DNA from: Streptomyces sp. NBC_00237
GTDB taxonomy: Bacteria; Actinomycetota; Actinomycetes; Streptomycetales; Streptomycetaceae
DNA: 64,000 bases
Direction: 5' to 3'
Assembly: GCF_026342435.1 (NCBI RefSeq)
Contig: NZ_JAPEMT010000002.1
Span: forward strand, 248,001 to 312,000
In this document: positions 1 through 64,000 of the stretch, one piece after another
How the letters are laid out: each line of letters begins with the position of its first letter
Numbering within the stretch: the stretch's first letter is position 1
Program-made: the position numbers and the translations under genes
The notes under the pieces: model-generated
Database searches by the model: none
What the model saw: the letters and a program-made list of their open reading frames with translations, nothing else
Told to the model about the DNA's origin: nothing

Positions 1-1
1 G

Positions 2-886
2 GAGTTCGGAGGTGCGGTGTCCCTCCTCACGGAGTTCGCCCCGCCGGGCCGCCGCGGACTCTACGGCTCCTGGCAGTCCTTCACCGTGGCGCTCGGCCTG
101 CTCGGCGGCGCGGGCGTGGCCGCGCTCCTGGCCACCCTCCTCACTCCGGGGGCCCTGAACGACTGGGGCTGGCGGGTGCCGTTCCTGCTGACACTCCCCC
201 TCGGCCTGGTCGCCCTGTGGCTACGCCTGCGCCTGGAGGAAACCCCCAACTTCGCTGCCGCACAGCACACTTCACCACCGCCGCCACGCAGGGCCGACGT
301 CGCACGCGCCATCTTCCTGGGCGCGGGCCGCATCATGGGCTGGGCGGCGGCGGGCTACACCTTCCTGGTCGTGCTGCCCTCCTATCTCCAGTCCACGCTC
401 AACGCCTCCTTCCGGGAGGCACTCGTGGCGACCGTGCTGGCCAACCTCGGATTCGCCGTCTCGATCGTCCCTGCGGGCCTGCTGAGCGACCGCATCGGCC
501 GCCGCACGGTGATGCTGACGGGTGCCGGACTGGTGACGGCACTCTCCCTCCCCCTCATCAACCTCCTCCAGAGCGACGGCACTTCCACCACCGGCAAGGG
601 AGCGGCGGTGTTCGCCGCAGGCGTCGTCGTCGGCCTGATGGCGGGCCCGGGCCCCGCGATGCTGGCCGAGATGTTCCCGACGTCGGTGCGCTGCACCGGC
701 CTCGGCCTCGCGTACGCCCTGTCCAACGCCGTGTTCTCCGGGTGCGCGGGACTCATCATCACCGAACTGATCAAACGCACCGGCGACGCCGACATCCCCG
801 CCTACTACGCGGCCGGGGCCTGCGCCCTGAGCATGCTCGCCCTGCTGACGCTGCGCGGAAACGACCACCGGGAGCCACTGCGATGA
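2..886 (+). CDS. MFS transporter, MHS (metabolite:H+ symporter) type, 5' truncated
   Basis: The reading frame is open from base 2, so only the C-terminal 294 residues or so are in the window. The first residues (EFGGAVSLLTEFAP, then GRRGLYGSWQ) match the fourth/fifth-helix region of MHS-family carriers, followed by WGWRVPFLL and the cytoplasmic LRLEETPNF stretch usual for this family. A second-half loop carries LSDRIGRR, the classic GxxxDRxGRR-type motif. Members import organic acids or osmolytes with protons; the substrate cannot be told here. Its TGA overlaps the ATG of the next gene (ATGA), implying co-transcription and translational coupling with anmK, which may hint at a cell-wall-sugar or organic-acid context but does not prove it. 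Confidence 0.85.
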   Translation, partial: EFGGAVSLLTEFAPPGRRGLYGSWQSFTVALGLLGGAGVAALLATLLTPGALNDWGWRVPFLLTLPLGLVALWLRLRLEETPNFAAAQHTSPPPPRRADVARAIFLGAGRIMGWAAAGYTFLVVLPSYLQSTLNASFREALVATVLANLGFAVSIVPAGLLSDRIGRRTVMLTGAGLVTALSLPLINLLQSDGTSTTGKGAAVFAAGVVVGLMAGPGPAMLAEMFPTSVRCTGLGLAYALSNAVFSGCAGLIITELIKRTGDADIPAYYAAGACALSMLALLTLRGNDHREPLR

Positions 887-2166
887 AGGTCATCGGCCTG
901 ATGTCGGGCACTTCCTACGACGCGATCGACGCGGCGGCCACCGAACTCACGCTCGCAGACGGCGTGTTGACGCTCACACCCCTCGGCATGATCAGCACCC
1001 CGTACGCCCCCGGCCTGCGCTCCGCCCTCGCCGGGGCGCTCCCCCCGTCCCGTACCACCCTGGCCGAGGTGTGCCGCCTGGACACCTTGATCGGCCAGGC
1101 ATTCGCCTCCCTCGCCGTCCGAGCCAACGACGAACTCTGCGCAGGGCAGGCGGAGTTGATCGCTTCGCACGGCCAGACCGTCTACCACTGGGTGTCGGAA
1201 GGAGAGGCGTACGGCACCCTCCAGCTGGGCCAGAGCGCCTGGATCGCGGAGGCGACCGGCCTCACCGTCGTGTCCGACTTCCGGCCCCGGGACCTGGCGG
1301 CGGGCGGCCAGGGCGCCCCTCTGGTGAGCCTCCTGGACGTACTCTGGCTGCAAGGCCGCCCCGGCACACCGGTCGCCCTGAACCTCGGCGGAATCGCCAA
1401 CATCACGGCTTTCACCGGGAGTTCCCCCCTCGCCTTCGACACGGGCCCCGCCAACGCCCTGCTCGACGCGGCCGTCCAGGACCTGACCGGCGGCCGTCTC
1501 GCCTACGACGCGGAGGGCGCGTTCGCCGCTTCCGGCCAGGTACACGACCCGTTGCTGCGGCAACTGCTGGCCGAGCCGTACTACCGCCTCCCCACCCCCA
1601 AGACCACCGGCAAGGAACTCTTCCACCTCCCCTACCTCCGCACAGCCCTCGCCGACTTCACCGCCCTCCCCGCCGCCGACGTCCTGGCCACCCTCACCCG
1701 CCTCACTGCCAGGACCGTCGCCGACGCGGTACGCCCACTGGGCGCGACGGAGGTGATCGCTTCGGGCGGCGGCACCCGCAATCCGACCCTGATGACGGCC
1801 CTCCGCGACGAACTAGGCCCCGGCGCCCCGCTCCGCACCTCCGACGTCCTGGGCCTCCCCTCGGACGCCAAAGAGGCGTGCGCCTTCGCCCTCCTGGGCT
1901 TCCTCACCCTGCACGGCCTCCCGGGCAACGTGCCCTCCTGCACCGGGGCGAGAGGCCCCCGCGTCCTCGGCACCGTCACACCGGGGACCCGCCCCCTCCT
2001 CCCTCACCCCGCGAGCGCCCCCGTGAGGCGGCTCGTCCTGGGCCGGGCGCCGAACACACCACCGGCAGGTGCACCTGGCGGGAGCCGGGGCCAGGCTCCC
2101 GCATCCCCCGTGTGCCCGGCCCCTGCCCCCTCCGCGCGGAAGTCCCCCTTCTCTTCCGCTGGTTGA
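883..2166 (+). CDS. anmK: Anhydro-N-acetylmuramic acid kinase with C-terminal extension
   Basis: Phosphorylates and hydrolyses 1,6-anhydro-MurNAc to MurNAc-6-P in peptidoglycan recycling. The N terminus MKVIGLMSGTSYDAIDAA is the family's ATP-binding start; further hallmarks are ASHGQTVYHW, the catalytic-region SDFRPRDLAAGGQGAPLV, NLGGIANIT, FDTGPANALLD and ASGGGTRNPTLM. The family core ends at about residue 368 in GPRVLGTVTPG, as expected. The frame then runs on for 59 Pro/Arg/Ala-rich residues unlike the family, passing through a 9-bp-stem hairpin at 2078-2102; the original stop was probably lost. The start overlaps the upstream carrier gene by 4 nt. The following gene lies 97 nt away. Confidence 0.93.
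   Translation: MKVIGLMSGTSYDAIDAAATELTLADGVLTLTPLGMISTPYAPGLRSALAGALPPSRTTLAEVCRLDTLIGQAFASLAVRANDELCAGQAELIASHGQTVYHWVSEGEAYGTLQLGQSAWIAEATGLTVVSDFRPRDLAAGGQGAPLVSLLDVLWLQGRPGTPVALNLGGIANITAFTGSSPLAFDTGPANALLDAAVQDLTGGRLAYDAEGAFAASGQVHDPLLRQLLAEPYYRLPTPKTTGKELFHLPYLRTALADFTALPAADVLATLTRLTARTVADAVRPLGATEVIASGGGTRNPTLMTALRDELGPGAPLRTSDVLGLPSDAKEACAFALLGFLTLHGLPGNVPSCTGARGPRVLGTVTPGTRPLLPHPASAPVRRLVLGRAPNTPPAGAPGGSRGQAPASPVCPAPAPSARKSPFSSAG
2078..2102 (+). terminator. Hairpin inside the 3' extension of anmK
   Basis: GCGGGAGCC and GGCTCCCGC form a perfect 9-bp stem around a 7-nt loop. It sits after the point where AnmK homologues normally stop, so it is probably the original terminator, now inside the coding frame. 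No T-tract follows, as is common in Streptomyces. Confidence 0.5.
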
Positions 2167-2263
2167 CACGCTAGAAGCAAGGGAGCGGGGGCACTCGCCA
2201 CAGCGCGCACGACCACTCGCCGTACCGCGCAACGCCGACGGCACACCACGGAAGGGGGCCCGT

Positions 2264-3358
2264 ATGAACGACACCGTCCCTTCGGAGGCCACCCCCACAG
2301 AAGCCAATCCGACAACGCCCACCCCACTGCTCACTCCACCGCTCGCCCCGCCGCTCGCCCACGCCGAGGAACTCCAGCACACCGTTTCCGGCTTCCTCGT
2401 CCCGCTACGGGTGACCGCCCCGCCCCGCCCGCCCTTCCACGCCACCGTCGCCTCCGCGGGGGACGCCGCCCTCCACGCGGGCCGCCTCCGCAGCACCCCG
2501 CACTCCGTACTGCGCACACCGGGCCTGATCTCCTCCTCCGACCCCGACCTCTTCAAGGTCACCCTCCACCTCTCCGGCACCGCCCACGCCGAACAGGGCG
2601 ACGGACAACACCGAGCCCACCCCGGAGACCTGCTCGCCCTGGACACCACCCACCCGTACGCCCTCCACCTGCCCGACCCGTGCGACGTCGTCGTCATCGG
2701 CCTCCCCCGCGGCCTGCTCGGCCCGTACGCCCGCACCCTGGCCCGCCGCAGCGGAATCCCGATCCCCTCCGACACCGGCACGGCCGCCCTCTGCGCGGCC
2801 CTCCTCACGGCCCTCGGCGACCAGGTCGACACCCTCTCCGGCAACCGCTCCGCCTACGTACTCGACGCGGTGACCGGCCTGCTCATCAGCACCCTCACCG
2901 ACATCCCCGGCGAACGCGTCGAAACCCCCGCCGCCGCCTTCGTGGACCGGATCGTCCTGCACACGCTCGCCCGCCTGCGCGACCCGGACCTGTGCGCGGA
3001 GTCGGTCGCCGCCCACCACAGGATCTCCGTACGGCGGCTCCACCAGCTCTTCCAGAGCCGCGACCGCACGTTCACCGCCTGGCTCCGCCACGAACGCCTC
3101 GTCCGCATCCACCGCGACCTGTCCGACCCGGCCCTGTCCCACCGCACGGCCACCTCCATCGCCGCCGACTGGGGCCTGCTGGACGGCGCCCACCTCTCCC
3201 GCGCCCTGCGCGAGGAATTCGGCTGCACGGCCGCGGAGTTGCGCCGGTTCGCCCTGCCGGAGACCGGCCGCCCTCAGCCCGTCTCCGCCAGCACCAGAGC
3301 GCGCGGTGAGGCCACCAGCTCCTCCAGCGCGACGACCGCTTCGGGCCGCACCGAGTAG
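2264..3358 (+). CDS. AraC-family transcriptional regulator
   Basis: A 364-residue protein. The N-terminal half looks like the cupin-like AraC_binding_2 sensor domain (around HSVLRTPGLISSSDPDLFKV and the HPGDLLALDTTHPY stretch). The C-terminal ~100 residues are a double AraC helix-turn-helix: first helices in SVAAHHRISVRRLHQLFQ, second in ATSIAADWGLLDGAHLSRAL. ATG 2264 follows a GAAGGGGG Shine-Dalgarno (2251-2258) and replaces a longer in-frame opening that would overlap anmK. It stands alone downstream of anmK, and no target is obvious. The nearest family relatives control catabolic or nitrilase-type operons; the ligand is unknown. Confidence 0.85.
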   Translation: MNDTVPSEATPTEANPTTPTPLLTPPLAPPLAHAEELQHTVSGFLVPLRVTAPPRPPFHATVASAGDAALHAGRLRSTPHSVLRTPGLISSSDPDLFKVTLHLSGTAHAEQGDGQHRAHPGDLLALDTTHPYALHLPDPCDVVVIGLPRGLLGPYARTLARRSGIPIPSDTGTAALCAALLTALGDQVDTLSGNRSAYVLDAVTGLLISTLTDIPGERVETPAAAFVDRIVLHTLARLRDPDLCAESVAAHHRISVRRLHQLFQSRDRTFTAWLRHERLVRIHRDLSDPALSHRTATSIAADWGLLDGAHLSRALREEFGCTAAELRRFALPETGRPQPVSASTRARGEATSSSSATTASGRTE

Positions 3359-3410
3359 CAGATCCGCACCCCGCGCCGGGACCACACCCACCGGCACGAA
3401 GCGGCCCGGG

Positions 3411-3448
3411 AAAAAGAAAAGTCGTGCCGGATTTCTCCGACACGACTT
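3411..3448 (-). terminator. Rho-independent terminator of the tRNA-Pro gene
   Basis: On the minus strand an 8-bp outer stem (AAGTCGTG/CACGACTT, 3419-3448) with an inner TCCG/CGGA stem is followed directly by a T-rich run (complement of 3411-3420). It lies about 18 nt past the 3' end of the tRNA. Confidence 0.85.
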
Positions 3449-3465
3449 CCGACCCGCGAAAACGC

Positions 3466-3542
<77 letters not shown>

Positions 3543-3681
3543 ATACTCGCCTGACCTGGGGTTTTCCCCGGCCGAGCTCGTACGAGAACAATACCGCACA
3601 TCAGGACGTGGTTGCGAACGCCTTTGCCCAGGTCATGCGCGTCGATCAGCGGGGTCGGCCCGCCCCGCCGACCTGAGGGGC

Positions 3682-3712
3682 TTGACCTCAAGTCCACTTG
3701 ATGTCTGAGAGT
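3682..3712 (+). promoter_or_regulatory. Candidate MerR-type promoter/operator
   Basis: A TTGACC -35 (3682-3687) and GAGAGT -10-like hexamer (3707-3712) are separated by 19 bp, longer than the usual 17. The spacer holds the perfect inverted repeat TCAAGT-CC-ACTTGA (3688-3701). An over-long spacer filled by a dyad is the arrangement that MerR-family activators untwist. It drives the split transketolase. No merR-like gene is in the window. Confidence 0.55.
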
Positions 3713-3719
3713 CGTGTGT

Positions 3720-4463
3720 ATGACGACACAGACGCACGAGATGACACAGACGCGCGAGACGACACAGACACAGGGGAAGCAGACCGCGTACGGATACCCG
3801 GACCTGGGGCGCTTGATGGGCCTGATGACGGGGGACGAGAAGCACGGTCCCGCCGCGACGTCGACCCTGGACGCGCTCTGGGTGCTCTACGACCGGGTGT
3901 TGCGCGTGACCCCGGAGACCGCCGAGGACAGGGAGCGGGACCGGTTCCTGCTGTCGAAGGGGCACGGCCCGATGGCGTACTACGCGGTGCTCGCCGCCAA
4001 GGGGTTCTTCGGCGAGGAACTGCTGCCGGGCTTCGGATCGTACGACTCGCCGCTCGGGCACCACCCGGACCGCGTACTGGTCCCGGGAGCCGAGATCGGC
4101 AGCGGTTCCCTCGGGCACGGTCTGCCGTTGGCGGTCGGTACGGCGCTGGGGCTGCGGGCGCAGGGGCTCACCGACCCCGCCGTATGGGTGCTGCTCGGAG
4201 ACGCGGAACTGGACGAGGGCAGCAACCACGAGGCGCTCGCCTTCGCCGGACCGGCCGGACTCGACAGGCTGCACGCGCTCGTCATCGACAACACGTCCGC
4301 CACACACGGCTGGCCCGGCGGGATCGCCTCCCGTTTTGAGGCCGCAGGCTGGTCCGCCGCCACGGTCGACGGCCGCGACCACGAGGCGCTGTACGCCGCG
4401 TACACCGCCCCGCACCCGGGCCGCCCGCACGTGGTCGTGGCCCGCGTGGAACCCAAGAACTGA
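3720..4463 (+). CDS. Transketolase, N-terminal (TPP-binding) subunit
   Basis: A 247-residue protein equal to the first domain of transketolase. LSKGHGPMAYYAVLA supplies the conserved His, and GDAELDEGSNHEAL...VIDNTS is the thiamine-diphosphate/Mg motif (the GDGxxxxN class, here GDAE). GSGSLGHGLPLAVG is also typical. With the next gene it forms a two-subunit transketolase that transfers two-carbon units; the true substrate of such split enzymes is often not the pentose-phosphate pair. ATG 3720 has GAGAG upstream; an in-frame GTG two codons earlier (3714) is less likely. The N-terminal Thr/Gln repeats (TQTHEMTQTRETTQTQ) are low complexity. The gene ends 45 nt before the partner subunit. Confidence 0.88.
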   Translation: MTTQTHEMTQTRETTQTQGKQTAYGYPDLGRLMGLMTGDEKHGPAATSTLDALWVLYDRVLRVTPETAEDRERDRFLLSKGHGPMAYYAVLAAKGFFGEELLPGFGSYDSPLGHHPDRVLVPGAEIGSGSLGHGLPLAVGTALGLRAQGLTDPAVWVLLGDAELDEGSNHEALAFAGPAGLDRLHALVIDNTSATHGWPGGIASRFEAAGWSAATVDGRDHEALYAAYTAPHPGRPHVVVARVEPKN

Positions 4464-4508
4464 TCCTCTCGCCCCCCTTAACAGACTTGCCGAGCACAGG
4501 AGTTGACC

Positions 4509-5405
4509 ATGGATACGATGCGGGACCGCTTCATCGCCACCACCTCACGCCTGCTGGACGAGGACCCCAGGGTCGCGGTCGTCCTCGCCGACATCAGTGC
4601 GGACGGCTTCTCGGCCACCCGGCGCGCGCATCCGGACCGGGTGGTGAACGTCGGCATCCGGGAGCAGTTGCTCGTGGGGGCGGGGGCCGGAATGGCGCTC
4701 ACCGGGATGCGGCCGGTGGTGCACACCTTCGCCAGCTTCCTCGTGGAGCGGCCCTTCGAGCAGGTGAAGCTGGACTTCGGGCACCAGGGAGTGGGCGGCG
4801 TACTCGTCAGCGCGGGCGCCTCCTACGACTGGCCGGCGGGCGGGTTCACGCACATGGCGCCGGGCGACGTGGCGCTGCTCGACACGCTGGAAGGGTGGAC
4901 GGTGCACGTGCCGGGGCATCCCGACGAGGCGGAGGAGCTGCTGCGGCACGCCGTGGCCGACGGGGACGAGCGGGTCTACGTACGGCTGTCGTTGCAGAGC
5001 AACGCGCGGGCGCGAGAGGTGCGGGGCGACGGGGGGTTCGTCACCGTGCGGGAGGGGCGCGGCGGGACCGTGGTCGCCGTCGGGCCGATGCTCGACGACG
5101 TACTGGACGCGGTGGCGGGGCTGGACGTGACCGTCCTGTACGCGGCCACCGTGCGGCCCTTCGACGGCGCGGCACTGCGGGCCGCCGGGCACGCCGATGT
5201 CGTCCTCGTCGAGCCGTACCTCGCCGGGACCTCGACCGCCGCCGCGAACGACGCGCTCGCCGACCTCCCGCACCGGGTGCTCGGTCTGGGCGTCGGGCAG
5301 CGCGAACTGCGCCGGTACGGGGACATGACCGAACACCTCGCGGCGCACGGGCTCGACGCGGCCTCGCTGCGGGAGCGGATCGGTGCGTTCCTCCGCCAGC
5401 GGTGA
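4509..5405 (+). CDS. Transketolase, C-terminal (pyrimidine-binding) subunit
   Basis: A 298-residue protein that makes up the Pyr and C-terminal domains of transketolase. It contains VVNVGIREQLLVGAGAGMALTGMRPVVHTFASFL, where the catalytic Glu of the NVGIREQ motif activates TPP, then a C-terminal domain from about 190. It must pair with the N-terminal subunit encoded just upstream. ATG 4509 is placed by AGGAG (4498-4502) with 6-nt spacing; a TTG two codons upstream is in frame but has no spacer. The gene ends 3 nt before the convergent YjbR-like gene. Confidence 0.88.
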   Translation: MDTMRDRFIATTSRLLDEDPRVAVVLADISADGFSATRRAHPDRVVNVGIREQLLVGAGAGMALTGMRPVVHTFASFLVERPFEQVKLDFGHQGVGGVLVSAGASYDWPAGGFTHMAPGDVALLDTLEGWTVHVPGHPDEAEELLRHAVADGDERVYVRLSLQSNARAREVRGDGGFVTVREGRGGTVVAVGPMLDDVLDAVAGLDVTVLYAATVRPFDGAALRAAGHADVVLVEPYLAGTSTAAANDALADLPHRVLGLGVGQRELRRYGDMTEHLAAHGLDAASLRERIGAFLRQR

Positions 5406-5408
5406 CGC

Positions 5409-5768
5409 TCAGCGTTCGGGGTCGGCCAGTTCCGGGTGCAGAGCGAGCAGTTTGCGCGGGGCGGCCTGCCGCCAGGAGTCGAGGAGGACGGTGCGGAGTT
5501 CCTCCTCGTCCTCCAGGGCGGACAGGTTCGCCCGCAGCCAGTCGTAGTTGTCGTCGTGTCCGGGCTTGACGAAGAACTTCTCCGGTTCCGCCTGGATCAG
5601 TTCGGCGCGTTCCTCCTTCGGGCACTTGAAGGCCACCGACGTGTCGTCCTCGCTCAGCGCCGCGAAGAGCTTCCCGCCCACCCGGAAGGTGGGGCTGCCC
5701 CAGGCGAGCTTCTCGGCAGTGTCCGGCAGGGCGAGCGCGACCCTGCGTACGTCCTCGGCATCGGTCAT
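5409..5768 (-). CDS. MmcQ/YjbR-like protein
   Basis: A 119-residue single-domain protein. TDAEDVRRVALALPDTAEKLAWGSPTFRVGGKLFA, then KCPKEERAEL and HDDNYDWLRANLS, are typical of the MmcQ/YjbR family (PF04237), a small fold related to DNA-binding CyaY-like proteins whose biochemical role is unknown. The frame could open earlier, but ATG 5768 starts at the family's usual N terminus. It is the last gene of a minus-strand run and converges with the transketolase genes. Confidence 0.85.
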   Translation of the reverse strand: MTDAEDVRRVALALPDTAEKLAWGSPTFRVGGKLFAALSEDDTSVAFKCPKEERAELIQAEPEKFFVKPGHDDNYDWLRANLSALEDEEELRTVLLDSWRQAAPRKLLALHPELADPER

Positions 5769-5853
5769 GGGAAAACGGTACGGGCAGCCACTGACAATCG
5801 GCCCGGCCACCGCGCCGACCTGCCCCTGCGCACCCGTGCCTGTCCGCCCGCGT

Positions 5854-6780
5854 CTATACGTGCTTGTCGAGCCAGGCCGTCAGGTCGTCGTGGACCTCGT
5901 CCCTGTTGGTCTCGTTGAGGATCTCGTGGCGGGCCCCCTCGTACCCCTTCCAGGTGAGGTCCTCGACGCCCGCGTACCGCAGGTCCTCCAGGAGTTCGTG
6001 CACCAGGGTCATGCCCTGGTTGCAGGGGTCCTCGGTGCCGACGGCCAGGTGGAAGGGCAGGTCGGCCGGGACGCGGGCCAGGTTGCGGGGGTCGTTGAGC
6101 TTGCGGATGCCGCGCACCCAGTCGAGCGAGAGGCCCGTGCTGAAGGGGAATCCGCAGCGTTCGTCGGCCGCGTACGCGTCGACCTCGGCCTCGTCGCGCG
6201 ACAGCCATTCGAAGCCGGTGCGGTGGGTGAAGGCGTCGTTGAAGTTCGCGAACCGGTCCGCGGTGAAGGAGGCGATCGAGTCCCGGCCCGCCGCCTCGGC
6301 CCGCCGCTCCAGGTCCGTGGCCGCCGCTTCGAGGTCGGTGCCGGGCAGGGAGCGGAAGACCCCCGACAGGATCACCCCGGCCAGCCCGTCCGGGTACTCC
6401 TGTGCGTAGTCGCGGGCCAGCATCGCGCCGAGGCTGTGCCCGAGCAGCACCACCGGCACGCCCGGGTGCAGGGCACGGGCCTGGTCGCCGACCGTGCGCA
6501 GGTCGGCGACCATGTTCCGCCAGCCGTCGTCGCCCGCCACGCCGAGCCCACCGGTGCCGGTGGCGGTCGCACCGTGACCCCGGTGGTCGCAGGCGAGGAC
6601 CCCGTACCCGTGGGCGACGAGGTGGCGGGCGAACCGGTCGTAGCGCTGGGCGTGTTCGGCCGCGCCGTGCGCGATCTGGACCAGGGCGCGCGGGCGACCG
6701 CTGTCGGGCAGCCAGGTGTACGTGGCGATCTGGACGCCGTCGTGCGCGGTCGCCGTGCCGGGGGTGACGGGGTCGGTCAT
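5854..6780 (-). CDS. Alpha/beta hydrolase, monoacylglycerol-lipase-like
   Basis: A 308-residue cytoplasmic hydrolase of the serine aminopeptidase/lysophospholipase class (Hydrolase_4). The oxyanion-region HGAAEHAQRYDRFA lies at 38-51, DHRGHG at 65-70, and the nucleophile elbow GHSLG at 114-118 (Ser116). The acid lies in AVGTEDPC and the catalytic His in GARHEILNE near the C terminus. It probably cleaves monoacylglycerol- or lysophospholipid-type esters; the substrate is inferred from family only. ATG 6780 is the only start that keeps the full family N terminus. Confidence 0.87.
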   Translation of the reverse strand: MTDPVTPGTATAHDGVQIATYTWLPDSGRPRALVQIAHGAAEHAQRYDRFARHLVAHGYGVLACDHRGHGATATGTGGLGVAGDDGWRNMVADLRTVGDQARALHPGVPVVLLGHSLGAMLARDYAQEYPDGLAGVILSGVFRSLPGTDLEAAATDLERRAEAAGRDSIASFTADRFANFNDAFTHRTGFEWLSRDEAEVDAYAADERCGFPFSTGLSLDWVRGIRKLNDPRNLARVPADLPFHLAVGTEDPCNQGMTLVHELLEDLRYAGVEDLTWKGYEGARHEILNETNRDEVHDDLTAWLDKHV

Positions 6781-6869
6781 GGTCGGCCTGCCTCTCTGGG
6801 CTCTCGCTGCGGGGGTACGGTGCTGACCCTCCCCCGGACCCGCACACTCATGCCAGACCCCGGCCTCGC

Positions 6870-7059
6870 TCAGCCCCTGACCTGCCCCCGCTCGAAGTAC
6901 GCCACCAGCTCCGGGTCGAGTTCCGGCACCCGGCGCGGCGTGCCCCCGTCGCGGAGCGAGTCCGTGGCCCGTACGCCCGCTGCCACCGCCGTCCGCGCCG
7001 CGACCGGCGAGGTGTCCGTCACGCCTCCGTCCCGTACGAAACGGAGGAACTCGTCCCCC
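6870..7059 (-). pseudogene. Remnant of a Gfo/Idh/MocA oxidoreductase (C terminus only)
   Basis: Translating the minus strand between the GAF gene stop and 6870 gives an open frame of about 62 codons ending in TGA (6870-6872). Its residues EFLRFVRDGGVTDTSPVAAR and then TDSLRDGGTPRRVPELD are the characteristic tail of Gfo/Idh/MocA sugar dehydrogenases (family length about 330-400). No start codon with a Shine-Dalgarno precedes it, and upstream of 7060 the frame runs into the out-of-phase GAF gene. It looks like the last sixth of a gene left after a deletion that joined it to the conservon. Product assignment is from motif memory only. Confidence 0.7.
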
Positions 7060-7629
7060 TTAGATCCCGCCGTCCTCGCGTCGCTCGATCTGCGCCATCA
7101 GTTCGGCCGCCATCGCCTTGATGGTCTCCAGGCCCTCCCGCCCCCACTGCCGAGGCTTGGTGTCCACCACGCAGATCGCTCCGAGCGCGATGCCGTCCCG
7201 GTCGATGAGGGGCGCCCCGAGGTAGGAGCGGATGCCGATCTCGTCGACGACGGGGTTGCCCGCGAAGCGCGGGTAGTCGCAGACGTCCTCCAGGACGAGG
7301 GCCTTCCGGCGGGCCACCACGTGCGGGCAGTAACCGTGGTCGCGGGCCATGGCCCTACCGATCCGTCCGGCGGCTGCCGCCGCCCCGAGGTCGCTGCCGG
7401 AGTGGGTGCCGGTGGGGGTGTGCAGCCCGGCGAAGAACTGCCGGTTCTCGTCGATGAAGTTGACCATCGAGTACGGTGCGCGGGTCGCCTCCGCGAGCCG
7501 TACCGCGAACGCGTCCAGCATCGGGTCGGGCCGCCCGCCGAACCCCAACTCCCGCAGCCTGCGCGCCCGTTCCGGTCCCTCCTGGTCGGCGGGCGTGAGG
7601 AGCAGATGGCCGATCCTGTCGTGTTTCAT
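7060..7629 (-). CDS. GAF-domain protein of the conservon
   Basis: A 189-residue cytoplasmic protein that is a single GAF domain: MVNFIDENRQFFAG, then RKALVLEDVCDYPRFAGNPVV, IRSYLGAPLIDRDGIALGAICVVD. It resembles phytochrome/free-Met-sulfoxide-type GAF sensors, with one Cys in HGYCPHV. It is the fifth gene of a cvn operon, 13 nt after cvnD, so it probably reports a small ligand or redox state to the CvnABCD complex. Its stop is TAA, unusual here, and directly abuts the oxidoreductase relic. ATG 7629 follows GGGAG. Confidence 0.85.
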   Translation of the reverse strand: MKHDRIGHLLLTPADQEGPERARRLRELGFGGRPDPMLDAFAVRLAEATRAPYSMVNFIDENRQFFAGLHTPTGTHSGSDLGAAAAAGRIGRAMARDHGYCPHVVARRKALVLEDVCDYPRFAGNPVVDEIGIRSYLGAPLIDRDGIALGAICVVDTKPRQWGREGLETIKAMAAELMAQIERREDGGI

Positions 7630-7642
7630 AGGTGGGCTCCCG

Positions 7643-8311
7643 TCATGGGTGGGCTCCGTGGGCTGTGGTGGGGGCGGCGGGCGCGTGGGACAGGAGGTGC
7701 TTGACGAGGGTGACGAGGGTGGCGATGCCGGAGCTGGCGAGCCGGGCGTCGCAGATCACGATGGGGATCTCCGGGTTGAGGTCGAGGGCGCCGCGCACCT
7801 CTTCGGGCTCGTACCGGAAGGCCCCGTCGAACTCGTTGACGGCGACGACGAAGCCGATGCCGCGCTGCTCGAAGAAGTCGACGGCGGCGAAGCAGTCCTC
7901 CAGGCGACGGGTGTCGGCGAGGACGACCGCGCCGAGCGCTCCCTTGGAGAGCTCGTCCCACATGAACCAGAACCGTTCCTGCCCGGGCGTGCCGAAGAGG
8001 TACAGGACGTGGTCCTTGTCGAGGGTCATGCGGCCGAAGTCCATGGCGACGGTGGTCATGGACTTGTTCTCGACGCCCTCCAGGCTGTCGGTGTCGGCGC
8101 TCGCCTGGGTGAGCAGCTCCTCCGTGCTGAGCGGATCGATCTCACTGACCGCGCCGACGAAGGTCGTCTTGCCGACGCCGAAGCCGCCCGCGACGAGGAT
8201 CTTCAGCGCGGTGGGGAAGACCTCGTCGGGGTCCGGGCGCCCGCCCTCGCGGCCGTAGTCGTCCCCGGGCCCGTAACCGGAGCCGTAGTCAGAGTTGTCG
8301 TCGTAGACCAT
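7643..8311 (-). CDS. cvnD: Conservon GTPase-like ATP/GTP-binding protein (CvnD)
   Basis: A 222-residue Ras-like protein. The P-loop GGFGVGKTT is at 42-50, the switch-II region FGTPGQERFWFMWDEL follows, and AVNEFD takes the place of NKxD. Conservon CvnD proteins form a signalling complex at the membrane with the sensor-like CvnA, the roadblock CvnB and the DUF742 CvnC, somewhat like a eukaryotic G-protein relay. The N terminus is acidic and Gly/Tyr-rich. The start overlaps the end of cvnC by 23 nt, evidence of tight translational coupling. Confidence 0.93.
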   Translation of the reverse strand: MVYDDNSDYGSGYGPGDDYGREGGRPDPDEVFPTALKILVAGGFGVGKTTFVGAVSEIDPLSTEELLTQASADTDSLEGVENKSMTTVAMDFGRMTLDKDHVLYLFGTPGQERFWFMWDELSKGALGAVVLADTRRLEDCFAAVDFFEQRGIGFVVAVNEFDGAFRYEPEEVRGALDLNPEIPIVICDARLASSGIATLVTLVKHLLSHAPAAPTTAHGAHP

Positions 8312-8660
8312 CGAGCACTGCCTCCAGCAAGTCGCGGTCGGTCGTGGGGTGTTGGAGGATCGGGGCGTGGGTGAGGACCGCCCCGCAGTCCACCAGGTCG
8401 CTCAGCACGACCTTGGTGACGACTGCGGGGAGGTGCAGGTGTGCCGCGATCTCGGCCACCGACATGGGGTCGTCGCACAGGCCGATCGCCTGCACGTGCT
8501 CGGGACCGAGGTGCATGGGCAGGGCGGCTCCGGTGGCCATCACCATGGTCAGCAGGTCGAGTTCGACGCTGGGGCGGGTACGGCCGTTGCTGACCGTGAA
8601 CGGGCGGACGAGCCGGCCTGCCGCGTCGTCGAGCCAGGGCCCGTCCTGCGGGGCCGCCAC
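8289..8660 (-). CDS. cvnC: Conservon DUF742 protein (CvnC)
   Basis: About 123 residues with the DUF742 pattern: RLVRPFTVSNGRTRP near the N terminus, MHLGPEHVQAIGLCDDPMSVAEIAAHLHLPAVVTKVVLSDL forming a winged-helix-like body, then HAPILQHPTTDRDLLEAVL. It bridges CvnB and CvnD in characterised conservons. GTG 8660 was chosen because it lies 2 nt after the cvnB stop and gives the usual length (about 120); the frame is open further upstream inside cvnB without a plausible start signal. Confidence 0.9.
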   Translation of the reverse strand: MAAPQDGPWLDDAAGRLVRPFTVSNGRTRPSVELDLLTMVMATGAALPMHLGPEHVQAIGLCDDPMSVAEIAAHLHLPAVVTKVVLSDLVDCGAVLTHAPILQHPTTDRDLLEAVLDGLRRQL

Positions 8661-8662
8661 GT

Positions 8663-9100
8663 TCAGCGCCCCGGGGCGTTCGGCGCACTGCCCGCCCGTT
8701 GCCGCGCGGGCGTCACCAGGTACGGCCGTACGCTCTTGACCAGCATCGCCATCTCGTACCCGAGGACGGCGGCGTCGGCCTCGCGCCCGGCCAGCACGGC
8801 GAGGAAGGTGCCCGATCCGGCGGTCGAGACGAACAGCAGCGTCGAGTCCAGCTCGACCACCACCTGCCGGACCTCGCCGCCGTCGCCGAACCGCATTCCG
8901 GCGCTGCGGCCCAGCGAGTAGAGCCCGGAGGCGAGGGCGGCCATGTGGTCGGCACTGTCGGTGTCCAGGCCGTGCACGGACTTGACGAGTCCGTCGGAGG
9001 AGAGCAGTACCGCGCTGCGGGTGTACGGAACCCTTTGTACGAGTCCGCTCAACAGCCAGTCCAGGTCGGTCACTTGGCCGGTCGGCGCATCGCTCACCAT
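8663..9100 (-). CDS. cvnB: Conservon roadblock/LC7 protein (CvnB)
   Basis: A 145-residue roadblock/LC7 protein (DLDWLLSGLVQRVPYTRSAVLLSSDGLVKSV, then DHMAALASGLYSLGRSAG and a beta-rich second half ending LVKSVRPYL). Members act as GTPase-activating scaffolds that dimerise and bind the Ras-like CvnD. ATG 9100 has AAGGAG with 8-nt spacing; the in-frame GTG at 9109 overlaps the cvnA stop (GTGA) but would leave no spacer to that Shine-Dalgarno. Confidence 0.9.
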   Translation of the reverse strand: MVSDAPTGQVTDLDWLLSGLVQRVPYTRSAVLLSSDGLVKSVHGLDTDSADHMAALASGLYSLGRSAGMRFGDGGEVRQVVVELDSTLLFVSTAGSGTFLAVLAGREADAAVLGYEMAMLVKSVRPYLVTPARQRAGSAPNAPGR

Positions 9101-9105
9101 GGGGG

Positions 9106-10971
9106 TCACTCCTTGGGGGTGGGGAAGTGCGTGTCATCGGGCTGTACGGAACCGGACCGGCCGGTGCCGGAGGGCTGCTCCTCCGTCCGGGGGTCCGCCG
9201 CCTCGGCCAGGTCGATGCCGCGCTGGAAGGCGGCCATCAGACCGGGGTCGTGCAGCACGGGCTGCTCGTCGTCCTTGCGCGGGGCGGGTCCGTCCTTCAA
9301 CTGCGGTACGAGGTTCTCCTGGCTCCGTCGCCTCGGCAGCCGGGGCCTGCTGACCCGGCCGCGCACCGCACCGTCGGGCGCGGTCCGCGCCGTGCTGTGC
9401 ACGGGTTCCGCGGGCACGACGAACTCGGGCGGGGCGGTGAGCCCGTGGGTGACGCCCGGCACCGCGGCGGCCGGATTGGGCCGCTCGCCGCGCTCGCCGC
9501 GCACGGGCAGCGGGGTGTTGTCGGCGGTCTCGGACAAGCGGGCGGGCGGTGCGGGCTGCGGGACGGCGGTTTCCTGCTGCGGTACGTGCCCGGGGTCGGG
9601 GGCGCGTACGCGCGAGGGCAGGGGCGGGGCGCCCTGCCGCCCGGCGGGCATCTGCGCGAGGGGTGCCCCGGATATCGGGGGCGGATCGCCCTGCGCGGGC
9701 ACGGCGGCGGTGTGCGCTCCGGCCGGCCGACGGGACGCACCCGCGCCCGACGCGTCGTGTTCCTCGCCCAACAGACCCTCCGGGAGCACGAGTACGGCCT
9801 GGACCCCGCCGTAGATGTTGTTCTGGAGGCGGACGGCGATGCCGTGCCTGCGGGCCAGGGCGGACACCACGAAGAGGCCGATCCGGCCGTCCTGGAGGAG
9901 GTGCTGCACGTTGACCTGGTCGGGGTCGGCGAGCAGGGCGTTCATCTTGTTCTGCTCGGTGACCGGCATGCCCAGGCCCCGGTCCTCGACCTCGATGGCG
10001 AGGCCCGCGGTGACGAACTGGGCGCGCAGCAGCACCGTGGTGTGCGGGGCGCTGAACACCGTGGCGTTCTCCACGAGTTCGGCGAGGAGGTGGATGATGT
10101 CGGCGACCGCGTGGCCGCGCAGGGTGCCGTCGATCGGCGGCACCAGCTTGACCCGCGAGTACTGCTCGACCTCGGCGATGGAGGAGCGCATGACCTCGCT
10201 CATGGAGACCGGGTTGCTCCACTGACGGCGTGAGATGGCCCCGCCGAGCACGGCGAGGTTCTCGGCGTGGCGGCGGATGCGGGTGGCCAGGTGGTCGACG
10301 TGGAAGAGGCCCTTGAGCAGGTCCGGGTCCTCGACCTCGTTCTCCAGTTCGTCGAGGAGCTGGATCTCGCGGTGCACGAGGGACTGGAGGCGTCGGGCGA
10401 GGTTGACGAAGACCTCCACCTTCTGGTCCGTACCGGCGCTGCTGGAGAACTGGGACGCCTGCACGACGGCGGTCACCGCCACGTCGTGGGCGCGTCCCAT
10501 CTCCTGCGAGAGCTGGTCGAACTCGTCGCCGCCCCGGGGTGCGCCGGGCGGCACCGTACGCCGTATGTCCGGATCCTCGCCCCGGCGCAGCCCGTCGACG
10601 ACGGCACGGAGTTCGTCCTGACGGCGGACGCTGGTGCGGCGCAGTTCGGTGCAGCGCAGAGTGACCGAACGGGCCGCCCGCAGCGCCGCCACCACGGCGA
10701 CGAGCACGGCGACGGCGGCGAGCACGGCGGCTGCCGCGAGCCCGATCCATAAGCTCTGCGTCGGACGGATCCCGGCGGTGCGGACCGTGTGGAGCACCGC
10801 TCCGGCCCCGCTGAGGGCGACGACGACCGCAGGAAGCACGGCGGCGCGGAGCAGCTGGGGACGCAGTTGCGCCTCGGGAGCGGAGGCAGCGGGGGGACGG
10901 GTTCCCGGCCGGCCGTGCCGCCCGCCCTCGCGGCGGTCTGCTCGCGCGGCTGGTGCGCGAAGTTGAGACAT
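9106..10971 (-). CDS. cvnA: Conservon sensor histidine-kinase-like protein (CvnA)
   Basis: A 621-residue membrane protein. Two transmembrane segments lie near residues 45-110 (LLRAAVLPAVVVALSGAGAVL and the Ala/Val-rich stretch after WIGL). A HAMP-like linker and a dimerisation region (KVEVFVNLARRLQSLVHREIQLLDELE) follow, then an HATPase domain with N-box LLAELVENAT and G-box EDRGLGM. The C-terminal 200 or so residues are Pro/Arg-rich and disordered. CvnA proteins are atypical nitrate-sensor-like kinases heading a five-gene signalling operon. ATG 10971 has AAGGA with 6-nt spacing and removes a short N-terminal addition without a ribosome site. Confidence 0.93.
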   Translation of the reverse strand: MSQLRAPAARADRREGGRHGRPGTRPPAASAPEAQLRPQLLRAAVLPAVVVALSGAGAVLHTVRTAGIRPTQSLWIGLAAAAVLAAVAVLVAVVAALRAARSVTLRCTELRRTSVRRQDELRAVVDGLRRGEDPDIRRTVPPGAPRGGDEFDQLSQEMGRAHDVAVTAVVQASQFSSSAGTDQKVEVFVNLARRLQSLVHREIQLLDELENEVEDPDLLKGLFHVDHLATRIRRHAENLAVLGGAISRRQWSNPVSMSEVMRSSIAEVEQYSRVKLVPPIDGTLRGHAVADIIHLLAELVENATVFSAPHTTVLLRAQFVTAGLAIEVEDRGLGMPVTEQNKMNALLADPDQVNVQHLLQDGRIGLFVVSALARRHGIAVRLQNNIYGGVQAVLVLPEGLLGEEHDASGAGASRRPAGAHTAAVPAQGDPPPISGAPLAQMPAGRQGAPPLPSRVRAPDPGHVPQQETAVPQPAPPARLSETADNTPLPVRGERGERPNPAAAVPGVTHGLTAPPEFVVPAEPVHSTARTAPDGAVRGRVSRPRLPRRRSQENLVPQLKDGPAPRKDDEQPVLHDPGLMAAFQRGIDLAEAADPRTEEQPSGTGRSGSVQPDDTHFPTPKE

Positions 10972-11263
10972 CAGCGTCCTTGGTACGTGGGGCCCCACGA
11001 ATGCGGCGTGACTGGCCCTCCTGGTGTCAGGGCCTGCGTCCGGTCCGGTTTCCGGGGCCGGAGCAGGGCTGGGCTCAACTCGGGTGATGCGGGCCCCCGT
11101 TGATCACCGGGCACTCACAGTAGTCGGGAACACTCCATGGGTGAGGGGCAGTTGCCAAACTTGCCCGCCCGGCGTCCCGCTCTGGTATGAGGCTTCGCAC
11201 GCACAGACGAAAACCGGCCGCCCCCGGAATGCGGGGACGACCGGTGTGCGATGCCGCATGCAG

Positions 11264-12472
11264 CTATGCGGACGCCGCTGTCTCCTTCTGTACGACCACG
11301 GGGGACGTCAGCTGTGCCGAGGTGCTGGGGGCCTCGGTGCCGGGCCCGCGCGCCGCGACGCCGCGCCACCAGGGTGTTGACGGCACGGAGTCCGACGTGG
11401 GTTCGAAGGGCTCGCCGGGGCACGGCAGGGCGATCGCCGCGCCGACGGCGGCGGCCGCCGTGACGGTGCCCTCGCCCGGTTCGTCCCACGGGTGGGGGGC
11501 GAGGTTGAAGGTGCCCCAGTGGATCGGCAGCATCACGCCGCGCGGGATGCCGCCCTGGAGGTCGAGGTGGGCCCGCATGCCCTCTTCGGGGGTCATGTGG
11601 ATGTCGGGCCAGTGCGGGCTGTAGGCACCGATCTGGATCATCGTGGCGTCGAACGGGCCGTGTGCCGCGCCGATGTCCTGGAAGCCCTCGAAGTAGCCGG
11701 TGTCCCCGCTGTGGTAGATCCGGTGCTCGGGCCCGGCGACCGCCCAGGACGCCCACAGGGTGTGCTGCCTGTTGCGCAGTCCTCGGCCGCAGAAGTGCCG
11801 GGCCGGGGTGGCGGTCAGGCTGATTCCGGCGACCTCGGTCGACTCGTTCCAGTCCAGGTCGCGGATGCGGTCCGGGGGAACGCCCCAGTGCTCCAGGTGC
11901 GCGCCGACGCCGAGCGGGACCGCGAAGAGCGCGCCGGTGGCCTTCAGGGCGCGGATCGTGGGCATGTCGAGGTGGTCGTAGTGGTCGTGCGAGATGACGA
12001 CGACGTCGACCTCGCCGAGGGAGGCGAGCGGCACCGGCACGGGGTGCAGCCGCTTGGGTCCCGCGAAGTCGAACGGGGAGCAGCGGTCACTCCACACCGG
12101 GTCGAAGAGGACCCGGCGGCCGTCGATCTCGGCGAGGACGGTCGAGTGGCCCATCCAGGTCAGGCGCAGCCCGGAGGGGGGCGGCTCGTGGATGTCCGCG
12201 AGCGTCGTGGCGTGCACGGGGACGGTGCCCGCGGGGGCGCGCAGGACGCGCTCCTCCTTGCGGAAGTACGTCTTCATCAGGCCGGAGGTGGACTTGGGCG
12301 AGGGCCGGGCGGCCCGGGTGCCCTCGGGGTTCTGGAAGACGCCGTCGGCGAAGTTCGGCGACCGGCGGATGCGTTCCATGCGCTCCCCGGCGGGGTCGGC
12401 GCCGAACGCCGCGGTCCTCAGCCCTCGCAGCTTTTCGCGCAACGGCTTCTGCGGGGAATCCGCACTGGTCAC
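11264..12472 (-). CDS. MBL-fold metallo-hydrolase, NAPE-PLD/UlaG-like
   Basis: A 402-residue metallo-beta-lactamase-fold enzyme. HDHYDH at 162-167 is the di-metal motif (HxHxDH), LTWMGHSTVLAEIDGRRVLFDPVWSD precedes it, and HSGDTGYFEGF and MLPIHWGTFNLAPHPWDEP supply the later ligands. The long N-terminal region with PNFADGVFQNPE and the WMGHST motif resemble N-acyl-phosphatidylethanolamine phospholipase D-type bacterial proteins more than UlaG. The substrate is likely a phosphodiester or lactone but is unproven. GTG 12472 has GGAGG 5 nt upstream. The gene stands alone, with 290 nt (containing the conservon promoter region) separating it from cvnA. Confidence 0.85.
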   Translation of the reverse strand: MTSADSPQKPLREKLRGLRTAAFGADPAGERMERIRRSPNFADGVFQNPEGTRAARPSPKSTSGLMKTYFRKEERVLRAPAGTVPVHATTLADIHEPPPSGLRLTWMGHSTVLAEIDGRRVLFDPVWSDRCSPFDFAGPKRLHPVPVPLASLGEVDVVVISHDHYDHLDMPTIRALKATGALFAVPLGVGAHLEHWGVPPDRIRDLDWNESTEVAGISLTATPARHFCGRGLRNRQHTLWASWAVAGPEHRIYHSGDTGYFEGFQDIGAAHGPFDATMIQIGAYSPHWPDIHMTPEEGMRAHLDLQGGIPRGVMLPIHWGTFNLAPHPWDEPGEGTVTAAAAVGAAIALPCPGEPFEPTSDSVPSTPWWRGVAARGPGTEAPSTSAQLTSPVVVQKETAASA

Positions 12473-12649
12473 GGCACCTCCAAGGGGTCGGCTTCATTCC
12501 ATTATGTGCACCCCTGTGCGACGGCGGGGGAACGGGCCCGTGACGGCCGGCCGCACGGCAGGGGGCTTCTTCCGCAGGGAGAACGGTCATGGCCGCTGTC
12601 GCGTGCCCGGCCGTTCTCCCCCGTGGAATGGGCGTCGACGCCGCAGGGA

Positions 12650-13420
12650 TCAGTTCAGTTCGTAGACCGCGGTCACGATGACCGCGTCCTTCACCTGGCC
12701 GGGGGCCACAGGCACGGACGCCGGTGCGTCGGCGAGTGCGCCCGCGGGCACCTCCACCGGACGCGGGCGGCCGGAGTCGGACTCGGTGAGCGAGACCAGC
12801 CTGCCGAGCGACCGGCCGCTGAGCCTGGCGTGCTGGGCGGCCTTCTCCCGGGCGTCGAGGTGGGCGGCGCGGCGGGCGGCGGCGCGCAGCGGCGCGGCGT
12901 CGGCGACGTCGAAGGTCACCCCGCCGACCCGGCCCGCGTTGCCGGAGGCGTCCATGGCCGCCTGGATGACGGCACCGGTGCGGGAGAGGTCGCGCACCCG
13001 TACCGAGAAGCTCTGCCCGGCCTGGTAGCCGGTCAGCCGCTGGTTGCCGTTGTCGTACTGGTAGACGGGGTTCAGGGAGAGGCTCTCGGTGCGCACGTCG
13101 CGGTCGGCCACGCCCTGTGCCCGGACCGCGGCAAGCAGTGCCTGTGCGGCGGTCGACTGGGCGGCGAGCGCTTCCTTGGTGGTCGGCGCCGTGGCTTCGA
13201 CACCCAGGTTGACGAAGGCCGTATCGGGGGTCGCGGTGGCCTCCCCCGAGCCGGTGACGGTCACGGTGGCGGGTGCGGGGCGGGCGACACCGGCCGTGAC
13301 CGGGGCGGACGAGAGCGCGGACGCGGGCACCGCGCCCGCGACGAGCAGGCCGCCGGCGAGGGCGGTGGCGACGAGGACGCGCGATGAGGTCCGGCGCGGA
13401 GAGGGCGGGAACACGGGCAT
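12650..13420 (-). CDS. Secreted SIMPL (DUF541) domain protein
   Basis: A 256-residue exported protein. A basic N terminus (PRRTSSR), hydrophobic VLVATALAGGLLVAGAVPASALSS and an AxA-type cleavage site near 35 form a signal peptide. The mature part is a SIMPL/DUF541 domain: VTVTGSGEATATPDTAFVNLGVEA, then alternating NPVYQYDNGNQRLTGYQAGQSFSVRVRD repeats of BP26-like fold, which form channel-like oligomers in Brucella BP26. Its function in actinomycetes is unknown. ATG 13420 follows GAAGGA with 5-6 nt spacing. It is divergent from the PfkB kinase gene. Confidence 0.88.
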   Translation of the reverse strand: MPVFPPSPRRTSSRVLVATALAGGLLVAGAVPASALSSAPVTAGVARPAPATVTVTGSGEATATPDTAFVNLGVEATAPTTKEALAAQSTAAQALLAAVRAQGVADRDVRTESLSLNPVYQYDNGNQRLTGYQAGQSFSVRVRDLSRTGAVIQAAMDASGNAGRVGGVTFDVADAAPLRAAARRAAHLDAREKAAQHARLSGRSLGRLVSLTESDSGRPRPVEVPAGALADAPASVPVAPGQVKDAVIVTAVYELN

Positions 13421-13643
13421 GGGGGTCCTTCCGGAGGCCGGGGCTGCGAGGCTCCCGGCGGAACAGGGTGGGGGACATCCCAGCACTCCGCGCGCCCGGC
13501 CGGTCCGCGCCACTCTGGCGAGGTGCCGGAGTTCACCTTCAGGGCCCTCTGGGGAAGGGGGTCGGCGACCCGGCACGGCCTGCGCCGCGCACCCGCCATA
13601 CTGGGCGCGTCGACGGGGGTCCGGGCACGGAGAGGGGAACGCG

Positions 13644-14600
13644 TTGTCGCAGCACGGGCAGCACGGGCAGCAGCAGGACGGTCCTGACGGGGGCAGCACG
13701 TACGACGTCCTGGTGATCGGCGGCAGCGGCGTGGACACGGTGGTGCGGGTGGACCAGCTGCCGGTGCCGCTGGCGGACTCGGTCGGGGTCTCCCCCATCG
13801 GCGAGTGGCCGGGGCACACCGGCGGCAACGTCGCGCTGGGCTGCCGGGCGCTGGGTCTCGGCGTGAAGTTCCTGGACGTCATCGGGGACGACTGGATCGG
13901 CGGGCAGGTGCGGGAGCGGCTCGCCAAGGGGGATGTCGACTTCGAGCCGCTGATCTCGCCCGCGGGCACGCGACGTGCCGTCAACCTGGTGGACCCGACG
14001 GGCCGCCGGATGTCGTTCTACGACTCCCGCGACCCGGCCGACCTGCGCATGCCGCGGGACTTCTACGCGCCGCACGTCCGCCGGGCCCGGCACGTCCACG
14101 TCTCGATCATGGGCTTCGCCCGGTACCTGCTGGACGACCTGGTGGCGTCCGGCGTCCCGCTCTCCACCGACCTGCACGACTGGGACGGGGTGGCCGACCA
14201 CCACCGCGACTTCGCGCTCCGCGCCGACCTGGTGTTCCTGAGCGCGGCCGGGGCGGGCGAGCGGATCGGCGACGTGATGCGGGAGATCCTGCGCGAGGGC
14301 CGGGCACAGGCGGTCGTGGCGACGGCGGGTGCGGGCGGCTCGTACCTGCTGACCCTCGACGGCGGCAGCACCCCTCGCCCGGTTCCGGCGACGGTCCCGC
14401 CCGCTCCGGTGGTGGACTCCAACGGTGCGGGCGACGCGTACGTCTCCGGGTTCCTGTACGGGCGCCTCGCGGGCCGGAGTCTGGAGGAGAGCGCCCGCTT
14501 CGGCGCGCTGGCCGGGGCGTACGCCTGCACGGTCCCGGGCAACACCTCGCTCATCGGCCCGGAGGCCCTGCTGCCCGAGGCGGCGGACCCGGAGGCTTAG
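13644..14600 (+). CDS. PfkB-family carbohydrate kinase
   Basis: A 318-residue ribokinase-fold sugar or nucleoside kinase. YDVLVIGGSGVDTVVRVD opens the fold, GHTGGNVALGCRALG is the substrate-binding GG motif, and VDSNGAGDAYVSGFLYG near the C terminus contains the catalytic Asp and the anion hole (the DTxGAGD signature with DSNGAGD). TTG 13644 is placed by GAGAGGGG just upstream; the longer open frame before it has no ribosome site and overlaps the SIMPL promoter. The 14 or so N-terminal residues are Gln/His/Gly-rich. The substrate is unknown. Its stop overlaps the convergent DUF6745-like gene by 3-4 nt. Confidence 0.87.
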   Translation: MSQHGQHGQQQDGPDGGSTYDVLVIGGSGVDTVVRVDQLPVPLADSVGVSPIGEWPGHTGGNVALGCRALGLGVKFLDVIGDDWIGGQVRERLAKGDVDFEPLISPAGTRRAVNLVDPTGRRMSFYDSRDPADLRMPRDFYAPHVRRARHVHVSIMGFARYLLDDLVASGVPLSTDLHDWDGVADHHRDFALRADLVFLSAAGAGERIGDVMREILREGRAQAVVATAGAGGSYLLTLDGGSTPRPVPATVPPAPVVDSNGAGDAYVSGFLYGRLAGRSLEESARFGALAGAYACTVPGNTSLIGPEALLPEAADPEA

Positions 14601-15388
14601 GAGGCCCGGGGGCTGGTTCCGGGTCCGGGGTCGGGGCCGGGTCCGAACGTCCGGGCGGCTCCCTCCTTCGCGGTCCTCGTGGTGGGCGGTACCCGCAGCC
14701 AGGAGGTGCGGTGGGCGCCGTCCGGTCCGGGGGTGGAGTCGACGGCCTCGACAACCACCACGTCCTCGTCGAACGGCAGGGTGATGCGCCACAGGATGCC
14801 GGTCTCGCCGCGGTGCACGGGCTCGGCCCCGGACTCGGTCAGGTACCGCTCGTAGCCGTAGTGCTCCAGCATCGCTCGGCGCAGTCCGGCGTTCTCCTCG
14901 TCCCGGATCCTGGCCCGGCTCAGCCCGGTCAGTTCGTCGGGGAACTCGGCGGGCACCGGTATGCCGCGCCAGGCGTGCAGCGCGAACCCGTCGGGGTAGA
15001 CGAGAGCGGGGCCGTCCTCCCGGTCGAGGCGTCCTGCCTCGTTCTTCTCGACGGCCTCGACGGCGGCCCTGGGCGAGGCCGCCCAGACGATCCGCTCCGG
15101 TTCGGCGAGGCCCGCCGTGCGGTAGGCGAGCCGTATCCCTTCCTCCGCCGCGGCCCGGTCGGCAGGACCGGTCGCGGCCGCCACAGCACTCCAGTCGTGC
15201 ACGTCCCGTGTCTTCAGATCCTGCCCGTACGGACTCCCCGCCCCCTGTTGCCCATCGCCCTGTTCCGTACTGCTGGCCAGCACCAGACAGCCCCGTGCGC
15301 CATGCGGTTCGCCGGGCGCGTCCGCCGCGTACGCGGGCACCGCCTTCTTCTCCAACGGCACGATCAGAACGTCCCCATGCCAGTGCAC
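14597..15388 (-). CDS. DUF6745-like hypothetical protein
   Basis: A 263-residue soluble protein with no enzyme motif I can identify. The stretch AMLEHYGYERYLTESGAEPVHRGETGILWRI and the end VVVVEAVDSTPGPDGAHRTSWLRVPP...TAKEGAARTFG match, from memory, the conserved block of DUF6745 proteins (length there usually 350 or more). The N-terminal third (WHGDVLIVPLEKKAVP, then a DWSAVAAATGPADRAAAEEGIRLAYRTAGLAEPERIVWAASP region) is also seen in that group, where it precedes the conserved block. The stop TAA overlaps the PfkB stop on the other strand, so the two genes end back to back. The role is unknown. Confidence 0.7.
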   Translation of the reverse strand: MHWHGDVLIVPLEKKAVPAYAADAPGEPHGARGCLVLASSTEQGDGQQGAGSPYGQDLKTRDVHDWSAVAAATGPADRAAAEEGIRLAYRTAGLAEPERIVWAASPRAAVEAVEKNEAGRLDREDGPALVYPDGFALHAWRGIPVPAEFPDELTGLSRARIRDEENAGLRRAMLEHYGYERYLTESGAEPVHRGETGILWRITLPFDEDVVVVEAVDSTPGPDGAHRTSWLRVPPTTRTAKEGAARTFGPGPDPGPGTSPRAS

Positions 15389-15566
15389 AGCTCTCCCCCT
15401 CCCGGACCGCCACCCCCTGTGACGACCATGTCCAGAACGCTACGGGTGGGGTCTGACAATCGGCGCCGAGGTGGAGAGCCACAGGGAGCCGGAGTCCGGT
15501 ACGACCAGCGGCTCTTCCTCTTCTCGGCAACACCGGCCTGCCCCGATCCCCCACGGGCGGCAGGGA

Positions 15567-16358
15567 TCAGAGCGGCAGGAGGTCCGGCCGTTTCGCCTCG
15601 ACGTGGTCGCCGGAGCTCTCGCCGCGCAGCCGTCGGCCGATCCACGGCACCAGGTGCTCGCGCGCCCAGTCGATGTTGTCGCGCCGCGCTTCGAGCCGCC
15701 CGCGCGGTGCCATCGGCGGCCACGCCTGGTCGGGGTCGGCGGGAATCTCCAGGCCCAGGACCTGACCGGCCCGCAGCGCGACCCGGGTGTGCCCCTCGGG
15801 AGAGAGGTGCAGCCGGTCGGAGTCCCAGGCGCGCCGGTCCTGCACGGACTTCAGCGACCACAGGTCCAGGACCGGGCAGTCGTACCGGTCGGCGATGGCC
15901 CGTACGTGCGCCGAATAGGTGGCGACCTTGCCGCGCAGATGGCGCAGCACCGGGACGCCCCGGGTGTCGAAGCCGGTGGTCACCATGACCGTGCCGACCG
16001 CCGAGTGGAGGTCGGCGACGGCCTTCTCGAACCGTTCGGCGACGTCGTCGGGGTCGGTGCCGGGCCGGATGATGTCGTTGCCGCCCGCACAGAAGCTGAC
16101 CAGGTCGGGGGCCAGTTCCTTGGCGCGGGGGACCTGCTCGGCCACGATCTGGTCGAGGAGTTTGCCGCGTACGGCAAGGTTTGCGTATCGGAAGGTGTGT
16201 TCGGGTACCCGGTCGTCCAGAAGGACGGCGAGCCGGTCGGCCCACCCGGTGAACGCGCCGTCGGGACCAGGGTCTCCGACCCCTTCGGTGAAGCTGTCCC
16301 CGATCGCCGCGTACGACCCGATGGTGCCTGCGCTGAATGAACTCGAATCGTCTGCCAC
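15567..16358 (-). CDS. SGNH/GDSL-type esterase
   Basis: A 263-residue cytoplasmic SGNH hydrolase. Block I is AAIGDSFTEG (Ser22), the Gly oxyanion residue lies in YANLAVRGKLL, block III is FCAGGNDI, and block V WDSDRLHLSPEGH gives the Asp/His pair. No signal peptide is present, so it is likely an intracellular esterase/lipase of unknown substrate. ATG 16358 keeps the normal short lead to the GDS motif. It is a single gene, with about 240 nt (with a strong terminator) between it and the M23 gene. Confidence 0.9.
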   Translation of the reverse strand: MADDSSSFSAGTIGSYAAIGDSFTEGVGDPGPDGAFTGWADRLAVLLDDRVPEHTFRYANLAVRGKLLDQIVAEQVPRAKELAPDLVSFCAGGNDIIRPGTDPDDVAERFEKAVADLHSAVGTVMVTTGFDTRGVPVLRHLRGKVATYSAHVRAIADRYDCPVLDLWSLKSVQDRRAWDSDRLHLSPEGHTRVALRAGQVLGLEIPADPDQAWPPMAPRGRLEARRDNIDWAREHLVPWIGRRLRGESSGDHVEAKRPDLLPL

Positions 16359-16507
16359 GTCGACACATCCTTCACTTTCGCAAGTGACCTACGCCACCGT
16401 AGGGAGGGGTTGACGGGGCGTGATATATGCCACCGGTCAAGATTCATCCAACCCGGAATACGCAGGTGACGCCTCCTGAGCGGGCCGCACCCCGTCCCGG
16501 AACGGGG

Positions 16508-16541
16508 CTCGCCCCCGCACCGGGAGGGGTGCGGGGGCGAG
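16508..16541 (-). terminator. Terminator after the M23 peptidase gene
   Basis: A perfect 14-bp stem, CTCGCCCCCGCACC with GGTGCGGGGGCGAG, closes a 6-nt loop 60 nt past the M23 stop codon. It is a strong GC hairpin without a U tract, the typical Streptomyces form. Confidence 0.75.
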
Positions 16542-16601
16542 TACGCCGGACGGGGGGCCGAGCCGGTGTCCGATCCGTTGGGGACCGGTGGCCGTTCCCT
16601 T

Positions 16602-17594
16602 TTAGAGCGGGACGCCGTTGCTGCGCAGGTAGCCCAGCGGGTCGATGTCGGAGCCGTAGCCCGGACCGGTGCGGATCTCGAAGTGGAGGTGCGGTCCCGT
16701 GGAGTTTCCGGTGGAGCCGGAGTAGCCGATCTGCTGGCCGCCGGAGACGCCCTGGCCGGAGCGGACGTTCAGCACGGAGAGGTGCGCGTACTGCGAGTAA
16801 CGGCCGTCGTTGTGCCGGATGACGACCTCGTTGCCGTACGCGCCGCCCCAACCGGCGGAGACCACGGTGCCCGCGCCGACGGCCTTGACCGGGGTGCCGG
16901 AGGACGCGCGGAAGTCGACACCCGTGTGGTAACCGCTGGACCAGCTGCCGCCGGAGGCGCGGTACGGGGTGGAGACGCCCGAGGGGACGGGCGCGGAGAA
17001 GCCGGAGCTCTTGGACTGCTGGCGCTCGGTCCGCCGGGACTCGGCCTTCTTCTCCACGCGCTTCTCGGCCCGCTGCTCCGCGCGCTGTTCCGTACGCTCC
17101 ACGCGCTCGGTCTTCTGCTGCTGCGCGACGGGGGCGGACGCCTGCCGGTCGGAGGCGGCGGAGGCCGAGGAGCCGGACCCGGCCGGGGCCTTGCCGCCGA
17201 GGGTGAGCTTCATGCCGGGGAAGATCAGCGACGGATCCTCACCGACGACCTTCTCGTTGTCGCTGTAGACCTTCTGCCAGCCGCCGCGCACGTCCTCGTC
17301 CGCCGCGATCTTCGACAGGCTGTCGCCGCTCACCACGGAGTACGTACGGGTGTCGGTCTGCGGCGCGGCCTTCTGCGGCTGCTGCGCCTGCGGGGCCGTC
17401 CGCTGCTGCGGAATCTGCGCCTTCGGCGCCTCCTGCGGCAGCGCGACAGGCGCCGCACCCTTGTCCACGGCGTGCGCCCCGGTGGCGCCGATGAGCGGAA
17501 GGGCCAGTGCCGCACCGCCCGTACCGGCGGCGACGAAGCCGCGGGTGAGCGAGGAACTGGGCTTCGGGCGGCGGTGCTTACCCTTTGCAGGCAT
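16602..17594 (-). CDS. Secreted LysM-M23 peptidoglycan endopeptidase
   Basis: A 330-residue exported cell-wall hydrolase. It has a long basic Tat-like or Sec signal (KGKHRRPKPSSSLTRGFVAAGTGGAALALPLIGATGAHA, cleavage near 42), a Pro/Gln-rich linker, a LysM domain at about 83-132 (TYSVVSGDSLSKIAADE...PGMKLTL), an Ala/Lys/Glu-rich coiled spacer, and a C-terminal M23 domain with HTGVDF (H...D zinc ligands) and GPHLHFEIR. It should cleave peptide cross-bridges in the wall during growth or germination. Expression is set by the c-di-AMP riboswitch just upstream. ATG 17594 has GAGAGGA, which is part of the riboswitch 3' end. Confidence 0.93.
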   Translation of the reverse strand: MPAKGKHRRPKPSSSLTRGFVAAGTGGAALALPLIGATGAHAVDKGAAPVALPQEAPKAQIPQQRTAPQAQQPQKAAPQTDTRTYSVVSGDSLSKIAADEDVRGGWQKVYSDNEKVVGEDPSLIFPGMKLTLGGKAPAGSGSSASAASDRQASAPVAQQQKTERVERTEQRAEQRAEKRVEKKAESRRTERQQSKSSGFSAPVPSGVSTPYRASGGSWSSGYHTGVDFRASSGTPVKAVGAGTVVSAGWGGAYGNEVVIRHNDGRYSQYAHLSVLNVRSGQGVSGGQQIGYSGSTGNSTGPHLHFEIRTGPGYGSDIDPLGYLRSNGVPL

Positions 17595-17599
17595 GACGG

Positions 17600-17755
17600 A
17601 TTCCTCTCCGGCGCCTGCGAGGTGAGCTGTCGGGTTCGGGCTGGAGCTGCCCGGCCTCGCTCCGGTGGGAGCGCTGCTTCACCCCAAGCCGTACCGGCGG
17701 ACTTTCGTCCTCCGGGTCCGGCGTACTACCTGGGTCCCCCGCTCCTGCCACACGA
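17600..17755 (-). ncRNA. ydaO-type c-di-AMP riboswitch
   Basis: The minus-strand leader contains the conserved ydaO elements in order: GGAGCGGGGGACCCAGGT at its 5' end, a variable GC hairpin, GGGGTGAAGC, a second hairpin (GCTCC...GGAGC), then CAGCCCGAACCCGACAGCT, ACCTCGCAGGCG and a final GGAGAGGA that doubles as the Shine-Dalgarno of the M23 gene. This class binds c-di-AMP and in Streptomyces turns off cell-wall hydrolases (rpf, M23) when the ligand is high. Boundaries are by eye (plus or minus 5 nt). Confidence 0.88.
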
Positions 17756-17816
17756 AGAAAGTGGGTGCGGACTCCGAGCGGTGGCAGGATTCGGCGGTCC
17801 ACCCGGATTGACGGTG

Positions 17817-17846
17817 ACCGTAAGCGAGTGCGGACCGCCTGAACAA
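17817..17846 (-). promoter_or_regulatory. Candidate promoter of the riboswitch-M23 transcript
   Basis: On the minus strand TTGTTC (-35, 17841-17846) and TACGGT (-10, 17817-17822) are 18 bp apart and would start RNA near 17810, about 55 nt before the aptamer. The stretch from 17850 to 18110 upstream shows no gene or repeat that I can support. Confidence 0.45.
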
Positions 17847-18125
17847 GCCGTTCCCGCCTTCTCCTTCTCCCGGACACCCCTTCTCCACGATTCTCCCGGT
17901 CGCGAGCAACCGTCCCGGACGCCATCTCCCGCCTCTGGCCTGCCGTTTGACGCTTCGGCAGCAGAAGTCACTGCCGTCCCTATGATTCTGCTCACTCGCC
18001 CTCCCGCATCCCCCGAGTTGGTTGCCCGGGGCCCCCATTTCGGGGTGGATCGGCGTACGTCTGTCGTATTGTCGGCCAGTGTCCGCCGACGTGCCCGCGT
18101 CGGTGAACGACCTTGAGGAGCACTC

Positions 18126-18926
18126 GTGACGCAGCAGGCATCGCCGTCGGCCGAGCCGGATCTCGCAGGTGTACGGAACTTCCGCGACGTGGGCGGCCTG
18201 CCGACCGTCGACGGCGGGCGGACACGTTACGGACGGCTCTTCCGCAGCGGCCACCTGGCGCACGCCACCGAGACGGACACGGCGTTCTTCGACGCCCTCG
18301 CCCTCCACACGGTCTTCGACTTCCGCAATGCGGCGGACCAGCGGCTGGAGGGTCCGGACGTCGAGCTGACGGGCGTACGGAACGTGAACATCCCGCTGAG
18401 CGACCCGGCGGACGGCACGGAGTTCTGGCGGATGGTGCGCGACGGGAACATCGACCAGCTGCGCGAGGTCCTCGCCGACGGCAAGGCCGCGGCCCGCATG
18501 ACGGATTCGTACCGCCGCATGATCGCGGAGCGGACGGCGGAGCACAGCCGGGTACTGCACGCGCTCGCGGAGGACAGCGTTCCGGCACTGATGCACTGTG
18601 CGGCGGGCAAGGACCGGGCGGGTCTGGCGATCGCTGTGACGCTGCTGGCCGTGGGCGTGGAGCCGGACGCGATCCGCGCGGACTACGTGAAGTCCAACGA
18701 CCCGCACCGCCGGTACAGGGTGCGTCGCGGCAGCGACTCCCCCGAGGCGATGAACGCCGAGGTCATGAGCCTGCTCGCACCGCTCTTCGATGCCCGCGTG
18801 GAGTACCTGGACGCGGCCTTCGACACCATCGAGGAGACCTGGGGCACCACGGACGCCTACCTGGAACAGGGCCTGCGACTCTCCCCCGAGGTCCGCGCGG
18901 CACTGCGTGAGCGCCTGACCGAGTAG
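18126..18926 (+). CDS. Tyrosine-protein phosphatase (LmpA/PtpB-like)
   Basis: A 266-residue phosphatase of the Y_phosphatase3 family. GVRNFRDVGGLPTVDGGRTRYGRLFRSGHL is the family N terminus, and HCAAGKDRAG at 157-166 is the P-loop (CX5R, Cys158, Arg164) with the KD insertion typical of dual phosphotyrosine/lipid phosphatases such as M. tuberculosis PtpB. The lid region is in YVKSNDPHRRYRV. It could act on phosphotyrosine or phosphoinositide; no partner kinase is adjacent. GTG 18126 has TTGAGGAG at the right distance. A single gene, convergent with DUF6126. Confidence 0.92.
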   Translation: MTQQASPSAEPDLAGVRNFRDVGGLPTVDGGRTRYGRLFRSGHLAHATETDTAFFDALALHTVFDFRNAADQRLEGPDVELTGVRNVNIPLSDPADGTEFWRMVRDGNIDQLREVLADGKAAARMTDSYRRMIAERTAEHSRVLHALAEDSVPALMHCAAGKDRAGLAIAVTLLAVGVEPDAIRADYVKSNDPHRRYRVRRGSDSPEAMNAEVMSLLAPLFDARVEYLDAAFDTIEETWGTTDAYLEQGLRLSPEVRAALRERLTE

Positions 18927-18936
18927 CCGTCTGCCC

Positions 18937-19284
18937 TCAGGCGTCGCCCAGCGTGAAGAGCAGGAAGATGAACGCCGCGATGATGTGCCCGACCACCACG
19001 TAGAGGAAGACCCGCACCACGAGCCCGTGCGGTGCCTTGTCCGCGACGAATCCGTCCGGCCCGGCCTTGCCCGCGCCGTCCTGCCACTCGGCGCCCTTGG
19101 CCGAGCCGGGCCGGTCGGTGCGGGCCGCCTCCTCGGCGGCGAGGGCGATCGCGCTCATGGCGGCGGTCTGCGACGCGGTGAGCTTCTGCGCGGGCGCGGG
19201 CCCCGGGGCCTTCACGAGTCCCTGCGGCTGGCCGAGCCCCTGGGCCGAGGCGAGTCCCTGCGGCCGGGCGGCGAACTCCGTCAT
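18937..19284 (-). CDS. DUF6126-family small membrane protein
   Basis: A 115-residue protein. The first 60 residues are low-complexity (repeated PQGL/AQGLG and Ala/Lys/Pro); the conserved part is the C-terminal HGLVVRVFLYVVVGHIIAAFIFLLFTLG single transmembrane helix, typical of DUF6126 proteins that travel with XRE-cupin regulators. It starts 1 nt after the regulator stop, with AGGAG 8 nt from ATG 19284, so both are one operon. Function unknown; it may be the membrane output of the regulator. Confidence 0.8.
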   Translation of the reverse strand: MTEFAARPQGLASAQGLGQPQGLVKAPGPAPAQKLTASQTAAMSAIALAAEEAARTDRPGSAKGAEWQDGAGKAGPDGFVADKAPHGLVVRVFLYVVVGHIIAAFIFLLFTLGDA

Positions 19285-19285
19285 C

Positions 19286-19894
19286 TCATGACTCCTGGGG
19301 CAGGCAGAGCCCGGCGACGGTGCTCTGCATCAGTGTGTGGAGGAAAAGCAGCTCGGCCCCGTCCGGCGTCACCGCGGTGATCCGGTGCGGGGTGAGCGAG
19401 TCGAAGTGGGCGCTGTCGCCCTCGTCCAGGGTGTGCACGCGCTCCCCGAGCACGAGCCGCAGGCGCCCCTTGAGCACGTACAGCCACTCCTCGCCGGGAT
19501 GCACCCGTACGAGATCCTGCTGGGCCGCGTGCGGCACGTTGACGCGCAGCGCCTGCATGGCCCGGCCGTGACTCCCGACCTGCCGGTACGTCCAGCCGTC
19601 GGCCTCGCGGGCGGTCATCTCCCCGGCGCGAATGACGGCGTTCGGGTCGGCGACGGTCTCGCCGAGCACCTCGGAGACCGTCGTACCGTAGATACGGGCC
19701 AGGGCGAGCAGCATCGGCAGCGAGGGCTGGCGTTGGCCGGTCTCCAGGCGGGAGAGGTGCGCGGGCGAGAGTCCGGCGCGGCGGGCCGCGGCCTCCAGCG
19801 TGAATCCGCTGGTGCGGCGGAGTTCTCGCAGGTGGGGAGCGACGGAGGGCATGTACACCGGGCCCTCGGCCGCCTCTTCGAGGCGTGGCGTCAT
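19286..19894 (-). CDS. XRE-family regulator with cupin sensor domain
   Basis: A 202-residue regulator. A helix-turn-helix lies at about 22-75 (LRELRRTSGFTLEAAARRAGLSPAHLSRLETGQRQPSLPMLLALARIYG), and a C-terminal cupin (about 130-195) has HPGEEWLYVLKGRLRLVLGERVHTLDEGDSAHFDSLTPHRI. Such proteins sense a small ligand in the cupin and repress their own operon; the tandem palindromes immediately upstream fit this. ATG 19894 is taken although its GGAGG is very close (1 nt); ATG 19852 (after GAGGG) is a good alternative that starts directly at the helix-turn-helix. An earlier GTG at 19930 would lie inside the operator and is rejected. Confidence 0.85.
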   Translation of the reverse strand: MTPRLEEAAEGPVYMPSVAPHLRELRRTSGFTLEAAARRAGLSPAHLSRLETGQRQPSLPMLLALARIYGTTVSEVLGETVADPNAVIRAGEMTAREADGWTYRQVGSHGRAMQALRVNVPHAAQQDLVRVHPGEEWLYVLKGRLRLVLGERVHTLDEGDSAHFDSLTPHRITAVTPDGAELLFLHTLMQSTVAGLCLPQES

Positions 19895-19914
19895 GCCTCC
19901 ATTGAGCCAGACCC

Positions 19915-19950
19915 TTTGCCCCTGGGGCAAACTTCTTGCCTCAGAGGCAA
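19915..19950. promoter_or_regulatory. Tandem palindromic operators of the XRE-cupin regulator
   Basis: Two near-identical palindromes, TTTGCCCCTGGGGCAAA (19915-19931) and TTGCCTCAGAGGCAA (19936-19950), share the pattern TTGCCYC-N-GRGGCAA. Their centres are 20 bp apart, about two helical turns, so two dimers would bind the same face. They lie just upstream of the regulator start, as expected for autorepression. Confidence 0.75.
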
Positions 19951-19986
19951 AAGCATCCGGAAGGGGTTCGGCGGACTCCGGAAACA

Positions 19987-20052
19987 GCTCAGCGGTTCGC
20001 GACTGCCCGCTTCACAACGGCTCAGCGGTTCGCGACCGCCTGCTTCACCAGT
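19987..20052. repeat. 33-bp tandem duplication of the hpnO 3' end
   Basis: Two 33-bp copies (19987-20019 and 20020-20052) agree at 26 of the first 28 bases. The copy at 20020 contains the real hpnO stop; the other, just past it, again encodes a version of the last residues (VKxAVANR) and a stop, in the same frame (33 = 11 codons). Confidence 0.85.
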
Positions 20053-21452
20053 GTCCTGCCGAAGTCCCACATCAGACCACCGCCGCCGTGTGCGTCGTCC
20101 ATCACGGCGGTGAAGGCCGCCACGAAGCGGTCGACCTCCTTCTCCCCCACCGTCAGCGGCGGAATCAGCTTGATCACTTCCAGGTGGTCGCCGGACACCT
20201 GCGTCAGGATCCGGTGCTTCTGGAGCAGCGGTACGACGACCATCTGCGCGAACAGCCCCTTGCGGGCCGCCTGGAGCATCGTCCACCGGCTGCGCAGCTT
20301 CAGCGAGGACGGCCGCCCGAACTCGATGCCGATCATGAGCCCGCGCCCGCGTACGTCGTGCAGCAGCTCGTACTTCCCGATCAGGGCCGCCAGCCGCGAC
20401 TTCAGCAGCTCTCCCGTCCGCCGCGCATTGGCCACGACCTGCTCGTCCTCCATCACGGAGAGCACGGCGAGCCCGGCGGCCATGGCCTGGGCGTTGGATC
20501 CGAAGCTGGCCGAGTGGACCAGCACCCGGTCCATGGACGAGTAGACCTTCTTGAAGATCCAGTCCTTGCCGAGGGTCGCCCCGACCGGCACGTACCCGCC
20601 CGAGAGCGCCTTGGCCACGCACAGCAGGTCCGGCTCGACGCCCGCCTCGTGCTGGTACGCGTAGAAGTCGCCGGTCCGCCCGAGGCCGGTCTGCACCTCG
20701 TCGGCGATGAGCAGCGCCTTGTGCCGGTGCAGCAGTTCCTGGGCGGCGCGCAGGAACCCGGGCGGGGATTCCAGGACGCCCTTGCCCTGGATGGGTTCGA
20801 CGACGAACCCGGCGACGTCGCCGCGCTTCAGCTCCCTTTCCAACGCGTCCAGATCACCGAGTTCGATCGCGGTGTCGGGCAGCAGCGGGGCGAATCCGTC
20901 CCGGAACCCCTTCTCGCCGTTCACCGACAGCGAGCCCGTGGTGAGCCCGTGGAAGGCGTGCGCGCAGTACAGGACGCGCGGCTTGCCGGTCGCGTACCGG
21001 GCGAACTTCAGCGCGGTCTCGACCGCTTCCGTACCGCTGTTGCCGAAGAACACCCGGTCCAGGTGCGGGCTGTGGCTCAGCAGCTTCTCGGCGAGCAGTC
21101 CCGGCAGCGGCTGGCAGTCGAAGCGGGTGAGGTCGGCGAGGGAGGCGTCGAGCACGTCGTGCAGCGCCTTGCGGACGACGGGGTGGTGGCGGCCGAGGCC
21201 CATCACCCCGAATCCGGCGAGCATGTCGAGGTAGTCGTTGCCTTCGGCGTCCCAGAAGTACGCGCCCTCGGCCCGCTCGTACACCCGGTCGAAGCCGATG
21301 GTGTGGAGCATGCGCGGGAGCTGGTGGTTGAGGTGCCGGGCGTGCAGCTCGTACCGTTCCCCGCCGCGTGCGGCGAGCAGCCCCGCCAGGTCGAATCCCT
21401 TGGCGGGCGTGTCCGCGGCAGCCGCGAGAGCCTCGGGCGCGTCTTCGGTCAT
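20022..21452 (-). CDS. hpnO: Hopanoid aminotransferase (HpnO type)
   Basis: A 476-residue class III (ornithine-type) PLP aminotransferase. DYLDMLAGFGVMGLGRHHPVV, FFGNSGTEAVETALKFAR (PLP phosphate), LIADEVQTGLGRTG (Asp contacting the pyridine N) and LLCVAKALSGGYVPVGA (Schiff-base Lys) are all present. It is the last gene of the hopanoid operon, 4 nt after dxs. HpnO converts the C35 aldehyde derived from ribosylhopane to aminobacteriohopanetriol. ATG 21452 has AAGGAG about 11 nt upstream. The 3' end is tandemly duplicated just beyond the stop. Confidence 0.92.
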   Translation of the reverse strand: MTEDAPEALAAAADTPAKGFDLAGLLAARGGERYELHARHLNHQLPRMLHTIGFDRVYERAEGAYFWDAEGNDYLDMLAGFGVMGLGRHHPVVRKALHDVLDASLADLTRFDCQPLPGLLAEKLLSHSPHLDRVFFGNSGTEAVETALKFARYATGKPRVLYCAHAFHGLTTGSLSVNGEKGFRDGFAPLLPDTAIELGDLDALERELKRGDVAGFVVEPIQGKGVLESPPGFLRAAQELLHRHKALLIADEVQTGLGRTGDFYAYQHEAGVEPDLLCVAKALSGGYVPVGATLGKDWIFKKVYSSMDRVLVHSASFGSNAQAMAAGLAVLSVMEDEQVVANARRTGELLKSRLAALIGKYELLHDVRGRGLMIGIEFGRPSSLKLRSRWTMLQAARKGLFAQMVVVPLLQKHRILTQVSGDHLEVIKLIPPLTVGEKEVDRFVAAFTAVMDDAHGGGGLMWDFGRTLVKQAVANR

Positions 21453-21456
21453 TCCG

Positions 21457-23355
21457 TCAGTTCTCCTTCTGTTCCGTTGTGCCGGTCTCGTACGGGATCG
21501 TGGCCGCGCCGATCCGGCCGGCGATCTCGACGGGCGTGAGCCCGATGTCGGCCAGCACCTCGCCGCGCTTGGCGTGCGCGAGGAACTGTTCCGGGATGCC
21601 GAACGTGCGCAGCGGTACGTCGACGGAGGCGTCCTGCAACGCCTGCCCGATCGCGGAACCGACGCCTCCGGCGCGGGAGTTGTCCTCGACGACGGCGACG
21701 AGGGAGTGCAGGGCGGCGAGCGGGGCGAGCGCCGGATCGACGGGCTTGACCCAGCGCGGGTCGACGACGGTGCACCCGATGCCGCGCTCCCCCAGCAGCT
21801 TCGCGGTCTCCAGGGCGACCCCGGCGAGCGCCCCCACGGACACCAGGAGCACCTGCGGGTCGTCGTCCCGGTGCAGTACGTCGAGTCCTCCGATCCGGTC
21901 CAGGGTGGGGTACTCGGGTCCGACCGACTCCTTCGGGAAACGCACCACGGTCGGCGCGTCGTCCACCGCGACGGCCTCCCGGAGCTGTGCCCGCAACTGC
22001 TCGGCGTCGCGCGGGGCGGCGATCCGCAGCCCTGGTACGACCTGGAGGATCGACATGTCCCACATGCCGTTGTGCGAGGGCCCGTCGGCTCCGGTGACCC
22101 CGGCCCGGTCCAGTACGAACGTCACACCGCACTTGTGGAGGGCGACGTCCATCAGAACCTGATCGAAGGCACGATTGAGGAATGTCGCATACACCGCGAA
22201 CACAGGATGCAGTCCGCCGGTCGCAAGCCCCGCCGCCGACACCGCGCCGTGCTGCTCCGCGATCCCGACGTCCCACACCCGGTCGGGATACGCCTCGGCG
22301 AACTTGGTCAGCCCCACCGGATGCAGCATCGCCGCCGTCAGCGCCACCACGTCCCGTCGCTCGGCCCCCACCTTCACCATCTCGTCGCCGAACACCGAGG
22401 TCCAGGAGGGACCGTTGGAGGGGCTCAGCGGCTCGCAGGTCAGCGGGTCCATGGCGCCCACCGCGTGGAAGCGGTCGGCCTCGTCCTGCTCGGCGAAGGC
22501 GTACCCGCGCCCCTTCTGGGTGAGGCAGTGCACCAGTACGGGGCCGTGGAAGCGCTTGGCCCGGCGCAGCGCGGACTCCACCGCCGCGACGTCGTGCCCG
22601 TCGATCGGACCGACGTACTTGAGCCCGAGGTCCTCGAACATGCCCTGCGGTGCGAAGGCGTCCTTGAACCCCTTCTTCGCGCCGTGCAGTGACTCGTACA
22701 GCGGCTGTCCGACGACCGGGGTGCGCTGGAGCACCTCCTTGCCCCAGGACAGGAAGCGCTCGTAGCCGTCCGTCGTACGCAACGTCGCGAGGTGGTTGGC
22801 GAGACCGCCGATGGTCGGCGCGTAGGACCTCTCGTTGTCGTTGACGACGATGATCAGCGGCCGGTCCTTGGCGGCGGCGATGTTGTTGAGCGCCTCCCAC
22901 GCCATGCCGCCGGTCAGCGCCCCGTCGCCGATCACCGCGACGACGTGGTCGGGCCTGTCCAGCACCTCGTTGGCCTTGGCGAGCCCGTCCGCCCAGCCGA
23001 GCACGGTGGACGCGTGCGAGTTCTCGATGACGTCGTGCACGGACTCCTCGCGCGACGGATAGCCGGACAGCCCGCCCTTGCCGCGCAGCTTCGAGAAGTC
23101 CTGACGTCCCGTCAGGAGCTTGTGCACGTACGACTGGTGGCCGGTGTCCCAGAGGATCCGGTCGACCGGTGACTCGAAGACGCGGTGCAGCGCGATGGTC
23201 AGCTCCACCACGCCGAGATTGGGGCCGAGATGGCCCCCGGTCCTGGCCACCGCTTGGATCAGGAACTGCCGGATTTCCTCGGCCAGTTCGACGAGTTCTG
23301 GTTCGTCCAGCGCCTTCAGGTCCCGCGGACCCCGGATACCTTCCAAGATCGCCAC
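21457..23355 (-). CDS. dxs: 1-deoxy-D-xylulose-5-phosphate synthase
   Basis: A 632-residue DXS, full length for the family. [27 protein letters not shown], the TPP motif [16 protein letters not shown], the catalytic-region [23 protein letters not shown] and [20 protein letters not shown] are intact. It condenses pyruvate and glyceraldehyde-3-P, the first step of the MEP pathway, and its place in the hopanoid operon implies a dedicated boost of precursor. GTG 23355 follows GAGAGGGGG; 25 nt separate it from ispG. Confidence 0.97.
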
Positions 23356-23380
23356 GTTCGGCCCCCTCTCGGATGACTGT

Positions 23381-24547
23381 TCAGCTCACCGTGACGTCGG
23401 GGCGGCCCGAGGGCACTCCGGCGTCCTCCATGCTCTCGGCGATCTTCATCGCCTCTTCGATCAGGGTCTCGACGATCTTCGACTCGGGGACGGTCTTGAC
23501 GACTTCCCCCTTCACGAAGATCTGACCCTTCCCATTGCCCGAAGCGACCCCCAAATCCGCCTCGCGCGCCTCACCGGGCCCGTTGACCACGCAGCCCATC
23601 ACGGCGACCCGCAGCGGCACCTCCATGCCGTCGAGTCCCGCCGTCACCTCGTCCGCCAGCTTGTACACGTCGACCTGCGCCCGCCCGCACGACGGGCACG
23701 ACACGATTTCGAGGGTCCGCTCCCGCAGTCCCAGCGACTGGAGGATCTGGAGTCCGACCTTGACCTCCTCCACGGGCGGCGCGGACAGCGAGACCCGGAT
23801 GGTGTCGCCGATGCCCTCGCTGAGCAGCGCCCCGAAGGCCACCGCCGACTTGATCGTCCCCTGGAACGCGGGGCCCGCCTCGGTGACGCCCAGGTGCAGC
23901 GGATAGTCGCACCGCGCCGCCAGGAGCCGGTAGGCATGCACCATGACGACAGGGTCGTTGTGCTTCACCGAGATCTTGATGTTCCGGAAGCCGTGCTCCT
24001 CGAAGAGCGACGCCTCCCACAGGGCCGACTCCGCGAGCGCCTCCGGGGTGGCCCGGCCGTACGTGGCGAGCAGCCGCCGGTCCAGCGATCCCGCGTTCAC
24101 GCCGATCCTGATGGGCGTGCCCGCGTCCGAGGCCGCGCGGGCGATCTCGCCGACCTTGTCGTCGAACTGTTTGATGTTGCCCGGGTTCACCCGGACCGCC
24201 GCACACCCGGCGTCGATCGCGGCGAACACGTACTTGGGCTGGAAGTGGATGTCCGCGATCACCGGGATCTGTGACTTCTTCGCGATCGTGGCGAGCGCGT
24301 CCGCGTCGTCCTGCGTCGGGCAGGCCACCCGTACGATCTGGCAGCCCGTGGCGGTCAGTTCGGCGATCTGCTGGAGCGTGGCACCGATGTCGGACGTACG
24401 GGTCGTGGTCATGGACTGCACGGACACGGGCGCGTCCCCGCCGACCGCCACCGGCCCGACCTGGATGCGCCGCGAGGTGCGGCGCATCGCCAGCGGTCGG
24501 GCCGGCAGCGCGGGGAGCCCCAGTTGCACTGGCACTCCGGCGGTCAT
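23381..24547 (-). CDS. ispG: 4-hydroxy-3-methylbut-2-enyl diphosphate synthase (flavodoxin)
   Basis: A 388-residue Isp[28 protein letters not shown] starts the TIM barrel, and [12 protein letters not shown] and [15 protein letters not shown] follow. The [4Fe-4S] cysteines are in [11 protein letters not shown] and [22 protein letters not shown]. It is the penultimate MEP step and probably a duplicate of a housekeeping copy elsewhere, since it is embedded in the hopanoid operon. The start is ATG 24547; a GTG one codon earlier is equally possible. The hpnH stop is 1-4 nt upstream. Confidence 0.96.
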
Positions 24548-24551
24548 CACA

Positions 24552-25574
24552 TCACCCGCGGTTTCCGGCGACGGTCTCGCGGGCGGCGCGGATGGACTCT
24601 TTGAGGGAGCCCATCGTGGCGAGGACGGCCGTCGGCTCGTAGCCGCAGTGCGCCATGCAGTTCGCGCACCTGGGGTCCTTGCCGCGCCCGTACTTGTCCC
24701 AGTCGGTCTCCTCGACGAGCTGCCGGTACGTCGGGACGTACCCGTCGCTCATCAGGTAGCAGGGCCGCTGCCACCCGAACAGGGAGTAGTTCGGGATCGC
24801 CCACGCGGTGCACGGGAAGTCGGCCTTGCCCTCCAGGAAGTCCAGGAAGAGCGGCGAGTGGTTCAGCCTCCACTTCCTCCGGTTCCCCCCGGCGAACGCC
24901 TTGCGGAAGAGCTCCCTGGTCTGCTCGACGCCCAGGAAGTGCTCCTGGTCGGGGGCCTTCTCGTAGGCGTAGGCGGGCGAGATCATCATCTCGTCCACCT
25001 TCAGCTCGTCATTGAGGAAGTTGAGCACCTCGATGATGGTCTGGGGGGTGTCGGTGTTGAAGAAGGTCGAGTTGGTGGTCACCCGGAAGCCGCGCCGCTT
25101 GGCCTCCTTGATCGCCTCCACCGCCTCGTCGAACACGCCCTCCTTGGCCACCGACTCGTCGTGCCGCTCGCGCAGCCCGTCGATGTGGACCGCGAAGGCG
25201 AAGTACGGCGAGGGTGTGAACTTCTCGATCTTCTTGCGCAGCAGCATGGCGTTGGTGCAGAGGAACACGTACTTCCTCTTCGCCACCAACTGCCGGACGA
25301 TCTCATCGATCTGAGGGTGCATCAGCGGTTCGCCACCGGCGATGGAGACCATCGGGGCGCCCGATTCGAGCACCGCCCCCACGGCCTGCGCCACCGGCAT
25401 GCGCTGCTTGAGCACTCCGGCCGGATGCTGGATCTTGCCGCAGCCCTCGCACTTGAGGTTGCACGCGAAGAGCGGTTCCAGCTCGACGATCAGCGGGAAC
25501 TTCTCCCGCTTGCGGACCTTCTGTTCGAGCAGGTATGTCCCGACCCTGATGGTCTGACGGAGCGGCATTGCCAT
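24552..25574 (-). CDS. hpnH: Adenosylhopane synthase, radical SAM HpnH
   Basis: A 340-residue radical SAM enzyme that joins the 5'-deoxyadenosyl group to diploptene to make adenosylhopane. The N terminus [19 protein letters not shown] is the family start, and CNLKCEGC gives the cluster cysteines C38, C42 and C45 (CxxxCxxC). [11 protein letters not shown] is the SAM-binding GGEP motif. A C-terminal Cys pair region ([17 protein letters not shown]) resembles a SPASM-like extension. ATG 25574 is set by AGGAGG 8-9 nt upstream, which overlaps the end of hpnG. Confidence 0.96.
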
Positions 25575-25579
25575 CTGGC

Positions 25580-26245
25580 TCACCTCCTGGGGAGCAGCAA
25601 AGAACGGTGCCATTCGTAGAACGCCGGAAGAACGTGGCGGAGTACACGGAAAGCCGATATTCCTCCGCCGATGGTGCCGAGCCGCAGGAGCTCGTGCTCG
25701 GGTGCGTCCACGACCACCCGGACGGCGGCAACGGGCCTCGGTCCGGCCCGCAGGGCGCCTGCGAGGGTCGCCGCGGACTCCATGTCCACGCCGATCGCGC
25801 CCTCCGCACGCAGCACGGCCCGCTCGGCCGTCCCGCGCACGACGTGGTCGCTGCCGGCCAGTGGCCCGGTGTGGACCACCCGTTCCGGCAGCGCTCTGGC
25901 TACCGCGTCGGCCAGCAGCTCCACGTCCGTACAGACCGTGTTGCCGCGGCGGTCGCGGGTCTCGGTGGCGACGACGAGATCGCCGGGGTGCATGCCCGCG
26001 GCGAGCCCGGCACAGAATCCGGACGCGATGACCGCCGCGTCCCTGGCCGGACCCTCCTCGGTGAGAGTGCGGGCGATGGCGTAGTCGGCGGCTTCCGGGC
26101 CCATTCCGGTACGGAGTACGAGGACGGGTCCTGCCGCACCGCTGCGGTCGCCGCCGCGCAGGGCGAGGCGTTCGATGCCGAGCGCGCAGGCGATCAGCAG
26201 CGGCTTGGTACTGCCGGGTCCAGCTGAACCCGGGGTTCGGGTCAA
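25580..26245 (-). CDS. hpnG: Adenosylhopane nucleosidase-like phosphorylase HpnG
   Basis: A 221-residue member of the PNP/MTAN nucleosidase fold. RTGMGPEAADYAIARTL, VIASGFCAGLAAGMHPGDLVVAT and GVDMESAATLAGAL (the conserved Asp/Met/Glu of the nucleoside pocket) support this. HpnG removes adenine from adenosylhopane to give ribosylhopane (or its phosphate). TTG 26245 is preceded by GGGGG; no better start is seen. It lies 5 nt upstream of hpnH and 66 nt after shc. Confidence 0.92.
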   Translation of the reverse strand: MTRTPGSAGPGSTKPLLIACALGIERLALRGGDRSGAAGPVLVLRTGMGPEAADYAIARTLTEEGPARDAAVIASGFCAGLAAGMHPGDLVVATETRDRRGNTVCTDVELLADAVARALPERVVHTGPLAGSDHVVRGTAERAVLRAEGAIGVDMESAATLAGALRAGPRPVAAVRVVVDAPEHELLRLGTIGGGISAFRVLRHVLPAFYEWHRSLLLPRR

Positions 26246-26311
26246 TTCAGCCCCCTTGAGCGGGCGTGGACGGTGGTCCGGTGCGGACCGTGGGGTGGTG
26301 CGGCGGCCCCG

Positions 26312-28366
26312 TCAGGGCCTGGCGGTGGGGAACACGGGCTCCCCGTGGACGTACCGGCCCAGTGCGGTGAGCGGGAACACCTGCCGGTAGAGGTGGTAGT
26401 TGATGGAGAAGTCCCAGGGGAATCCGGTGCCGGTGAAGTACGGCTCGTCCCAGGAGCCGTCCGGCAGCTGGGTCTCCGCGAGCCAGGCGATGCCCCGCTC
26501 GGTGGCCTTGGAGTCGCTCTCCCCGGCCGCGATCAGCGCGAGGAGCGCCCAGGCGGTCTGCGAGGCGGTGGACGCCCCGTGCCCGACCCAGTCCGGCTCC
26601 TTGTACGAGCGCAGGTCCTCGCCCCAGCCTCCGTCGTCGTTCTGCACGGACTCCAGCCAGGCCACCGCGCGGCGGATCGCGGGGTGCGAGCCGGGCAGCC
26701 CCGCAGCGGTGAGTGCGGGCACCACGGAGCCCGTGCCGTAGACGTAGTTGACGCCCCACCGCCCGAACCAGGCCCCGTTGTCCTCCTGTTCGGCGAGCAG
26801 CCAGGTGATGCCGCGCCGGGTGCGCGGGTGGTGGGCCTTGCCCTCGACGGCCAGCATCTCCACCACGTGGGCGGTGACGTCGGCGGACGGCGGGTCGATG
26901 ACCTCACCGAAGTCGCAGAACGGCAGCCGGTTGGGGAAGGCGCTGGTGTTGTCGGCGTCGAAGGCACCCCAGGCGCCGTTCTTGGACTGCATGCCGAGGT
27001 TCCAGCGCACACCGCGGGCGATGGCTCCCTCTATCCGCTCGCGGTCCGGGTGCTGGACGCGTCGCAGGGCGAGGATGACCTCGGCGGTGTCGTCGATGTC
27101 GGGATAGTTGTCGTTGTGGAACTCGAACGCCCAGCCCCCCGGCGGGAGCCCGGGCCTGCGCACCGCCCAGTCGCCGGGGCGCACGATCTCCTCGGCGAGC
27201 ATCCAGTCGGCGGCCTTGACCAGTGCCGGGTGGTCGCCGGGCAGCCCCGCGTCGGCCAGCGCGATGGTGGCCAGACAGGTGTCCCAGACCGGGGACTGGC
27301 ATGCCTCGATCATGCGGGCCCCGTCCTCGCGCCAGATCGCGAACCGGTCCAGCGACTCCAACCCCGCCTTCATCACGGGGTGTTCGAGGTCGTAGCCGAG
27401 CAGATGGAGGGCGATCAGCGAGTACACGGCGGGCGGCTGGATGCCGCCCCAGCAGCCGTCGTTCTCCTGCCGCTCGATGATCCAGCGGGCCGCCGACTTC
27501 ATCGCGGTGCGCCGCAGCGGCGGCGGGGCGAACCGGTGGTAGACGTGCAGCGCCTTGTCGAGACGCTGGAAGAGCCCGTCCCAACTGGCGGGCGAGGCAA
27601 GGCGTTTGGGTGGATTCGGATCACGCGGATCGGTGTGCAGTTCGTCCAGCGCGAAGGGCGCGGGCCGCACCGGGCGCTTCGCGGAGACCACCGTCAACGG
27701 CACGATCGTCTGCCGTGCCCAACAGCCGAAGTCGTAGATATTGAGAGGAACCCACTTGGGGAAAAAGATCAACTCGGGCGGCAGTTCGGGGAGGTCGTCC
27801 CACTTCCACCAGCCGAAGAGGGCCAGCCAGATCCGGGTGAAGACCCGGCTCGCGGCGATCCCGCCCCTGGCCCGTACCCAGGCGGCGGCCCGGATCATGT
27901 GCGGATCTTCGGGGAGGTCGCCCGCCAGCCGCAGCGCGACGTACGCCTCGACGGTGGCGGAGAGGTCTCCGGGCCCGCCGTTGAAAGTCGCCCAGGTTCC
28001 GTCCTCCCGCTGCTCGCCCCGGATGAAGAGGGCGGCGGCCTGGACGGTCCTCTCGTCCTGGATGCCAAGGAACTGCCTCAGCAGGAGGTCTTCGGCGTCC
28101 ATGGACACATTGGTTTCCAGGTCGCCCTTCCACCAGCCCTGGGCGTCCTGCCGGTCGAGCAGATGACCGACCGCCCGTTCCGTGGCCCGCCGTGCGGCGT
28201 CGAGGACGTCGGGCGCGACGGTGGTGGTGCTCGTCCGGGAAGTCGTAGAGGCAGGAGAAGGAGAAGAAGGAGGAGTATGCGGAGAAGTAGTGCTCGTGGT
28301 GGTCTGGCTGGCCGAAGTCGCTCCGGGGTCCACAGACCCGGTGCTTCCGTCGGTCGTCGCTGTCAT
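26312..28366 (-). CDS. shc: Squalene-hopene cyclase
   Basis: A 684-residue class II triterpene cyclase that cyclises squalene to hopene/hopanol in the membrane. The acid motif DIDD lies at 423-426 (Asp425 is the protonating residue by alignment with the DVDD motif), and multiple QW motifs are visible (DAQGWWKGDLE, REDGTWATF, ENDGCWGG, DNGAWFGRWG, QNDDGGWGEDL, LPDGSWDEPYFTGTGFP). The first 50 residues are Ser/Thr/Pro low complexity and not part of the fold. ATG 28366 has AAGGGG. A 139-nt gap with two strong hairpins separates it from the prenyl synthase upstream. Confidence 0.98.
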   Translation of the reverse strand: MTATTDGSTGSVDPGATSASQTTTSTTSPHTPPSSPSPASTTSRTSTTTVAPDVLDAARRATERAVGHLLDRQDAQGWWKGDLETNVSMDAEDLLLRQFLGIQDERTVQAAALFIRGEQREDGTWATFNGGPGDLSATVEAYVALRLAGDLPEDPHMIRAAAWVRARGGIAASRVFTRIWLALFGWWKWDDLPELPPELIFFPKWVPLNIYDFGCWARQTIVPLTVVSAKRPVRPAPFALDELHTDPRDPNPPKRLASPASWDGLFQRLDKALHVYHRFAPPPLRRTAMKSAARWIIERQENDGCWGGIQPPAVYSLIALHLLGYDLEHPVMKAGLESLDRFAIWREDGARMIEACQSPVWDTCLATIALADAGLPGDHPALVKAADWMLAEEIVRPGDWAVRRPGLPPGGWAFEFHNDNYPDIDDTAEVILALRRVQHPDRERIEGAIARGVRWNLGMQSKNGAWGAFDADNTSAFPNRLPFCDFGEVIDPPSADVTAHVVEMLAVEGKAHHPRTRRGITWLLAEQEDNGAWFGRWGVNYVYGTGSVVPALTAAGLPGSHPAIRRAVAWLESVQNDDGGWGEDLRSYKEPDWVGHGASTASQTAWALLALIAAGESDSKATERGIAWLAETQLPDGSWDEPYFTGTGFPWDFSINYHLYRQVFPLTALGRYVHGEPVFPTARP

Positions 28367-28414
28367 GGTTTCCCCTTACGTGCAGTTGGACTTCTGCTGT
28401 GCTGGGGTTTCCGT

Positions 28415-28446
28415 CGTCCGGGCCACCGTTGAAGGCGGCCCGGACG
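28415..28446 (-). promoter_or_regulatory. Intra-operon hairpin 1 between prenyl synthase and shc
   Basis: CGTCCGGGCC and GGCCCGGACG form a perfect 10-bp stem with a 12-nt loop in the 139-nt spacer. There is no T-tract; it may be a processing or RNA-stability element or an attenuator. Confidence 0.6.
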
Positions 28447-28452
28447 GCGACT

Positions 28453-28479
28453 GCTGGGGGTCTGGGGCTAGCCCCCAGC
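28453..28479 (-). promoter_or_regulatory. Intra-operon hairpin 2 between prenyl synthase and shc
   Basis: GCTGGGGG and CCCCCAGC pair over an 11-nt loop, 6 nt from hairpin 1. In transcription order this hairpin comes first after the synthase stop. Confidence 0.55.
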
Positions 28480-28505
28480 GGGACCGGATATACGCCGGGC
28501 GGCCG

Positions 28506-29597
28506 TCACCTCTTTCGTACGACCACGAAGTCGGCGAGCGCGGTGAGCTGCGCCCGCACGTGCTCCGGCATGTCGACACCGTGCAGCGCCTCGATGGCGA
28601 CCGCGTGCTGGCGGCGGGCCTCCTGAGCGGTCCACTCGCGTCCGCCCGCTTCCTCGATGAGGGCCGCCCGCATGGCGAACTCCTCCTCGGAGAAGGTGTC
28701 GAAGTCCTGGGACTCGGCGTCCGCCGCGAGCAGTTCACCGAGCTTCTCGGATGCGGGACCGCCCGCGGCGAGCGCGGCGACGACCGGCAGCGACTTCTTG
28801 CGCTGGCGCAGGTCGCTCCACGTCTGCTTGCCCGTCGAGTCGGGGTCGCCCCAGATGCCGAGCAGGTCGTCGACGGCCTGGAAGGCGAGGCCGAGGTGGT
28901 AGCCGTACGCCTCCAGGGTGTCGGCGGTCTTGTCGTCGGCGCCGCCGAGGACCGCGCCGATGGAGACGGCGCAGGCCAGCAGGGCTCCGGTCTTGTTGCC
29001 CTCCATCTCCAGGCACTCCTCGACGGTGACCCGGTCGCGGTGCTCGAAGGAGATGTCCTGGGCCTGGCCGTCGATCAGCTTGCGGGTGGCGGTGGTGAGG
29101 CGTCGCGTCGCGCGCCCCGCCTCGACGGTGCCGATCTCCAGGAGGAGTTCGTTGGCGAGCGCGAAGAGGGCGTCACCGACGAGGATCGCCAGGGCCGGGC
29201 CGTGCACCTTCCACACGGTGTCGCGGTGGCGGCGCTGCTCGTCGCCGTCCATCAGGTCGTCGTGCAGCAGCGAGAAGTTGTGCACGAGTTCCACGGCCAC
29301 CGCGCCGGCCACGCCGACCTCGGGGGTGGCGCCCGCGGCTTCCGCGGACAGCAGGGCGAGGGCCGGGCGGACGGCCTTGCCGCCGTCGCCGTCGGAGGGA
29401 CGCCCCTGGGCGTCGATCCACCCGAAGTGGTAGGCCGCGACGGTGTCCATGGGCGGCGCGAGCCGGTCCACGGCGGCACGCAGCACCGGGGCGGACATGG
29501 CCCTGCCGCGCTCCAACAGCGCCGCGATGTCCACGGTGTCGACAGCCGGGTTCGCCGGGGTCACAGGCTCTCCTCTTGTTCCATAACTGATGCTCAT
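28506..29597 (-). CDS. Polyprenyl (farnesyl/geranylgeranyl-type) diphosphate synthase
   Basis: A 363-residue trans-prenyltransferase. The first Asp-rich motif is LLHDDLMDGD (DDxxD), the second FQAVDDLLGIWGDPDSTGK; KAVRPALALL and QAQDISFE are also conserved. In the hopanoid operon its product should be FPP for HpnC/D. Chain length cannot be read with certainty; the residues before the first motif (ELVHNFSLLHDD) fit a short product. ATG 29597 overlaps the hpnE stop (ATGA). Confidence 0.94.
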   Translation of the reverse strand: MSISYGTRGEPVTPANPAVDTVDIAALLERGRAMSAPVLRAAVDRLAPPMDTVAAYHFGWIDAQGRPSDGDGGKAVRPALALLSAEAAGATPEVGVAGAVAVELVHNFSLLHDDLMDGDEQRRHRDTVWKVHGPALAILVGDALFALANELLLEIGTVEAGRATRRLTTATRKLIDGQAQDISFEHRDRVTVEECLEMEGNKTGALLACAVSIGAVLGGADDKTADTLEAYGYHLGLAFQAVDDLLGIWGDPDSTGKQTWSDLRQRKKSLPVVAALAAGGPASEKLGELLAADAESQDFDTFSEEEFAMRAALIEEAGGREWTAQEARRQHAVAIEALHGVDMPEHVRAQLTALADFVVVRKR

Positions 29598-30985
29598 GCC
29601 GCCTCCAGTGGCGGAAGTTCATAAGGGCGGCCGAGTGTGGAGAGCGCGGCCTGCGCTGCGGTGAGTCCGCTGCGCACGGCGCCCTCCATGGTCGCGGGCC
29701 ACCCGGTGGCGGTCCATGCACCGGCCAGGTAGAGACCCGGCGCACGGGTGCGCGTACCGGGGCGCAGGCGCCCGACGCCGGGTGTGGGGGCGAACGTCGC
29801 GGTGCGCTCCCGGGTGACGAAGAAGTCCCGTACCTCCGCACCGCGCGTGGCGGGCAGCATCCGCTCCAGTTCGGGGAGGTAGCGCGCCCTCAGCTCCGCG
29901 ACCGGGGCGTCGATCTCGTCGGCCGCGTCGGACTGCGAGAGCGCCAGGTACTGGCCGCCGCCGGTCAGCCCGGAGGCGTCGGTGCGGTCGAAGACCCACT
30001 GGACGGGGGTGCCGAGTGCGGCGAAGAAGGGCTTGCGCAGCACCTTGCGGTCGTAGACGACGTGGACGTTGAGGATGGGCGAGACGCCGATCTCCTTGAT
30101 CCGGTCCTGTCCGTCCAGCGCCCCCTTGGGCAGCAGCGCGTGCGTTTCCTTCTGCGGCACGGCGAGGACGACGGCGTCGGCGGCGATCTGCTCCCCGCCC
30201 GCCTCGACGACCCAGCCGCCCTTCCTCGTACGGGTCAGGGAGTCGGCCTTGACGCGCAGTTCGGTCCGCACTCCGGCGGAGTCGAGGGCCTTGCGGGCGC
30301 GGACGTCGTGCAGGTCGCCGAGCGGGACGTGGGCCCAGCCGATGTCGGCGGCGCCCGGGTCGGAGAGCAGCCCGGTCTTGAAGACCTTGGCGGCGAGCCC
30401 CAGCGATGCCTGTGGTGCGCGCACGTTGAGGGTGGCGACGCCGACCAGGTCCCAGAGCGCCTCGATGGTGCGCTGCGACTGTCCGTGCTCGGTCAGCCAG
30501 GTCGCGAAGTCGATGTCGTCCAGCGCCGGATCGGCCGGGTCGAGCCCCTTGAGCGCGAGCGCGGCCCGCCCGACGGAGGCCCGTTCGGCGATCGAGAGGT
30601 GCGGGTACGTGGCGAGGCTGGCGGCCAGGTGCAGCGGTACGGGCAGCGCGGTGCGCCGCAGCCGTCCGAGCCGGGGGCCGCGCGGGTCGCCGACGTCGAG
30701 CACGGGGACGTCCAACCGGCGCTGCAACGGAGCGAGTTCGGCCGCGTCGACGCGGTCCAGGAACCACCGGTAGGCGGTGCAGCAGCGCAGGTACACGTGC
30801 TGTCCGTTGTCGACCGTCAGATCGCCGCGCTGGAAGGAGAACGCGAGGCCGCCGAGCCGGGGCCTGCCTTCGAGCAGGGTGACGCGTACGCCCGCGCCCG
30901 CGAGTTCGAGGGCGGCGGTGACACCCGCGAGGCCGCCGCCGACGACGACCGCGGTGGGCGTGGGCGGCATGGTGTCGTGAGTCAT
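29594..30985 (-). CDS. hpnE: Hydroxysqualene dehydroxylase HpnE
   Basis: A 463-residue FAD enzyme of the amino-oxidase/phytoene-desaturase family. AVVVGGGLAGVTAALELAGAG is the dinucleotide motif at about 12-32; RLGGLAFSF and VDNGQHVYLRCCTAY are characteristic of HpnE, which reduces hydroxysqualene to squalene. The C-terminal FAD motif is GLYLAGAWTATGWPATMEGAVRSG. ATG 30985 has GGGGGAGGG upstream. It is separated from hpnD by a 193-nt spacer that holds a parS site. Confidence 0.95.
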   Translation of the reverse strand: MTHDTMPPTPTAVVVGGGLAGVTAALELAGAGVRVTLLEGRPRLGGLAFSFQRGDLTVDNGQHVYLRCCTAYRWFLDRVDAAELAPLQRRLDVPVLDVGDPRGPRLGRLRRTALPVPLHLAASLATYPHLSIAERASVGRAALALKGLDPADPALDDIDFATWLTEHGQSQRTIEALWDLVGVATLNVRAPQASLGLAAKVFKTGLLSDPGAADIGWAHVPLGDLHDVRARKALDSAGVRTELRVKADSLTRTRKGGWVVEAGGEQIAADAVVLAVPQKETHALLPKGALDGQDRIKEIGVSPILNVHVVYDRKVLRKPFFAALGTPVQWVFDRTDASGLTGGGQYLALSQSDAADEIDAPVAELRARYLPELERMLPATRGAEVRDFFVTRERTATFAPTPGVGRLRPGTRTRAPGLYLAGAWTATGWPATMEGAVRSGLTAAQAALSTLGRPYELPPLEAA

Positions 30986-31114
30986 GCACCCTCCCCCGAG
31001 CGATGTGCCGTGCAGAACGCCGACGTGGCCGTTGCAGTCAGGGACGCGTCAGGCCGGTGGAGGGTTGCGCACCGGTTCGACGAATTCCGCGAATTCTGCG
31101 GCTTTCGCTCGTTC

Positions 31115-31132
31115 CATGCCGTGCACGGCATG
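31115..31132. repeat. 18-bp perfect palindrome in the hpnD-hpnE spacer
   Basis: CATGCCGTGCACGGCATG is a perfect self-complementary 18-mer, 16 bp from the parS site. The surrounding spacer is unusually A+T-rich for this genome and holds three GAATTC within 65 bp. Confidence 0.8.
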
Positions 31133-31148
31133 CACACCGAATTCGAAT

Positions 31149-31162
31149 GTTTCACGTGAAAC
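31149..31162. promoter_or_regulatory. parS: parS centromere site (ParB-binding)
   Basis: GTTTCACGTGAAAC is the exact 14-bp core of bacterial parS, preceded by the consensus T (the final consensus A is G here). In Streptomyces ParB spreads from such sites to organise and segregate chromosomes during sporulation; most sites cluster near oriC, a few lie elsewhere. It sits in the non-coding spacer between hpnD and hpnE. Confidence 0.85.
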
Positions 31163-31178
31163 GCTCTTCCCGCCCCTT

Positions 31179-32129
31179 TCAAGGACGCCTCCTGGCGGTC
31201 TGCCGGGAGATGTGACGCGCGTCGAGCCCGGAGAGTCCGCGCACGGCGACGTACGCCTTCTCACGTCCGGGCAGCGACACACGGCCGCGCAGAACGGCCT
31301 CGGGATCGCGTTCGATACGGTCCAGGAGCCTGCGGTAGATGCCCGCCATGGCCGCGACGCAGGCACCGCTGCGCCGGTCGAGGTGGGGCAGCAGCCGGTA
31401 GCCCTCGGCGAACAGGGCGCGGGCGCGCCGCACTTCGAAGTGGACGAGTCCGGCGAAGTCGGAGCCGGGAGGCGGGGTGGAGCTGTGGAAGCCGTCCGCG
31501 CAGCCGAACTTGGCGAGGTCCTCGGCGGGCAGGTAGGTGCGTCCGTTGCCCGCGTCCTCGCGGACGTCGCGCAGGATGTTGGTGAGCTGGAGAGCGAGGC
31601 CGAGCGTATCGGCGTACTCCGGGGCGCGATCGGCGTCCCGTGCGCCGGACGGTGTGCCGAACACGCCGAGCGACAGCCGTCCGATGGCTCCGGCGACGCA
31701 CCGGCAGTAGACCTTGAGGTCGTCCCAGGTCTCGTAGGTCGCCTCGTGAACGTCCATCAGGACGCCGTCGATCAGCTCGTCGAGCCCGTCGAGCGGGATC
31801 GGGAAGCGGCGGGCGGCATCGGTGAGTGCGACGGCCACCGGGTCGGTGTCGTCCTCCTCGATGTCCCCGGCGCTGATCCGGGCGAGCAGCGCCCGGGTCT
31901 CCCCCAGGCGCTTCTCCTTGACCTCCGGCGGCAGCGTGCCGTCGCCGATGTCGTCCACGCGCCGGGAGAAGGCGTAGAGCGCGGACATCGCGTTGCGCTT
32001 GTCGGTGGGCAGCAGCCGGATGCCGTACGCGAAGTTGCGCGCCTGCTGTCCGGTCACCGCCTCGCAGTAGCTGTACGCGGCGAGTACCGGCGCAGGCGTC
32101 TCTTCGAGTCCCTCCATGGTCCGGCTCAC
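31179..32129 (-). CDS. hpnD: Presqualene diphosphate synthase HpnD
   Basis: A 316-residue trans-isoprenyl head-to-head synthase that joins two FPP into presqualene-PP. The Asp-rich motifs are RRVDDIGDG near 57 and ILRDVREDAGNGRTYLP near 170-185; ARNFAYGIRLLP at the N terminus is the HpnD/squalene-phytoene synthase start. GTG 32129 overlaps the hpnC stop (GTGA); ATG 32117 is an alternative. A 193-nt spacer follows before hpnE. Confidence 0.95.
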   Translation of the reverse strand: MSRTMEGLEETPAPVLAAYSYCEAVTGQQARNFAYGIRLLPTDKRNAMSALYAFSRRVDDIGDGTLPPEVKEKRLGETRALLARISAGDIEEDDTDPVAVALTDAARRFPIPLDGLDELIDGVLMDVHEATYETWDDLKVYCRCVAGAIGRLSLGVFGTPSGARDADRAPEYADTLGLALQLTNILRDVREDAGNGRTYLPAEDLAKFGCADGFHSSTPPPGSDFAGLVHFEVRRARALFAEGYRLLPHLDRRSGACVAAMAGIYRRLLDRIERDPEAVLRGRVSLPGREKAYVAVRGLSGLDARHISRQTARRRP

Positions 32130-33028
32130 CCCTCTCTTCGCAGAGTCGCTCCCACTTCGCGCAGCAGACTGAGCTTGGTGGGCTTGGGCGGTCCAGGGAG
32201 TACGTCGAATCCGGCGGCGTGAACCGCCTTGAGGGCGGCGCGGCCACCGGCGACGAAACCGGCCAGCAGAAGCTTCAGTCTGCCGTGCACGCTACCCACG
32301 AGCGGGGGTCCTTCATTCAGGAGGCGGGAGGCGCGTTCTGCTTCGAATGCGACCAGTGAGCGCACTGAGGAGTTGGCGCTCGGCGCGGCAAGGTCCTTTT
32401 CGGACACGTGGAAGCGCCGCATGTCTTCGGCCGGGAGGTAGATCCGGTCACGGGCCAGGTCCTCGGCCACGTCCTGGAGGTGCTCGACGATCTGGAGCGC
32501 CGTGCAGACGGCGTCGGAGCGGCGGACGCGTTCGGGGCTGGTGGTGCCAGTGAGGGCGAGGACGAGGCGGCCGACGGGGTTGGCGGACTTCTCGCAGTAG
32601 GCGAGGAGGTCCTCGTACGTCTCGTAGCGCGTGACCGTCTGGTCCTGGCGGTTGGCCTCGATCAGTCCGAGGAAGGGCTCGGGGGTGAGGCCGCGGCGGC
32701 GGACGGTGGGCTGGAGTGCCACCAGCAGGGGGTGCCGGGGCGTGGAGTCGAACACGCGGTGCAGGTCGGCCTCGAAGGCGTCGAGCATCGCGAGCCGGTC
32801 GTCTGTCTGCTCCTTGTCGAGACCGAGGAGTTCGGCGTCCCGGCCGCCGGGGGCCAGGTCGCCGTCGCCGATGTCGTCGACGAGGCGGGCGTACCCGTAG
32901 ACGGCCATGAGGTCGTCGCGCCAGGCGCGCGGCAGGAAGAAGGGGGCCACGGGGAAGTTCTCGTCCGCGGCCTTGTCGAGGGTGCTGCGCCCAGGGGCGC
33001 CGGGGTGCGCCTCCCGTACTCCGGTCAT
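32126..33028 (-). CDS. hpnC: Hydroxysqualene synthase HpnC
   Basis: A 300-residue squalene/phytoene synthase-fold enzyme that converts presqualene-PP to hydroxysqualene. ENFPVAPFFLPRAWRDDLMAVYGYARLVDDIGDG contains the first Asp motif, and HLQDVAEDLARDRIYLPAEDM the second. First gene of the hopanoid operon. ATG 33028 overlaps the stop of a 21-codon upstream ORF (ATGA), suggesting translational coupling rather than independent initiation. Confidence 0.95.
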   Translation of the reverse strand: MTGVREAHPGAPGRSTLDKAADENFPVAPFFLPRAWRDDLMAVYGYARLVDDIGDGDLAPGGRDAELLGLDKEQTDDRLAMLDAFEADLHRVFDSTPRHPLLVALQPTVRRRGLTPEPFLGLIEANRQDQTVTRYETYEDLLAYCEKSANPVGRLVLALTGTTSPERVRRSDAVCTALQIVEHLQDVAEDLARDRIYLPAEDMRRFHVSEKDLAAPSANSSVRSLVAFEAERASRLLNEGPPLVGSVHGRLKLLLAGFVAGGRAALKAVHAAGFDVLPGPPKPTKLSLLREVGATLRREG

Positions 33029-33090
33029 CGCCGACCGCCCTCGACGAGGACGGCGAAAGCATCTCGGACCTGGAGATATTCCATTGCCAT
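33025..33090 (-). CDS. Putative leader ORF coupled to hpnC
   Basis: A 21-residue frame from ATG 33090 ends in a TGA that overlaps the hpnC ATG by one base step (ATGA). GGGAGG (33101-33106) lies 10 nt before its ATG. The peptide begins MAMEYLQVRDAFAVL and ends in RR. hpnC itself lacks a good Shine-Dalgarno, so ribosomes probably reach it by termination-reinitiation. No similarity is recognised. Confidence 0.55.
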   Translation of the reverse strand: MAMEYLQVRDAFAVLVEGGRR

Positions 33091-33237
33091 TGCCGTCACA
33101 CCTCCCGTTCTACACTGCCGACTCAAAACATCCCATTTCGGACACGCCGCCCGTCATCCGACAGCGGAGAGTGCTCTGAGGCGGGGCCCCGAGGGGGTAT
33201 CGCCCCACTTGCCGCGAATCAGCACCGGTACAGCTTA

Positions 33238-33249
33238 CGTTGTACAACG
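33238..33249. promoter_or_regulatory. 12-bp palindrome upstream of the hopanoid operon
   Basis: CGTTGTACAACG is a perfect palindrome about 150 nt before the leader ORF, with a further GTTGT half-site (complement of ACAAC) 35 bp away. It is a possible operator; no recognisable -35/-10 pair was found nearby. Apart from this and the terminator at 33395, the stretch 33107-33394 shows no gene. Confidence 0.35.
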
Positions 33250-33394
33250 CGAAGCATCTCCGCGGGGTGTTGCGCGCATTACAACAACACTCCAATCGGG
33301 ACCAACCTTCCCCGGGGCTCGGCCAGTTGGCGGATCGGCCGAAATCTGATGCCCCGTGAGACCCCCGGCGTCGTCCTTCACCCGTGTACACAGC

Positions 33395-33430
33395 GTCAGG
33401 GCCCCCGCCGGTTCCGGCGGGGGCCCTGAC
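33395..33430 (-). terminator. Terminator of the glycopolymer/ABC operon
   Basis: A 17-bp perfect inverted repeat (33395-33411 with 33414-33430; arms GTCAGGGCCCCCGCCGG / CCGGCGGGGGCCCTGAC) lies 22 nt past the ATPase stop. It is the strongest hairpin in the window and separates this operon from the hopanoid promoter region. Confidence 0.85.
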
Positions 33431-33451
33431 GGCGGCTCGGGCAGAGCCCGG

Positions 33452-34249
33452 CTACTTGCCGGTCTCCTTCTCGTACGCCTTGACGACCTCTTCGGTGGGG
33501 CCGTCCATCAGGAGCTCGCCCTTCTCCAGCCACAGGACGCGGTCGCAGGTGTCCCTGATCGACTTGTTGCTGTGGCTGACCAGGAAGACCGTGCCTGCCT
33601 CCTTGCGGAGCTCGCGGATCCTCTGCTCCGAGCGGATCTGGAACTTCCGGTCACCGGTGGCCAGCGCCTCGTCGATCATCAGGACGTCGTGGTCCTTGGC
33701 CGCCGCGATGGAGAAGCGCAGGCGCGCCGCCATGCCGGAGGAGTAGGTCCGCATGGGAAGGGTGATGAAGTCGCCCTTCTCGTTGATTCCGGAGAAGTCG
33801 ACGATGCTCTGGTAGCGCTGGCGGATCTGCTCGCGCGACATGCCCATGGCGAGTCCGCCGAGGATCACGTTGCGCTCACCGGTCAGGTCGTTCATCAGCG
33901 CCGCGTTGACACCGAGGAGCGAGGGCTGGCCGTCGGTGTAGACCTTGCCGCTCTCGGCGGGCAGCAGCCCGGCGATGGCGCGCAGCAGGGTCGACTTGCC
34001 GGAACCGTTGGAGCCGATCAGACCGATGGCCTCGCCCCGGTACGCCGTGAAGGACACCCCGCGCACGGCGTGCACCTTGCGTACGCCGCGCACCTGGTCG
34101 GTCTTCTTGCCGCGCAGGATGCGGTTGAGGGCGGCGGTCGCGCCGCCCTTGCCGCCGCCGCCGGTGTTCACCCGGTAGACGATGTGCACGTCGTCGGCGA
34201 TGACCGTGGGGACGCGCCCCTCGGTGCTGTCGTTGATGTCCTCAGCCAC
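33452..34249 (-). CDS. TagH-like ABC transporter ATPase
   Basis: A 265-residue ATPase of the polysaccharide/teichoic-acid exporter class (ABC-2). Walker A GSNGSGKST is at 79-87, the signature TYSSGMAARLRFSIA follows, Walker B is DVLMIDEALATGD, and the H-loop is LVSHSNKSI. The N-terminal insert (GGGGKGGATAALNRILRGKKTDQVRGVRKVHAVRGVSF) is typical of TagH/RfbE-type ATPases. It works with the overlapping permease gene to flip a lipid-linked product. ATG 34249 overlaps the permease stop by 8 nt. Confidence 0.93.
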   Translation of the reverse strand: MAEDINDSTEGRVPTVIADDVHIVYRVNTGGGGKGGATAALNRILRGKKTDQVRGVRKVHAVRGVSFTAYRGEAIGLIGSNGSGKSTLLRAIAGLLPAESGKVYTDGQPSLLGVNAALMNDLTGERNVILGGLAMGMSREQIRQRYQSIVDFSGINEKGDFITLPMRTYSSGMAARLRFSIAAAKDHDVLMIDEALATGDRKFQIRSEQRIRELRKEAGTVFLVSHSNKSIRDTCDRVLWLEKGELLMDGPTEEVVKAYEKETGK

Positions 34250-35171
34250 GGCCGTAACGCTCCTCAGACTTCCAGAAGTACACGAAGCCGAGCACCCCGA
34301 AGAGAACCGCCCAGGCCGCCGCGGCCGCCCAGACGTGCGGCGGCAGGTTCTCCGACCCGTACCCGTCGATCAGCGCGAAGCGCATCAGGTCCATGTAGAC
34401 GGCCGCCGGGTTCCACTGGAGGGTGTCGGCGATCCACGCGGGCTTGTCCTTCAGCATGACCGGGATGCTGAACATGACGCCCGAGGCGTACATCCAGGTG
34501 CGCATGATGAACGGCATCAGCTGTGCCAGGTCAGGGGTCTTGGACCCCATCCTCGCCATGATCAGGGCGAGGCCCGTGTTGAACATGAACTGGAGCACCA
34601 GCGCCGGGATCAGCAGCAGCCACGACCAGGTCGGGAAGTTGCCGAAGGCCATCACGATCAGCAACAGCACGATCATCGAGTACAGGAGCTGCTGGAGCTG
34701 CTGGAGCGAGAACGAGATCGGCAGCGAAGCGCGCGGGAAGTGCAGCGCGCGCACCAGACCGAGGTTGCCGGAGATCGCCCGCACGCCCGCCATCACCGAG
34801 CTCTGGGTGAAGGTGAACACGAAGATGCCGGTGACCAGGAACGGGATGTAGACGCCCTTGTCCATCCCCCGTCCCGCGTCCAGGATCAGCCCGAAGATCA
34901 GGAAGTAGACCAGCGCGTTCAGCAGTGGGGTCGCCACCTGCCACAGCTGGCCCAGCTTGGCCTGGCTGTACTGGGCCGCCAGCTTGGCCGAGGAGAACGC
35001 CATGATGAAGTGGCGCCGCCCCCACAGCTGCTGGACGTACTCGCGCAGTCCGGGCCGGGCGCCGCTCACCGAGAGGTGGTACTTGGCGGCGAGCTGCGCC
35101 GGGGTCAGTCCCTCGTCGGGAGAGGGAGGGGCGCTCATAGCGACCGCTCCGTCTTGGGAAGTGTCACTCAC
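34242..35171 (-). CDS. TagG-like ABC transporter permease
   Basis: A 309-residue ABC-2 type permease. After an 85-residue cytoplasmic N terminus there are six predicted membrane helices (for example LLNALVYFLIFGLIL, PFLVTGIFVFTFTQ, MIVLLLIVMAFG, WLLLIPALVLQFMFNTGLALI, VWAAAAAWAVLFGVLGFVYF) and the conserved KLGQLWQVATPLL region. It exports polysaccharide or teichoic acid-like glycolipid. A 117-nt gap from the glycosyltransferase, with a repeated CCCGGGA motif, might hold an internal promoter. Confidence 0.92.
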   Translation of the reverse strand: MSDTSQDGAVAMSAPPSPDEGLTPAQLAAKYHLSVSGARPGLREYVQQLWGRRHFIMAFSSAKLAAQYSQAKLGQLWQVATPLLNALVYFLIFGLILDAGRGMDKGVYIPFLVTGIFVFTFTQSSVMAGVRAISGNLGLVRALHFPRASLPISFSLQQLQQLLYSMIVLLLIVMAFGNFPTWSWLLLIPALVLQFMFNTGLALIMARMGSKTPDLAQLMPFIMRTWMYASGVMFSIPVMLKDKPAWIADTLQWNPAAVYMDLMRFALIDGYGSENLPPHVWAAAAAWAVLFGVLGFVYFWKSEERYGRG

Positions 35172-35288
35172 AAGTGGAAACTTTCGTCTTCAAAGATGCG
35201 CGAACCGGTGGGCGCTGGCGCGCGGGTATCCGGGTCCCGGGAGACAAAACCCGATGCTTGCCGTCCCGGGAGGGCTGTTCCGAGCCTG

Positions 35289-36188
35289 TCAGATGACGGG
35301 TGGTCGGCCCAGACGGGTCAGCCGCCATACCGTACGCCACTTCATGGGGCGGCGAGGACCCGCGGGGGTCTTCCAGCCTTCCTTGAAACCGCCGAACCAC
35401 GCCTTGAGCGCCTCCCCCGAGGGGCGCCGGGCGAGGGTGAGCAGCAGCCAGACGCCGACGTAGACCGGCACCAGGGGTGCGGGCAGGTTGCGGCGGGCCA
35501 GCCAGACCCGGTTGCGGGCCACCATCCGGTGGTACGTCGCGTGCCGGGCGGGCGAGGTGGTGGGGTGGTACAGGACCATGTCCGCGCGGTAGTCGATCAT
35601 CCAGCCCGCGTCGAGCGCCCGCCAGGCGAGGTCGGTCTCCTCGTGGGCGTAGAAGAACGCGTCCGGGAGTCCGCCGACCTCCGCGAAGACCTTCGTACGG
35701 GCGGCGTTCGCCCCGCCGAGGAAGGTCGTCACGCGGGAGGAGCGCATCGGGTCGGAGGCCCGCAGCCGGGGGACGTGGCGGCGCTGGGTGACGCCGGTGT
35801 CCTGGTCGGCGATGCGGAAGCTGATGATGCCGAGCCTGCGGTCTGCCTCGAACGCCTTGCGGCACAGCTCGGCGGTGTCGGTGTTCGGCAGGAGGCCGTC
35901 GTCGTCGAGGAAGAGCAGGATGTCGACGTCGGAACCGGAGGGTCCGAATGCCTCGATGCCGACGTTGCGGCCGCCGGGGATGCCGAGGTTCTCGGGCAGG
36001 TCCACGGTGCGTACGTCGCCGGGGACGCCGGTGACGGGGGCGCCGTTGCCGACGACCACGATGTCGACCGGGTCGCCGTCCTGCTTGCGGACGGAGTCGA
36101 TCAGGGCGTTCAGGTCGTCCGGGCGGGTGCCCATCGTGATGATGACCGCGCCCACCTTGAGGGAGCCGTGCCCCTGGGCGGCGCTCAC
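35289..36188 (-). CDS. GT2-family glycosyltransferase
   Basis: A 299-residue GT-A glycosyltransferase of the rhamnosyl/galactosyl-like GT2 group. GAVIITMGTRPDDLNALIDSVRKQ starts the fold, VVVGNGAPV follows, ENLGIPGGRNVGIEAFG is the usual GT2 block, LLFLDDDGLLPNT provides the DXD metal site, and FFYAHEETDLAWRALDAG is the ED-type acceptor motif. A hydrophobic segment PLVPVYVGVWLLLTLARR near 245 may anchor it. GTG 36188 overlaps the CDP-alcohol transferase stop (GTGA). Confidence 0.92.
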   Translation of the reverse strand: MSAAQGHGSLKVGAVIITMGTRPDDLNALIDSVRKQDGDPVDIVVVGNGAPVTGVPGDVRTVDLPENLGIPGGRNVGIEAFGPSGSDVDILLFLDDDGLLPNTDTAELCRKAFEADRRLGIISFRIADQDTGVTQRRHVPRLRASDPMRSSRVTTFLGGANAARTKVFAEVGGLPDAFFYAHEETDLAWRALDAGWMIDYRADMVLYHPTTSPARHATYHRMVARNRVWLARRNLPAPLVPVYVGVWLLLTLARRPSGEALKAWFGGFKEGWKTPAGPRRPMKWRTVWRLTRLGRPPVI

Positions 36189-36967
36189 TTCAGCCTGCTG
36201 GAGGCGAGGATGGACACCAGGTGCAGCAGCGTCTGGAGCATGGCGATGCCCGCGAAGACGGCGACGCCGAGCCGGGTGAAGAACAGGTCGTCGCGGACCG
36301 CGTCGAAGACCGCGAGGACCAGGATCAGCAGCGTCGCCTCGATGCCGAGGATCAGCCGGTGGAACTGGAGCATGGACGCCAGCTTGCGGGCCAGCGCCAT
36401 CTTGGAGGAGCGCGGCACGCTCGCCGACTCCGCGACCGGCGGCTTGCCGCCCTGGTGACGGGCGACGGCGACGAGGTCGGTCTCCGCCTTGATCAGGATC
36501 GCGCCGAGGGCGGCCAGGGTGCCGAGGAAGGCCCACAGCCAGTCGATGCGTCCGGTGCCCCAGATGTCCGCGGCGCGCAGGCCGACGCCGACGAGCACGG
36601 CGGCGTCCGTCAGATACGCGCCGACGCGGTCGAGGTAGACGCCGTTGAGCGAGAACTGCTTCTTCCAGCGGGCGACCTCGCCGTCGACGCAGTCGAGGAG
36701 GAGGTAGAGCTGTACGGCGACGACGCCGAGCACCGCGCCCCAGATGCCGGGCACGAGAAGCGCCGGCGCGGCCAGCACGCCGCACACCGTCATCACGTAC
36801 GTCAGCTGATTGGGGGTGATGCGGGTATTGACCAGGTAACGGTCGACGCGCAGGGAGATCTCGCGCATGTACAGGCGGCCGCCCCAGTGCTCGCCGCTGC
36901 GCCGGTCCTTGACGCCCGCGGGGTGAACGACGGGACGGAGTTCAGCTACTGATGGTCGTCTTGACAT
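36185..36967 (-). CDS. CDP-alcohol phosphatidyltransferase, motif variant
   Basis: A 260-residue integral membrane enzyme. The motif starts correctly as D92-CV-D95-G96-EV-A99-R100, then eight residues, G109, VYL, D113, RVG, but position 117, the fourth catalytic Asp, is Ala (DRVGAYLTD). About five more transmembrane helices follow. Members move a phospho-alcohol from CDP-alcohol to an acceptor hydroxyl. The missing base suggests either altered chemistry or a neighbouring Asp (D121) replacing it. ATG 36967 lies 26 nt inside the 3' end of the dehydrogenase gene; no Shine-Dalgarno is seen, so translation is probably coupled. Confidence 0.88.
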   Translation of the reverse strand: MSRRPSVAELRPVVHPAGVKDRRSGEHWGGRLYMREISLRVDRYLVNTRITPNQLTYVMTVCGVLAAPALLVPGIWGAVLGVVAVQLYLLLDCVDGEVARWKKQFSLNGVYLDRVGAYLTDAAVLVGVGLRAADIWGTGRIDWLWAFLGTLAALGAILIKAETDLVAVARHQGGKPPVAESASVPRSSKMALARKLASMLQFHRLILGIEATLLILVLAVFDAVRDDLFFTRLGVAVFAGIAMLQTLLHLVSILASSRLK

Positions 36968-38009
36968 AGTCGGCGTAAGCGTCCCTGATCTGGTCTGCGG
37001 ACAGGTCGAGGTGTTCCAGGATCGTGAAGCGTCCCGGACGGGTCTGGGGGGCGTACTCGACGGCCTGGACGAACTCGTCGACGGTGAAGCCGATGTCGCC
37101 GGGCAGTACGGGCAGTTCGTGCCTGCGCAGTACGTCGGCGAAGAGCGCGGCGTCCTCGGCCGCGCCGCGCAGGTGCATCGCGAAGGCGGCGCCGATGGCG
37201 ACCTGCTCGCCGTGGAGCGCGGAGCGCTTGGGGAAGAGCAGGTCGAAGGCGTGGCTGATCTCGTGGCAGGCACCGGACGCGGGGCGGCTGTCGCCCGCCA
37301 CGGTCATGGAGATGCCGGTGAGGACCAGGCCCTCGGCGAGCACCTTGAGGAAGGCGTCGTCGCGGATGGTGCCGGGGTGGCGGAGCACCGCTTCGCCCGC
37401 CTGGCGGGCCATGGCGGCGGCGAGGCCGTCGATGGGGTCGCCGTGGACCTCGTGGGCGAGTTCCCAGTCGGCGACGCAGGAGATGTTGGAGACGGCGTCG
37501 CCGATTCCGGACCGTACGAAACGGTCGGGGGCCTCGCGGATCACGTCGAGGTCGATGACGACGGCGATCGGGGTGGGAACCCCGTAGGAGCCGCGCCCGT
37601 TGTCGTTGTCCAGGGTGGCGACCGGGGAGCAGAGGCCGTCGTGGGCGAGGTTGGTGGCGACCGCGACCATGGGCAGGCCGACGCGGGCCGCCGCGTACTT
37701 CGCGACGTCGATGATCTTGCCGCCGCCGAGGCCGACGACCGCGTCGTAGCGCTGCTTGCCCTTGATGTCGTCGGCGAGCTTGACCGCCGAGTCGATGGTG
37801 CCGTCGGCGACCGGGTACCAGTCGGCGTCCGGCAGGTCGGGGGCGAGGCGCTCGCGCAGGGCCTGGCCCGAGCCGCCGCTGATGGCGATGGCGAGGCAGC
37901 CCGAGCCGGAGATCCGCTGGTCCGCGAGGAGACCGGCGAGATCGTCCAGGGCGCCCCGGGAGATGTCGACGGTCAGCGGGGAGGGGATCAGGCGGGTCAG
38001 TACTGGCAC
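36942..38009 (-). CDS. Glycerol-1-phosphate dehydrogenase-like (Fe-ADH family) enzyme
   Basis: A 355-residue NAD(P)-dependent enzyme. VVGLGGGKIIDVAKYAA is the nucleotide motif, ATNLAHDGLCSPVA and the metal-ligand SGACHEISHAFD are the AraM/EgsA-type pattern (G1P dehydrogenase, DHQ synthase-like fold), and KRSALHGEQVAIGAAF supplies the last ligand His. It would make sn-glycerol-1-phosphate, or act on a related polyol phosphate. The start GTG 38009 overlaps the nucleotidyltransferase end by 13 nt. Confidence 0.87.
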   Translation of the reverse strand: MPVLTRLIPSPLTVDISRGALDDLAGLLADQRISGSGCLAIAISGGSGQALRERLAPDLPDADWYPVADGTIDSAVKLADDIKGKQRYDAVVGLGGGKIIDVAKYAAARVGLPMVAVATNLAHDGLCSPVATLDNDNGRGSYGVPTPIAVVIDLDVIREAPDRFVRSGIGDAVSNISCVADWELAHEVHGDPIDGLAAAMARQAGEAVLRHPGTIRDDAFLKVLAEGLVLTGISMTVAGDSRPASGACHEISHAFDLLFPKRSALHGEQVAIGAAFAMHLRGAAEDAALFADVLRRHELPVLPGDIGFTVDEFVQAVEYAPQTRPGRFTILEHLDLSADQIRDAYADYVKTTISS

Positions 38010-38734
38010 GCGATCTCCCGGCCCTTGGCGAGGTCGTCGTGGTTGTCGATCTCGACCCACTTCACGTCGCCGATGGGGGCCACGTCGATCTGGAAGCCCC
38101 GGTTGACGAGCTCCTGGTAGCCGTCCTCGTAGTAGAGGTCGGGGTCCCGCTCGAAGGTGGTCTTCAGCGCGTCGGCCAGCTCGTCGGCGGCCTCGCCCTC
38201 GATGAGGGTGACGCCGATGTACTCACCGGTCGCCGTCGCCGGGTCCATCAGCTTGGTGATCTTGCTGACGCCCTTGGCGGGGTCGACGATCACCTTCATC
38301 TCCTCGTCGGCGAGCTGCTTCACCGTGTCCAGCGCCAGGATGATCTTCTTGCCGTCGCCCCGGGCGGCGAGCAGCGTCTTCTCGACGGAGACGGGGTGCA
38401 CGGTGTCGCCGTTGGCGAGGATCACCGTGTGCCGGATCGAGTCGCGGCCGCACCACAGGGAGTAGGCGTTGTTCCACTCCTCGGCCTTGTCGTTGTCGAT
38501 CAGGGTGATGGTGAGGCCGTACCTGGCCTCCAGGGCGGCCTTGCGGTCGTAGACGGCTTCCTTCCGGTAGCCGACGATGATCGCGACGTCGGTGAGGCCG
38601 ATCTCCGCGAAGTTGCCGAGGGTGAGGTCGAGGATCGTGGTGTCGCCGTCCACGGGCACGAGGGCCTTGGGCAGCGTGTCGGTGTAGGGACGCAGACGCC
38701 GTCCGGCGCCCGCCGCCAAAACCAGGCCGATCAT
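37997..38734 (-). CDS. LicC/IPCT-like nucleotidyltransferase
   Basis: A 245-residue GT-A-fold NTP transferase. MIGLVLAAGAGRRLRPYTDTLPKALVPV has the GxGxR...PK signature, ANGDTVHP the metal Asp, and EEWNNAYSLWCG is the NxxSLW block of phosphocholine (LicC), aminoethylphosphonate and inositol-1-P cytidylyltransferases. It probably activates a phospho-alcohol with CTP for the two CDP-alcohol transferases. ATG 38734 has AAGGAG with 7-nt spacing and overlaps the preceding stop (ATGA). Confidence 0.88.
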   Translation of the reverse strand: MIGLVLAAGAGRRLRPYTDTLPKALVPVDGDTTILDLTLGNFAEIGLTDVAIIVGYRKEAVYDRKAALEARYGLTITLIDNDKAEEWNNAYSLWCGRDSIRHTVILANGDTVHPVSVEKTLLAARGDGKKIILALDTVKQLADEEMKVIVDPAKGVSKITKLMDPATATGEYIGVTLIEGEAADELADALKTTFERDPDLYYEDGYQELVNRGFQIDVAPIGDVKWVEIDNHDDLAKGREIACQY

Positions 38735-40500
38735 GCGGGTTCTCCTTCGTCGTGTACGGCGGGTGCTCCCGAGGAGACCCAGAAACGGATGCTCTCGGCG
38801 AGCACCACCAAGGCGATGACCACGGCCATGACCGTGAGTGCGAGAGGGAAGTCGAGCGTCGTCGACAGGGCGGCGAGAACGGCCACCACCAGCGTGCGGC
38901 CCTCGTGGCCGCCGACCGCCCGCACCAGCCAGTTCGGCGGGGCTCCGGTGCCGCCCTTGATGCGGTACACCGTGTCGTAGTGATGGTAGGCGACCGCTGC
39001 GACCAGCCCGAATGCCGCCGGGATGGCGCCTGCGACGTCCGCCTTGACCGCGAGGACCAGGACCGTGCAGTACTCCGCGATCCGGAAGAAGGGCGGCACC
39101 AGCCAGTCCAGGGGGCCCTTGAGCGGGGACCGGACGGCGAGTCCGCCGAGGAAGGCGTAGAGGACGGCCGCGCCGACGAACGTCCAGGTGCCGCCGTTGA
39201 CCAGCGCGTCCACGACCAGGATCGTCCCGCCGACGAGGGCGAGGACCGGGGCGAGGAAGCCGCCGCCCGTCCGCCCGCCTCGGGAGGTACCGGCGACGGA
39301 CTCGGCCAGCGGACCGGAGTCCGTCAGGTCCGCCAGCGCCTGTGCCGCACGGTCGGTGCGGGTCGCGCGCCGGGTCAGCGAGCGCAGTACGCGTCCGGCC
39401 GTGGTGTAGCAGGCGGCGAAGGCGCAGCCGATGAGCAGGGCGTAGAAGACGATCCGGGGCGTGGTGAGTGCCGTCAGGACGGCGATCATGGCCCAGCGCT
39501 CGCCGATCGGCAGCACGATCATGCGCCGCACCCAGACCGTCCAGCCGACGCTGTCGAGCTTGTCGGAGAGGGCGGCGGTGGGGCTCGTGTTGCCGGTGGC
39601 GTCGTGGTTGGCCTCGTTGAAGGAGAAGTCCACGACGTGGCGGCAGGTCTGGAGGACCATCGCGCCGAGCGCGAGCGCCCATACGTCGTCGCCGCCGCGG
39701 ATCGCGCCGAGGGCGAGGCCCGCGTAGTAGGCGTACTCCTTGGCCCGGTCGAAGGTCGCGTCGAGCCAGGCGCCCATCGTCGAGTACTGGAGCGAGTAGC
39801 GGGCGAGCTGCCCGTCGGTGCAGTCCAGGACGAAGGAGAAGAGCAGCAGCAGCCCGGCCGCGACGTAGCCGCCCCGGGTGCCGGTCGCCGCGCAGCCCGC
39901 CGCTATGAGCGCGGTGACGAGGGAGGCGGTGGTGACCTGGTTCGGGGTGAAGCCGTGCCGTGCGCACCAGCGGGCGATGTAGCGGGAGTACGGGCTGATG
40001 CAGTACGTGGTGAAGAAGCCGTCGCGGGACTTGACGGCCGTGCGCAGCCGGATCGCCTCGTCGTCGACGGCGGCGACGGCCTGCTCGGCCTCGGTGCGGG
40101 ACGCCTGGTCGGCCGGGACCGCCGCGACGAGCGCACCGAGTTCCGGACGCTGTACGGCGACGCCTTCGGCGTCCAGCCTGGCCGCGACCTCGTCGGGCGA
40201 GCCCGGCGCGGTGCGGGCGGCGCGGCTGAGCGCGGCGCGGGCCTCGGGCTGCGCGGTGAGCGCGCCCGTGACGGCGGCCGCGGGGAAGCGGGGGTCGGTC
40301 AGGCCGAGGCGCAGCGCGTGCACGTGGCCGACGAAGCGGGGGTCGACGAGGGCGACGCGCTCGGCGGCGGGCGTCTCGTCGAGGAGCTTCGCGGCCTCAG
40401 CGGGGTCGGCGGCGGACCGTACGTCGAATCCCAGTGACCGCAGCTCGCCTTCGAGCGACGACCCGGGTACCGGCGGGCCCGTGAGGATTGCGGTCGACAG
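38731..40500 (-). CDS. DUF5941/CDP-alcohol phosphatidyltransferase fusion, probable CTG start
   Basis: A 589-residue protein. The N-terminal ~190 residues form a Rossmann-like domain (STAILTGPPVPGSS, GFDVRSAADPAEAA), the middle is a complete CDP-alcohol transferase motif (D-CT-DG-QL-AR, then GAWLDATFD), and the C terminus has several further helices (DUF5941). The in-frame GTG at 40323 would remove the start of the N-terminal domain. Upstream there is no ATG/GTG/TTG, but CTG 40500 stands 9 nt after AAGGAG, and coding potential extends exactly to it. First gene of the seven-gene unit. Confidence 0.85.
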   Translation of the reverse strand: MSTAILTGPPVPGSSLEGELRSLGFDVRSAADPAEAAKLLDETPAAERVALVDPRFVGHVHALRLGLTDPRFPAAAVTGALTAQPEARAALSRAARTAPGSPDEVAARLDAEGVAVQRPELGALVAAVPADQASRTEAEQAVAAVDDEAIRLRTAVKSRDGFFTTYCISPYSRYIARWCARHGFTPNQVTTASLVTALIAAGCAATGTRGGYVAAGLLLLFSFVLDCTDGQLARYSLQYSTMGAWLDATFDRAKEYAYYAGLALGAIRGGDDVWALALGAMVLQTCRHVVDFSFNEANHDATGNTSPTAALSDKLDSVGWTVWVRRMIVLPIGERWAMIAVLTALTTPRIVFYALLIGCAFAACYTTAGRVLRSLTRRATRTDRAAQALADLTDSGPLAESVAGTSRGGRTGGGFLAPVLALVGGTILVVDALVNGGTWTFVGAAVLYAFLGGLAVRSPLKGPLDWLVPPFFRIAEYCTVLVLAVKADVAGAIPAAFGLVAAVAYHHYDTVYRIKGGTGAPPNWLVRAVGGHEGRTLVVAVLAALSTTLDFPLALTVMAVVIALVVLAESIRFWVSSGAPAVHDEGEPA

Positions 40501-40514
40501 ACGAACTCACTCCT

Positions 40515-40543
40515 TGAGCATGGCTACACGCCTGAGCATGGCT
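40515..40543. repeat. Direct repeat upstream of the operon start
   Basis: TGAGCATGGCT occurs at 40515-40525 and 40533-40543, 18 bp apart, just before the AAGGAG of the CTG-started gene. On the minus strand it supplies two ATGs in a short frame that ends in a TGA directly after the AAGGAG. Confidence 0.5.
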
Positions 40544-40801
40544 TCGAAGATGCCGCACCCGTGGGCCCGCACACGGGCGGGCGGGGCGGCATTCGGCAGA
40601 GGCTATCGGATGAACGGAACCTTGATTTCACTGCCCGTTCAGGCTTCCGGCAGGACCGCACCGGGCGACGCCGGGGCCGCCGCGATCATCATGGTCGATT
40701 CCCGCCCCGCCCCACAAACCGCGTCCCCGAGCCCGGCGCGCGGGCCGGGCGGCGGAGCCTCCGGGATACCTGCACGGAACCTGCGCGAGATCGCTCCGGC
40801 T

Positions 40802-40833
40802 CTCTGACCTGCGGTCATTTCCGCAGGTCAGAG
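40802..40833. promoter_or_regulatory. Strong hairpin/inverted repeat between divergent operons
   Basis: CTCTGACCTGCGG and CCGCAGGTCAGAG form a perfect 13-bp inverted repeat around a 6-nt centre. It lies 113 nt before the CzcD-like gene and 302 nt before the DUF5941 gene. It could be an operator for the divergent promoters or an RNA hairpin. Elsewhere in 40544-40946 I see no gene. Confidence 0.55.
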
Positions 40834-40946
40834 CACATGACAACGGTGTTCAGTCCCGGCTTGCCCATACCCCCCACCCGTAGTTCACTGAGGTGTCGGG
40901 CCGCACGGTCCCGCACCACTCGTCACGTCTCAGGAGGCGGCTCTTC

Positions 40947-41888
40947 ATGGGGGCTGGGCACGATCACGGGCATTCTCACGGTGGGCCGCCGCCCACCGGA
41001 ACGGCTGCTGCCGCGTACAAGGGACGGCTTCGAATAGCCCTGGCCATCACACTGAGTGTGATGGTCGTCGAGATCGTCGGTGGGGTGCTCTCCGACTCGC
41101 TCGCGCTCATCGCGGACGCCGCGCACATGGCGACGGACGCACTCGGACTCGCGATGGCGCTGCTGGCGATCCACTTCGCCAACCGTCCGGCCACCCGGAA
41201 CGCCACCTTCGGGTACGCCCGCGCGGAGATCCTGGCGGCGCTGGCGAACTGTCTGCTGCTGCTCGGCGTCGGCGGCTACGTACTCATCGAGGCGGTGGAG
41301 CGGTTCATCACTCCCGCCGAGACCAAGGGCGGTCTGACGATCGTCTTCGCCCTGGTCGGCCTGGTCGCGAACATGATTTCGCTGTCGCTGCTGGTCAAGG
41401 GGCAGAAGGACAGCCTCAACGTGCGGGGCGCCTATCTGGAGGTGCTGGCGGACGCGCTCGGCTCGGTGACCGTACTGGTGTCGGCGACGCTGATCCTGCT
41501 GACGGGTTGGCAGTACGCCGACCCGATCGCCTCGCTCGTGATCGGCCTCATGATCGTTCCGCGCACGGTGAAGCTGCTGCGCGAGACCCTGTCCGTCCTG
41601 CTGGAGGCGGCGCCCAAGGGCGTGGACATGGGTGAGGTGCGTGAGCACATTCTGGGGACACCCGGTGTGGAGGACGTGCACGACCTGCACGCGTGGACGA
41701 TCACGTCGGGCATGCCGGTGCTGTCGGCCCATGTGGTGGTCAGCCAGGACGTACTGGATTCCGTGGGGCACGAGAAGATGCTGCACGAGTTGCAGGGGTG
41801 CCTCGGGGACCACTTCGACGTCGAGCACTGCACCTTCCAGCTGGAGCCGGGCGGGCACGCGGCGCACGAGGTGAAGGTCTGCCACTGA
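40947..41888 (+). CDS. CzcD-like cation diffusion facilitator (Zn/Co/Cd efflux)
   Basis: A 313-residue CDF transporter. The His-rich N terminus (HDHGHSHGG) and six helices are clear; site-A residues are DAAHMATD in TM2 and LEVLADALG in TM5 (ExxxD, the CzcD pattern). The cytoplasmic C-terminal domain starts near 210 (VDMGEVREHILGTPGVEDVHDLHAWTI) and contains the dimer-site His. ATG 40947 has AGGAGG 9 nt upstream. It exports Zn2+ or a similar divalent metal in exchange for protons. Confidence 0.93.
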   Translation: MGAGHDHGHSHGGPPPTGTAAAAYKGRLRIALAITLSVMVVEIVGGVLSDSLALIADAAHMATDALGLAMALLAIHFANRPATRNATFGYARAEILAALANCLLLLGVGGYVLIEAVERFITPAETKGGLTIVFALVGLVANMISLSLLVKGQKDSLNVRGAYLEVLADALGSVTVLVSATLILLTGWQYADPIASLVIGLMIVPRTVKLLRETLSVLLEAAPKGVDMGEVREHILGTPGVEDVHDLHAWTITSGMPVLSAHVVVSQDVLDSVGHEKMLHELQGCLGDHFDVEHCTFQLEPGGHAAHEVKVCH

Positions 41889-41980
41889 AAGTCCCGTGCG
41901 GCCCTTCGGTGCGGGCTGTTAGGGTGATCGAAGAGACGTTCGGTCTCGGACGAACGGTGAGTGAGAAGGGTGATGAGTTG

Positions 41981-42049
41981 ATGACTGTCGTGACGCACGC
42001 TGCTGCCTGCGGCATACGGACCATCCTCATCTCCCGGTCCCTCGGCTGA
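41981..42049 (+). CDS. Putative leader peptide ORF
   Basis: A 22-residue frame from ATG 41981, with AGAAGG 12 nt upstream, ends 54 nt before the methyltransferase fusion. It reads MTVVTHAAACGIRTILIS and ends SLG. It contains a rare ATA Ile codon and three Ile/two Leu in a row of seven. A TAGGGT -10-like box lies at 41920-41925. The spacer after it contains CCCTT...AAGGG, which would mask the next gene's Shine-Dalgarno. It may act in attenuation; the family is not recognised. Confidence 0.5.
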   Translation: MTVVTHAAACGIRTILISRSLG

Positions 42050-42103
42050 CACCTCACCTTTCCGGTTCACCCGTGGGGGCCCTTTCCTGACAAGGGATCC
42101 ACG

Positions 42104-43369
42104 TTGTCCGACAACGTCATCGTCGACGCCTTCATGACCCTGCACCGCGACCTGCCCCGGCAGAGCCCCGGTTCGGACGGCACCACCCGGCACTTCCTCT
42201 CCCTCGCCTCGCTGGCGGGGCGGCTTCCCGAGCGTCCGCGCGTCCTCGACCTGGGCTGCGGCCCGGGCCGTGCCGCGCTGCTGCTGGCAGCCGAGGCCGG
42301 TGCGCGGGTGACCGCCGTCGACCTCTACGAGCCGTTCCTCGACGAGCTGCGCGCGTCCGCCTCGGCCCGTGGGCTCAGTGACTCGATCCGTACCGTCAAC
42401 GCCGACATGGGCGCCCTCGAAGGCCCCGGCTTCGAGGACGGCTCCTTCGACCTGGTCTGGGCCGAGGGGTCGGCGTACAACATCGGCTTCGCCACCGCCC
42501 TCGCGCGGTGGAAGCGGCTGCTCGCGCCGGGCGGCGTGCTCGTCGTCTCCGAGATCGAGTGGACCGCCGAGCAGCCCTCGGCGGGGGTCCGCGCCTTCTG
42601 GGACCCGCAGTACCCGCTGCGCTCGCGCGCCGAGAACGCGGCGGCGGCCGTCGCAGCCGGGTACGACGTCCTCGGTACGTACCTCCAGCCGGAGAACGAC
42701 TGGGACGAGTACTACGGCCCGCTCGGCGAGCGGGTCGCCACCACCGATCCGGCCGTGCCCGGCATGGCCGAGGCCCTCGCGATGAGCCGCGAGGAGATCG
42801 AGATCCGCCGGAAGCACGGATCGGAATACGGGTACAGCGGGTACGTCCTGCGGCCCGTCGACCCGCGCTGGCGGACCCGTCCCGAGACCGCCGCCGACGT
42901 TCCGGCCGTGCACGCCGTGAACGCCGCCGCCTTCGAGACCGAGGGCGAGGCGGACCTCGTGGAGGCACTGCGCCAGGACCCCGGGGCATGGCTGGACGGT
43001 CTGTCGTACGTCGCCGAGGCGCCGGACGGCTCCGTCGCGGCGTACGCGCTGATCACCCGCTGCCACGTCGACGGCGCTCCGGCGGCCGCGCTGGCACCCG
43101 TCGCGGTCTCTCCGGAGTTCCAGCGGCAGGGGGCGGGGGCAGCGGTCACGCGCGCTGTGATCGATGCCGCCCGGGTCCGTGGGGAGCGGGTGCTGCTGGT
43201 GCTCGGGCACCCGGAGTACTACCCGAAGTTCGGGTTCGCTCCGGCGTCCGGGCTGGGCATCCGGCCCGGTTTCGAGGTACCGGACGAGGCCATGATGGCG
43301 CTCGTGCTCGACGAGGCGGTGGAACCGCCGCGCGGTGAGATCAGGTACCCGGCGGCGTTCGGGGTCTGA
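42104..43369 (+). CDS. SAM-methyltransferase / GNAT acetyltransferase fusion
   Basis: A 421-residue two-domain protein. Residues 1-255 are a class I methyltransferase (VLDLGCGPGRAALLLA motif I near 48, acidic loop AVDLYEPF, TVNADMGALEGPGFEDGSFDLVWAEG, YYGPLGERV lid), like UbiE/MMT-type small-molecule methylases. Residues 258-421 are a YhbS-like GNAT domain (TRPETAADVPAVHAVNAAAF; acetyl-CoA loop VSPEFQRQGAGAAVTRAVIDAA; YYPKFGFAPASGLGI). TTG 42104 follows AAGGGA. The stop is inside a 24-bp tandem duplication, and a clear terminator follows. Confidence 0.9.
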   Translation: MSDNVIVDAFMTLHRDLPRQSPGSDGTTRHFLSLASLAGRLPERPRVLDLGCGPGRAALLLAAEAGARVTAVDLYEPFLDELRASASARGLSDSIRTVNADMGALEGPGFEDGSFDLVWAEGSAYNIGFATALARWKRLLAPGGVLVVSEIEWTAEQPSAGVRAFWDPQYPLRSRAENAAAAVAAGYDVLGTYLQPENDWDEYYGPLGERVATTDPAVPGMAEALAMSREEIEIRRKHGSEYGYSGYVLRPVDPRWRTRPETAADVPAVHAVNAAAFETEGEADLVEALRQDPGAWLDGLSYVAEAPDGSVAAYALITRCHVDGAPAAALAPVAVSPEFQRQGAGAAVTRAVIDAARVRGERVLLVLGHPEYYPKFGFAPASGLGIRPGFEVPDEAMMALVLDEAVEPPRGEIRYPAAFGV

Positions 43370-43405
43370 TCCGGGCGAAGAACCGGGGTCTGATCCGGCC
43401 GAAGA
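43360..43405. repeat. 24-bp tandem duplication over the stop of the fusion gene
   Basis: CGGGGTCTGATCCGGGCGAAG occurs at 43360 and again 24 bp later (43384, one mismatch). The TGA of the fusion gene lies in the first copy, and the second copy repeats it. Confidence 0.8.
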
Positions 43406-43414
43406 GTGGGAAGT

Positions 43415-43455
43415 CCTGCCCCTGTCGCACCCGCGACAGGGGCAGGGCCCTTTTC
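43415..43455 (+). terminator. Rho-independent terminator after the methyltransferase-GNAT gene
   Basis: A 14-bp perfect stem CCTGCCCCTGTCGC/GCGACAGGGGCAGG with a 4-nt loop is followed by GCCCTTTTC. Confidence 0.9.
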
Positions 43456-43559
43456 ACGGAGGCTTTGCGCCACCGATACGGCCGAAGTCCGTCCGAAGTA
43501 CGGACAAGCGGCTTTTGTACGGCAGACTTGGCAGCCGGGAACCGAAGCGAAGGATGGTT

Positions 43560-44165
43560 ATGCCGACCACACCAGCCACTGCGGCGAACAGCGCACAGAA
43601 CGGATCGGCGGGCGCCGACGCCCCAGAGATCCTCCTCGAACTGGTCGACGAGAGCGGCAACACCATCGGCACCGCGGAGAAGCTCTCCGCCCACCAGCCC
43701 CCCGGGCAGTTGCACCGCGCGTTCTCCGTCTTCCTCTTCGACGAGACGGGGCGGCTGCTGCTCCAGCAGCGCGCGCTGGGCAAGTACCACTCCCCCGGCG
43801 TGTGGTCCAACACCTGCTGCGGCCACCCTTATCCGGACGAGGGCCCCTTCGCGGCGGCCGCCCGGCGTACGCACGAGGAGCTGGGGGTCTCCCCGACGCT
43901 GCTCGCGGAGGCGGGAACGGTCCGCTACAACCACCCGGACCCGGCATCCGGTCTGGTCGAGCAGGAGTTCAACCACCTCTTCGTCGGGCTGGTGCAGTCG
44001 TCGCTGCGGCCGGACCCGGAGGAGGTCGGGGACACCGCGTTCGTGACGCCCCAGGAGTTGGCGGAGCAGCACGCGAAGGACCCGTTCTCGGCGTGGTTCA
44101 TGACGGTGCTGGACGCGGCGCGGCCCGCGATCAGGGAACTGACGGGGGACGCGGCGGGCTGGTAG
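43560..44165 (+). CDS. idi: Isopentenyl-diphosphate delta-isomerase type I
   Basis: A 201-residue Nudix-fold isomerase that interconverts IPP and DMAPP. The start of the fold is LELVDESGNTIGTAEKLSAH; the catalytic Cys is in SNTCCGHPYPDE and the metal Glu in RRTHEELGVSPTLL; EFNHLFVG is the last conserved block. ATG 43560 is favoured (AAGGA, 5 nt spacing); ATG 43554 would leave no spacer. It stands alone but serves the same IPP pool as the hopanoid operon. Confidence 0.95.
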   Translation: MPTTPATAANSAQNGSAGADAPEILLELVDESGNTIGTAEKLSAHQPPGQLHRAFSVFLFDETGRLLLQQRALGKYHSPGVWSNTCCGHPYPDEGPFAAAARRTHEELGVSPTLLAEAGTVRYNHPDPASGLVEQEFNHLFVGLVQSSLRPDPEEVGDTAFVTPQELAEQHAKDPFSAWFMTVLDAARPAIRELTGDAAGW

Positions 44166-44182
44166 GCCCCCGGTCCCGACCG

Positions 44183-44692
44183 CTAGTGCGCGGTGAGCGG
44201 CAGGGCGGCCCAGATGACCTTGCCGCCGCTCGCGGTGTGCTCGACGTCGCAGACGCCGCCGGATTCGGCGGCGATCTCCCGTACGAGCAGCAGTCCGCGC
44301 CCGCCGGTCTGCGCGTAGTCCGTCTCCAGCGGTTTGGGGCGGTAGGGGTGGCTGTCCTCGACGGACACCCGTATCCACTCGGCGCCGACGGCCACCTCCA
44401 CGGCCAGCTCCGGGGAGAGCAGGGCCGCGTGCTTGACGGAGTTGGTGACCAGTTCGGAGACGATCAGCAGGAGTCCCTGCACCAGGTCCTCCGACGCGGG
44501 CACGCGCTGGCGTCGGATCAGGTCGCGCACCGCGTGCCGGGCCTGGGGTACGGAGATGTCGACGGCCGGGGCGGTGAACCGCCAGACGCCCTCGTAGGCC
44601 CGTGGGGGTTCCGCGGAGTCCACGGACCCGTTCCCCGGCGGGGCGCCCACGGCCCCGTCCGGGGGTGGGGCGCTCCCACGGCTCTCCATCAT
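44183..44692 (-). CDS. RsbW-like ATP-binding regulatory protein
   Basis: A 169-residue HATPase_c_2 protein. The N-box is LLLIVSELVTNSVKHA, the G1/G2 region VEDSHPYRPKPLETDYAQTGGRGLLLVREIA; it lacks a dimerisation/His domain, as in Streptomyces anti-sigma/anti-anti-sigma serine kinases. The target is unknown. ATG 44692 follows GAGGG; a GTG at 44725 (no Shine-Dalgarno) would add 11 residues. The N-terminal 40 residues are Pro/Gly-rich. It converges with idi, 17 nt away. Confidence 0.85.
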   Translation of the reverse strand: MMESRGSAPPPDGAVGAPPGNGSVDSAEPPRAYEGVWRFTAPAVDISVPQARHAVRDLIRRQRVPASEDLVQGLLLIVSELVTNSVKHAALLSPELAVEVAVGAEWIRVSVEDSHPYRPKPLETDYAQTGGRGLLLVREIAAESGGVCDVEHTASGGKVIWAALPLTAH

Positions 44693-44842
44693 CGGGCACC
44701 CGCCCTCGCGCTCGGTCGTGACCACGGTTCGAGTGTTCGGGGCACAACGGTCCGGACCAACGCACTGATCACAAGTTGACGGAAATCGACCGATGACGAC
44801 CGGGATTGCAACCGTTCGCGACGGTTGCCGTCCGGTTGACCG

Positions 44843-45556
44843 TCAGTTCGTTGACCGGCCCTGATCTTCCGGTTTGTTGAGGTCGGCCCTTTCCGGCTGG
44901 TCCGGGGTCTGCTCCGCCGGCTCGGGAGCGGGGGTCGCGCGCCGGCCCTCGGGGGTTTCGGGCGTCTCGGTCGTCTCGGGCGTCTCGGGTCGCATCGCCT
45001 CCGAGGCCATCTCCATGACCCGGCGACCGCCCATGCCGATGGAGACCAGGCCCAGCCCGTCGAAGAACAGGGCCAGCGAGAAGAACGTACCGAGGACGTA
45101 CAGGCTGGAGTGCGGCCAGTCGAAGAGCACCAGGATGCCGAGCAGCAGGCCGAACGCACCCTGGACGAGGGTCCACCCGAACTGCGGACCGCGCACCACC
45201 ACGCTGCCGACCACCCGGAAGAGGCCACCGGTGAGGAAGAGCAGGGCGGCGAACATGGTGAGGGCTTCCGCGGTCACGACGGGGTGGCGGATGACGACGA
45301 CGCCCGCGGCGATGTTGAGGGCGGCGACGACGACGCCGAGCCAGAAGAAGCTGGTGCCGCGTGACTGGACGGACTGGAGCAGGCCGACGAGTCCGCCGAC
45401 CAGCAGCAGCCAGCCGAAGAGGACCATCGAGGTGAGGGTGGCGAAGCCGGTGTAGAACAGCCCGACCAGGCCGCCGATGACCAGCAGGATGCCCAGGAAC
45501 GCCAGCCAGCCGAAGTTCCGGCTCAGTTTCTTGCTCTCGCGGGTCGGTTGCACCAT
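44843..45556 (-). CDS. HdeD/DUF308-like membrane protein
   Basis: A 237-residue protein with six predicted membrane helices in three helix pairs (for example FGWLAFLGILLVIGGLVGLFY, MVLFGWLLLVGGLVGLL, FFWLGVVVAALNIAAGVVVI, FGLLLGILVLFDW). This is the HdeD family, linked to acid or membrane stress in enterics; its function in Streptomyces is unknown. The last 50 residues are a cytoplasmic Pro/Glu/Thr tail (PETPETTETPETPE) encoded by a 9-bp tandem repeat (44951-44986). ATG 45556 has GAGGAG at 7 nt. Confidence 0.87.
   Translation of the reverse strand: MVQPTRESKKLSRNFGWLAFLGILLVIGGLVGLFYTGFATLTSMVLFGWLLLVGGLVGLLQSVQSRGTSFFWLGVVVAALNIAAGVVVIRHPVVTAEALTMFAALLFLTGGLFRVVGSVVVRGPQFGWTLVQGAFGLLLGILVLFDWPHSSLYVLGTFFSLALFFDGLGLVSIGMGGRRVMEMASEAMRPETPETTETPETPEGRRATPAPEPAEQTPDQPERADLNKPEDQGRSTN
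44951..44986. repeat. 9-bp x4 coding minisatellite in the HdeD-like gene
   Basis: Four 9-bp units (GGGGGTTTC, GGGCGTCTC, GGTCGTCTC, GGGCGTCTC) encode ET-P steps on the minus strand. The first unit equals the unit in the GlxA-like gene 2.9 kb away. Confidence 0.8.
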
Positions 45557-45645
45557 GTGAGCACTCCTCGGTCGGCCCCCGTGCCTGCCTCGGCCCCCCG
45601 ATGCCCCCGATCATAGGTTCGGAAGGGGCGGATAGCATCCGGCCC

Positions 45646-46404
45646 ATGGATCCGCTTTCCCGGGTGACCTGCTCCGTCACCGACTCCGTCGCCACGGTGG
45701 TGCTTAGCAATCCCGCCAAACGCAATGCGATGACCGCCGGGATGTGGCGCGAGCTGCCGGAACTGCTGGGGAGGCTGGCCGTCGACCCCGAGGTGCGGGC
45801 GTTGGTCCTTGTGGGTGAGGGGGAGACCTTCTGCGCCGGGGCGGACATTTCTTCCCTGCGCGACCCCGGGGATACGGGAGGGACTCCGCAGGAGCTGGCG
45901 GTGCGGGCCGAGGAGGCGCTCGCCGCGTTTGCGAAACCGACGCTGGCGGCGGTACGGGGGTACTGCGTGGGCGGCGGGAGCCAGCTCGCGGCGGCCTGCG
46001 ATCTGCGGTTCGCGCAGGAGGGGGCGCTCTTCGGAGTGACTCCGGCGAAGCTGGGGATCGTCTACCCCTCGTCGTCGACGCGGCGGCTGGCGGCTCTGGT
46101 GGGCCCGGCGGCCACGAAGTACCTGTTGTTCTCCGGGGAGTTGATCGACACGGAGCGGGCGCTGCGCACGGGGCTGGTGGACGAGGTGCTGCCGGAGGGG
46201 CAACTCGCCAAGCGGGTTGCCGAGTTCACGCGCGTACTGGTGTCGCGGTCGCAGCTCACGCAGGCGGCGGCGAAGGAGTTCGCGGACGGGCGCACCGACC
46301 GGGACGACCACTGGGCGGAGCAGGCGCGCGGAAGCGGCGACACCGCCGAGGGGGTCGCCGCCTTCCTGGAGCGCCGGGCGCCGGACTTCACCTGGAACGC
46401 GTGA
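45646..46404 (+). CDS. Enoyl-CoA hydratase/isomerase family protein
   Basis: A 252-residue crotonase-fold enzyme. NPAKRNAMTAGMW, ETFCAGADISSL (first oxyanion loop), RGYCVGGGSQLAAACDLRFA (second oxyanion and one catalytic-Glu position taken by Ser/Gln, so isomerase or other activity is possible) and GVTPAKLGIVYPSSSTRRLAALVGP follow. ATG 45646 is the family start. The gene stands alone; the CoA substrate is unknown. Confidence 0.85.
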   Translation: MDPLSRVTCSVTDSVATVVLSNPAKRNAMTAGMWRELPELLGRLAVDPEVRALVLVGEGETFCAGADISSLRDPGDTGGTPQELAVRAEEALAAFAKPTLAAVRGYCVGGGSQLAAACDLRFAQEGALFGVTPAKLGIVYPSSSTRRLAALVGPAATKYLLFSGELIDTERALRTGLVDEVLPEGQLAKRVAEFTRVLVSRSQLTQAAAKEFADGRTDRDDHWAEQARGSGDTAEGVAAFLERRAPDFTWNA

Positions 46405-46422
46405 CGCCTGTCTGACGTTCCA

Positions 46423-47049
46423 TCAGACCTTCAGCTCACCGAGGCAGTACGCGACCACCTCGGCCGGGGCCTTGTCCGGTGATCCGGCGTCGTAGGGCGG
46501 CTGCGGGTCGTACTCGGTCATGAGCTGGATGACCTGCGCGACCATGTCCCCCTGGATCTTCCCGACCAGGGTCAGGCCCATGTCGATGCCGGAGGAGACG
46601 CCTGCGGCGGTGACGTACTTGCCGTCGAAGACGACCCGTTCCCCCGTCGGGCGGGCTCCCAGCCCCTCCAGGGTGTCCATCGCCAACCAGTGGGTGGTGG
46701 CCCGGCGGCCGTGGAGGAGGCCCGCCGCGGCGAGGGCCAACGAGCCCGTGCAGACGGAGGTGGTCCAGGTGGTGGTGGGGTCGACGGCCCGGAGCCAGTC
46801 CAGGAGCGCCGTGTTCTCGGTCTGGTTCGTCGCGTCGGGGCCGCCAGGGACGATGACGATGTCGGGGCGGGTGACCTCGGCGAAGGAACGGGTGGCGACG
46901 ATGCACAGGTCGCCCCGGTCGTTGCGGACGGGGCCGGCCTGCTCGGCGACGAGGACGGTCTCCGCACCGGGCAGGTTGCCGAGTGTCTCGTAGGGGCCGA
47001 TGGCGTCGAGGGCGGTGAAGTTCTCGTACAGGGCGATGGCGATCTGCAT
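46423..47049 (-). CDS. DJ-1/PfpI-family protein (isonitrile-hydratase-like)
   Basis: A 208-residue DJ-1/PfpI domain. IALYENFTALDAIGPYETL is the start, VPGGPDATNQTEN follows, and the nucleophile-elbow Cys lies in TTSVCTGSLALAAAGLL, with THW and VSSGIDMGLTLVG downstream. Such proteins include isonitrile hydratase and glyoxalase III relatives. It lies 41 nt after a GlxA regulator on the same strand and is probably its target. ATG 47049 has GGAAAGG. Confidence 0.87.
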   Translation of the reverse strand: MQIAIALYENFTALDAIGPYETLGNLPGAETVLVAEQAGPVRNDRGDLCIVATRSFAEVTRPDIVIVPGGPDATNQTENTALLDWLRAVDPTTTWTTSVCTGSLALAAAGLLHGRRATTHWLAMDTLEGLGARPTGERVVFDGKYVTAAGVSSGIDMGLTLVGKIQGDMVAQVIQLMTEYDPQPPYDAGSPDKAPAEVVAYCLGELKV

Positions 47050-47090
47050 GGGAATGCCTTTCCGGGCGGGGTTTTTGACGGTGTGTGAGT

Positions 47091-48110
47091 TCAGTCGGCG
47101 GGCGTTGCCGTACGGAAGCGGCGACGGTATTCGGCGGGGGCCGTGCCGAGTGCTTTGACGAAGGCGCGGCGCATGGCCTCGGGCGTGCCGTAGCCGCTGG
47201 CCCGGGACACGCACTCGACGCCCTCGGGGCCGTCCTCCAGGAGGCGGCGGGCGTGTTCGAGGCGTACGCGGTCGACGTAGCGGCCCGGGGTGGTCCCCGT
47301 TTCGGCGTGGAAGGCGCGGGCGAAGTGGCGGGGGGAGAGCTGGGCGCGGGCGGCGAGGGCTTCGACGGAGAGGTCGGCGGCGGGGTGTTCGGAGATGTAC
47401 TGCTGGACGTCGCGCAGCGGTGCGCGTTGGGCGGTCTGGGCACAGAGCTGGGCGCTGAACTGGGCCTGGTTTCCCGGGCGTCGCAGGAAGACGACCAGGT
47501 GGCGGGCGACGGTGAGGGCGACGTCGCGGCCGTGGTCCTCCTCGACGAGGGCGAGGGCGAGGTCGATTCCGGCGGTGACCCCGGCGGAGGTGGCGAGGCG
47601 GCCCTCGCGGACGTAGACGGCGTCGGGGTCGACGTGGACGGCGGGATAGGTGCGGGCGAGGTGGTCGGCGACGTGCCAGTGGGTGGCGACGCGGTGGCCG
47701 TCGAGGAGCCCCGCCTCGGCGAGGTAGAGGGCGCCGCTGCACACGGAGACGAGGCGGTCGGCGTGGGGGGCGTTGGTCCGGAGCCAGGTGGTGAGGCGCG
47801 GGTCGAGGGTCTTGGTGGCGGGTCCGCCGGGGACGAGGAGGGTGAGGTGGGTGGGGGTTTCGGGGGTTTCGGGGGTTTCGGGAATGGCCTCTTCGAGGGC
47901 GGGGGCGAGGGGGCTCAGGGGGGCGTCGGGAAGGAGGGTGAGGTGGCTGCTGGTTCGGACGGGGTGGCCGTCGACGGAGGCGGTGAGGATTTCGTAGGGG
48001 GTGCCCGTCGCCTCCGCCGCGCCTGCGAAGACCTCCACAGGACCCGTCACGTCCAGGCTCTGCACTCCGTCGAAGAGGACGACCAGTACGCGTCGGTGCA
48101 GGTGCGGCAT
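47091..48110 (-). CDS. GlxA-family regulator (DJ-1 domain + AraC HTH)
   Basis: A 339-residue protein. N-terminal DJ-1/PfpI (VLVVLFDGVQSLDVTGPVEVFA, LLVPGGP, LVSVCSGALYLAEAGLL with a Cys at the elbow), then a C-terminal AraC helix-turn-helix (DLSVEALAARAQLSPRHFARAFHAETGTTPGRYVDRVRLEHARRLL). A PETPETPETP insert at about 77-88 comes from a 9-bp x3 repeat. It likely senses a small metabolite and controls the adjacent PfpI-like gene. ATG 48110 has GGAGGGGG at 9 nt. Confidence 0.9.
   Translation of the reverse strand: MPHLHRRVLVVLFDGVQSLDVTGPVEVFAGAAEATGTPYEILTASVDGHPVRTSSHLTLLPDAPLSPLAPALEEAIPETPETPETPTHLTLLVPGGPATKTLDPRLTTWLRTNAPHADRLVSVCSGALYLAEAGLLDGHRVATHWHVADHLARTYPAVHVDPDAVYVREGRLATSAGVTAGIDLALALVEEDHGRDVALTVARHLVVFLRRPGNQAQFSAQLCAQTAQRAPLRDVQQYISEHPAADLSVEALAARAQLSPRHFARAFHAETGTTPGRYVDRVRLEHARRLLEDGPEGVECVSRASGYGTPEAMRRAFVKALGTAPAEYRRRFRTATPAD
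47853..47879. repeat. 9-bp x3 coding minisatellite in the GlxA-like gene
   Basis: Three perfect copies of GGGGGTTTC encode repeated PET residues on the minus strand. Confidence 0.85.
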
Positions 48111-48270
48111 GGGCCGGTTCCCCCTCCGTGGTGGGTGTCGGTGTCGGTTTCGGTGTCGCTGACTTCATGGTTCGACACCCGAGGGCATGGCCGCAATGAC
48201 GAGCTCCCCACCTTTTCTGCCATCGGGGCCCGCCCTACCCTCCGTACTAAGCAGTCGGTAACGTGCAGGC

Positions 48271-49140
48271 ATGACGACTTCCTCGCTGCCCGCGCGTGCC
48301 GGGCGCCGCTGCCACAATCCCCTCAACTCGCTCCATTCCACGGTGTACTTCTCGCCGGAGTACGCCAAGGAGCTCACCGCGATCGGCATCGTGGACGACG
48401 AGGCTCCGTTCATGGTCGGCCGGGCCGCCGCCCTGGGGAAGGTCGGTCCCGGTGTGATCACCGCGGCCTTCTACAACTACAACTACGACCTGATCGCCAA
48501 GGTCGTCCCGGCCGTGTGGGAGATCGCGTCGCCCGAGGCCGTGCTCGGGGCGCGGATGCGGGCCGCGGACGCGGCGCTGCGGCGGCTGCTCGGGGACGAC
48601 GTCATCGGGTCGCCCGAGATCGTGGAGGCGGCGGCGCTGGCGCGGCGGGCGGCGGAGGCGTGCACCCGGCACGCCCGGCCGCTGTACGCGGCCCACGCCG
48701 ACCTGCCGTACCCCGAGGAGCCGCACCTCGTGCTCTGGCACGCGGCGACCCTGTTGCGCGAGCACCGGGGCGACGGCCACCTGACCGCTCTGCTGAACGC
48801 CGGTCTCGACCCGGTGGAGGCGCTGGTCAGCCACACCGCGACGGGGCGGGGCATGAACCCGCGCTGGGTGGTGCGGACGCGCGGCTGGTCGCGGGCCGAC
48901 TGGGACGCCGCCGCCGACCGGCTGCGGGGGCGCGGGCTGCTGGACGCCGAGGGCGAGTTGACGGAGGCGGGCACGAAGCTGCGGGCCGACGTCGAGGACG
49001 CGACCGACCGGCTCGACCTCGCCCCGTACGAACACCTGGGTGCGGAGGGCGTGGAGCGGCTCACGGAACTGGGGCGCGGCTTCCTGTTGACGGCCGCCGC
49101 CGCGGGGGCCTTCCCGGAGACGCTGCTCGGGAAGGGCTGA
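48271..49140 (+). CDS. SCO6745-family protein
   Basis: A 289-residue cytoplasmic protein. NPLNSLHSTVYFSPEYAKELTAIGI, ALGKVGPGVITAAFYNYNYDLIAKVVPAVW and WVVRTRGWSRADWDAAADRLRGRGLLDAEGELTEAGTKLRADVEDATD (winged-helix-like) are the SCO6745 family pattern. No catalytic motif is known and no partner is adjacent. ATG 48271 is used; it diverges from the GlxA gene. Confidence 0.82.
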   Translation: MTTSSLPARAGRRCHNPLNSLHSTVYFSPEYAKELTAIGIVDDEAPFMVGRAAALGKVGPGVITAAFYNYNYDLIAKVVPAVWEIASPEAVLGARMRAADAALRRLLGDDVIGSPEIVEAAALARRAAEACTRHARPLYAAHADLPYPEEPHLVLWHAATLLREHRGDGHLTALLNAGLDPVEALVSHTATGRGMNPRWVVRTRGWSRADWDAAADRLRGRGLLDAEGELTEAGTKLRADVEDATDRLDLAPYEHLGAEGVERLTELGRGFLLTAAAAGAFPETLLGKG

Positions 49141-49245
49141 GGGCCGTCTCCGCTCCCGGTGCGTTCCCGGCGCGCTTCCGACGCGTTTACGGGGCGGGCT
49201 CGCGGCTACCCGGACGGGGAACGTCCGTACGACAGAGGAGGCCCC

Positions 49246-49380
49246 GTGTTCCGAGCCATTGCCGATGCCCTGCGCACCGTGGGCGGGGCGATAGCCACCG
49301 TCGTGACGCTGCCCTTCCGGCTGCTCGCCAAGCTGTTCGGCGGGGCCTCCGGGGGTGGGCGCAGGACCCGCCGGGTGTGA
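49246..49380 (+). CDS. LPFR-motif small membrane protein
   Basis: A 44-residue protein starting at GTG 49246 with GAGGAG upstream. It has an amphipathic/hydrophobic stretch IADALRTVGGAIATVVT, the conserved LPFRLLAKLFGG motif and a basic tail (GGGRRTRRV). Such actinobacterial LPFR small proteins are widespread and of unknown function. It lies 106 nt after the SCO6745 gene and 111 nt before tex. Confidence 0.8.
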   Translation: MFRAIADALRTVGGAIATVVTLPFRLLAKLFGGASGGGRRTRRV

Positions 49381-49491
49381 GCCCGTGAACGGCTTGTCGG
49401 TGCCGCACGGCAGAATGCAGGTGCACCCTCGGTGACGCAGCCGTGAGGTGCACCATGCACTGCCCGCAGGAGAAGGCGAGTCGGTAACACC

Positions 49492-51924
49492 GTGACGACG
49501 TCCATCGAAAGCATCGAAAGCAGGATCGCCGGGGAACTCGGCGTCAAGGAGCGCCAGGTCAAGGCCGCCGTCGAGCTGCTCGACGGCGGCTCGACCGTGC
49601 CGTTCATCGCGCGCTACCGCAAGGAAGCGACCGAGATGCTCGACGATGCGCAGCTGCGCACGTTGGAGGAGCGGCTGCGGTATCTGCGCGAGCTGGAGGA
49701 CCGCCGGTCGGCGATCCTCGATTCCGTACGGGAGCAGGGCAAGCTGGACGCCGCCCTGGAGGCGCGGATCCTGGCCGCCGAGACCAAGGCCCGGCTGGAG
49801 GACATCTACCTCCCCTTCAAGCCCAAGCGCCGTACGAAGGCGCAGATCGCCCGGGAGGCGGGGCTGGCTCCGCTGGCGGAGGGGCTGCTCGGTGACCCGT
49901 CGGTCGACCCGGCCGTGGCGGCTGCCGCGTTCGTGGACGCGGACAAGGGGGTCGCCGACGCCGCCGCCGCACTGGAAGGCGCCCGGTCGATCCTGACCGA
50001 GAAGTTCTCGGAGGACGCTGACCTGATCGGCGAGGTCCGCGAGCGGATGTGGACGCGTGGGCGCCTCGCCGCGAAGGTACGGGAGGGCAAGGAGGAGGCG
50101 GGCGCGAAGTTCGCCGACTACTTCGACTTCGCGGAACCGTTCACCGCGCTGCCCTCGCACCGGGTGCTGGCGATGCTGCGCGGCGAGAAGGAGGACGTAC
50201 TCGATCTGGTGCTGGAGCCGGAGGAGCCGGGCGAGGCTCCGGGTCCGAGTGCGTACGAGGGCATGATCGCCCGGCGGTTCGGGATCTCCGACCGGGGGCG
50301 GCCCGGCGACAAGTGGCTTCTGGACACGGTGCGTTGGGCGTGGCGGACCAGGGTGCTGGTGCACCTGGGGATCGACCTGCGGCTGCGGCTGCGTACGGCG
50401 GCCGAGGACGAGGCGGTACGGGTCTTCGCGGCGAACCTGCGCGACCTGCTGCTCGCGGCACCGGCCGGGACGCGGGCGACGCTGGGGCTCGACCCCGGGT
50501 TCCGTACGGGCGTGAAGGTCGCGGTGGTGGACGCGACGGGCAAGGTCGTCGCCACGGACGTCATTCATCCGCACGTGCCCGCCAACCGGTGGGACGAGGC
50601 GCTCGGGAAGCTGGCGCGGCTGGCGAAGGAGCACGCGGTCGACCTGATCGCGATCGGGAACGGGACGGCTTCGCGGGAGACCGACAAGCTGGCCGGTGAA
50701 CTGATCGCGAAGCATCCTGAGTTGAAGCTGACGAAGGTGATGGTGTCGGAGGCGGGAGCTTCCGTCTATTCGGCTTCTGCTTTTGCTTCGCAGGAATTGC
50801 CGGACATGGACGTTTCGCTGCGCGGGGCTGTTTCCATCGCGCGGCGGCTTCAGGATCCGCTGGCGGAACTGGTGAAGATCGACCCGAAGTCCATCGGGGT
50901 CGGGCAGTACCAGCACGACCTGTCGGAAGTGAAGTTGTCGCGGTCGCTGGACGCGGTGGTCGAGGACTGTGTGAATGGGGTGGGGGTGGATGTCAATACG
51001 GCGTCCGCGCCGCTGCTTTCGCGGGTTTCGGGCATCGGGTCGGGGCTCGCGGAGAACATCGTCGCGCACCGGGACGCGAACGGTCCTTTCCGCTCGCGGA
51101 AGGCGCTGAAGGACGTGGCACGGCTCGGGCCCAAGGCGTACGAGCAGTGTGCGGGGTTCCTGCGCATCCGGGGCGGCGAGGACCCGCTGGACGCGTCGAG
51201 CGTGCACCCGGAGGCGTATCCGGTGGTGCGCGCCATGACGAAGGCCTCGGGGGTGGAGTCCCTGGTGGGGAATGTGGCCGTGGTGCGGGGGCTTCGGCCG
51301 GACGCGTTCGTGAACGAGAAGTTCGGGCTGCCGACGGTGTCCGACATTCTGCGGGAGCTGGAGAAGCCGGGGCGCGACCCTCGGCCTGCTTTCAAGACGG
51401 CCACCTTCAAGGAGGGCGTCGAGAAGCTCGGCGATCTGGTGCCGGGAATGGTGCTGGAGGGAGTCGTCACGAATGTGGCGGCGTTCGGAGCGTTCGTGGA
51501 TGTCGGGGTGCACCAGGATGGGTTGGTGCACGTTTCGGCGTTGTCGAAGAACTTCGTGAAGGACCCTCGGGATGTGGTGAAGTCGGGGGACGTGGTGCGG
51601 GTGAAGGTGATGGAGGTCGATATTCCGCGAAAGCGGATTTCGCTGACGCTGAGGTTGGAGGACGAGGTGGGGGGTTCGGCCTCGTCGTCCCGCTCCTCCG
51701 GGGGTACGGAGGGGAGGGCCCCGCAGCAGCGGCGGGGTGAGGCCGGCGGTGGCGGTTCCCGTGCCGGTGGCGGTGGGCGTGGGCAGGGGCGGGGCCAGGG
51801 CGGCGCCGCGCGGCAGGGTGGCCAGAGCGGCGGGCGGCCTTCGTCGGCTCCGGCACCTGCGAACAGCGCGATGGCCGATGCCTTGAGGAAGGCGGGGCTG
51901 GTGGATCGGGGCAAGCGGGGCTGA
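49492..51924 (+). CDS. tex: Tex-family RNA-binding transcription accessory protein
   Basis: An 810-residue Tex (YqgF-HhH-S1). The N-terminal RQVKAAVELLDGGSTVPFIARYRKEATEMLDD, the YqgF RNase H-like domain (LGLDPGFRTGVKVAVVD), HhH motifs (YGTASAPLLSRVSGIGSGLA region, then GPFRSRKALKDV) and a C-terminal S1 domain (GMVLEGVVTNVAAFGAFVDVGVHQDGLVHVS) are present, followed by a Gly/Arg-rich disordered tail. It binds RNA/transcription complexes and affects transcription in other bacteria. GTG 49492 starts the family N terminus. Confidence 0.95.
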   Translation: MTTSIESIESRIAGELGVKERQVKAAVELLDGGSTVPFIARYRKEATEMLDDAQLRTLEERLRYLRELEDRRSAILDSVREQGKLDAALEARILAAETKARLEDIYLPFKPKRRTKAQIAREAGLAPLAEGLLGDPSVDPAVAAAAFVDADKGVADAAAALEGARSILTEKFSEDADLIGEVRERMWTRGRLAAKVREGKEEAGAKFADYFDFAEPFTALPSHRVLAMLRGEKEDVLDLVLEPEEPGEAPGPSAYEGMIARRFGISDRGRPGDKWLLDTVRWAWRTRVLVHLGIDLRLRLRTAAEDEAVRVFAANLRDLLLAAPAGTRATLGLDPGFRTGVKVAVVDATGKVVATDVIHPHVPANRWDEALGKLARLAKEHAVDLIAIGNGTASRETDKLAGELIAKHPELKLTKVMVSEAGASVYSASAFASQELPDMDVSLRGAVSIARRLQDPLAELVKIDPKSIGVGQYQHDLSEVKLSRSLDAVVEDCVNGVGVDVNTASAPLLSRVSGIGSGLAENIVAHRDANGPFRSRKALKDVARLGPKAYEQCAGFLRIRGGEDPLDASSVHPEAYPVVRAMTKASGVESLVGNVAVVRGLRPDAFVNEKFGLPTVSDILRELEKPGRDPRPAFKTATFKEGVEKLGDLVPGMVLEGVVTNVAAFGAFVDVGVHQDGLVHVSALSKNFVKDPRDVVKSGDVVRVKVMEVDIPRKRISLTLRLEDEVGGSASSSRSSGGTEGRAPQQRRGEAGGGGSRAGGGGRGQGRGQGGAARQGGQSGGRPSSAPAPANSAMADALRKAGLVDRGKRG

Positions 51925-52010
51925 GGGCTCCGGAGCGGGAGGCGGTTTCGCTGCGCGGGGCGGGCTGGGTTGGTCTTCAGGCCGCCTGCGGCGGGTTCCC
52001 TTCCCGCCCC

Positions 52011-52050
52011 GTGCCCCTGGATGGCCCCCTGCGGGGACATCCAGGGGCAC
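52011..52050. terminator. Bidirectional terminator between tex and the ABC-F gene
   Basis: A perfect 13-bp outer stem (GTGCCCCTGGATG/CATCCAGGGGCAC) with an inner CCCC/GGGG stem sits between two converging genes. Confidence 0.85.
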
Positions 52051-52057
52051 CCTCGGG

Positions 52058-53695
52058 TTATGCCTCGGTGACCTTGCCCTCTGTCACCTGTACCCGGCGG
52101 GTGACGTGGACCGCGTCCAGCATGCGGCGGTCGTGGGTGACCAGGAGGAGGGTTCCCTCGTAGGAGTCGAGGGCGGACTCCAGTTGTTCGATGGCGGGGA
52201 GGTCCAGGTGGTTGGTCGGCTCGTCCAGGACCAGGAGGTTCACGCCTCGGCCCTGGAGGAGGGCGAGGGCCGCGCGGGTGCGTTCGCCCGGGGAGAGGGT
52301 GGTGGCGGGGCGCCTCACGTGGTCGGCCTTGAGGCCGAACTTGGCGAGGAGCGTACGGACTTCGGCCGGTTCCGTGTCGGGGACTGCGGCGGAGAAGGCG
52401 TCCAGGAGGGTCTCCGCCCCGTAGAAGAGGCCGCGGGCCTGGTCGACCTCGCCGACGACGACGCCCGGGCCGAGAGTGGAGTCCCCCGAGTCGAGGGGGA
52501 GACGGCCGAGCATGGCGGCCAACAGGGTTGACTTTCCGGAGCCGTTGGCGCCCGTGATGGCGACGCGGTCGGCCCAGTCGATCTGGAGGGAGACCGGGCC
52601 GAAGGTGAAGTCGCCCCGTTGGACGGTGGCGTGACGCATCGTCGAGACGACGGCTCCGGAGCGGGGGGCCGAGGCGATCTCCATGCGCAGCTCCCACTCC
52701 TTGCGGGGCTCTTCGACCACGTCGAGGCGCTCGATCATGCGCTGCGTCTGGCGGGCCTTCGCGGCCTGCTTCTCGCTCGACTCGCTGCGCATGTTGCGGC
52801 CGAGCTTGTCGCCGTCGGTGGACTTGCGGCGCGCGTTGCGCACACCCTTGTCCATCCAGCCGCGCTGCATCTGCGCCCGGCCCTCCAGCGCCGCCTTCTT
52901 GTCGGCGAACTCGTCGTACTCCTCGCGGGCGTGACGGCGGGCGGTGTCCCGCTCCTCCAGGTACGCGTCGTAGCCGCCGCCGTACAGCTTGATCTGCTGC
53001 TGGGCGAGGTCGAGTTCGAGGACCTTGGTGACCGTGCGGGTGAGGAACTCGCGGTCGTGGGAGATCACGACGGTGCCCGCGCGCAGGCCCTTCACGAAGG
53101 ACTCCAGACGGTCGAGGCCGTCCAGGTCGAGGTCGTTCGTGGGCTCGTCGAGGAGGAAGACGTCGTACCGGGAGAGGAGTAGCGAGGCGAGGCCAGCGCG
53201 GGCGGCCTGGCCGCCGGAGAGGCCGGTCATGGGCTGGTCGAGGCCGATGGTCAGGCCGAGGGTCGCCGCGACCTCCTCGGCGCGCTCGTCGAGGTCGGCG
53301 CCGCCGAGGTCGAGCCAGCGGTCGAGGCCGGTCGCGTACGCGTCGTCCGCGCCGGGGGCACCGTCGACGAGGGCCTGCGTCGCGGTGTCCAGGGCGAGCT
53401 GGGCCGCGGCCACTCCGGTGCGGCGGGCGAGGAAGTCCCGTACCGTCTCGCCCTCGCGGCGCTCGGGCTCCTGCGGGAGGTGGCCGACCGTGGCGGTGGG
53501 CGGGGAGAGGCGGAGCTCACCGCCCTCCGGGGTGTCCAGGCCAGCGAGGAGGCGGAGGAGGGTGGACTTGCCCGCACCGTTGACTCCGACGAGACCGATC
53601 ACGTCGCCGGGGGCGATGACCAGGTCGAGGCCGGAGAAGAGGGTGCGGTCGCCGTGGCCGGCGGCGAGGTCTTTGGCGACGAGGGTTGCAGTCAT
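52058..53695 (-). CDS. ABC-F family ATPase
   Basis: A 545-residue soluble protein with two ABC domains and no membrane segment. Walker A motifs GVNGAGKST and GANGSGKST, signatures LSGGQAARA and LSPGERTRA, Walker B LLDEPTNDLDLDG and VLDEPTNHLDLPA. The inter-domain linker is charged (RRHAREEYDEFADKKAALEGRAQMQRGW). ABC-F proteins act at the ribosome E site, some as antibiotic-resistance factors, some as housekeeping translation factors; which one this is cannot be told. ATG 53695 is used because the earlier frame is low complexity and unlike the family. Confidence 0.92.
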   Translation of the reverse strand: MTATLVAKDLAAGHGDRTLFSGLDLVIAPGDVIGLVGVNGAGKSTLLRLLAGLDTPEGGELRLSPPTATVGHLPQEPERREGETVRDFLARRTGVAAAQLALDTATQALVDGAPGADDAYATGLDRWLDLGGADLDERAEEVAATLGLTIGLDQPMTGLSGGQAARAGLASLLLSRYDVFLLDEPTNDLDLDGLDRLESFVKGLRAGTVVISHDREFLTRTVTKVLELDLAQQQIKLYGGGYDAYLEERDTARRHAREEYDEFADKKAALEGRAQMQRGWMDKGVRNARRKSTDGDKLGRNMRSESSEKQAAKARQTQRMIERLDVVEEPRKEWELRMEIASAPRSGAVVSTMRHATVQRGDFTFGPVSLQIDWADRVAITGANGSGKSTLLAAMLGRLPLDSGDSTLGPGVVVGEVDQARGLFYGAETLLDAFSAAVPDTEPAEVRTLLAKFGLKADHVRRPATTLSPGERTRAALALLQGRGVNLLVLDEPTNHLDLPAIEQLESALDSYEGTLLLVTHDRRMLDAVHVTRRVQVTEGKVTEA

Positions 53696-53991
53696 GAGGT
53701 GGCTGATCCTAATCGAGGCGGGGGGTGGCTTTCTGGGGGGTCGGCGCAGGTGGGGCGGGGCGGGGCCTTTGCGAGGGGTGCGGCCGGTGCCGGGGTGGGG
53801 CGGGGGTGCTCCGGGGTGGGCCCGGAGCGAGGGGGCCGCCCCCTTGCCCGCCCGTTCCGCCCCCGGGGGGCGGCCCCGCCGCCCAAGGGGGCGGGGCAAG
53901 GCGGAGCCCAAGGGGGCTAGGCGGAAGCGGAGCCCCAGGGGCTAGCGGTAGCGGAAGGGGGTGCCGCCCGAGGGGGAAGCCGCTGGAGGGG
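53696..53991. other. GC-rich repetitive spacer without a gene
   Basis: About 300 bp of over 80% G+C. It contains an inverted pair CCGCCCCCTTG/CAAGGGGGCGG around a nested CCGCCCCC/GGGGGCGG dyad, then two imperfect ~25-bp units of the form GCGGAGCCC-A-GGGGCTAGCGG. These can form stacked hairpins and may end transcription of the minus-strand gene at 53992. I find no open frame that looks coding. Confidence 0.6.
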
Positions 53992-55047
53992 TCAGCGGGC
54001 CATGGGGGTGACCAGGACTGCGCCCATGGTGCGGGCCACGATGTACGACTGGCCGCGGGTGGCCTTTCCGTCCAGGGGGATGCGGTGCCTGCCCGCTTCC
54101 AGGAGTCCCTCGAAGACCACCTGGGCGTGCGTACGGTGCAGGCGGTCCTGGCGGTAGGCGTAGAGCTGGACGCGGCAGGTCGAGGTGACCTCGACGCCTG
54201 CTTCGTCGTCCGCGGCGACCAGGCGGGTCAGGCGGCGCTGTTCGGGCGGACTCGGGTCCAGGGCGTGTTCGATCTGGGCGACGAGGACGGGGATTATCGG
54301 GGCCAGGCCGTCGAGGTAGGTGGGTTCGACGCCTGCTCGGGCGAAGGCGGCCCGGACGGCTTCCTTCTGGTGTTCGGCGATGGTGCGGCCGAAGACGACC
54401 GTGCCGTAGGTGCGGATCTCGTCCGGGGGAACGCGGTCGGCGTCCTCGGCGATCTCCGCGCCGATGTTGATCGTACGGAGTGCTGCGGCCAGCTTGGCGA
54501 GGACGGCGACCCGGTTGCCGATGAGGAGGACGCGGCGGCGGAGGAGGGGTTCGGTGGGGTCGGCTCCGGCCGGTGCGTCGGGTGCGTCGGGTGGGAGGAG
54601 GCGGGAGAGTTCGGTGCGGTACTGGACGGCGTCGAAGCGGTACGGGCCGATGCCGTGGTAGCCGTCACGGTCGAGGTCGACCGTCTCCGTGGTCTGCCAG
54701 GCGAAGTCGCGCCAGACGACGTCGGAGCCCTGCTGCTCTATGACGGCGGTGACCGCTCCGCATTCGAGGCCCTCGCACTCGGGGCAGCCGTAGATCACGT
54801 ACCGGTTGTCCGGGAGTGGGGGTGCGGCCTCCAGGAGGAGTCTGCGGACGTGCGTGACGAAGATCGCGGGCGGGACGTCGGAGGCGAGGGGGGAGACGGC
54901 GTCGAGGTCCGAGAGCTGGTGGAGGAGGGGGTGGCCGTCGACGACGAAGTCCATGAAGTCGCGGTGGAGTTGGTAGACCCCGTTGGTCAGGACTCCCCCG
55001 GCTCGGATGGCCGGGGCCAGTCCGAAGGTCGCGTGCGCGGCAGGCAT
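53992..55047 (-). CDS. Unrecognised protein with CPxCxxxxC cluster
   Basis: A 351-residue cytoplasmic protein that I do not recognise. N-terminal domain: QLHRDFMDFVVDGHPLLHQLSDLDAV, then VIYGCPECEGLECGAVTAVIE (possible metal site). The middle VLLIGNRVAVLAKLAAALRTINIGAEIAEDADRVP and TYGTVVFGRTIAEHQKEAVRAAF look Rossmann/HTH-free and may bind a nucleotide. The C terminus is beta-rich (RVQLYAYRQDRLHRTHAQVVFE). ATG 55047 is used. A distinct name cannot be supported. Confidence 0.7.
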   Translation of the reverse strand: MPAAHATFGLAPAIRAGGVLTNGVYQLHRDFMDFVVDGHPLLHQLSDLDAVSPLASDVPPAIFVTHVRRLLLEAAPPLPDNRYVIYGCPECEGLECGAVTAVIEQQGSDVVWRDFAWQTTETVDLDRDGYHGIGPYRFDAVQYRTELSRLLPPDAPDAPAGADPTEPLLRRRVLLIGNRVAVLAKLAAALRTINIGAEIAEDADRVPPDEIRTYGTVVFGRTIAEHQKEAVRAAFARAGVEPTYLDGLAPIIPVLVAQIEHALDPSPPEQRRLTRLVAADDEAGVEVTSTCRVQLYAYRQDRLHRTHAQVVFEGLLEAGRHRIPLDGKATRGQSYIVARTMGAVLVTPMAR

Positions 55048-55246
55048 GAGGTGAGTATTCCCCGTGGCGGGGTGGTTGTGTGCGGGACCTCGGGAAATTC
55101 GGCCCTTCCCGGCCGGGAGGGTCCTTGCTCCCGGCCGGGAGGGTCTTGAGGTGGGTGGGGCCCGAGGGGACAGGCGGGATGACCCCAGCCCCGCCCCTTC
55201 ACCTAAACCGCTGGCCGCGGGGCTGGGGTTCTGGTTGCGGTTACTG

Positions 55247-55297
55247 CCGGGGGCGCTGCCCCCGGACCCCCGCTCCTCAAACGCCGGAGGGGCTGGA
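55247..55297. repeat. Streptomyces intergenic GC element at the BCCT 3' end
   Basis: CCGGGGGC-GCT-GCCCCCGG (55247-55265) is a perfect hairpin, followed by the ACCCCCGCTCCTCAAACGCC tail that I recognise as a widespread streptomycete 3'-end element. The stop codon of the carrier gene lies in its CTCAAA segment. The spacer 55048-55246 otherwise shows no gene. Confidence 0.6.
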
Positions 55298-57046
55298 GTT
55301 TCCAGAAGGGCTGGATGTGCCGGAAGGGCTAAGCGTGTCGGAGAGGCTGGAGTCGCCCGTGCCCGGGCCGATCTGGATTTCGAAGTCGCCGTCGTACTTC
55401 TCGTGGCCTTCGACGACGGCCGCCCCGACCGCCTCAACCCCCAGTTCGCCGCGCACGATCAGCGGGTCGCGCCGCAGGTCGCGCATCAGGGCCCAGCACA
55501 TTCCGACCATGACCACGGCGAAGGGAGCCGCGACCAGGATGGTCAGGTTCTGGAGGCCCTTCAGGGCGTCTCCGCCGCCGTCGCCGATCAGGAGCATGAT
55601 CGCCGCGACCGCGCCCGTCACCACGCCCCAGAAGACGACGACCGGTTTGGTCGGTTCGAAGGAGCCCTGCTGGGAAAGCGTGCCCATCACGATGGAGGCC
55701 GCGTCGGCGCCCGAGACGAAGAAGATGCCGACGAGGATCATGACGAGGATGCTGGTGGCGGTGGCGATGGGAAATTCGTGGAGGAGGCCGAAGAGCTGGC
55801 CCTCGGGGGTCGCTTCGTCGGGCAGGTTGCCCGCGGCCTTCATCTTCATCGCCGTACCGCCGAAGACCGCGAACCAGATCAGGCTGACGGTGCTGGGGAC
55901 CAGGATGACGCCGCCGACGAACTGGCGGATGGTGCGGCCCCGGCTGATGCGGGCGATGAACATGCCGACGAAGGGCGTCCAGGAGATCCACCACGCCCAG
56001 TAGAAGACAGTCCAGCTGCCCAGCCACGTCGCGACGTCCTTGCCGCCGGTGGCTTCTGTACGGCCGATCAGCTGCGGGAGGTCGCCGAGGTAGGCGCCGA
56101 TGGAGGTCGGCAGGAGGTCGAGGACGATGACCGTGGGGCCCGCGACGAAGACGAAGACCACCAGGAGCAGGGCCAGCACCATGTTGGTGTTGGACAGCCA
56201 CTGGATGCCCTTCTCGACGCCCGAGACGGCCGAGGCGACGAAGGCGACGGTGAGGACGGCGATGATGGAGATGAGGAGGCCGGTGCCCGCCTTCTCCATC
56301 CAGCCGAGCTCCTTCATTCCGCTGGCGATCTGGAGCGCGCCCAGGCCGAGCGATGCCGCCGAGCCGAAGAGGGTCGCGAAGATGGCGAGGATGTCGATGA
56401 AGCGGCCGACGCCTCCGTTGGCGTGCTTCTCCCCGATGAGCGGGGTGAAGACCGCGCTGATGGTCTGGCGGCGGCGACGGCGGAAGGTGCTGTACGCGAT
56501 GGCCAGGCCGACCACCGCGTAGATCGCCCACGGGTGCAGGGTCCAGTGGAAGAGGGTGGTGGCCATGGCGGTCTGCATGGCTTCCGCCGCGTTGGCGGGA
56601 TGCGTGCCGGGGGGCGGGGAGGAGAAGTGGCCCAGTGGTTCGCTGACGCCGTAGAACATCAGGCCGATGCCCATGCCCGCGCTGAACATCATCGCGACCC
56701 ACGAGATGGTCTTGAACTCGGGCTTCTCGCCCTCGTCGCCGAGCGTGATCTTGCCGTAGCGGCTCACCGCGAGCCACAGGGCGAAGACGACGAAGGCGGA
56801 CGCGGCCAGTATGAACGCCCAGCCGCCGTTGTGGATGAGGCCGTTGAGGAGCGTGCTGGAGGCGTCTTCCAGGGACTTGGTGGCGATGGCCCCCCAGAGC
56901 ACGAACCCGAGCGTGAGCGCGGCGGTGACGCCGAACACGATCCGGTCGGTCCGTGGCCTGTGGGTGGCGTGCGGGCTGCCGGGCAGATCCGCCATGAGTG
57001 GCGAAGCTGCCCGGCCGTCGCCCGACGGCTGGTCGTCGTGGGACAC
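55277..57046 (-). CDS. BCCT-family glycine betaine/choline transporter
   Basis: A 589-residue secondary carrier with 12 predicted helices. FYGVSEPLGHFSSPP, the substrate-box TVFYWAWWISWTPFVGMFIARISRGR and DAASIVMG are family hallmarks; it accumulates trimethylammonium osmolytes by Na+ or H+ symport. GTG 57046 has AAAGG at 7 nt. The last ~24 residues (SLSD, TLSPSG, TSSPSG, NSSPSGV) come from four 18-bp tandem units and the intergenic element, and are not part of the family. Confidence 0.93.
   Translation of the reverse strand: MSHDDQPSGDGRAASPLMADLPGSPHATHRPRTDRIVFGVTAALTLGFVLWGAIATKSLEDASSTLLNGLIHNGGWAFILAASAFVVFALWLAVSRYGKITLGDEGEKPEFKTISWVAMMFSAGMGIGLMFYGVSEPLGHFSSPPPGTHPANAAEAMQTAMATTLFHWTLHPWAIYAVVGLAIAYSTFRRRRRQTISAVFTPLIGEKHANGGVGRFIDILAIFATLFGSAASLGLGALQIASGMKELGWMEKAGTGLLISIIAVLTVAFVASAVSGVEKGIQWLSNTNMVLALLLVVFVFVAGPTVIVLDLLPTSIGAYLGDLPQLIGRTEATGGKDVATWLGSWTVFYWAWWISWTPFVGMFIARISRGRTIRQFVGGVILVPSTVSLIWFAVFGGTAMKMKAAGNLPDEATPEGQLFGLLHEFPIATATSILVMILVGIFFVSGADAASIVMGTLSQQGSFEPTKPVVVFWGVVTGAVAAIMLLIGDGGGDALKGLQNLTILVAAPFAVVMVGMCWALMRDLRRDPLIVRGELGVEAVGAAVVEGHEKYDGDFEIQIGPGTGDSSLSDTLSPSGTSSPSGNSSPSGV
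55284..55355. repeat. 18-bp x4 tandem repeat in the BCCT C-terminal coding region
   Basis: Units at 55284, 55302, 55320 and 55338 share the pattern CCGGAxGGGCTGGAgTxx with 3-6 differences each. On the minus strand they encode four copies of a 6-residue block (for example NSSPSG, TSSPSG, TLSPSG). The unit is the end of the neighbouring intergenic element. Confidence 0.85.
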
Positions 57047-57115
57047 GTGGTCACCTTTCGGGTGGGGAGATTCCCTGCCGCTACCCGTACCAGAGGTGAC
57101 GCGCGTCACAGCCAG

Positions 57116-58405
57116 CTAGCAGTGCGTGTCGGATTTTCCCTTCGTGAGGGGGTATGTCGCCCTGGAGTCGAGGAGGAGGGGGATCAGGGCACGCTGGGAC
57201 TGCCGCAGGGGAACGTGGGCGCCGCTCGCCGTGGACTTGAACGCGACGCCGTGCAGGGCCAGTTCGTCCCGTACGTCCGCGATCTGATCCTTCGTCAGCA
57301 CGTAGCGGCAGGGCGGGTCGGCCAGGATTTCGGACGGCTCGGCGGGGTCGTTGTCCGCTCCGCCGAGGTAGACCGGGCCCCGGTCGGCGAAACCGGCCAG
57401 ACGGGCGTGCGTGGTGGCCAGCGCGAGGGGCACGCGGCGCTCGGCGGCGTACCGGAGAGCGCCGTCGAGGGAGGTGAGGTGGGAGGCGACGCGGCGGCGT
57501 TGGTTGAGGGCCTCGTCCTTCTGTTCGGCTTCGGTCAGGGCGTCGACGCGGCTCTCGATGAGCAGGCCCGCGGAGTGCTTGATGCCGGAGGCGTTGCGCA
57601 GGATGCGCTCCTGGCCGTCGCCCGCCACCTGCTGGGTGGGCTCGCCGGTGACCGGGTCGGTCCAGATGCCGTACGTACCGGTGGTGAAGCCGGAGGCGTG
57701 GGCGGTGGGGCGGACGTAGCGGTCGGAGAGCTTCTGCGACTCGGCGTGGAGGTGCGGGTCGGTGTTGAGGTTGCGCGGCCAGAGGTCGAAGAGGTCCTTG
57801 TCGTAGACCTTCGGGGTGGAGCCGTATTCGTGCAGGTCGTAGACCAGGTCGGGCTTGCGGTCGCGCAGTACGGCGGCCATGGCGCGGCCCTCGGCGGTGG
57901 CGAGTGCGATGTGGTCGCGGTTGATGTCGACGCCGTCGGAGTTGCCCCGGGTGTTCGCGGCGCGGCCGTCCGGGTTGGCGGTCGGCACGACCAGGACGGT
58001 GGTGCCGCGCAGGAAGTCCCGGGTCTTGCGGTCGGTGGCGTACGCCAGGTCGCGGACCCGGCTGAGACACGCCTCCCGTCCGGCGGGCTCGTTGCCGTGC
58101 TGGCTACAGATGAGAAGCACGGTGGAGGTGGTGCGGGGGCGTTCCGCGATGCGGACGAGCTGGACGGGGCGGCCTTCTTTGGTGGTGCCGATGGTGGTGA
58201 GGGTGGTGCGGGCGCTGGCCCCGTCGACGGCCCGCAGGAAGTCCTGCTCCTCGGGCTGGGTGGTCCAGCGGGCACCGTTGGAGGATTCGAATCCGGTACG
58301 GGGAGGAGCGGTGCGGCCGGTGTCCGCGCCGTGCGCGGGGGCGGACAGCAGGGGGACGGCGAGGGCCGCCGTGCCCAGCAGGGTGCCGAGGACGCGTACC
58401 TTCAT
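57116..58405 (-). CDS. Secreted M14 zinc carboxypeptidase
   Basis: A 429-residue exported peptidase. The signal peptide is [26 protein letters not shown] (cleavage near 26). The M14 domain has the zinc motif [11 protein letters not shown] (HxxE), substrate Arg/Asn in [11 protein letters not shown], and YDLHEYGS (third ligand His). The catalytic Glu is in LIESRV. It may trim extracellular peptides with the two neighbouring peptidases. ATG 58405 overlaps the X-Pro gene stop (ATGA), so they are one operon. Confidence 0.9.
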
Positions 58406-60411
58406 CGGGTCTCCCCCGGGAGTCGGGACAGGTTCTGCGGTACGGGGACGGAGTCGCGCGCGCCCGGCGAGAGCGGGGCGGCCTGACTGTTGCCGGAGGT
58501 GGCGCGGGCGAAGGCCCGTTCACCGCCGACGACGGGCAGCCTCGCCGACGTGCCGGAGAGCGAGATGTCGACCGTGGGGCGGCTGTCCGGGGCTTCGACG
58601 AGGCCCGCGTCCGTGCCGCCGACGATCAGGGCGAGCCGGTGGCCGGCCGGGACCACGTGGTCGGACGCGGCGAGGTCGATGGTGATCTCGTACGTCGTGC
58701 CGGGGGTGAGCGGACGGGCCTTTCCGTCGCCCCGGTAGTGGGCGAGGCTCGCCCAGCCCCGGCTGAAGACGGTGTGGTCGACGGCCTTGGTGTTGGCCCG
58801 GGTGTCCTTGAAGCAGGCGCTGTCGGCGGCGGTGCTCGCGCCCCAGCAGCTGCGGGTGGTGAGGGTGGTGATGCCCTCGCCCCGTGCCGCGTAGTCGCGG
58901 ATGGTGTCGGGGCCGAGGTCGACGAGGACCGCGCTGAGGTTGGCGCTGGCGGTGGAGGGGGTCACCTTGAGGGTGACCTTTCCGGTGCCGGACAGGCGCA
59001 GGTCGCGGGAGAGCGGCTTGGTGGCGAAGCCCGCCTTCTCCGGGGTGCCGGTGTCGATCTTCGCGGCCCAGGTGTCCTCGTCGAGGGCCGGATTGTCGGT
59101 GAAGGTCTCCTTGGCGCCGGGCTCGGCGGGCTTGAGGGAGAGGGTGCCGACGCCGGGTGAACTGCCGTTGTCCGGGCGGACCTTGGTGGACTCGGTGGAG
59201 CGCGGCGGCCAGACCTTGTCGGTGGACCACTGGTCGGGGGCGCGCTCGATGTCGGCCATGGGTTCGCGGTCGACGCCGTTGTCGTAGCCCATGAGCTCGT
59301 GGTCGAACCAGCGGTGGAGCGTCCGCACCCACTCGGCACGCCGGAAGTCGAACGGGTCGACGTGACCGGTCTGCGACAGCCACACCTTGCGGTCGACGCC
59401 CTGCTTCGCGAGGGCGTTCCACCAGGTGCCGAAGTTGCGCATGCGGACGTTGAGGTCCTGCTGGCCGTGCACGGCGAAGACGCTGGCCTTCACCTTGCGG
59501 GCGTCGGGCACGAAGTCGCGGTCGGCCCACATCGCGGTGACGTCGCCGTTGAGGGGCGCGTTGTCGGACAGGTACTTCTTCGTCGGGGCGCAGCGCTGGG
59601 CGTACTCGGCGTTCTCGATGCCCGCCGCGAGGTCCTCGGGTCCGCCGTCGTAGAGGTCGGCGCCCTGCTGGAAGTAGTAGTCGTACCAGGAGGAGATCGC
59701 GCCGATCGGCACGATGGTCTTGAGGCCCTCGACGCCGGTGGCGGCGGTGCCGTTGGCGATGGTGCCGTCCCAGCTCTTGCCGATCATGCCGGTGTCGCCG
59801 TTGGACCAGGAGGCGCGGGTGCGGTCGTTTCCGGTACGGGTGGTGTAGCCGGTGCCGCGCCCGTTCAGCCAGTCGATCACGGCCTTGGCGGAGGCGATCT
59901 CGGAGCGGCCGCCGATGTCGACGCAGCCGTCGGAGCGGCTCGTACCGGTGAAGTCGACGGCGACGTAGCCGTAGCCGCGCGGCACGAAGTAGTTGTCGTA
60001 GAAGAGGGGGAGCTGGAGCGGCTTGCCGTTGGCGTCGTACGTCTTCTTCTGGCTCTCGTTGCCGCGTCCGCAGCACCGGTAGTACGGGCTGGCGTCCATG
60101 ATGACGGGGATGCGGCGGCCGGAGCGGTCGAGTTCGCGGGGCCGGACGATGTCGACGGCCACCCGGTCGGTCCTGCCGTCCTTGTCGCCGTCGATGCGGG
60201 TGTCGACCCAGACGGACTCGCGGACGGCGTTGTCGTACGCATAGACGGGTCTGCTCTCGGTGGGTCTCGCCGCGGCCTCCGTGGGGGGCGACGGTGCGTC
60301 CGCGCCCTGCGCGGAGCCCGCCGGGGCCAGCAGGACGGCCGTCATCGCGGCCACGGTCAGAGGAACGAGGGAGCGGCGTCTCGGGCGCCCGGCCCGCGCT
60401 GGTATCGGCAT
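58402..60411 (-). CDS. Secreted Xaa-Pro dipeptidyl-peptidase (CocE/NonD)
   Basis: A 669-residue exported serine peptidase. The signal peptide is at 1-36 ([28 protein letters not shown]). A peptidase S15 domain follows: MIGKSWDGT (Ser), HGQQDLNV (Asp) and [10 protein letters not shown] (His) form the triad; a C-terminal beta-sandwich (DUF/CocE C domain, ending [14 protein letters not shown]) is also present. It releases X-Pro dipeptides from proline-rich peptides. It is the first gene of the operon with the M14 peptidase. ATG 60411 diverges from the M1 gene. Confidence 0.92.
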
Positions 60412-60611
60412 GGCCGGACGGTAACGCGGTCAACTCCCGCGCAAAAGAGGGCAGTACAGAGACGGTAAAAGGCTGTGGCGGCAAATGGGGTGCGGGTGGT
60501 CATGTCGGCCGTATGGCAATCGTGTGACAGCAGCAACCATGGACATGACTGGTGGCCAAGGGGCTGAATAGAGTGCCAACACGTCGCACCCCCTGACCAC
60601 TTGGAGCACTC

Positions 60612-62120
60612 GTGCACCGCAGATACCTCGCCCCGGGCGTTCTCGCCGCGGCCACCATGCTGCTGGCGATCCCGGCATCGGCCGCTTCCTTCTCCCCCGG
60701 CGCCCCGGGCATCGGCGACCCGTACTACCCGGCCAGCGGCAACGGCGGGTACGACGTGTCGCACTACGACCTGCGGCTGAAGTACCAGCCCACGACGGAC
60801 CTCCTTGAGGGCACGGCGACGCTGAACGCGACCGCCAAGCAAGACCTGTCGCGGTTCAACCTGGACCTGGGGCTCGCGGTCAGCGAGGTGCGGGTGAACG
60901 GGAAGCTCGCGAAGTTCGCCAAGGAGGGCGAGCAGGAGCTGGTCATCACCCCGGCCGCGCCGCTCCAGAAGGGCACCTTCCTCTCGATCGTCGTCAAGTA
61001 CGCGGGCAAGCCCTCCGAGGTGAAGATCGGCGGGTACACCGCCTGGGCCCGCACCCCGGACGGCGGCGTCGCCGCGCAGGAGCCGGACTCGGCCGCCTGG
61101 TGGTTCCCGAGCAACGACCACCCGCTCGACAAGGCCACGTACGACGTGTCGGTCTCCGTCCCGGACGGCCACCAGGCCATCTCCAACGGCGTCCTCCAGT
61201 CGAAGAGCTCGAAGCTCGGCTGGACCCGCTTCGCCTGGCGCTCCAACAAGCCGCAGGCCAGCTACCTGACCACGCTCGCCGTCGGCAAGTTCGACATCAC
61301 CACCGACAAGACGTCGTCCGGGCTGCCGGTCCTCAACGCGTACAGCAAGGACCTCGGCGACAACGACGGTGCGGCGCGCGCGAGCATCGAGCGTTCGACC
61401 GAGGTCACGGAGTGGCTGGAGGGGATCTACGGCCCCTACCCCTTCAACGCGATCGGCGGTTACGTACCCAACGTGACCAGCGGTTTCGCGCTGGAGACAC
61501 AGACCCGTCCGTTCTACAGCCCGCGCCAGTTCGCCAACGGCGCGAACGTCTCGGTGGTCGTGCACGAGCTGGCCCACCAGTGGTACGGCGACAGCGTCTC
61601 GGTGCACCACTGGAAGGACATCTGGGTCAACGAGGGCTTCGCCCGCTACAGCCAGTGGCTGTGGTCGGAGAAGGAGGGCGAGGGCACGGCGCAGGAGCTG
61701 GCCGACTACCTCTACTCCACGCGTCCGGCCGAGGACCCGTTCTGGCAGGTCAAGCCGGGTGACCCGGGCGCGGACAAGCAGTTCGACATCGCTGTCTACG
61801 ACCGGGGGGCGCTGGCCCTCCAGGCGCTGCGCAACGAGGTCGGTGACGACGCGTTCTTCCAGATCCTCAAGGGCTGGCCGACCCAGTTCAAGTACGGCAA
61901 CGCCAAGGTCTCCGACTTCGTGAAGTACGCGGAGAAGATCTCCAAGAAGCCCCTCGCGGAGCTCTTCGACACCTGGCTGTACCAGCCGGAGAAGCCCGCC
62001 GCTCCGGCCGCGGCCGAGTCGAAGGTCGCGCGCGGCCTCGCCGCCTCCCCGGCGGCCAAGCCGGTGCCGCCGAAGTCGTGGAAGAAGATCGCCGAGACGA
62101 ACACGATCCACGACCACTGA
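60612..62120 (+). CDS. Secreted M1-family aminopeptidase-like metallopeptidase
   Basis: A 502-residue exported M1 peptidase. The signal peptide is HRRYLAPGVLAAATMLLAIPASA (cleavage near 24). VVHELAHQWYGDSV (HExxH) plus the downstream E of NEGFARYSQWL bind zinc. The exopeptidase GxMEN motif is replaced by GFALETQ, so aminopeptidase specificity may be altered. The C-terminal ~30 residues are Ala/Pro/Lys-rich. GTG 60612 has TTGGAG. The divergent region 60412-60611 contains TAGAGT at about 60570, a possible -10. Confidence 0.92.
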   Translation: MHRRYLAPGVLAAATMLLAIPASAASFSPGAPGIGDPYYPASGNGGYDVSHYDLRLKYQPTTDLLEGTATLNATAKQDLSRFNLDLGLAVSEVRVNGKLAKFAKEGEQELVITPAAPLQKGTFLSIVVKYAGKPSEVKIGGYTAWARTPDGGVAAQEPDSAAWWFPSNDHPLDKATYDVSVSVPDGHQAISNGVLQSKSSKLGWTRFAWRSNKPQASYLTTLAVGKFDITTDKTSSGLPVLNAYSKDLGDNDGAARASIERSTEVTEWLEGIYGPYPFNAIGGYVPNVTSGFALETQTRPFYSPRQFANGANVSVVVHELAHQWYGDSVSVHHWKDIWVNEGFARYSQWLWSEKEGEGTAQELADYLYSTRPAEDPFWQVKPGDPGADKQFDIAVYDRGALALQALRNEVGDDAFFQILKGWPTQFKYGNAKVSDFVKYAEKISKKPLAELFDTWLYQPEKPAAPAAAESKVARGLAASPAAKPVPPKSWKKIAETNTIHDH

Positions 62121-62201
62121 TCGTCCGGCCTTCGGACCGGCAGCCGTGTCCGCTTGACCGGTCGTCCGCGCCGTCGCCCGCTGTCGTACGTACGTCGTGC
62201 G

Positions 62202-63098
62202 TCAGTGGGCGGCGGCGCGGTGCTGCGCCCTGGCCCTGCGCGCCATCGGCAGATACCGCAGCCGTTCCGGCAGCAGGGGTACGAGGACGCGCACGGCCCT
62301 GCTGAAGCGGCGCAGCCTGCGCTCCTGTGCGGGTGACCACGCGAGCCCCAGCGCCTCGCGCGCGTCGGGCGGCAGGTAGCCGACCGTCACGAAGGAGCGG
62401 AAGGCGGCGAGCGGCGGCAGCAGTACGGGCCACAGGGTGCGCAGCAGCAGGCGCACCGGCAGCGGGCCCCGGTCCGGCGGCGGCACCTTCTGACCCGGGT
62501 CGGTCAACTCCCGTACGACAGACGTACGTTCGATCTCCTCGGCGAGCATCTTGCGGTAGTAGGGCCAGAATTCCTCGACGGTCTGCGGCATGTCCCGGTC
62601 GTGGATGCCGAGGACGCGGCCGACCTGGAGCCACTCCGCGTACAGCTGCCGCTCCTGGGTTTCGGTGAGCGGGCGGTGGAGGAGGCGCAGGGCGTGCTGG
62701 TAGCAGGGGAAGCCCGTGGCGTGCACCCAGGCGTAGTAGGCGGGGGTCAGCGCGTGGTACTTCCGGCCGTGCGCGTCCGTGCCCGTGATCGCCTTGTGCA
62801 GGGTGCGCAGCCTGCGGCCCTCTTCGGCGGCGGCCTCTCCCCCGTACACCCAGAGCATCACCGACCGCAGCGAGCGTTCGCCGCGTCCCCACGGGTCGGT
62901 GCGGAAGACGGAGTGCTCGTCAACGCCGGCACCGATCGCCGGGTGGGCGACCTGCATGGTCAGGGCGGCGGGCAGCATCAGGAGGGCGCGGACGTCGCCC
63001 GCGACGGACCACAGGATGCCGCCGGGCGGGGGCGGGGAGGGGGCCGTGTGCGGTCCGGCCGTGCGGCCGGTGGCGGGTGGGCCGGGTTCGGTCCGCAT
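62202..63098 (-). CDS. MpaB/DUF2236-family protein
   Basis: A 298-residue protein of the MpaB family (latex-oxygenase-like fold). VAHPAIGAGVDEHSVFRTDPWGR, VMLWVYGG, WVHATGFPCYQHALRLLHRPLTE and REALGLAWSPAQERRLRRFSR are typical; conserved His residues probably bind haem or metal. A substrate oxygenase role is inferred for the family, and no partner is present. ATG 63098 has GAGGGAG. The 81 nt between it and the M1 gene hold only a weak dyad (GTCCG/CGGAC). Confidence 0.85.
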   Translation of the reverse strand: MRTEPGPPATGRTAGPHTAPSPPPPGGILWSVAGDVRALLMLPAALTMQVAHPAIGAGVDEHSVFRTDPWGRGERSLRSVMLWVYGGEAAAEEGRRLRTLHKAITGTDAHGRKYHALTPAYYAWVHATGFPCYQHALRLLHRPLTETQERQLYAEWLQVGRVLGIHDRDMPQTVEEFWPYYRKMLAEEIERTSVVRELTDPGQKVPPPDRGPLPVRLLLRTLWPVLLPPLAAFRSFVTVGYLPPDAREALGLAWSPAQERRLRRFSRAVRVLVPLLPERLRYLPMARRARAQHRAAAH

Positions 63099-63323
63099 GG
63101 GGCGGCTCCCTCGCGGTCGGGGGCGGGTGGGGCCCCGGGGCTGTTCGTGTCGGGTTTGTCCGTGATCCAGTATGCGACGGGCGGGGCGGCACGGACCGAG
63201 GGGGGCGGCGAAGCGGGGACCGGTGACCGGTGCCCCGCTTCCACCCGAGGGCCGTACGGGTGCAGGCTGTCACGAGACGGGCACGGTCCGTCCGTCCACC
63301 GCCACCACTCCCGAGGAGTTCTG

Positions 63324-64000
63324 ATGCCCTCCCAGACCCCGGCGAACACCGGCAAGACCTTCGAGTCCCTCTCCCCCGTGGACGGTTCGGTCCTCGGTAC
63401 GCATCCGGTGCACGGCCCCGGCGAGGTACGGGACGCGGTGCTGGGCTCCCGGGCGGCGGCGCGGCGCTGGGCCTTCGCCGGGTGGGACGGGCGACGGGCG
63501 GCACTGCTGGCCTGGAAGCGTTCGCTGGCCCGGCGGATGGACGAGGTGGCCGAGGTGGTGTCGGCGGAGACCGGGAAGCCGGTGCACGACGCGCGGGCCG
63601 AGGTCCTGCTCGCGCTGGTCCACGTGGACTGGGCGGCACGCAACGCGCGCCGGGTGCTCGGGCGGCGGCGGGTGCCGTCGGGGGCCGGGGCGTTCCATCA
63701 GCGGGCACTGCTGGCGTACAAGCCGGTGGGCGTGGTGGGGGTGATCGGCCCGTGGAACTACCCGGTGTTCACGCCGATGGGGTCGATCGGGTACGCCCTC
63801 GCGGCGGGCAACGGGATCGTCTTCAAGCCGTCCGAACTGACGCCGGGGGTCGGCGAGTTGCTCGCCTCGTCGTTCGCGGAGGCCGTGCCCGCCGAATTCG
63901 GCGGCCTGTTCTCGGTGGTGACCGGGTTCGGCGACACGGGGGCGGCGCTCGCGGAGGCGGCGGGGATCGACAAGGTGGCCTTCACCGGGTCGCCCGGCAC
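63324..64000 (+). CDS. Aldehyde dehydrogenase family protein, 3' truncated
   Basis: Starting at ATG 63324 (GAGGAG 7 nt upstream), the frame is open to the window end, giving the first 225 or so residues. FESLSPVDGSVLG starts the fold, GVIGPWNYPVFTPM is the NAD-binding/oxyanion Asn motif, VFKPSELTPGVGELLA follows, and VAFTGSPG is the approach to the catalytic domain. The catalytic Cys lies beyond the window. The substrate is unknown; it looks like a succinic-semialdehyde/fatty-aldehyde-type enzyme. Confidence 0.9.
   Translation, partial: MPSQTPANTGKTFESLSPVDGSVLGTHPVHGPGEVRDAVLGSRAAARRWAFAGWDGRRAALLAWKRSLARRMDEVAEVVSAETGKPVHDARAEVLLALVHVDWAARNARRVLGRRRVPSGAGAFHQRALLAYKPVGVVGVIGPWNYPVFTPMGSIGYALAAGNGIVFKPSELTPGVGELLASSFAEAVPAEFGGLFSVVTGFGDTGAALAEAAGIDKVAFTGSPG

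Follow-up and report, generated by a model that had tools for sequence, protein, structure and literature searches.

What do seven clustered genes of Streptomyces sp. NBC_00237 make? All seven lie on the minus strand at positions 33452-40506 (ORF reading) of the 64,000-nt stretch of DNA analyzed here, referred to as the window. An initial annotation had proposed that their products generate a polyol phosphate, perhaps sn-glycerol-1-phosphate (Gro1P), activate it with CTP, transfer it to a lipid or sugar acceptor, glycosylate it and export the product. On the basis of gene content, order, conservation, co-occurrence, predicted folds and motif status, we propose, with a probability of about 0.5, that the unit encodes a pathway for an exported, teichoic-acid-like glycerol-phosphate surface product built from Gro1P.

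Organization and conservation of the unit

The genes, in order of transcription, are as follows.

38731..40506, minus strand: PT1-DUF5941, 591 aa with a GTG start; residues 1-149 nucleotidyltransferase-like fold, ~160-380 CDP-alcohol phosphotransferase with full motif, 385-591 DUF5941
37997..38734, minus strand: NT, LicC/PntC/IPCT-like nucleotidyltransferase, 245 aa; proposed CTP:glycerol-1-phosphate cytidylyltransferase
36942..38009, minus strand: ADH, glycerol-1-phosphate-dehydrogenase-like, 355 aa counted from the GTG at 38009
36185..36967, minus strand: PT2, CDP-alcohol phosphotransferase with Ala for the fourth motif Asp, 260 aa from the ATG at 36967
35289..36188, minus strand: GT2 glycosyltransferase, 299 aa
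34242..35171, minus strand: TagG-like ABC-2 permease, 309 aa
33452..34249, minus strand: TagH-like ABC ATPase, 265 aa

The unit lies where the initial annotation had placed it, except that its first gene begins at 40506, six bases beyond the end given there (40500). The described layout could be read from the sequence: among the first five genes, each stop lies beyond the start of the next, with overlaps of 4, 13 (GTG 38009), 26 (ATG 36967) and 4 nt, a gap of 117 nt (35172-35288) separates the GT2 stop from the exporter start, and the permease and ATPase genes overlap by 8 nt. Pfam agrees with the families named for all seven members, with DUF5941 (6.8e-93) and CDP-OH_P_transf (1.7e-9) in the 591-aa protein, NTP_transferase in NT (9.1e-13), Fe-ADH_2 in ADH (2.3e-29), CDP-OH_P_transf in PT2 (2.8e-7), Glycos_transf_2 in GT2 (4.2e-8), ABC2_membrane in the permease (2.6e-12) and ABC_tran in the ATPase (2.1e-19). 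TagGH-like export is likewise plausible, since the best NCBIfam model for the ATPase is TagH (3.7e-50), though at 170.8 bits versus a curated cut-off of 320; the best model for the permease is a galactan exporter (56 bits versus a cut-off of 380).

The complete set was found in 12/12 sampled Streptomyces genomes, and because all seven genes stay together in the 11/11 further loci of the genus, their grouping is not due to chance. Parts of the unit recur in 80 named actinobacterial loci, so the conservation as a unit that the initial annotation called for is borne out; its neighborhood survey, now carried out, found NT and ADH in every one of the 80 and PT2 in 50/50 of those with DUF5941. Where genes were called with a simple custom caller, some starts are approximate. 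The functional tie to hopanoids suggested earlier is unsupported, because hpnC/hpnD lie near the unit in 11/11 further Streptomyces loci and, in flanks of up to 10 kb, in only three of the 80 named loci, all three from Streptomyces. The S. coelicolor counterparts, which we take to be SCO6752-SCO6757, were found in the openly licensed literature only in a network-inference mention.

The initial annotation knew of no pathway with this exact set. A 2026 study describes a syntenic region of crtB, tagH, tagG, araM, a CDP-alcohol transferase, a GT2 and a nucleotidyltransferase in 929 Streptomyces genomes and, in the available part of its text, calls it teichoic-acid-related and names no product (PMC13118837). 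That part proposes neither CDP-glycerol nor a stereochemistry, does not test for TagD and assigns DUF5941 no fold. In what was examined of the openly licensed papers, none was found that names DUF5941 or describes a CDP-glycerol/teichoic pathway fed by glycerol-1-phosphate dehydrogenase (G1PDH). New beyond the initial annotation are the absence of TagD, the link to TagF, a second NT-ADH pair, the DUF5941 fold, a PT2 without the fourth Asp (D4) of the motif and a PT1 whose motif is gone in Nocardiopsaceae.

The NT-ADH pair

The heart of the unit is the adjacent NT and ADH pair. The two genes are less than 100 bp apart in 77 of the 80 named loci, which were chosen by NT, and both were present in 19/19 DUF5941 genomes of a 396-genome sample. 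The best NCBIfam model for ADH is the NAD(P)-dependent glycerol-1-phosphate dehydrogenase PRK00843 (2e-69, 234 bits versus a curated cut-off of 413), the next model reaching 82 bits. The top row of the PDB search is 3ce9 (213 bits), labelled glycerol dehydrogenase; chains named G1PDH score 119-204 bits and other glycerol dehydrogenases at most 78. D170, H248 and H265, together with R241, P242, S244 and G245 of the SRPxSGxxH region, are invariant in 13 sequences and align with archaeal 4rgq, these positions being mostly common to 3ce9 too. We assume that the D/H/H residues are metal ligands, and the roles of the other active-site residues are presumed in the same way. The family model, the invariant positions and the PDB relatives thus point to Gro1P as the likeliest polyol phosphate, as first guessed.

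The closest PDB relative of NT is LicC (80 bits over the first 106 residues), followed by PntC, and IPCT was also matched. Its best NCBIfam rows, AglF (64 bits) and archaeal GlmU (60 bits), are both sugar-nucleotide enzymes, like many of its 45 PDB matches, and both far under cut-off; the sequence of NT therefore does not fix CTP or glycerol phosphate as substrates. The more general part of the early proposal, in which a polyol phosphate is formed, activated with a nucleotide and passed to an acceptor in the membrane, is supported.

PT1, DUF5941 and PT2

The motif D1xxD2GxxAR...GxxxD3xxxD4 is present in PT1 of NBC_00237 and in 55/56 sequences of at least 100 bits, the level at which PT1 was counted in the named loci, weaker matches being kept apart as doubtful. 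The motif is missing from the broken PT1 of one locus (L090) and from every weak PT1 segment found in Nocardiopsis and its kin (15 loci); in Nocardiopsaceae, the PT1 motif has been lost. There PT2 is the only motif-bearing transferase left in the locus, so a reaction centered on PT1 cannot be general, and the candidate role of PT1 as general catalyst is weakened. PT2 itself keeps D1-D3 but has no Asp at D4 in any of the 71 sequences: 20 have Ala at this position and 51 have His.

The predicted model of DUF5941 (pLDDT 93.4) has a six-helix fold. In a VIA structure comparison, its top 17 rows all belong to the CDP-alcohol phosphotransferase family (Z 15.1-9.4; next row 6.0); the top Foldseek rows are CDP-alcohol phosphotransferases too, yet only at E 0.04. 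DxxDGxx(A/S)R is absent from 70/70 matched DUF5941 segments, and DUF5941 is thus, as modeled, a CDP-alcohol phosphotransferase fold without its motif. This claim rests on the predicted structure because hhalign against PT2 was not significant (probability 0.2, E 0.27), and the assignment by sequence was rejected. DUF5941 is fused to PT1 in Streptomyces and is a separate gene in 36/54 PT1-DUF5941 pairs examined.

TagF genes without TagD

TagF-like genes of NBC_00237 lie outside the unit, at C1:1209379 and C1:1653626. A search of this genome for TagD gave no matches, and its only two PF01467 proteins are NadD-like and CoaD-like. A second NT-ADH pair is located 3-8 kb from TagF-like genes, and TagGH paralogs lie ~3 kb from another TagF. 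TagF was found in each of the 12 Streptomyces genomes and TagD over cut-off in none (weak matches in seven, best 66 bits); the same holds for seven other named genomes (TagF 7/7, TagD 0/7, weak matches in seven, best 44 bits). TagF of at least 200 bits occurred in 27/396 genomes, with ADH in 17 of the 27, TagD-like proteins of at least 100 bits in four (three over cut-off), both in none and neither in six. With kinship ignored, this exclusion gave p=0.012 overall and 0.23 when one genome of the dominant genus was kept, and it rests mostly on one genus.

TagF is encoded inside the module in one locus (L024) and beside a distant NT-ADH pair in another (L048). Strict dependence on TagF was dropped because 4/19 DUF5941 genomes (G086, G108, G317 and G338) lack a TagF of 200 bits, G108 having weaker TagF-like matches, and 0/80 named loci have a TagF within flanks of ~10 kb. 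Elsewhere, TagF-like polymerases and cytidylyltransferases take both enantiomers (PMC5974469, PMC8262930).

Proposed pathway and alternatives

In the proposed pathway, ADH would reduce DHAP to Gro1P, and NT would convert Gro1P and CTP to CDP-glycerol of the archaeal-type enantiomer. PT2, which would work despite its missing D4, would take glycerophosphate from CDP-glycerol and pass it to an acceptor in the membrane; PT1 would do the same in loci that keep its motif, either as a fusion with the motif-less DUF5941 half or as its partner. GT2 would then add a sugar, and the TagGH-like transporter would export the lipid-linked product. Where TagF-like polymerases occur without TagD, this CDP-glycerol is probably a substrate of TagF as well, and teichoic acid in these genomes may then be built from Gro1P. 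The loss of the PT1 motif leaves the odds of this reading unchanged, their basis being NT, ADH and the distribution of TagD.

Alternatively, the product could be a dedicated phosphoglycolipid, formed for example by Kennedy-pathway-style transfer of glycerophosphate onto diacylglycerol or a glycosyl lipid, with CDP-glycerol as a donor that TagF would not use. This reading would suit the occurrence of the unit in genomes without strong TagF and the absence of TagF from the flanks of the 80 loci. The PT1-DUF5941 model also aligns over residues 160-581 with cholinephosphotransferases (8ul9: Z 20.6, rmsd 4.7, 311 aligned), enzymes whose two substrates are a lipid alcohol and a soluble CDP-alcohol, but by Foldseek E-value the best relatives are AF2299, IPCT-DIPPS and PIP synthases. 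As the motif-less PT1 of Nocardiopsaceae speaks against a PT1-centered reaction, the exporter is TagGH-like and TagF genomes without TagD would stay unexplained, we regard the phosphoglycolipid as fairly unlikely. In another reading, the alcohol could be inositol-1-phosphate or another polyol phosphate, with NT forming CDP-inositol or similar, PT1 and PT2 a phosphoinositol-type glycan, and ADH reducing another ketose phosphate. The best matches of PT1 and PT2 are PIP synthase, archaetidylinositol phosphate synthase and IPCT-DIPPS, all under cut-off; against the IPCT-DIPPS model, which describes a fused protein of Thermococcales and has a cut-off of 580, PT2, PT1 and NT scored separately reach 52, 48 and 45 bits. 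IPCT is among the NT matches as well, and another polyol is possible in L048 because a mannitol-dehydrogenase-like gene comes after ADH of its distant NT-ADH pair. However, the enzyme adjoining NT in the 80 loci is G1PDH-like and not an inositol-phosphate synthase, and Micromonospora loci carry the NT-ADH pair without PT2, which leaves an inositol-type product distinctly unlikely.

Membership of ADH in the G1PDH group also recalls the archaeal-type ether lipids proposed for Streptomyces from gene presence, a genus listed in that paper among those with species having all three archaeal lipid genes (PMC6431249). Service of ADH in ether-lipid synthesis is nevertheless very improbable here: GGGPS/PcrB (PF01884) gave no match in the NBC_00237 genome by a search that was positive in 7/14 controls, and the neighbors of ADH are a nucleotidyltransferase, transferases and an exporter.

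Under the Gro1P reading, the unit resembles the Bacillus wall teichoic acid pathway (TagD, TagB/TagF, TagGH) in its putative CDP-glycerol-type chemistry, its TagGH-like exporter and the TagF-like genes of the same genome. It differs in the lack of TagD in NBC_00237, in having two integral CDP-alcohol phosphotransferases and in drawing its glycerol phosphate from a G1PDH-like enzyme, with opposite stereochemistry. ADH shares enzyme group and active-site positions with Bacillus AraM and archaeal G1PDH (EgsA), but is coupled to a nucleotidyltransferase in a genome without the GGGPS partner. A wider claim, to which we give somewhat less than an even chance, is that many Actinobacteria make CDP-glycerol from Gro1P and build archaeal-enantiomer wall or lipid-linked teichoic-type polymers in the cytosol with a D4-less PT2 and an active-plus-dead PT1-DUF5941 pair, itself decayed in some lineages. 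If true, the pathway could explain TagF-like polymerases without TagD in Streptomyces and relatives, and would give actinobacterial G1PDH genes a main role outside ether lipids. The rule that cytosolic bacterial CDP-glycerol is the sn-glycerol-3-phosphate form would then fail for a large, industrially important group, whose wall polymers would not share the stereochemistry of the Bacillus ones, a difference that bears on the enzymes and proteins binding them.

With the AF2299/IPCT-DIPPS/PIP synthase group, PT1 has in common a nucleotidyltransferase-like domain ahead of the CDP-alcohol phosphotransferase core, whereas the extra DUF5941 half, the separate NT, the scores under cut-off and the D4-less PT2 set the unit apart. 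In eukaryotic CHPT1/CEPT1, the catalytic core precedes a non-catalytic half that is pseudo-symmetric to it, an order that the modeled PT1 plus DUF5941 would share. Unlike CHPT1/CEPT1, with which identity is ~10%, PT1 is without the G2ExxD3H residues and DUF5941, often a separate gene, seems to keep all six helices. DUF5941 can thus be redescribed, from its predicted model, as a motif-less CDP-alcohol phosphotransferase fold, a possible parallel to the gene duplication or fusion inferred for the eukaryotic choline phosphotransferases (PMC10182977).

The seven-gene unit

The unit lies on one strand, and its genes are named below in order of transcription.

33452-40506, minus strand: seven-gene unit; PT1-DUF5941 (CDP-alcohol phosphotransferase PT1 fused to DUF5941), NT (LicC/PntC/IPCT-like nucleotidyltransferase), ADH (glycerol-1-phosphate-dehydrogenase-like enzyme), PT2 (second CDP-alcohol phosphotransferase), GT2 (glycosyltransferase), TagG-like permease, TagH-like ATPase.

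As the initial annotation had it, the first five genes overlap stop to start, and the exporter pair follows after a gap of 117 nt. NCBIfam comparison of ADH placed the NAD(P)-dependent glycerol-1-phosphate dehydrogenase model first (2e-69, 234 bits, below the curated cut-off of 413), with the glycerol dehydrogenase model far behind at 82 bits. The top NCBIfam matches of NT were sugar-nucleotide enzymes (60-64 bits, far under cut-off), and its closest solved relative was LicC (80 bits across residues 3-106), followed by PntC. The unit is real, widely conserved and functionally uncharacterised, with a teichoic-acid-like character and an unusual predicted building block. Elsewhere in the window, a single frame at 42104-43369 resembles, by eye, a methyltransferase that continues into an acetyltransferase domain.

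Folds and motifs of the phosphotransferases

In the predicted PT1-DUF5941 model (pLDDT 87), a nucleotidyltransferase-like domain (IspD matches, Z about 12.8) comes before the CDP-alcohol phosphotransferase core, to which DUF5941 is joined. Structure comparison with VIA ranked cholinephosphotransferases first (residues 160-581, Z 20.6, rmsd 4.7, 311 aligned), and Foldseek returned AF2299 first (2e-8) and CEPT1 at 3e-3. When DUF5941 was modelled alone (pLDDT 93.4), the top 17 VIA matches were all CDP-alcohol phosphotransferases (Z 15.1-9.4; next match 6.0), an order with which Foldseek agreed at weak E-values (0.04); profile comparison of DUF5941 with PT2 gave no significant match. Eukaryotic CHPT1 has been described as pseudo-symmetric and proposed to have arisen when a prokaryotic unit was duplicated or fused (PMC10182977, in excerpt).

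The CDP-alcohol phosphotransferase motif was complete in 55 of 56 strong PT1 sequences and absent from all 70 DUF5941 segments. PT2 retained the motif aspartates D1-D3 and lacked the fourth, D4, in 71/71 cases (window 36185-36967 and 70 others), with Ala or His instead; one idea is that such a PT2 uses an acceptor such as phosphate, for which a general base would be unneeded. DUF5941 occurred without a strong PT1 in 16 loci of Nocardiopsis and its kin, 15 of which carried a weak PT1 segment beside it, with the motif in 0/15 (L065, L070, L077, L088, L091, L092, L094, L097-L100, L105, L108, L109 and L117). The PT1 motif is entirely lost in these 15, so both halves of the pair are motif-less. PT2 was the sole DxxDGxx(A/S)R frame of the stretch in 16/16 loci without a strong PT1 (L089 is truncated by a contig end).

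Conservation of the unit

In the 396-genome phylum sample, DUF5941 was present in 19 genomes, including all 12 listed for the window's genus, and ADH and NT were both present in 19/19. The initial annotation had asked whether the set stays together in relatives: the seven genes and both hopanoid genes (hpnC, hpnD) were found together in 11/11 further same-genus loci (in L032, hpnC is clipped by the stretch end), and the seven genes also in L021, L022, L024 and L025 outside the genus, with additional genes ahead of the exporter in the first three of these. Three named Streptomyces loci (L103, L110, L129) shared part order and hopanoid neighbours with the window, whose genus is on this ground taken to be Streptomyces. 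The exporter was absent from the stretch read in L026, and the set was split into two parts of the same contig in L027 and L050; L023 held only PT1 and DUF5941, the full set of its genome being L024, and L028 had PT1-DUF5941 beside the exporter and the teichoic-acid polymerase TagF, with NT and ADH elsewhere in the genome. Among pairs with PT1 of at least 100 bits (n=54), PT1 and DUF5941 formed a single frame in 18 (window, L029-L039, the three named Streptomyces, L024, L028 and L104) and were separate in 36.

Genome contigs were also scanned with seven NT sequences, all from outside the window's genus, which yielded at least 582 relatives, of which the best 80 were kept. NT and ADH occurred together in all of these best 80 (77 within 100 bp, three within 160 bp), accompanied by PT2 in 52, GT2 in 50, DUF5941 in 50, PT1 of at least 100 bits in 34, TagG in 22 and TagH in 24, some of the latter weak; these counts are not independent, because the loci were picked by NT and are mutually related. 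The order PT1-DUF5941-NT-ADH-PT2-GT2 was seen in Nonomuraea, Microbispora, Thermomonospora and others, and TagGH was placed ahead of the unit in Nocardiopsis and kin. A three-gene cassette of NT, ADH and one short full-motif CDP-alcohol phosphotransferase, without PT2 or GT2, was found in L067, L115 and L049 (Micromonospora, Spirilliplanes and sample genome G204).

TagD and TagF

TagF-like polymerases of the window's genome lie at C1:1209379 and C1:1653626, and fragments occur as well. The model for TagD (glycerol-3-phosphate cytidylyltransferase) had zero matches in this genome and was positive in 12/14 controls, over cut-off in 2. Only two PF01467 proteins were present, which, judging from sequence, we take to be NadD and CoaD. 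The 12 same-genus genomes gave weak TagD-model matches in 7 (best 66 bits) and none in 5. TagF of at least 200 bits was found in 27/396 genomes, 17 with ADH and 16 with NT; TagD-like proteins of at least 100 bits occurred in four of the 27 (three over cut-off), ADH and TagD together in none, and neither in six (Fisher p 0.012, or 0.23 with a single genome of the window's genus kept, kinship uncorrected). Across all 396 genomes, none combined ADH (E up to 1e-30) with a TagD-like protein of at least 100 bits. Seven named genomes, one per genus from the best 80 of at least 582 NT loci, had strong TagF in 7/7, TagD over cut-off in 0/7 and weak TagD matches (at most 44 bits) in 7/7.

Physical links were also found. 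A second NT-ADH pair in the window's genome (C1:1644752-1646526; L045:7753-9569), 87% (NT) and 82% (ADH) identical to the window's pair, is flanked by RNase E and ribosomal L21/Obg genes; TagF-like fragments, one of them interrupted by an in-frame stop, lie about 3 kb away and an intact TagF-like gene about 7 kb away. Elsewhere in this genome, a TagF-like gene has TagGH paralogues at a distance of about 3 kb (L046:4417-6076; 77% and 61% identity to the pair of the window). L024 carries TagF within the module. In G334, a second ADH lies about 6 kb from TagF genes, and no NT was found with it; in G121, TagF, NT and ADH are adjacent, but NT and ADH are distant (ADH 37%) and a mannitol-dehydrogenase-like gene is next. 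Strong TagF was absent from 4/19 DUF5941 genomes and TagF from the searched flanks of all 80 named loci (best 80 of at least 582); therefore the unit must also work without TagF. A distant NT-ADH pair was observed in L051, L052 and L053 (family f9), whose genomes are not among the sampled genomes with a TagF match; in L051 the pair has as neighbours a Bac_transf enzyme and two genes resembling type I phosphodiesterases.

Published background and proposed product

According to the excerpts consulted, Bacillus wall teichoic acid contains sn-glycerol-3-phosphate and lipoteichoic acid sn-glycerol-1-phosphate (Gro1P) (PMC7086022); TagF-like capsule polymerases accept both enantiomers, free Gro1P being judged absent there (PMC5974469, PMC8262930), as do cytidylyltransferases (PMC8262930), and both forms of glycerol phosphate are substrates for PlsY and PlsC (PMC13400652). 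Wall and lipid-linked polyglycerolphosphates of S. hygroscopicus are described in part of PMC3196553 as very similar in structure, with possibly shared machinery; 'stereo' and 'sn-glycer' are both absent from its text. Further excerpts concern Streptomyces and archaeal-like lipids (PMC6431249), a phylogeny including a Streptomyces G1PDH (PMC5059525), and a syntenic region of the unit with NT duplicated in 76 genomes (PMC13118837); those of PMC12286996, PMC11481543 and PMC9385802 added nothing on the unit. Within the portions seen of the openly licensed literature, no published proposal of CDP-glycerol from Gro1P in Actinobacteria was found.

Judged by family membership, DHAP would be reduced to Gro1P, which NT may convert to CDP-glycerol; PT2, and PT1 where intact, would then transfer glycerophosphate to a membrane acceptor, GT2 would add sugar and TagGH would export the product. 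A Bac_transf enzyme lying close to PT1 in L027 would fit a lipid-linked, decorated glycan, as would the sulfotransferases or GT4 enzymes in the neighbourhood of the unit in L021, L023, L024 and L025. Several sulfotransferase genes (PF13469) adjoin the unit or PT1-DUF5941 in L021, L023 and L024, loci of deep actinobacterial genomes, which suggests that the product is sulfated in them.
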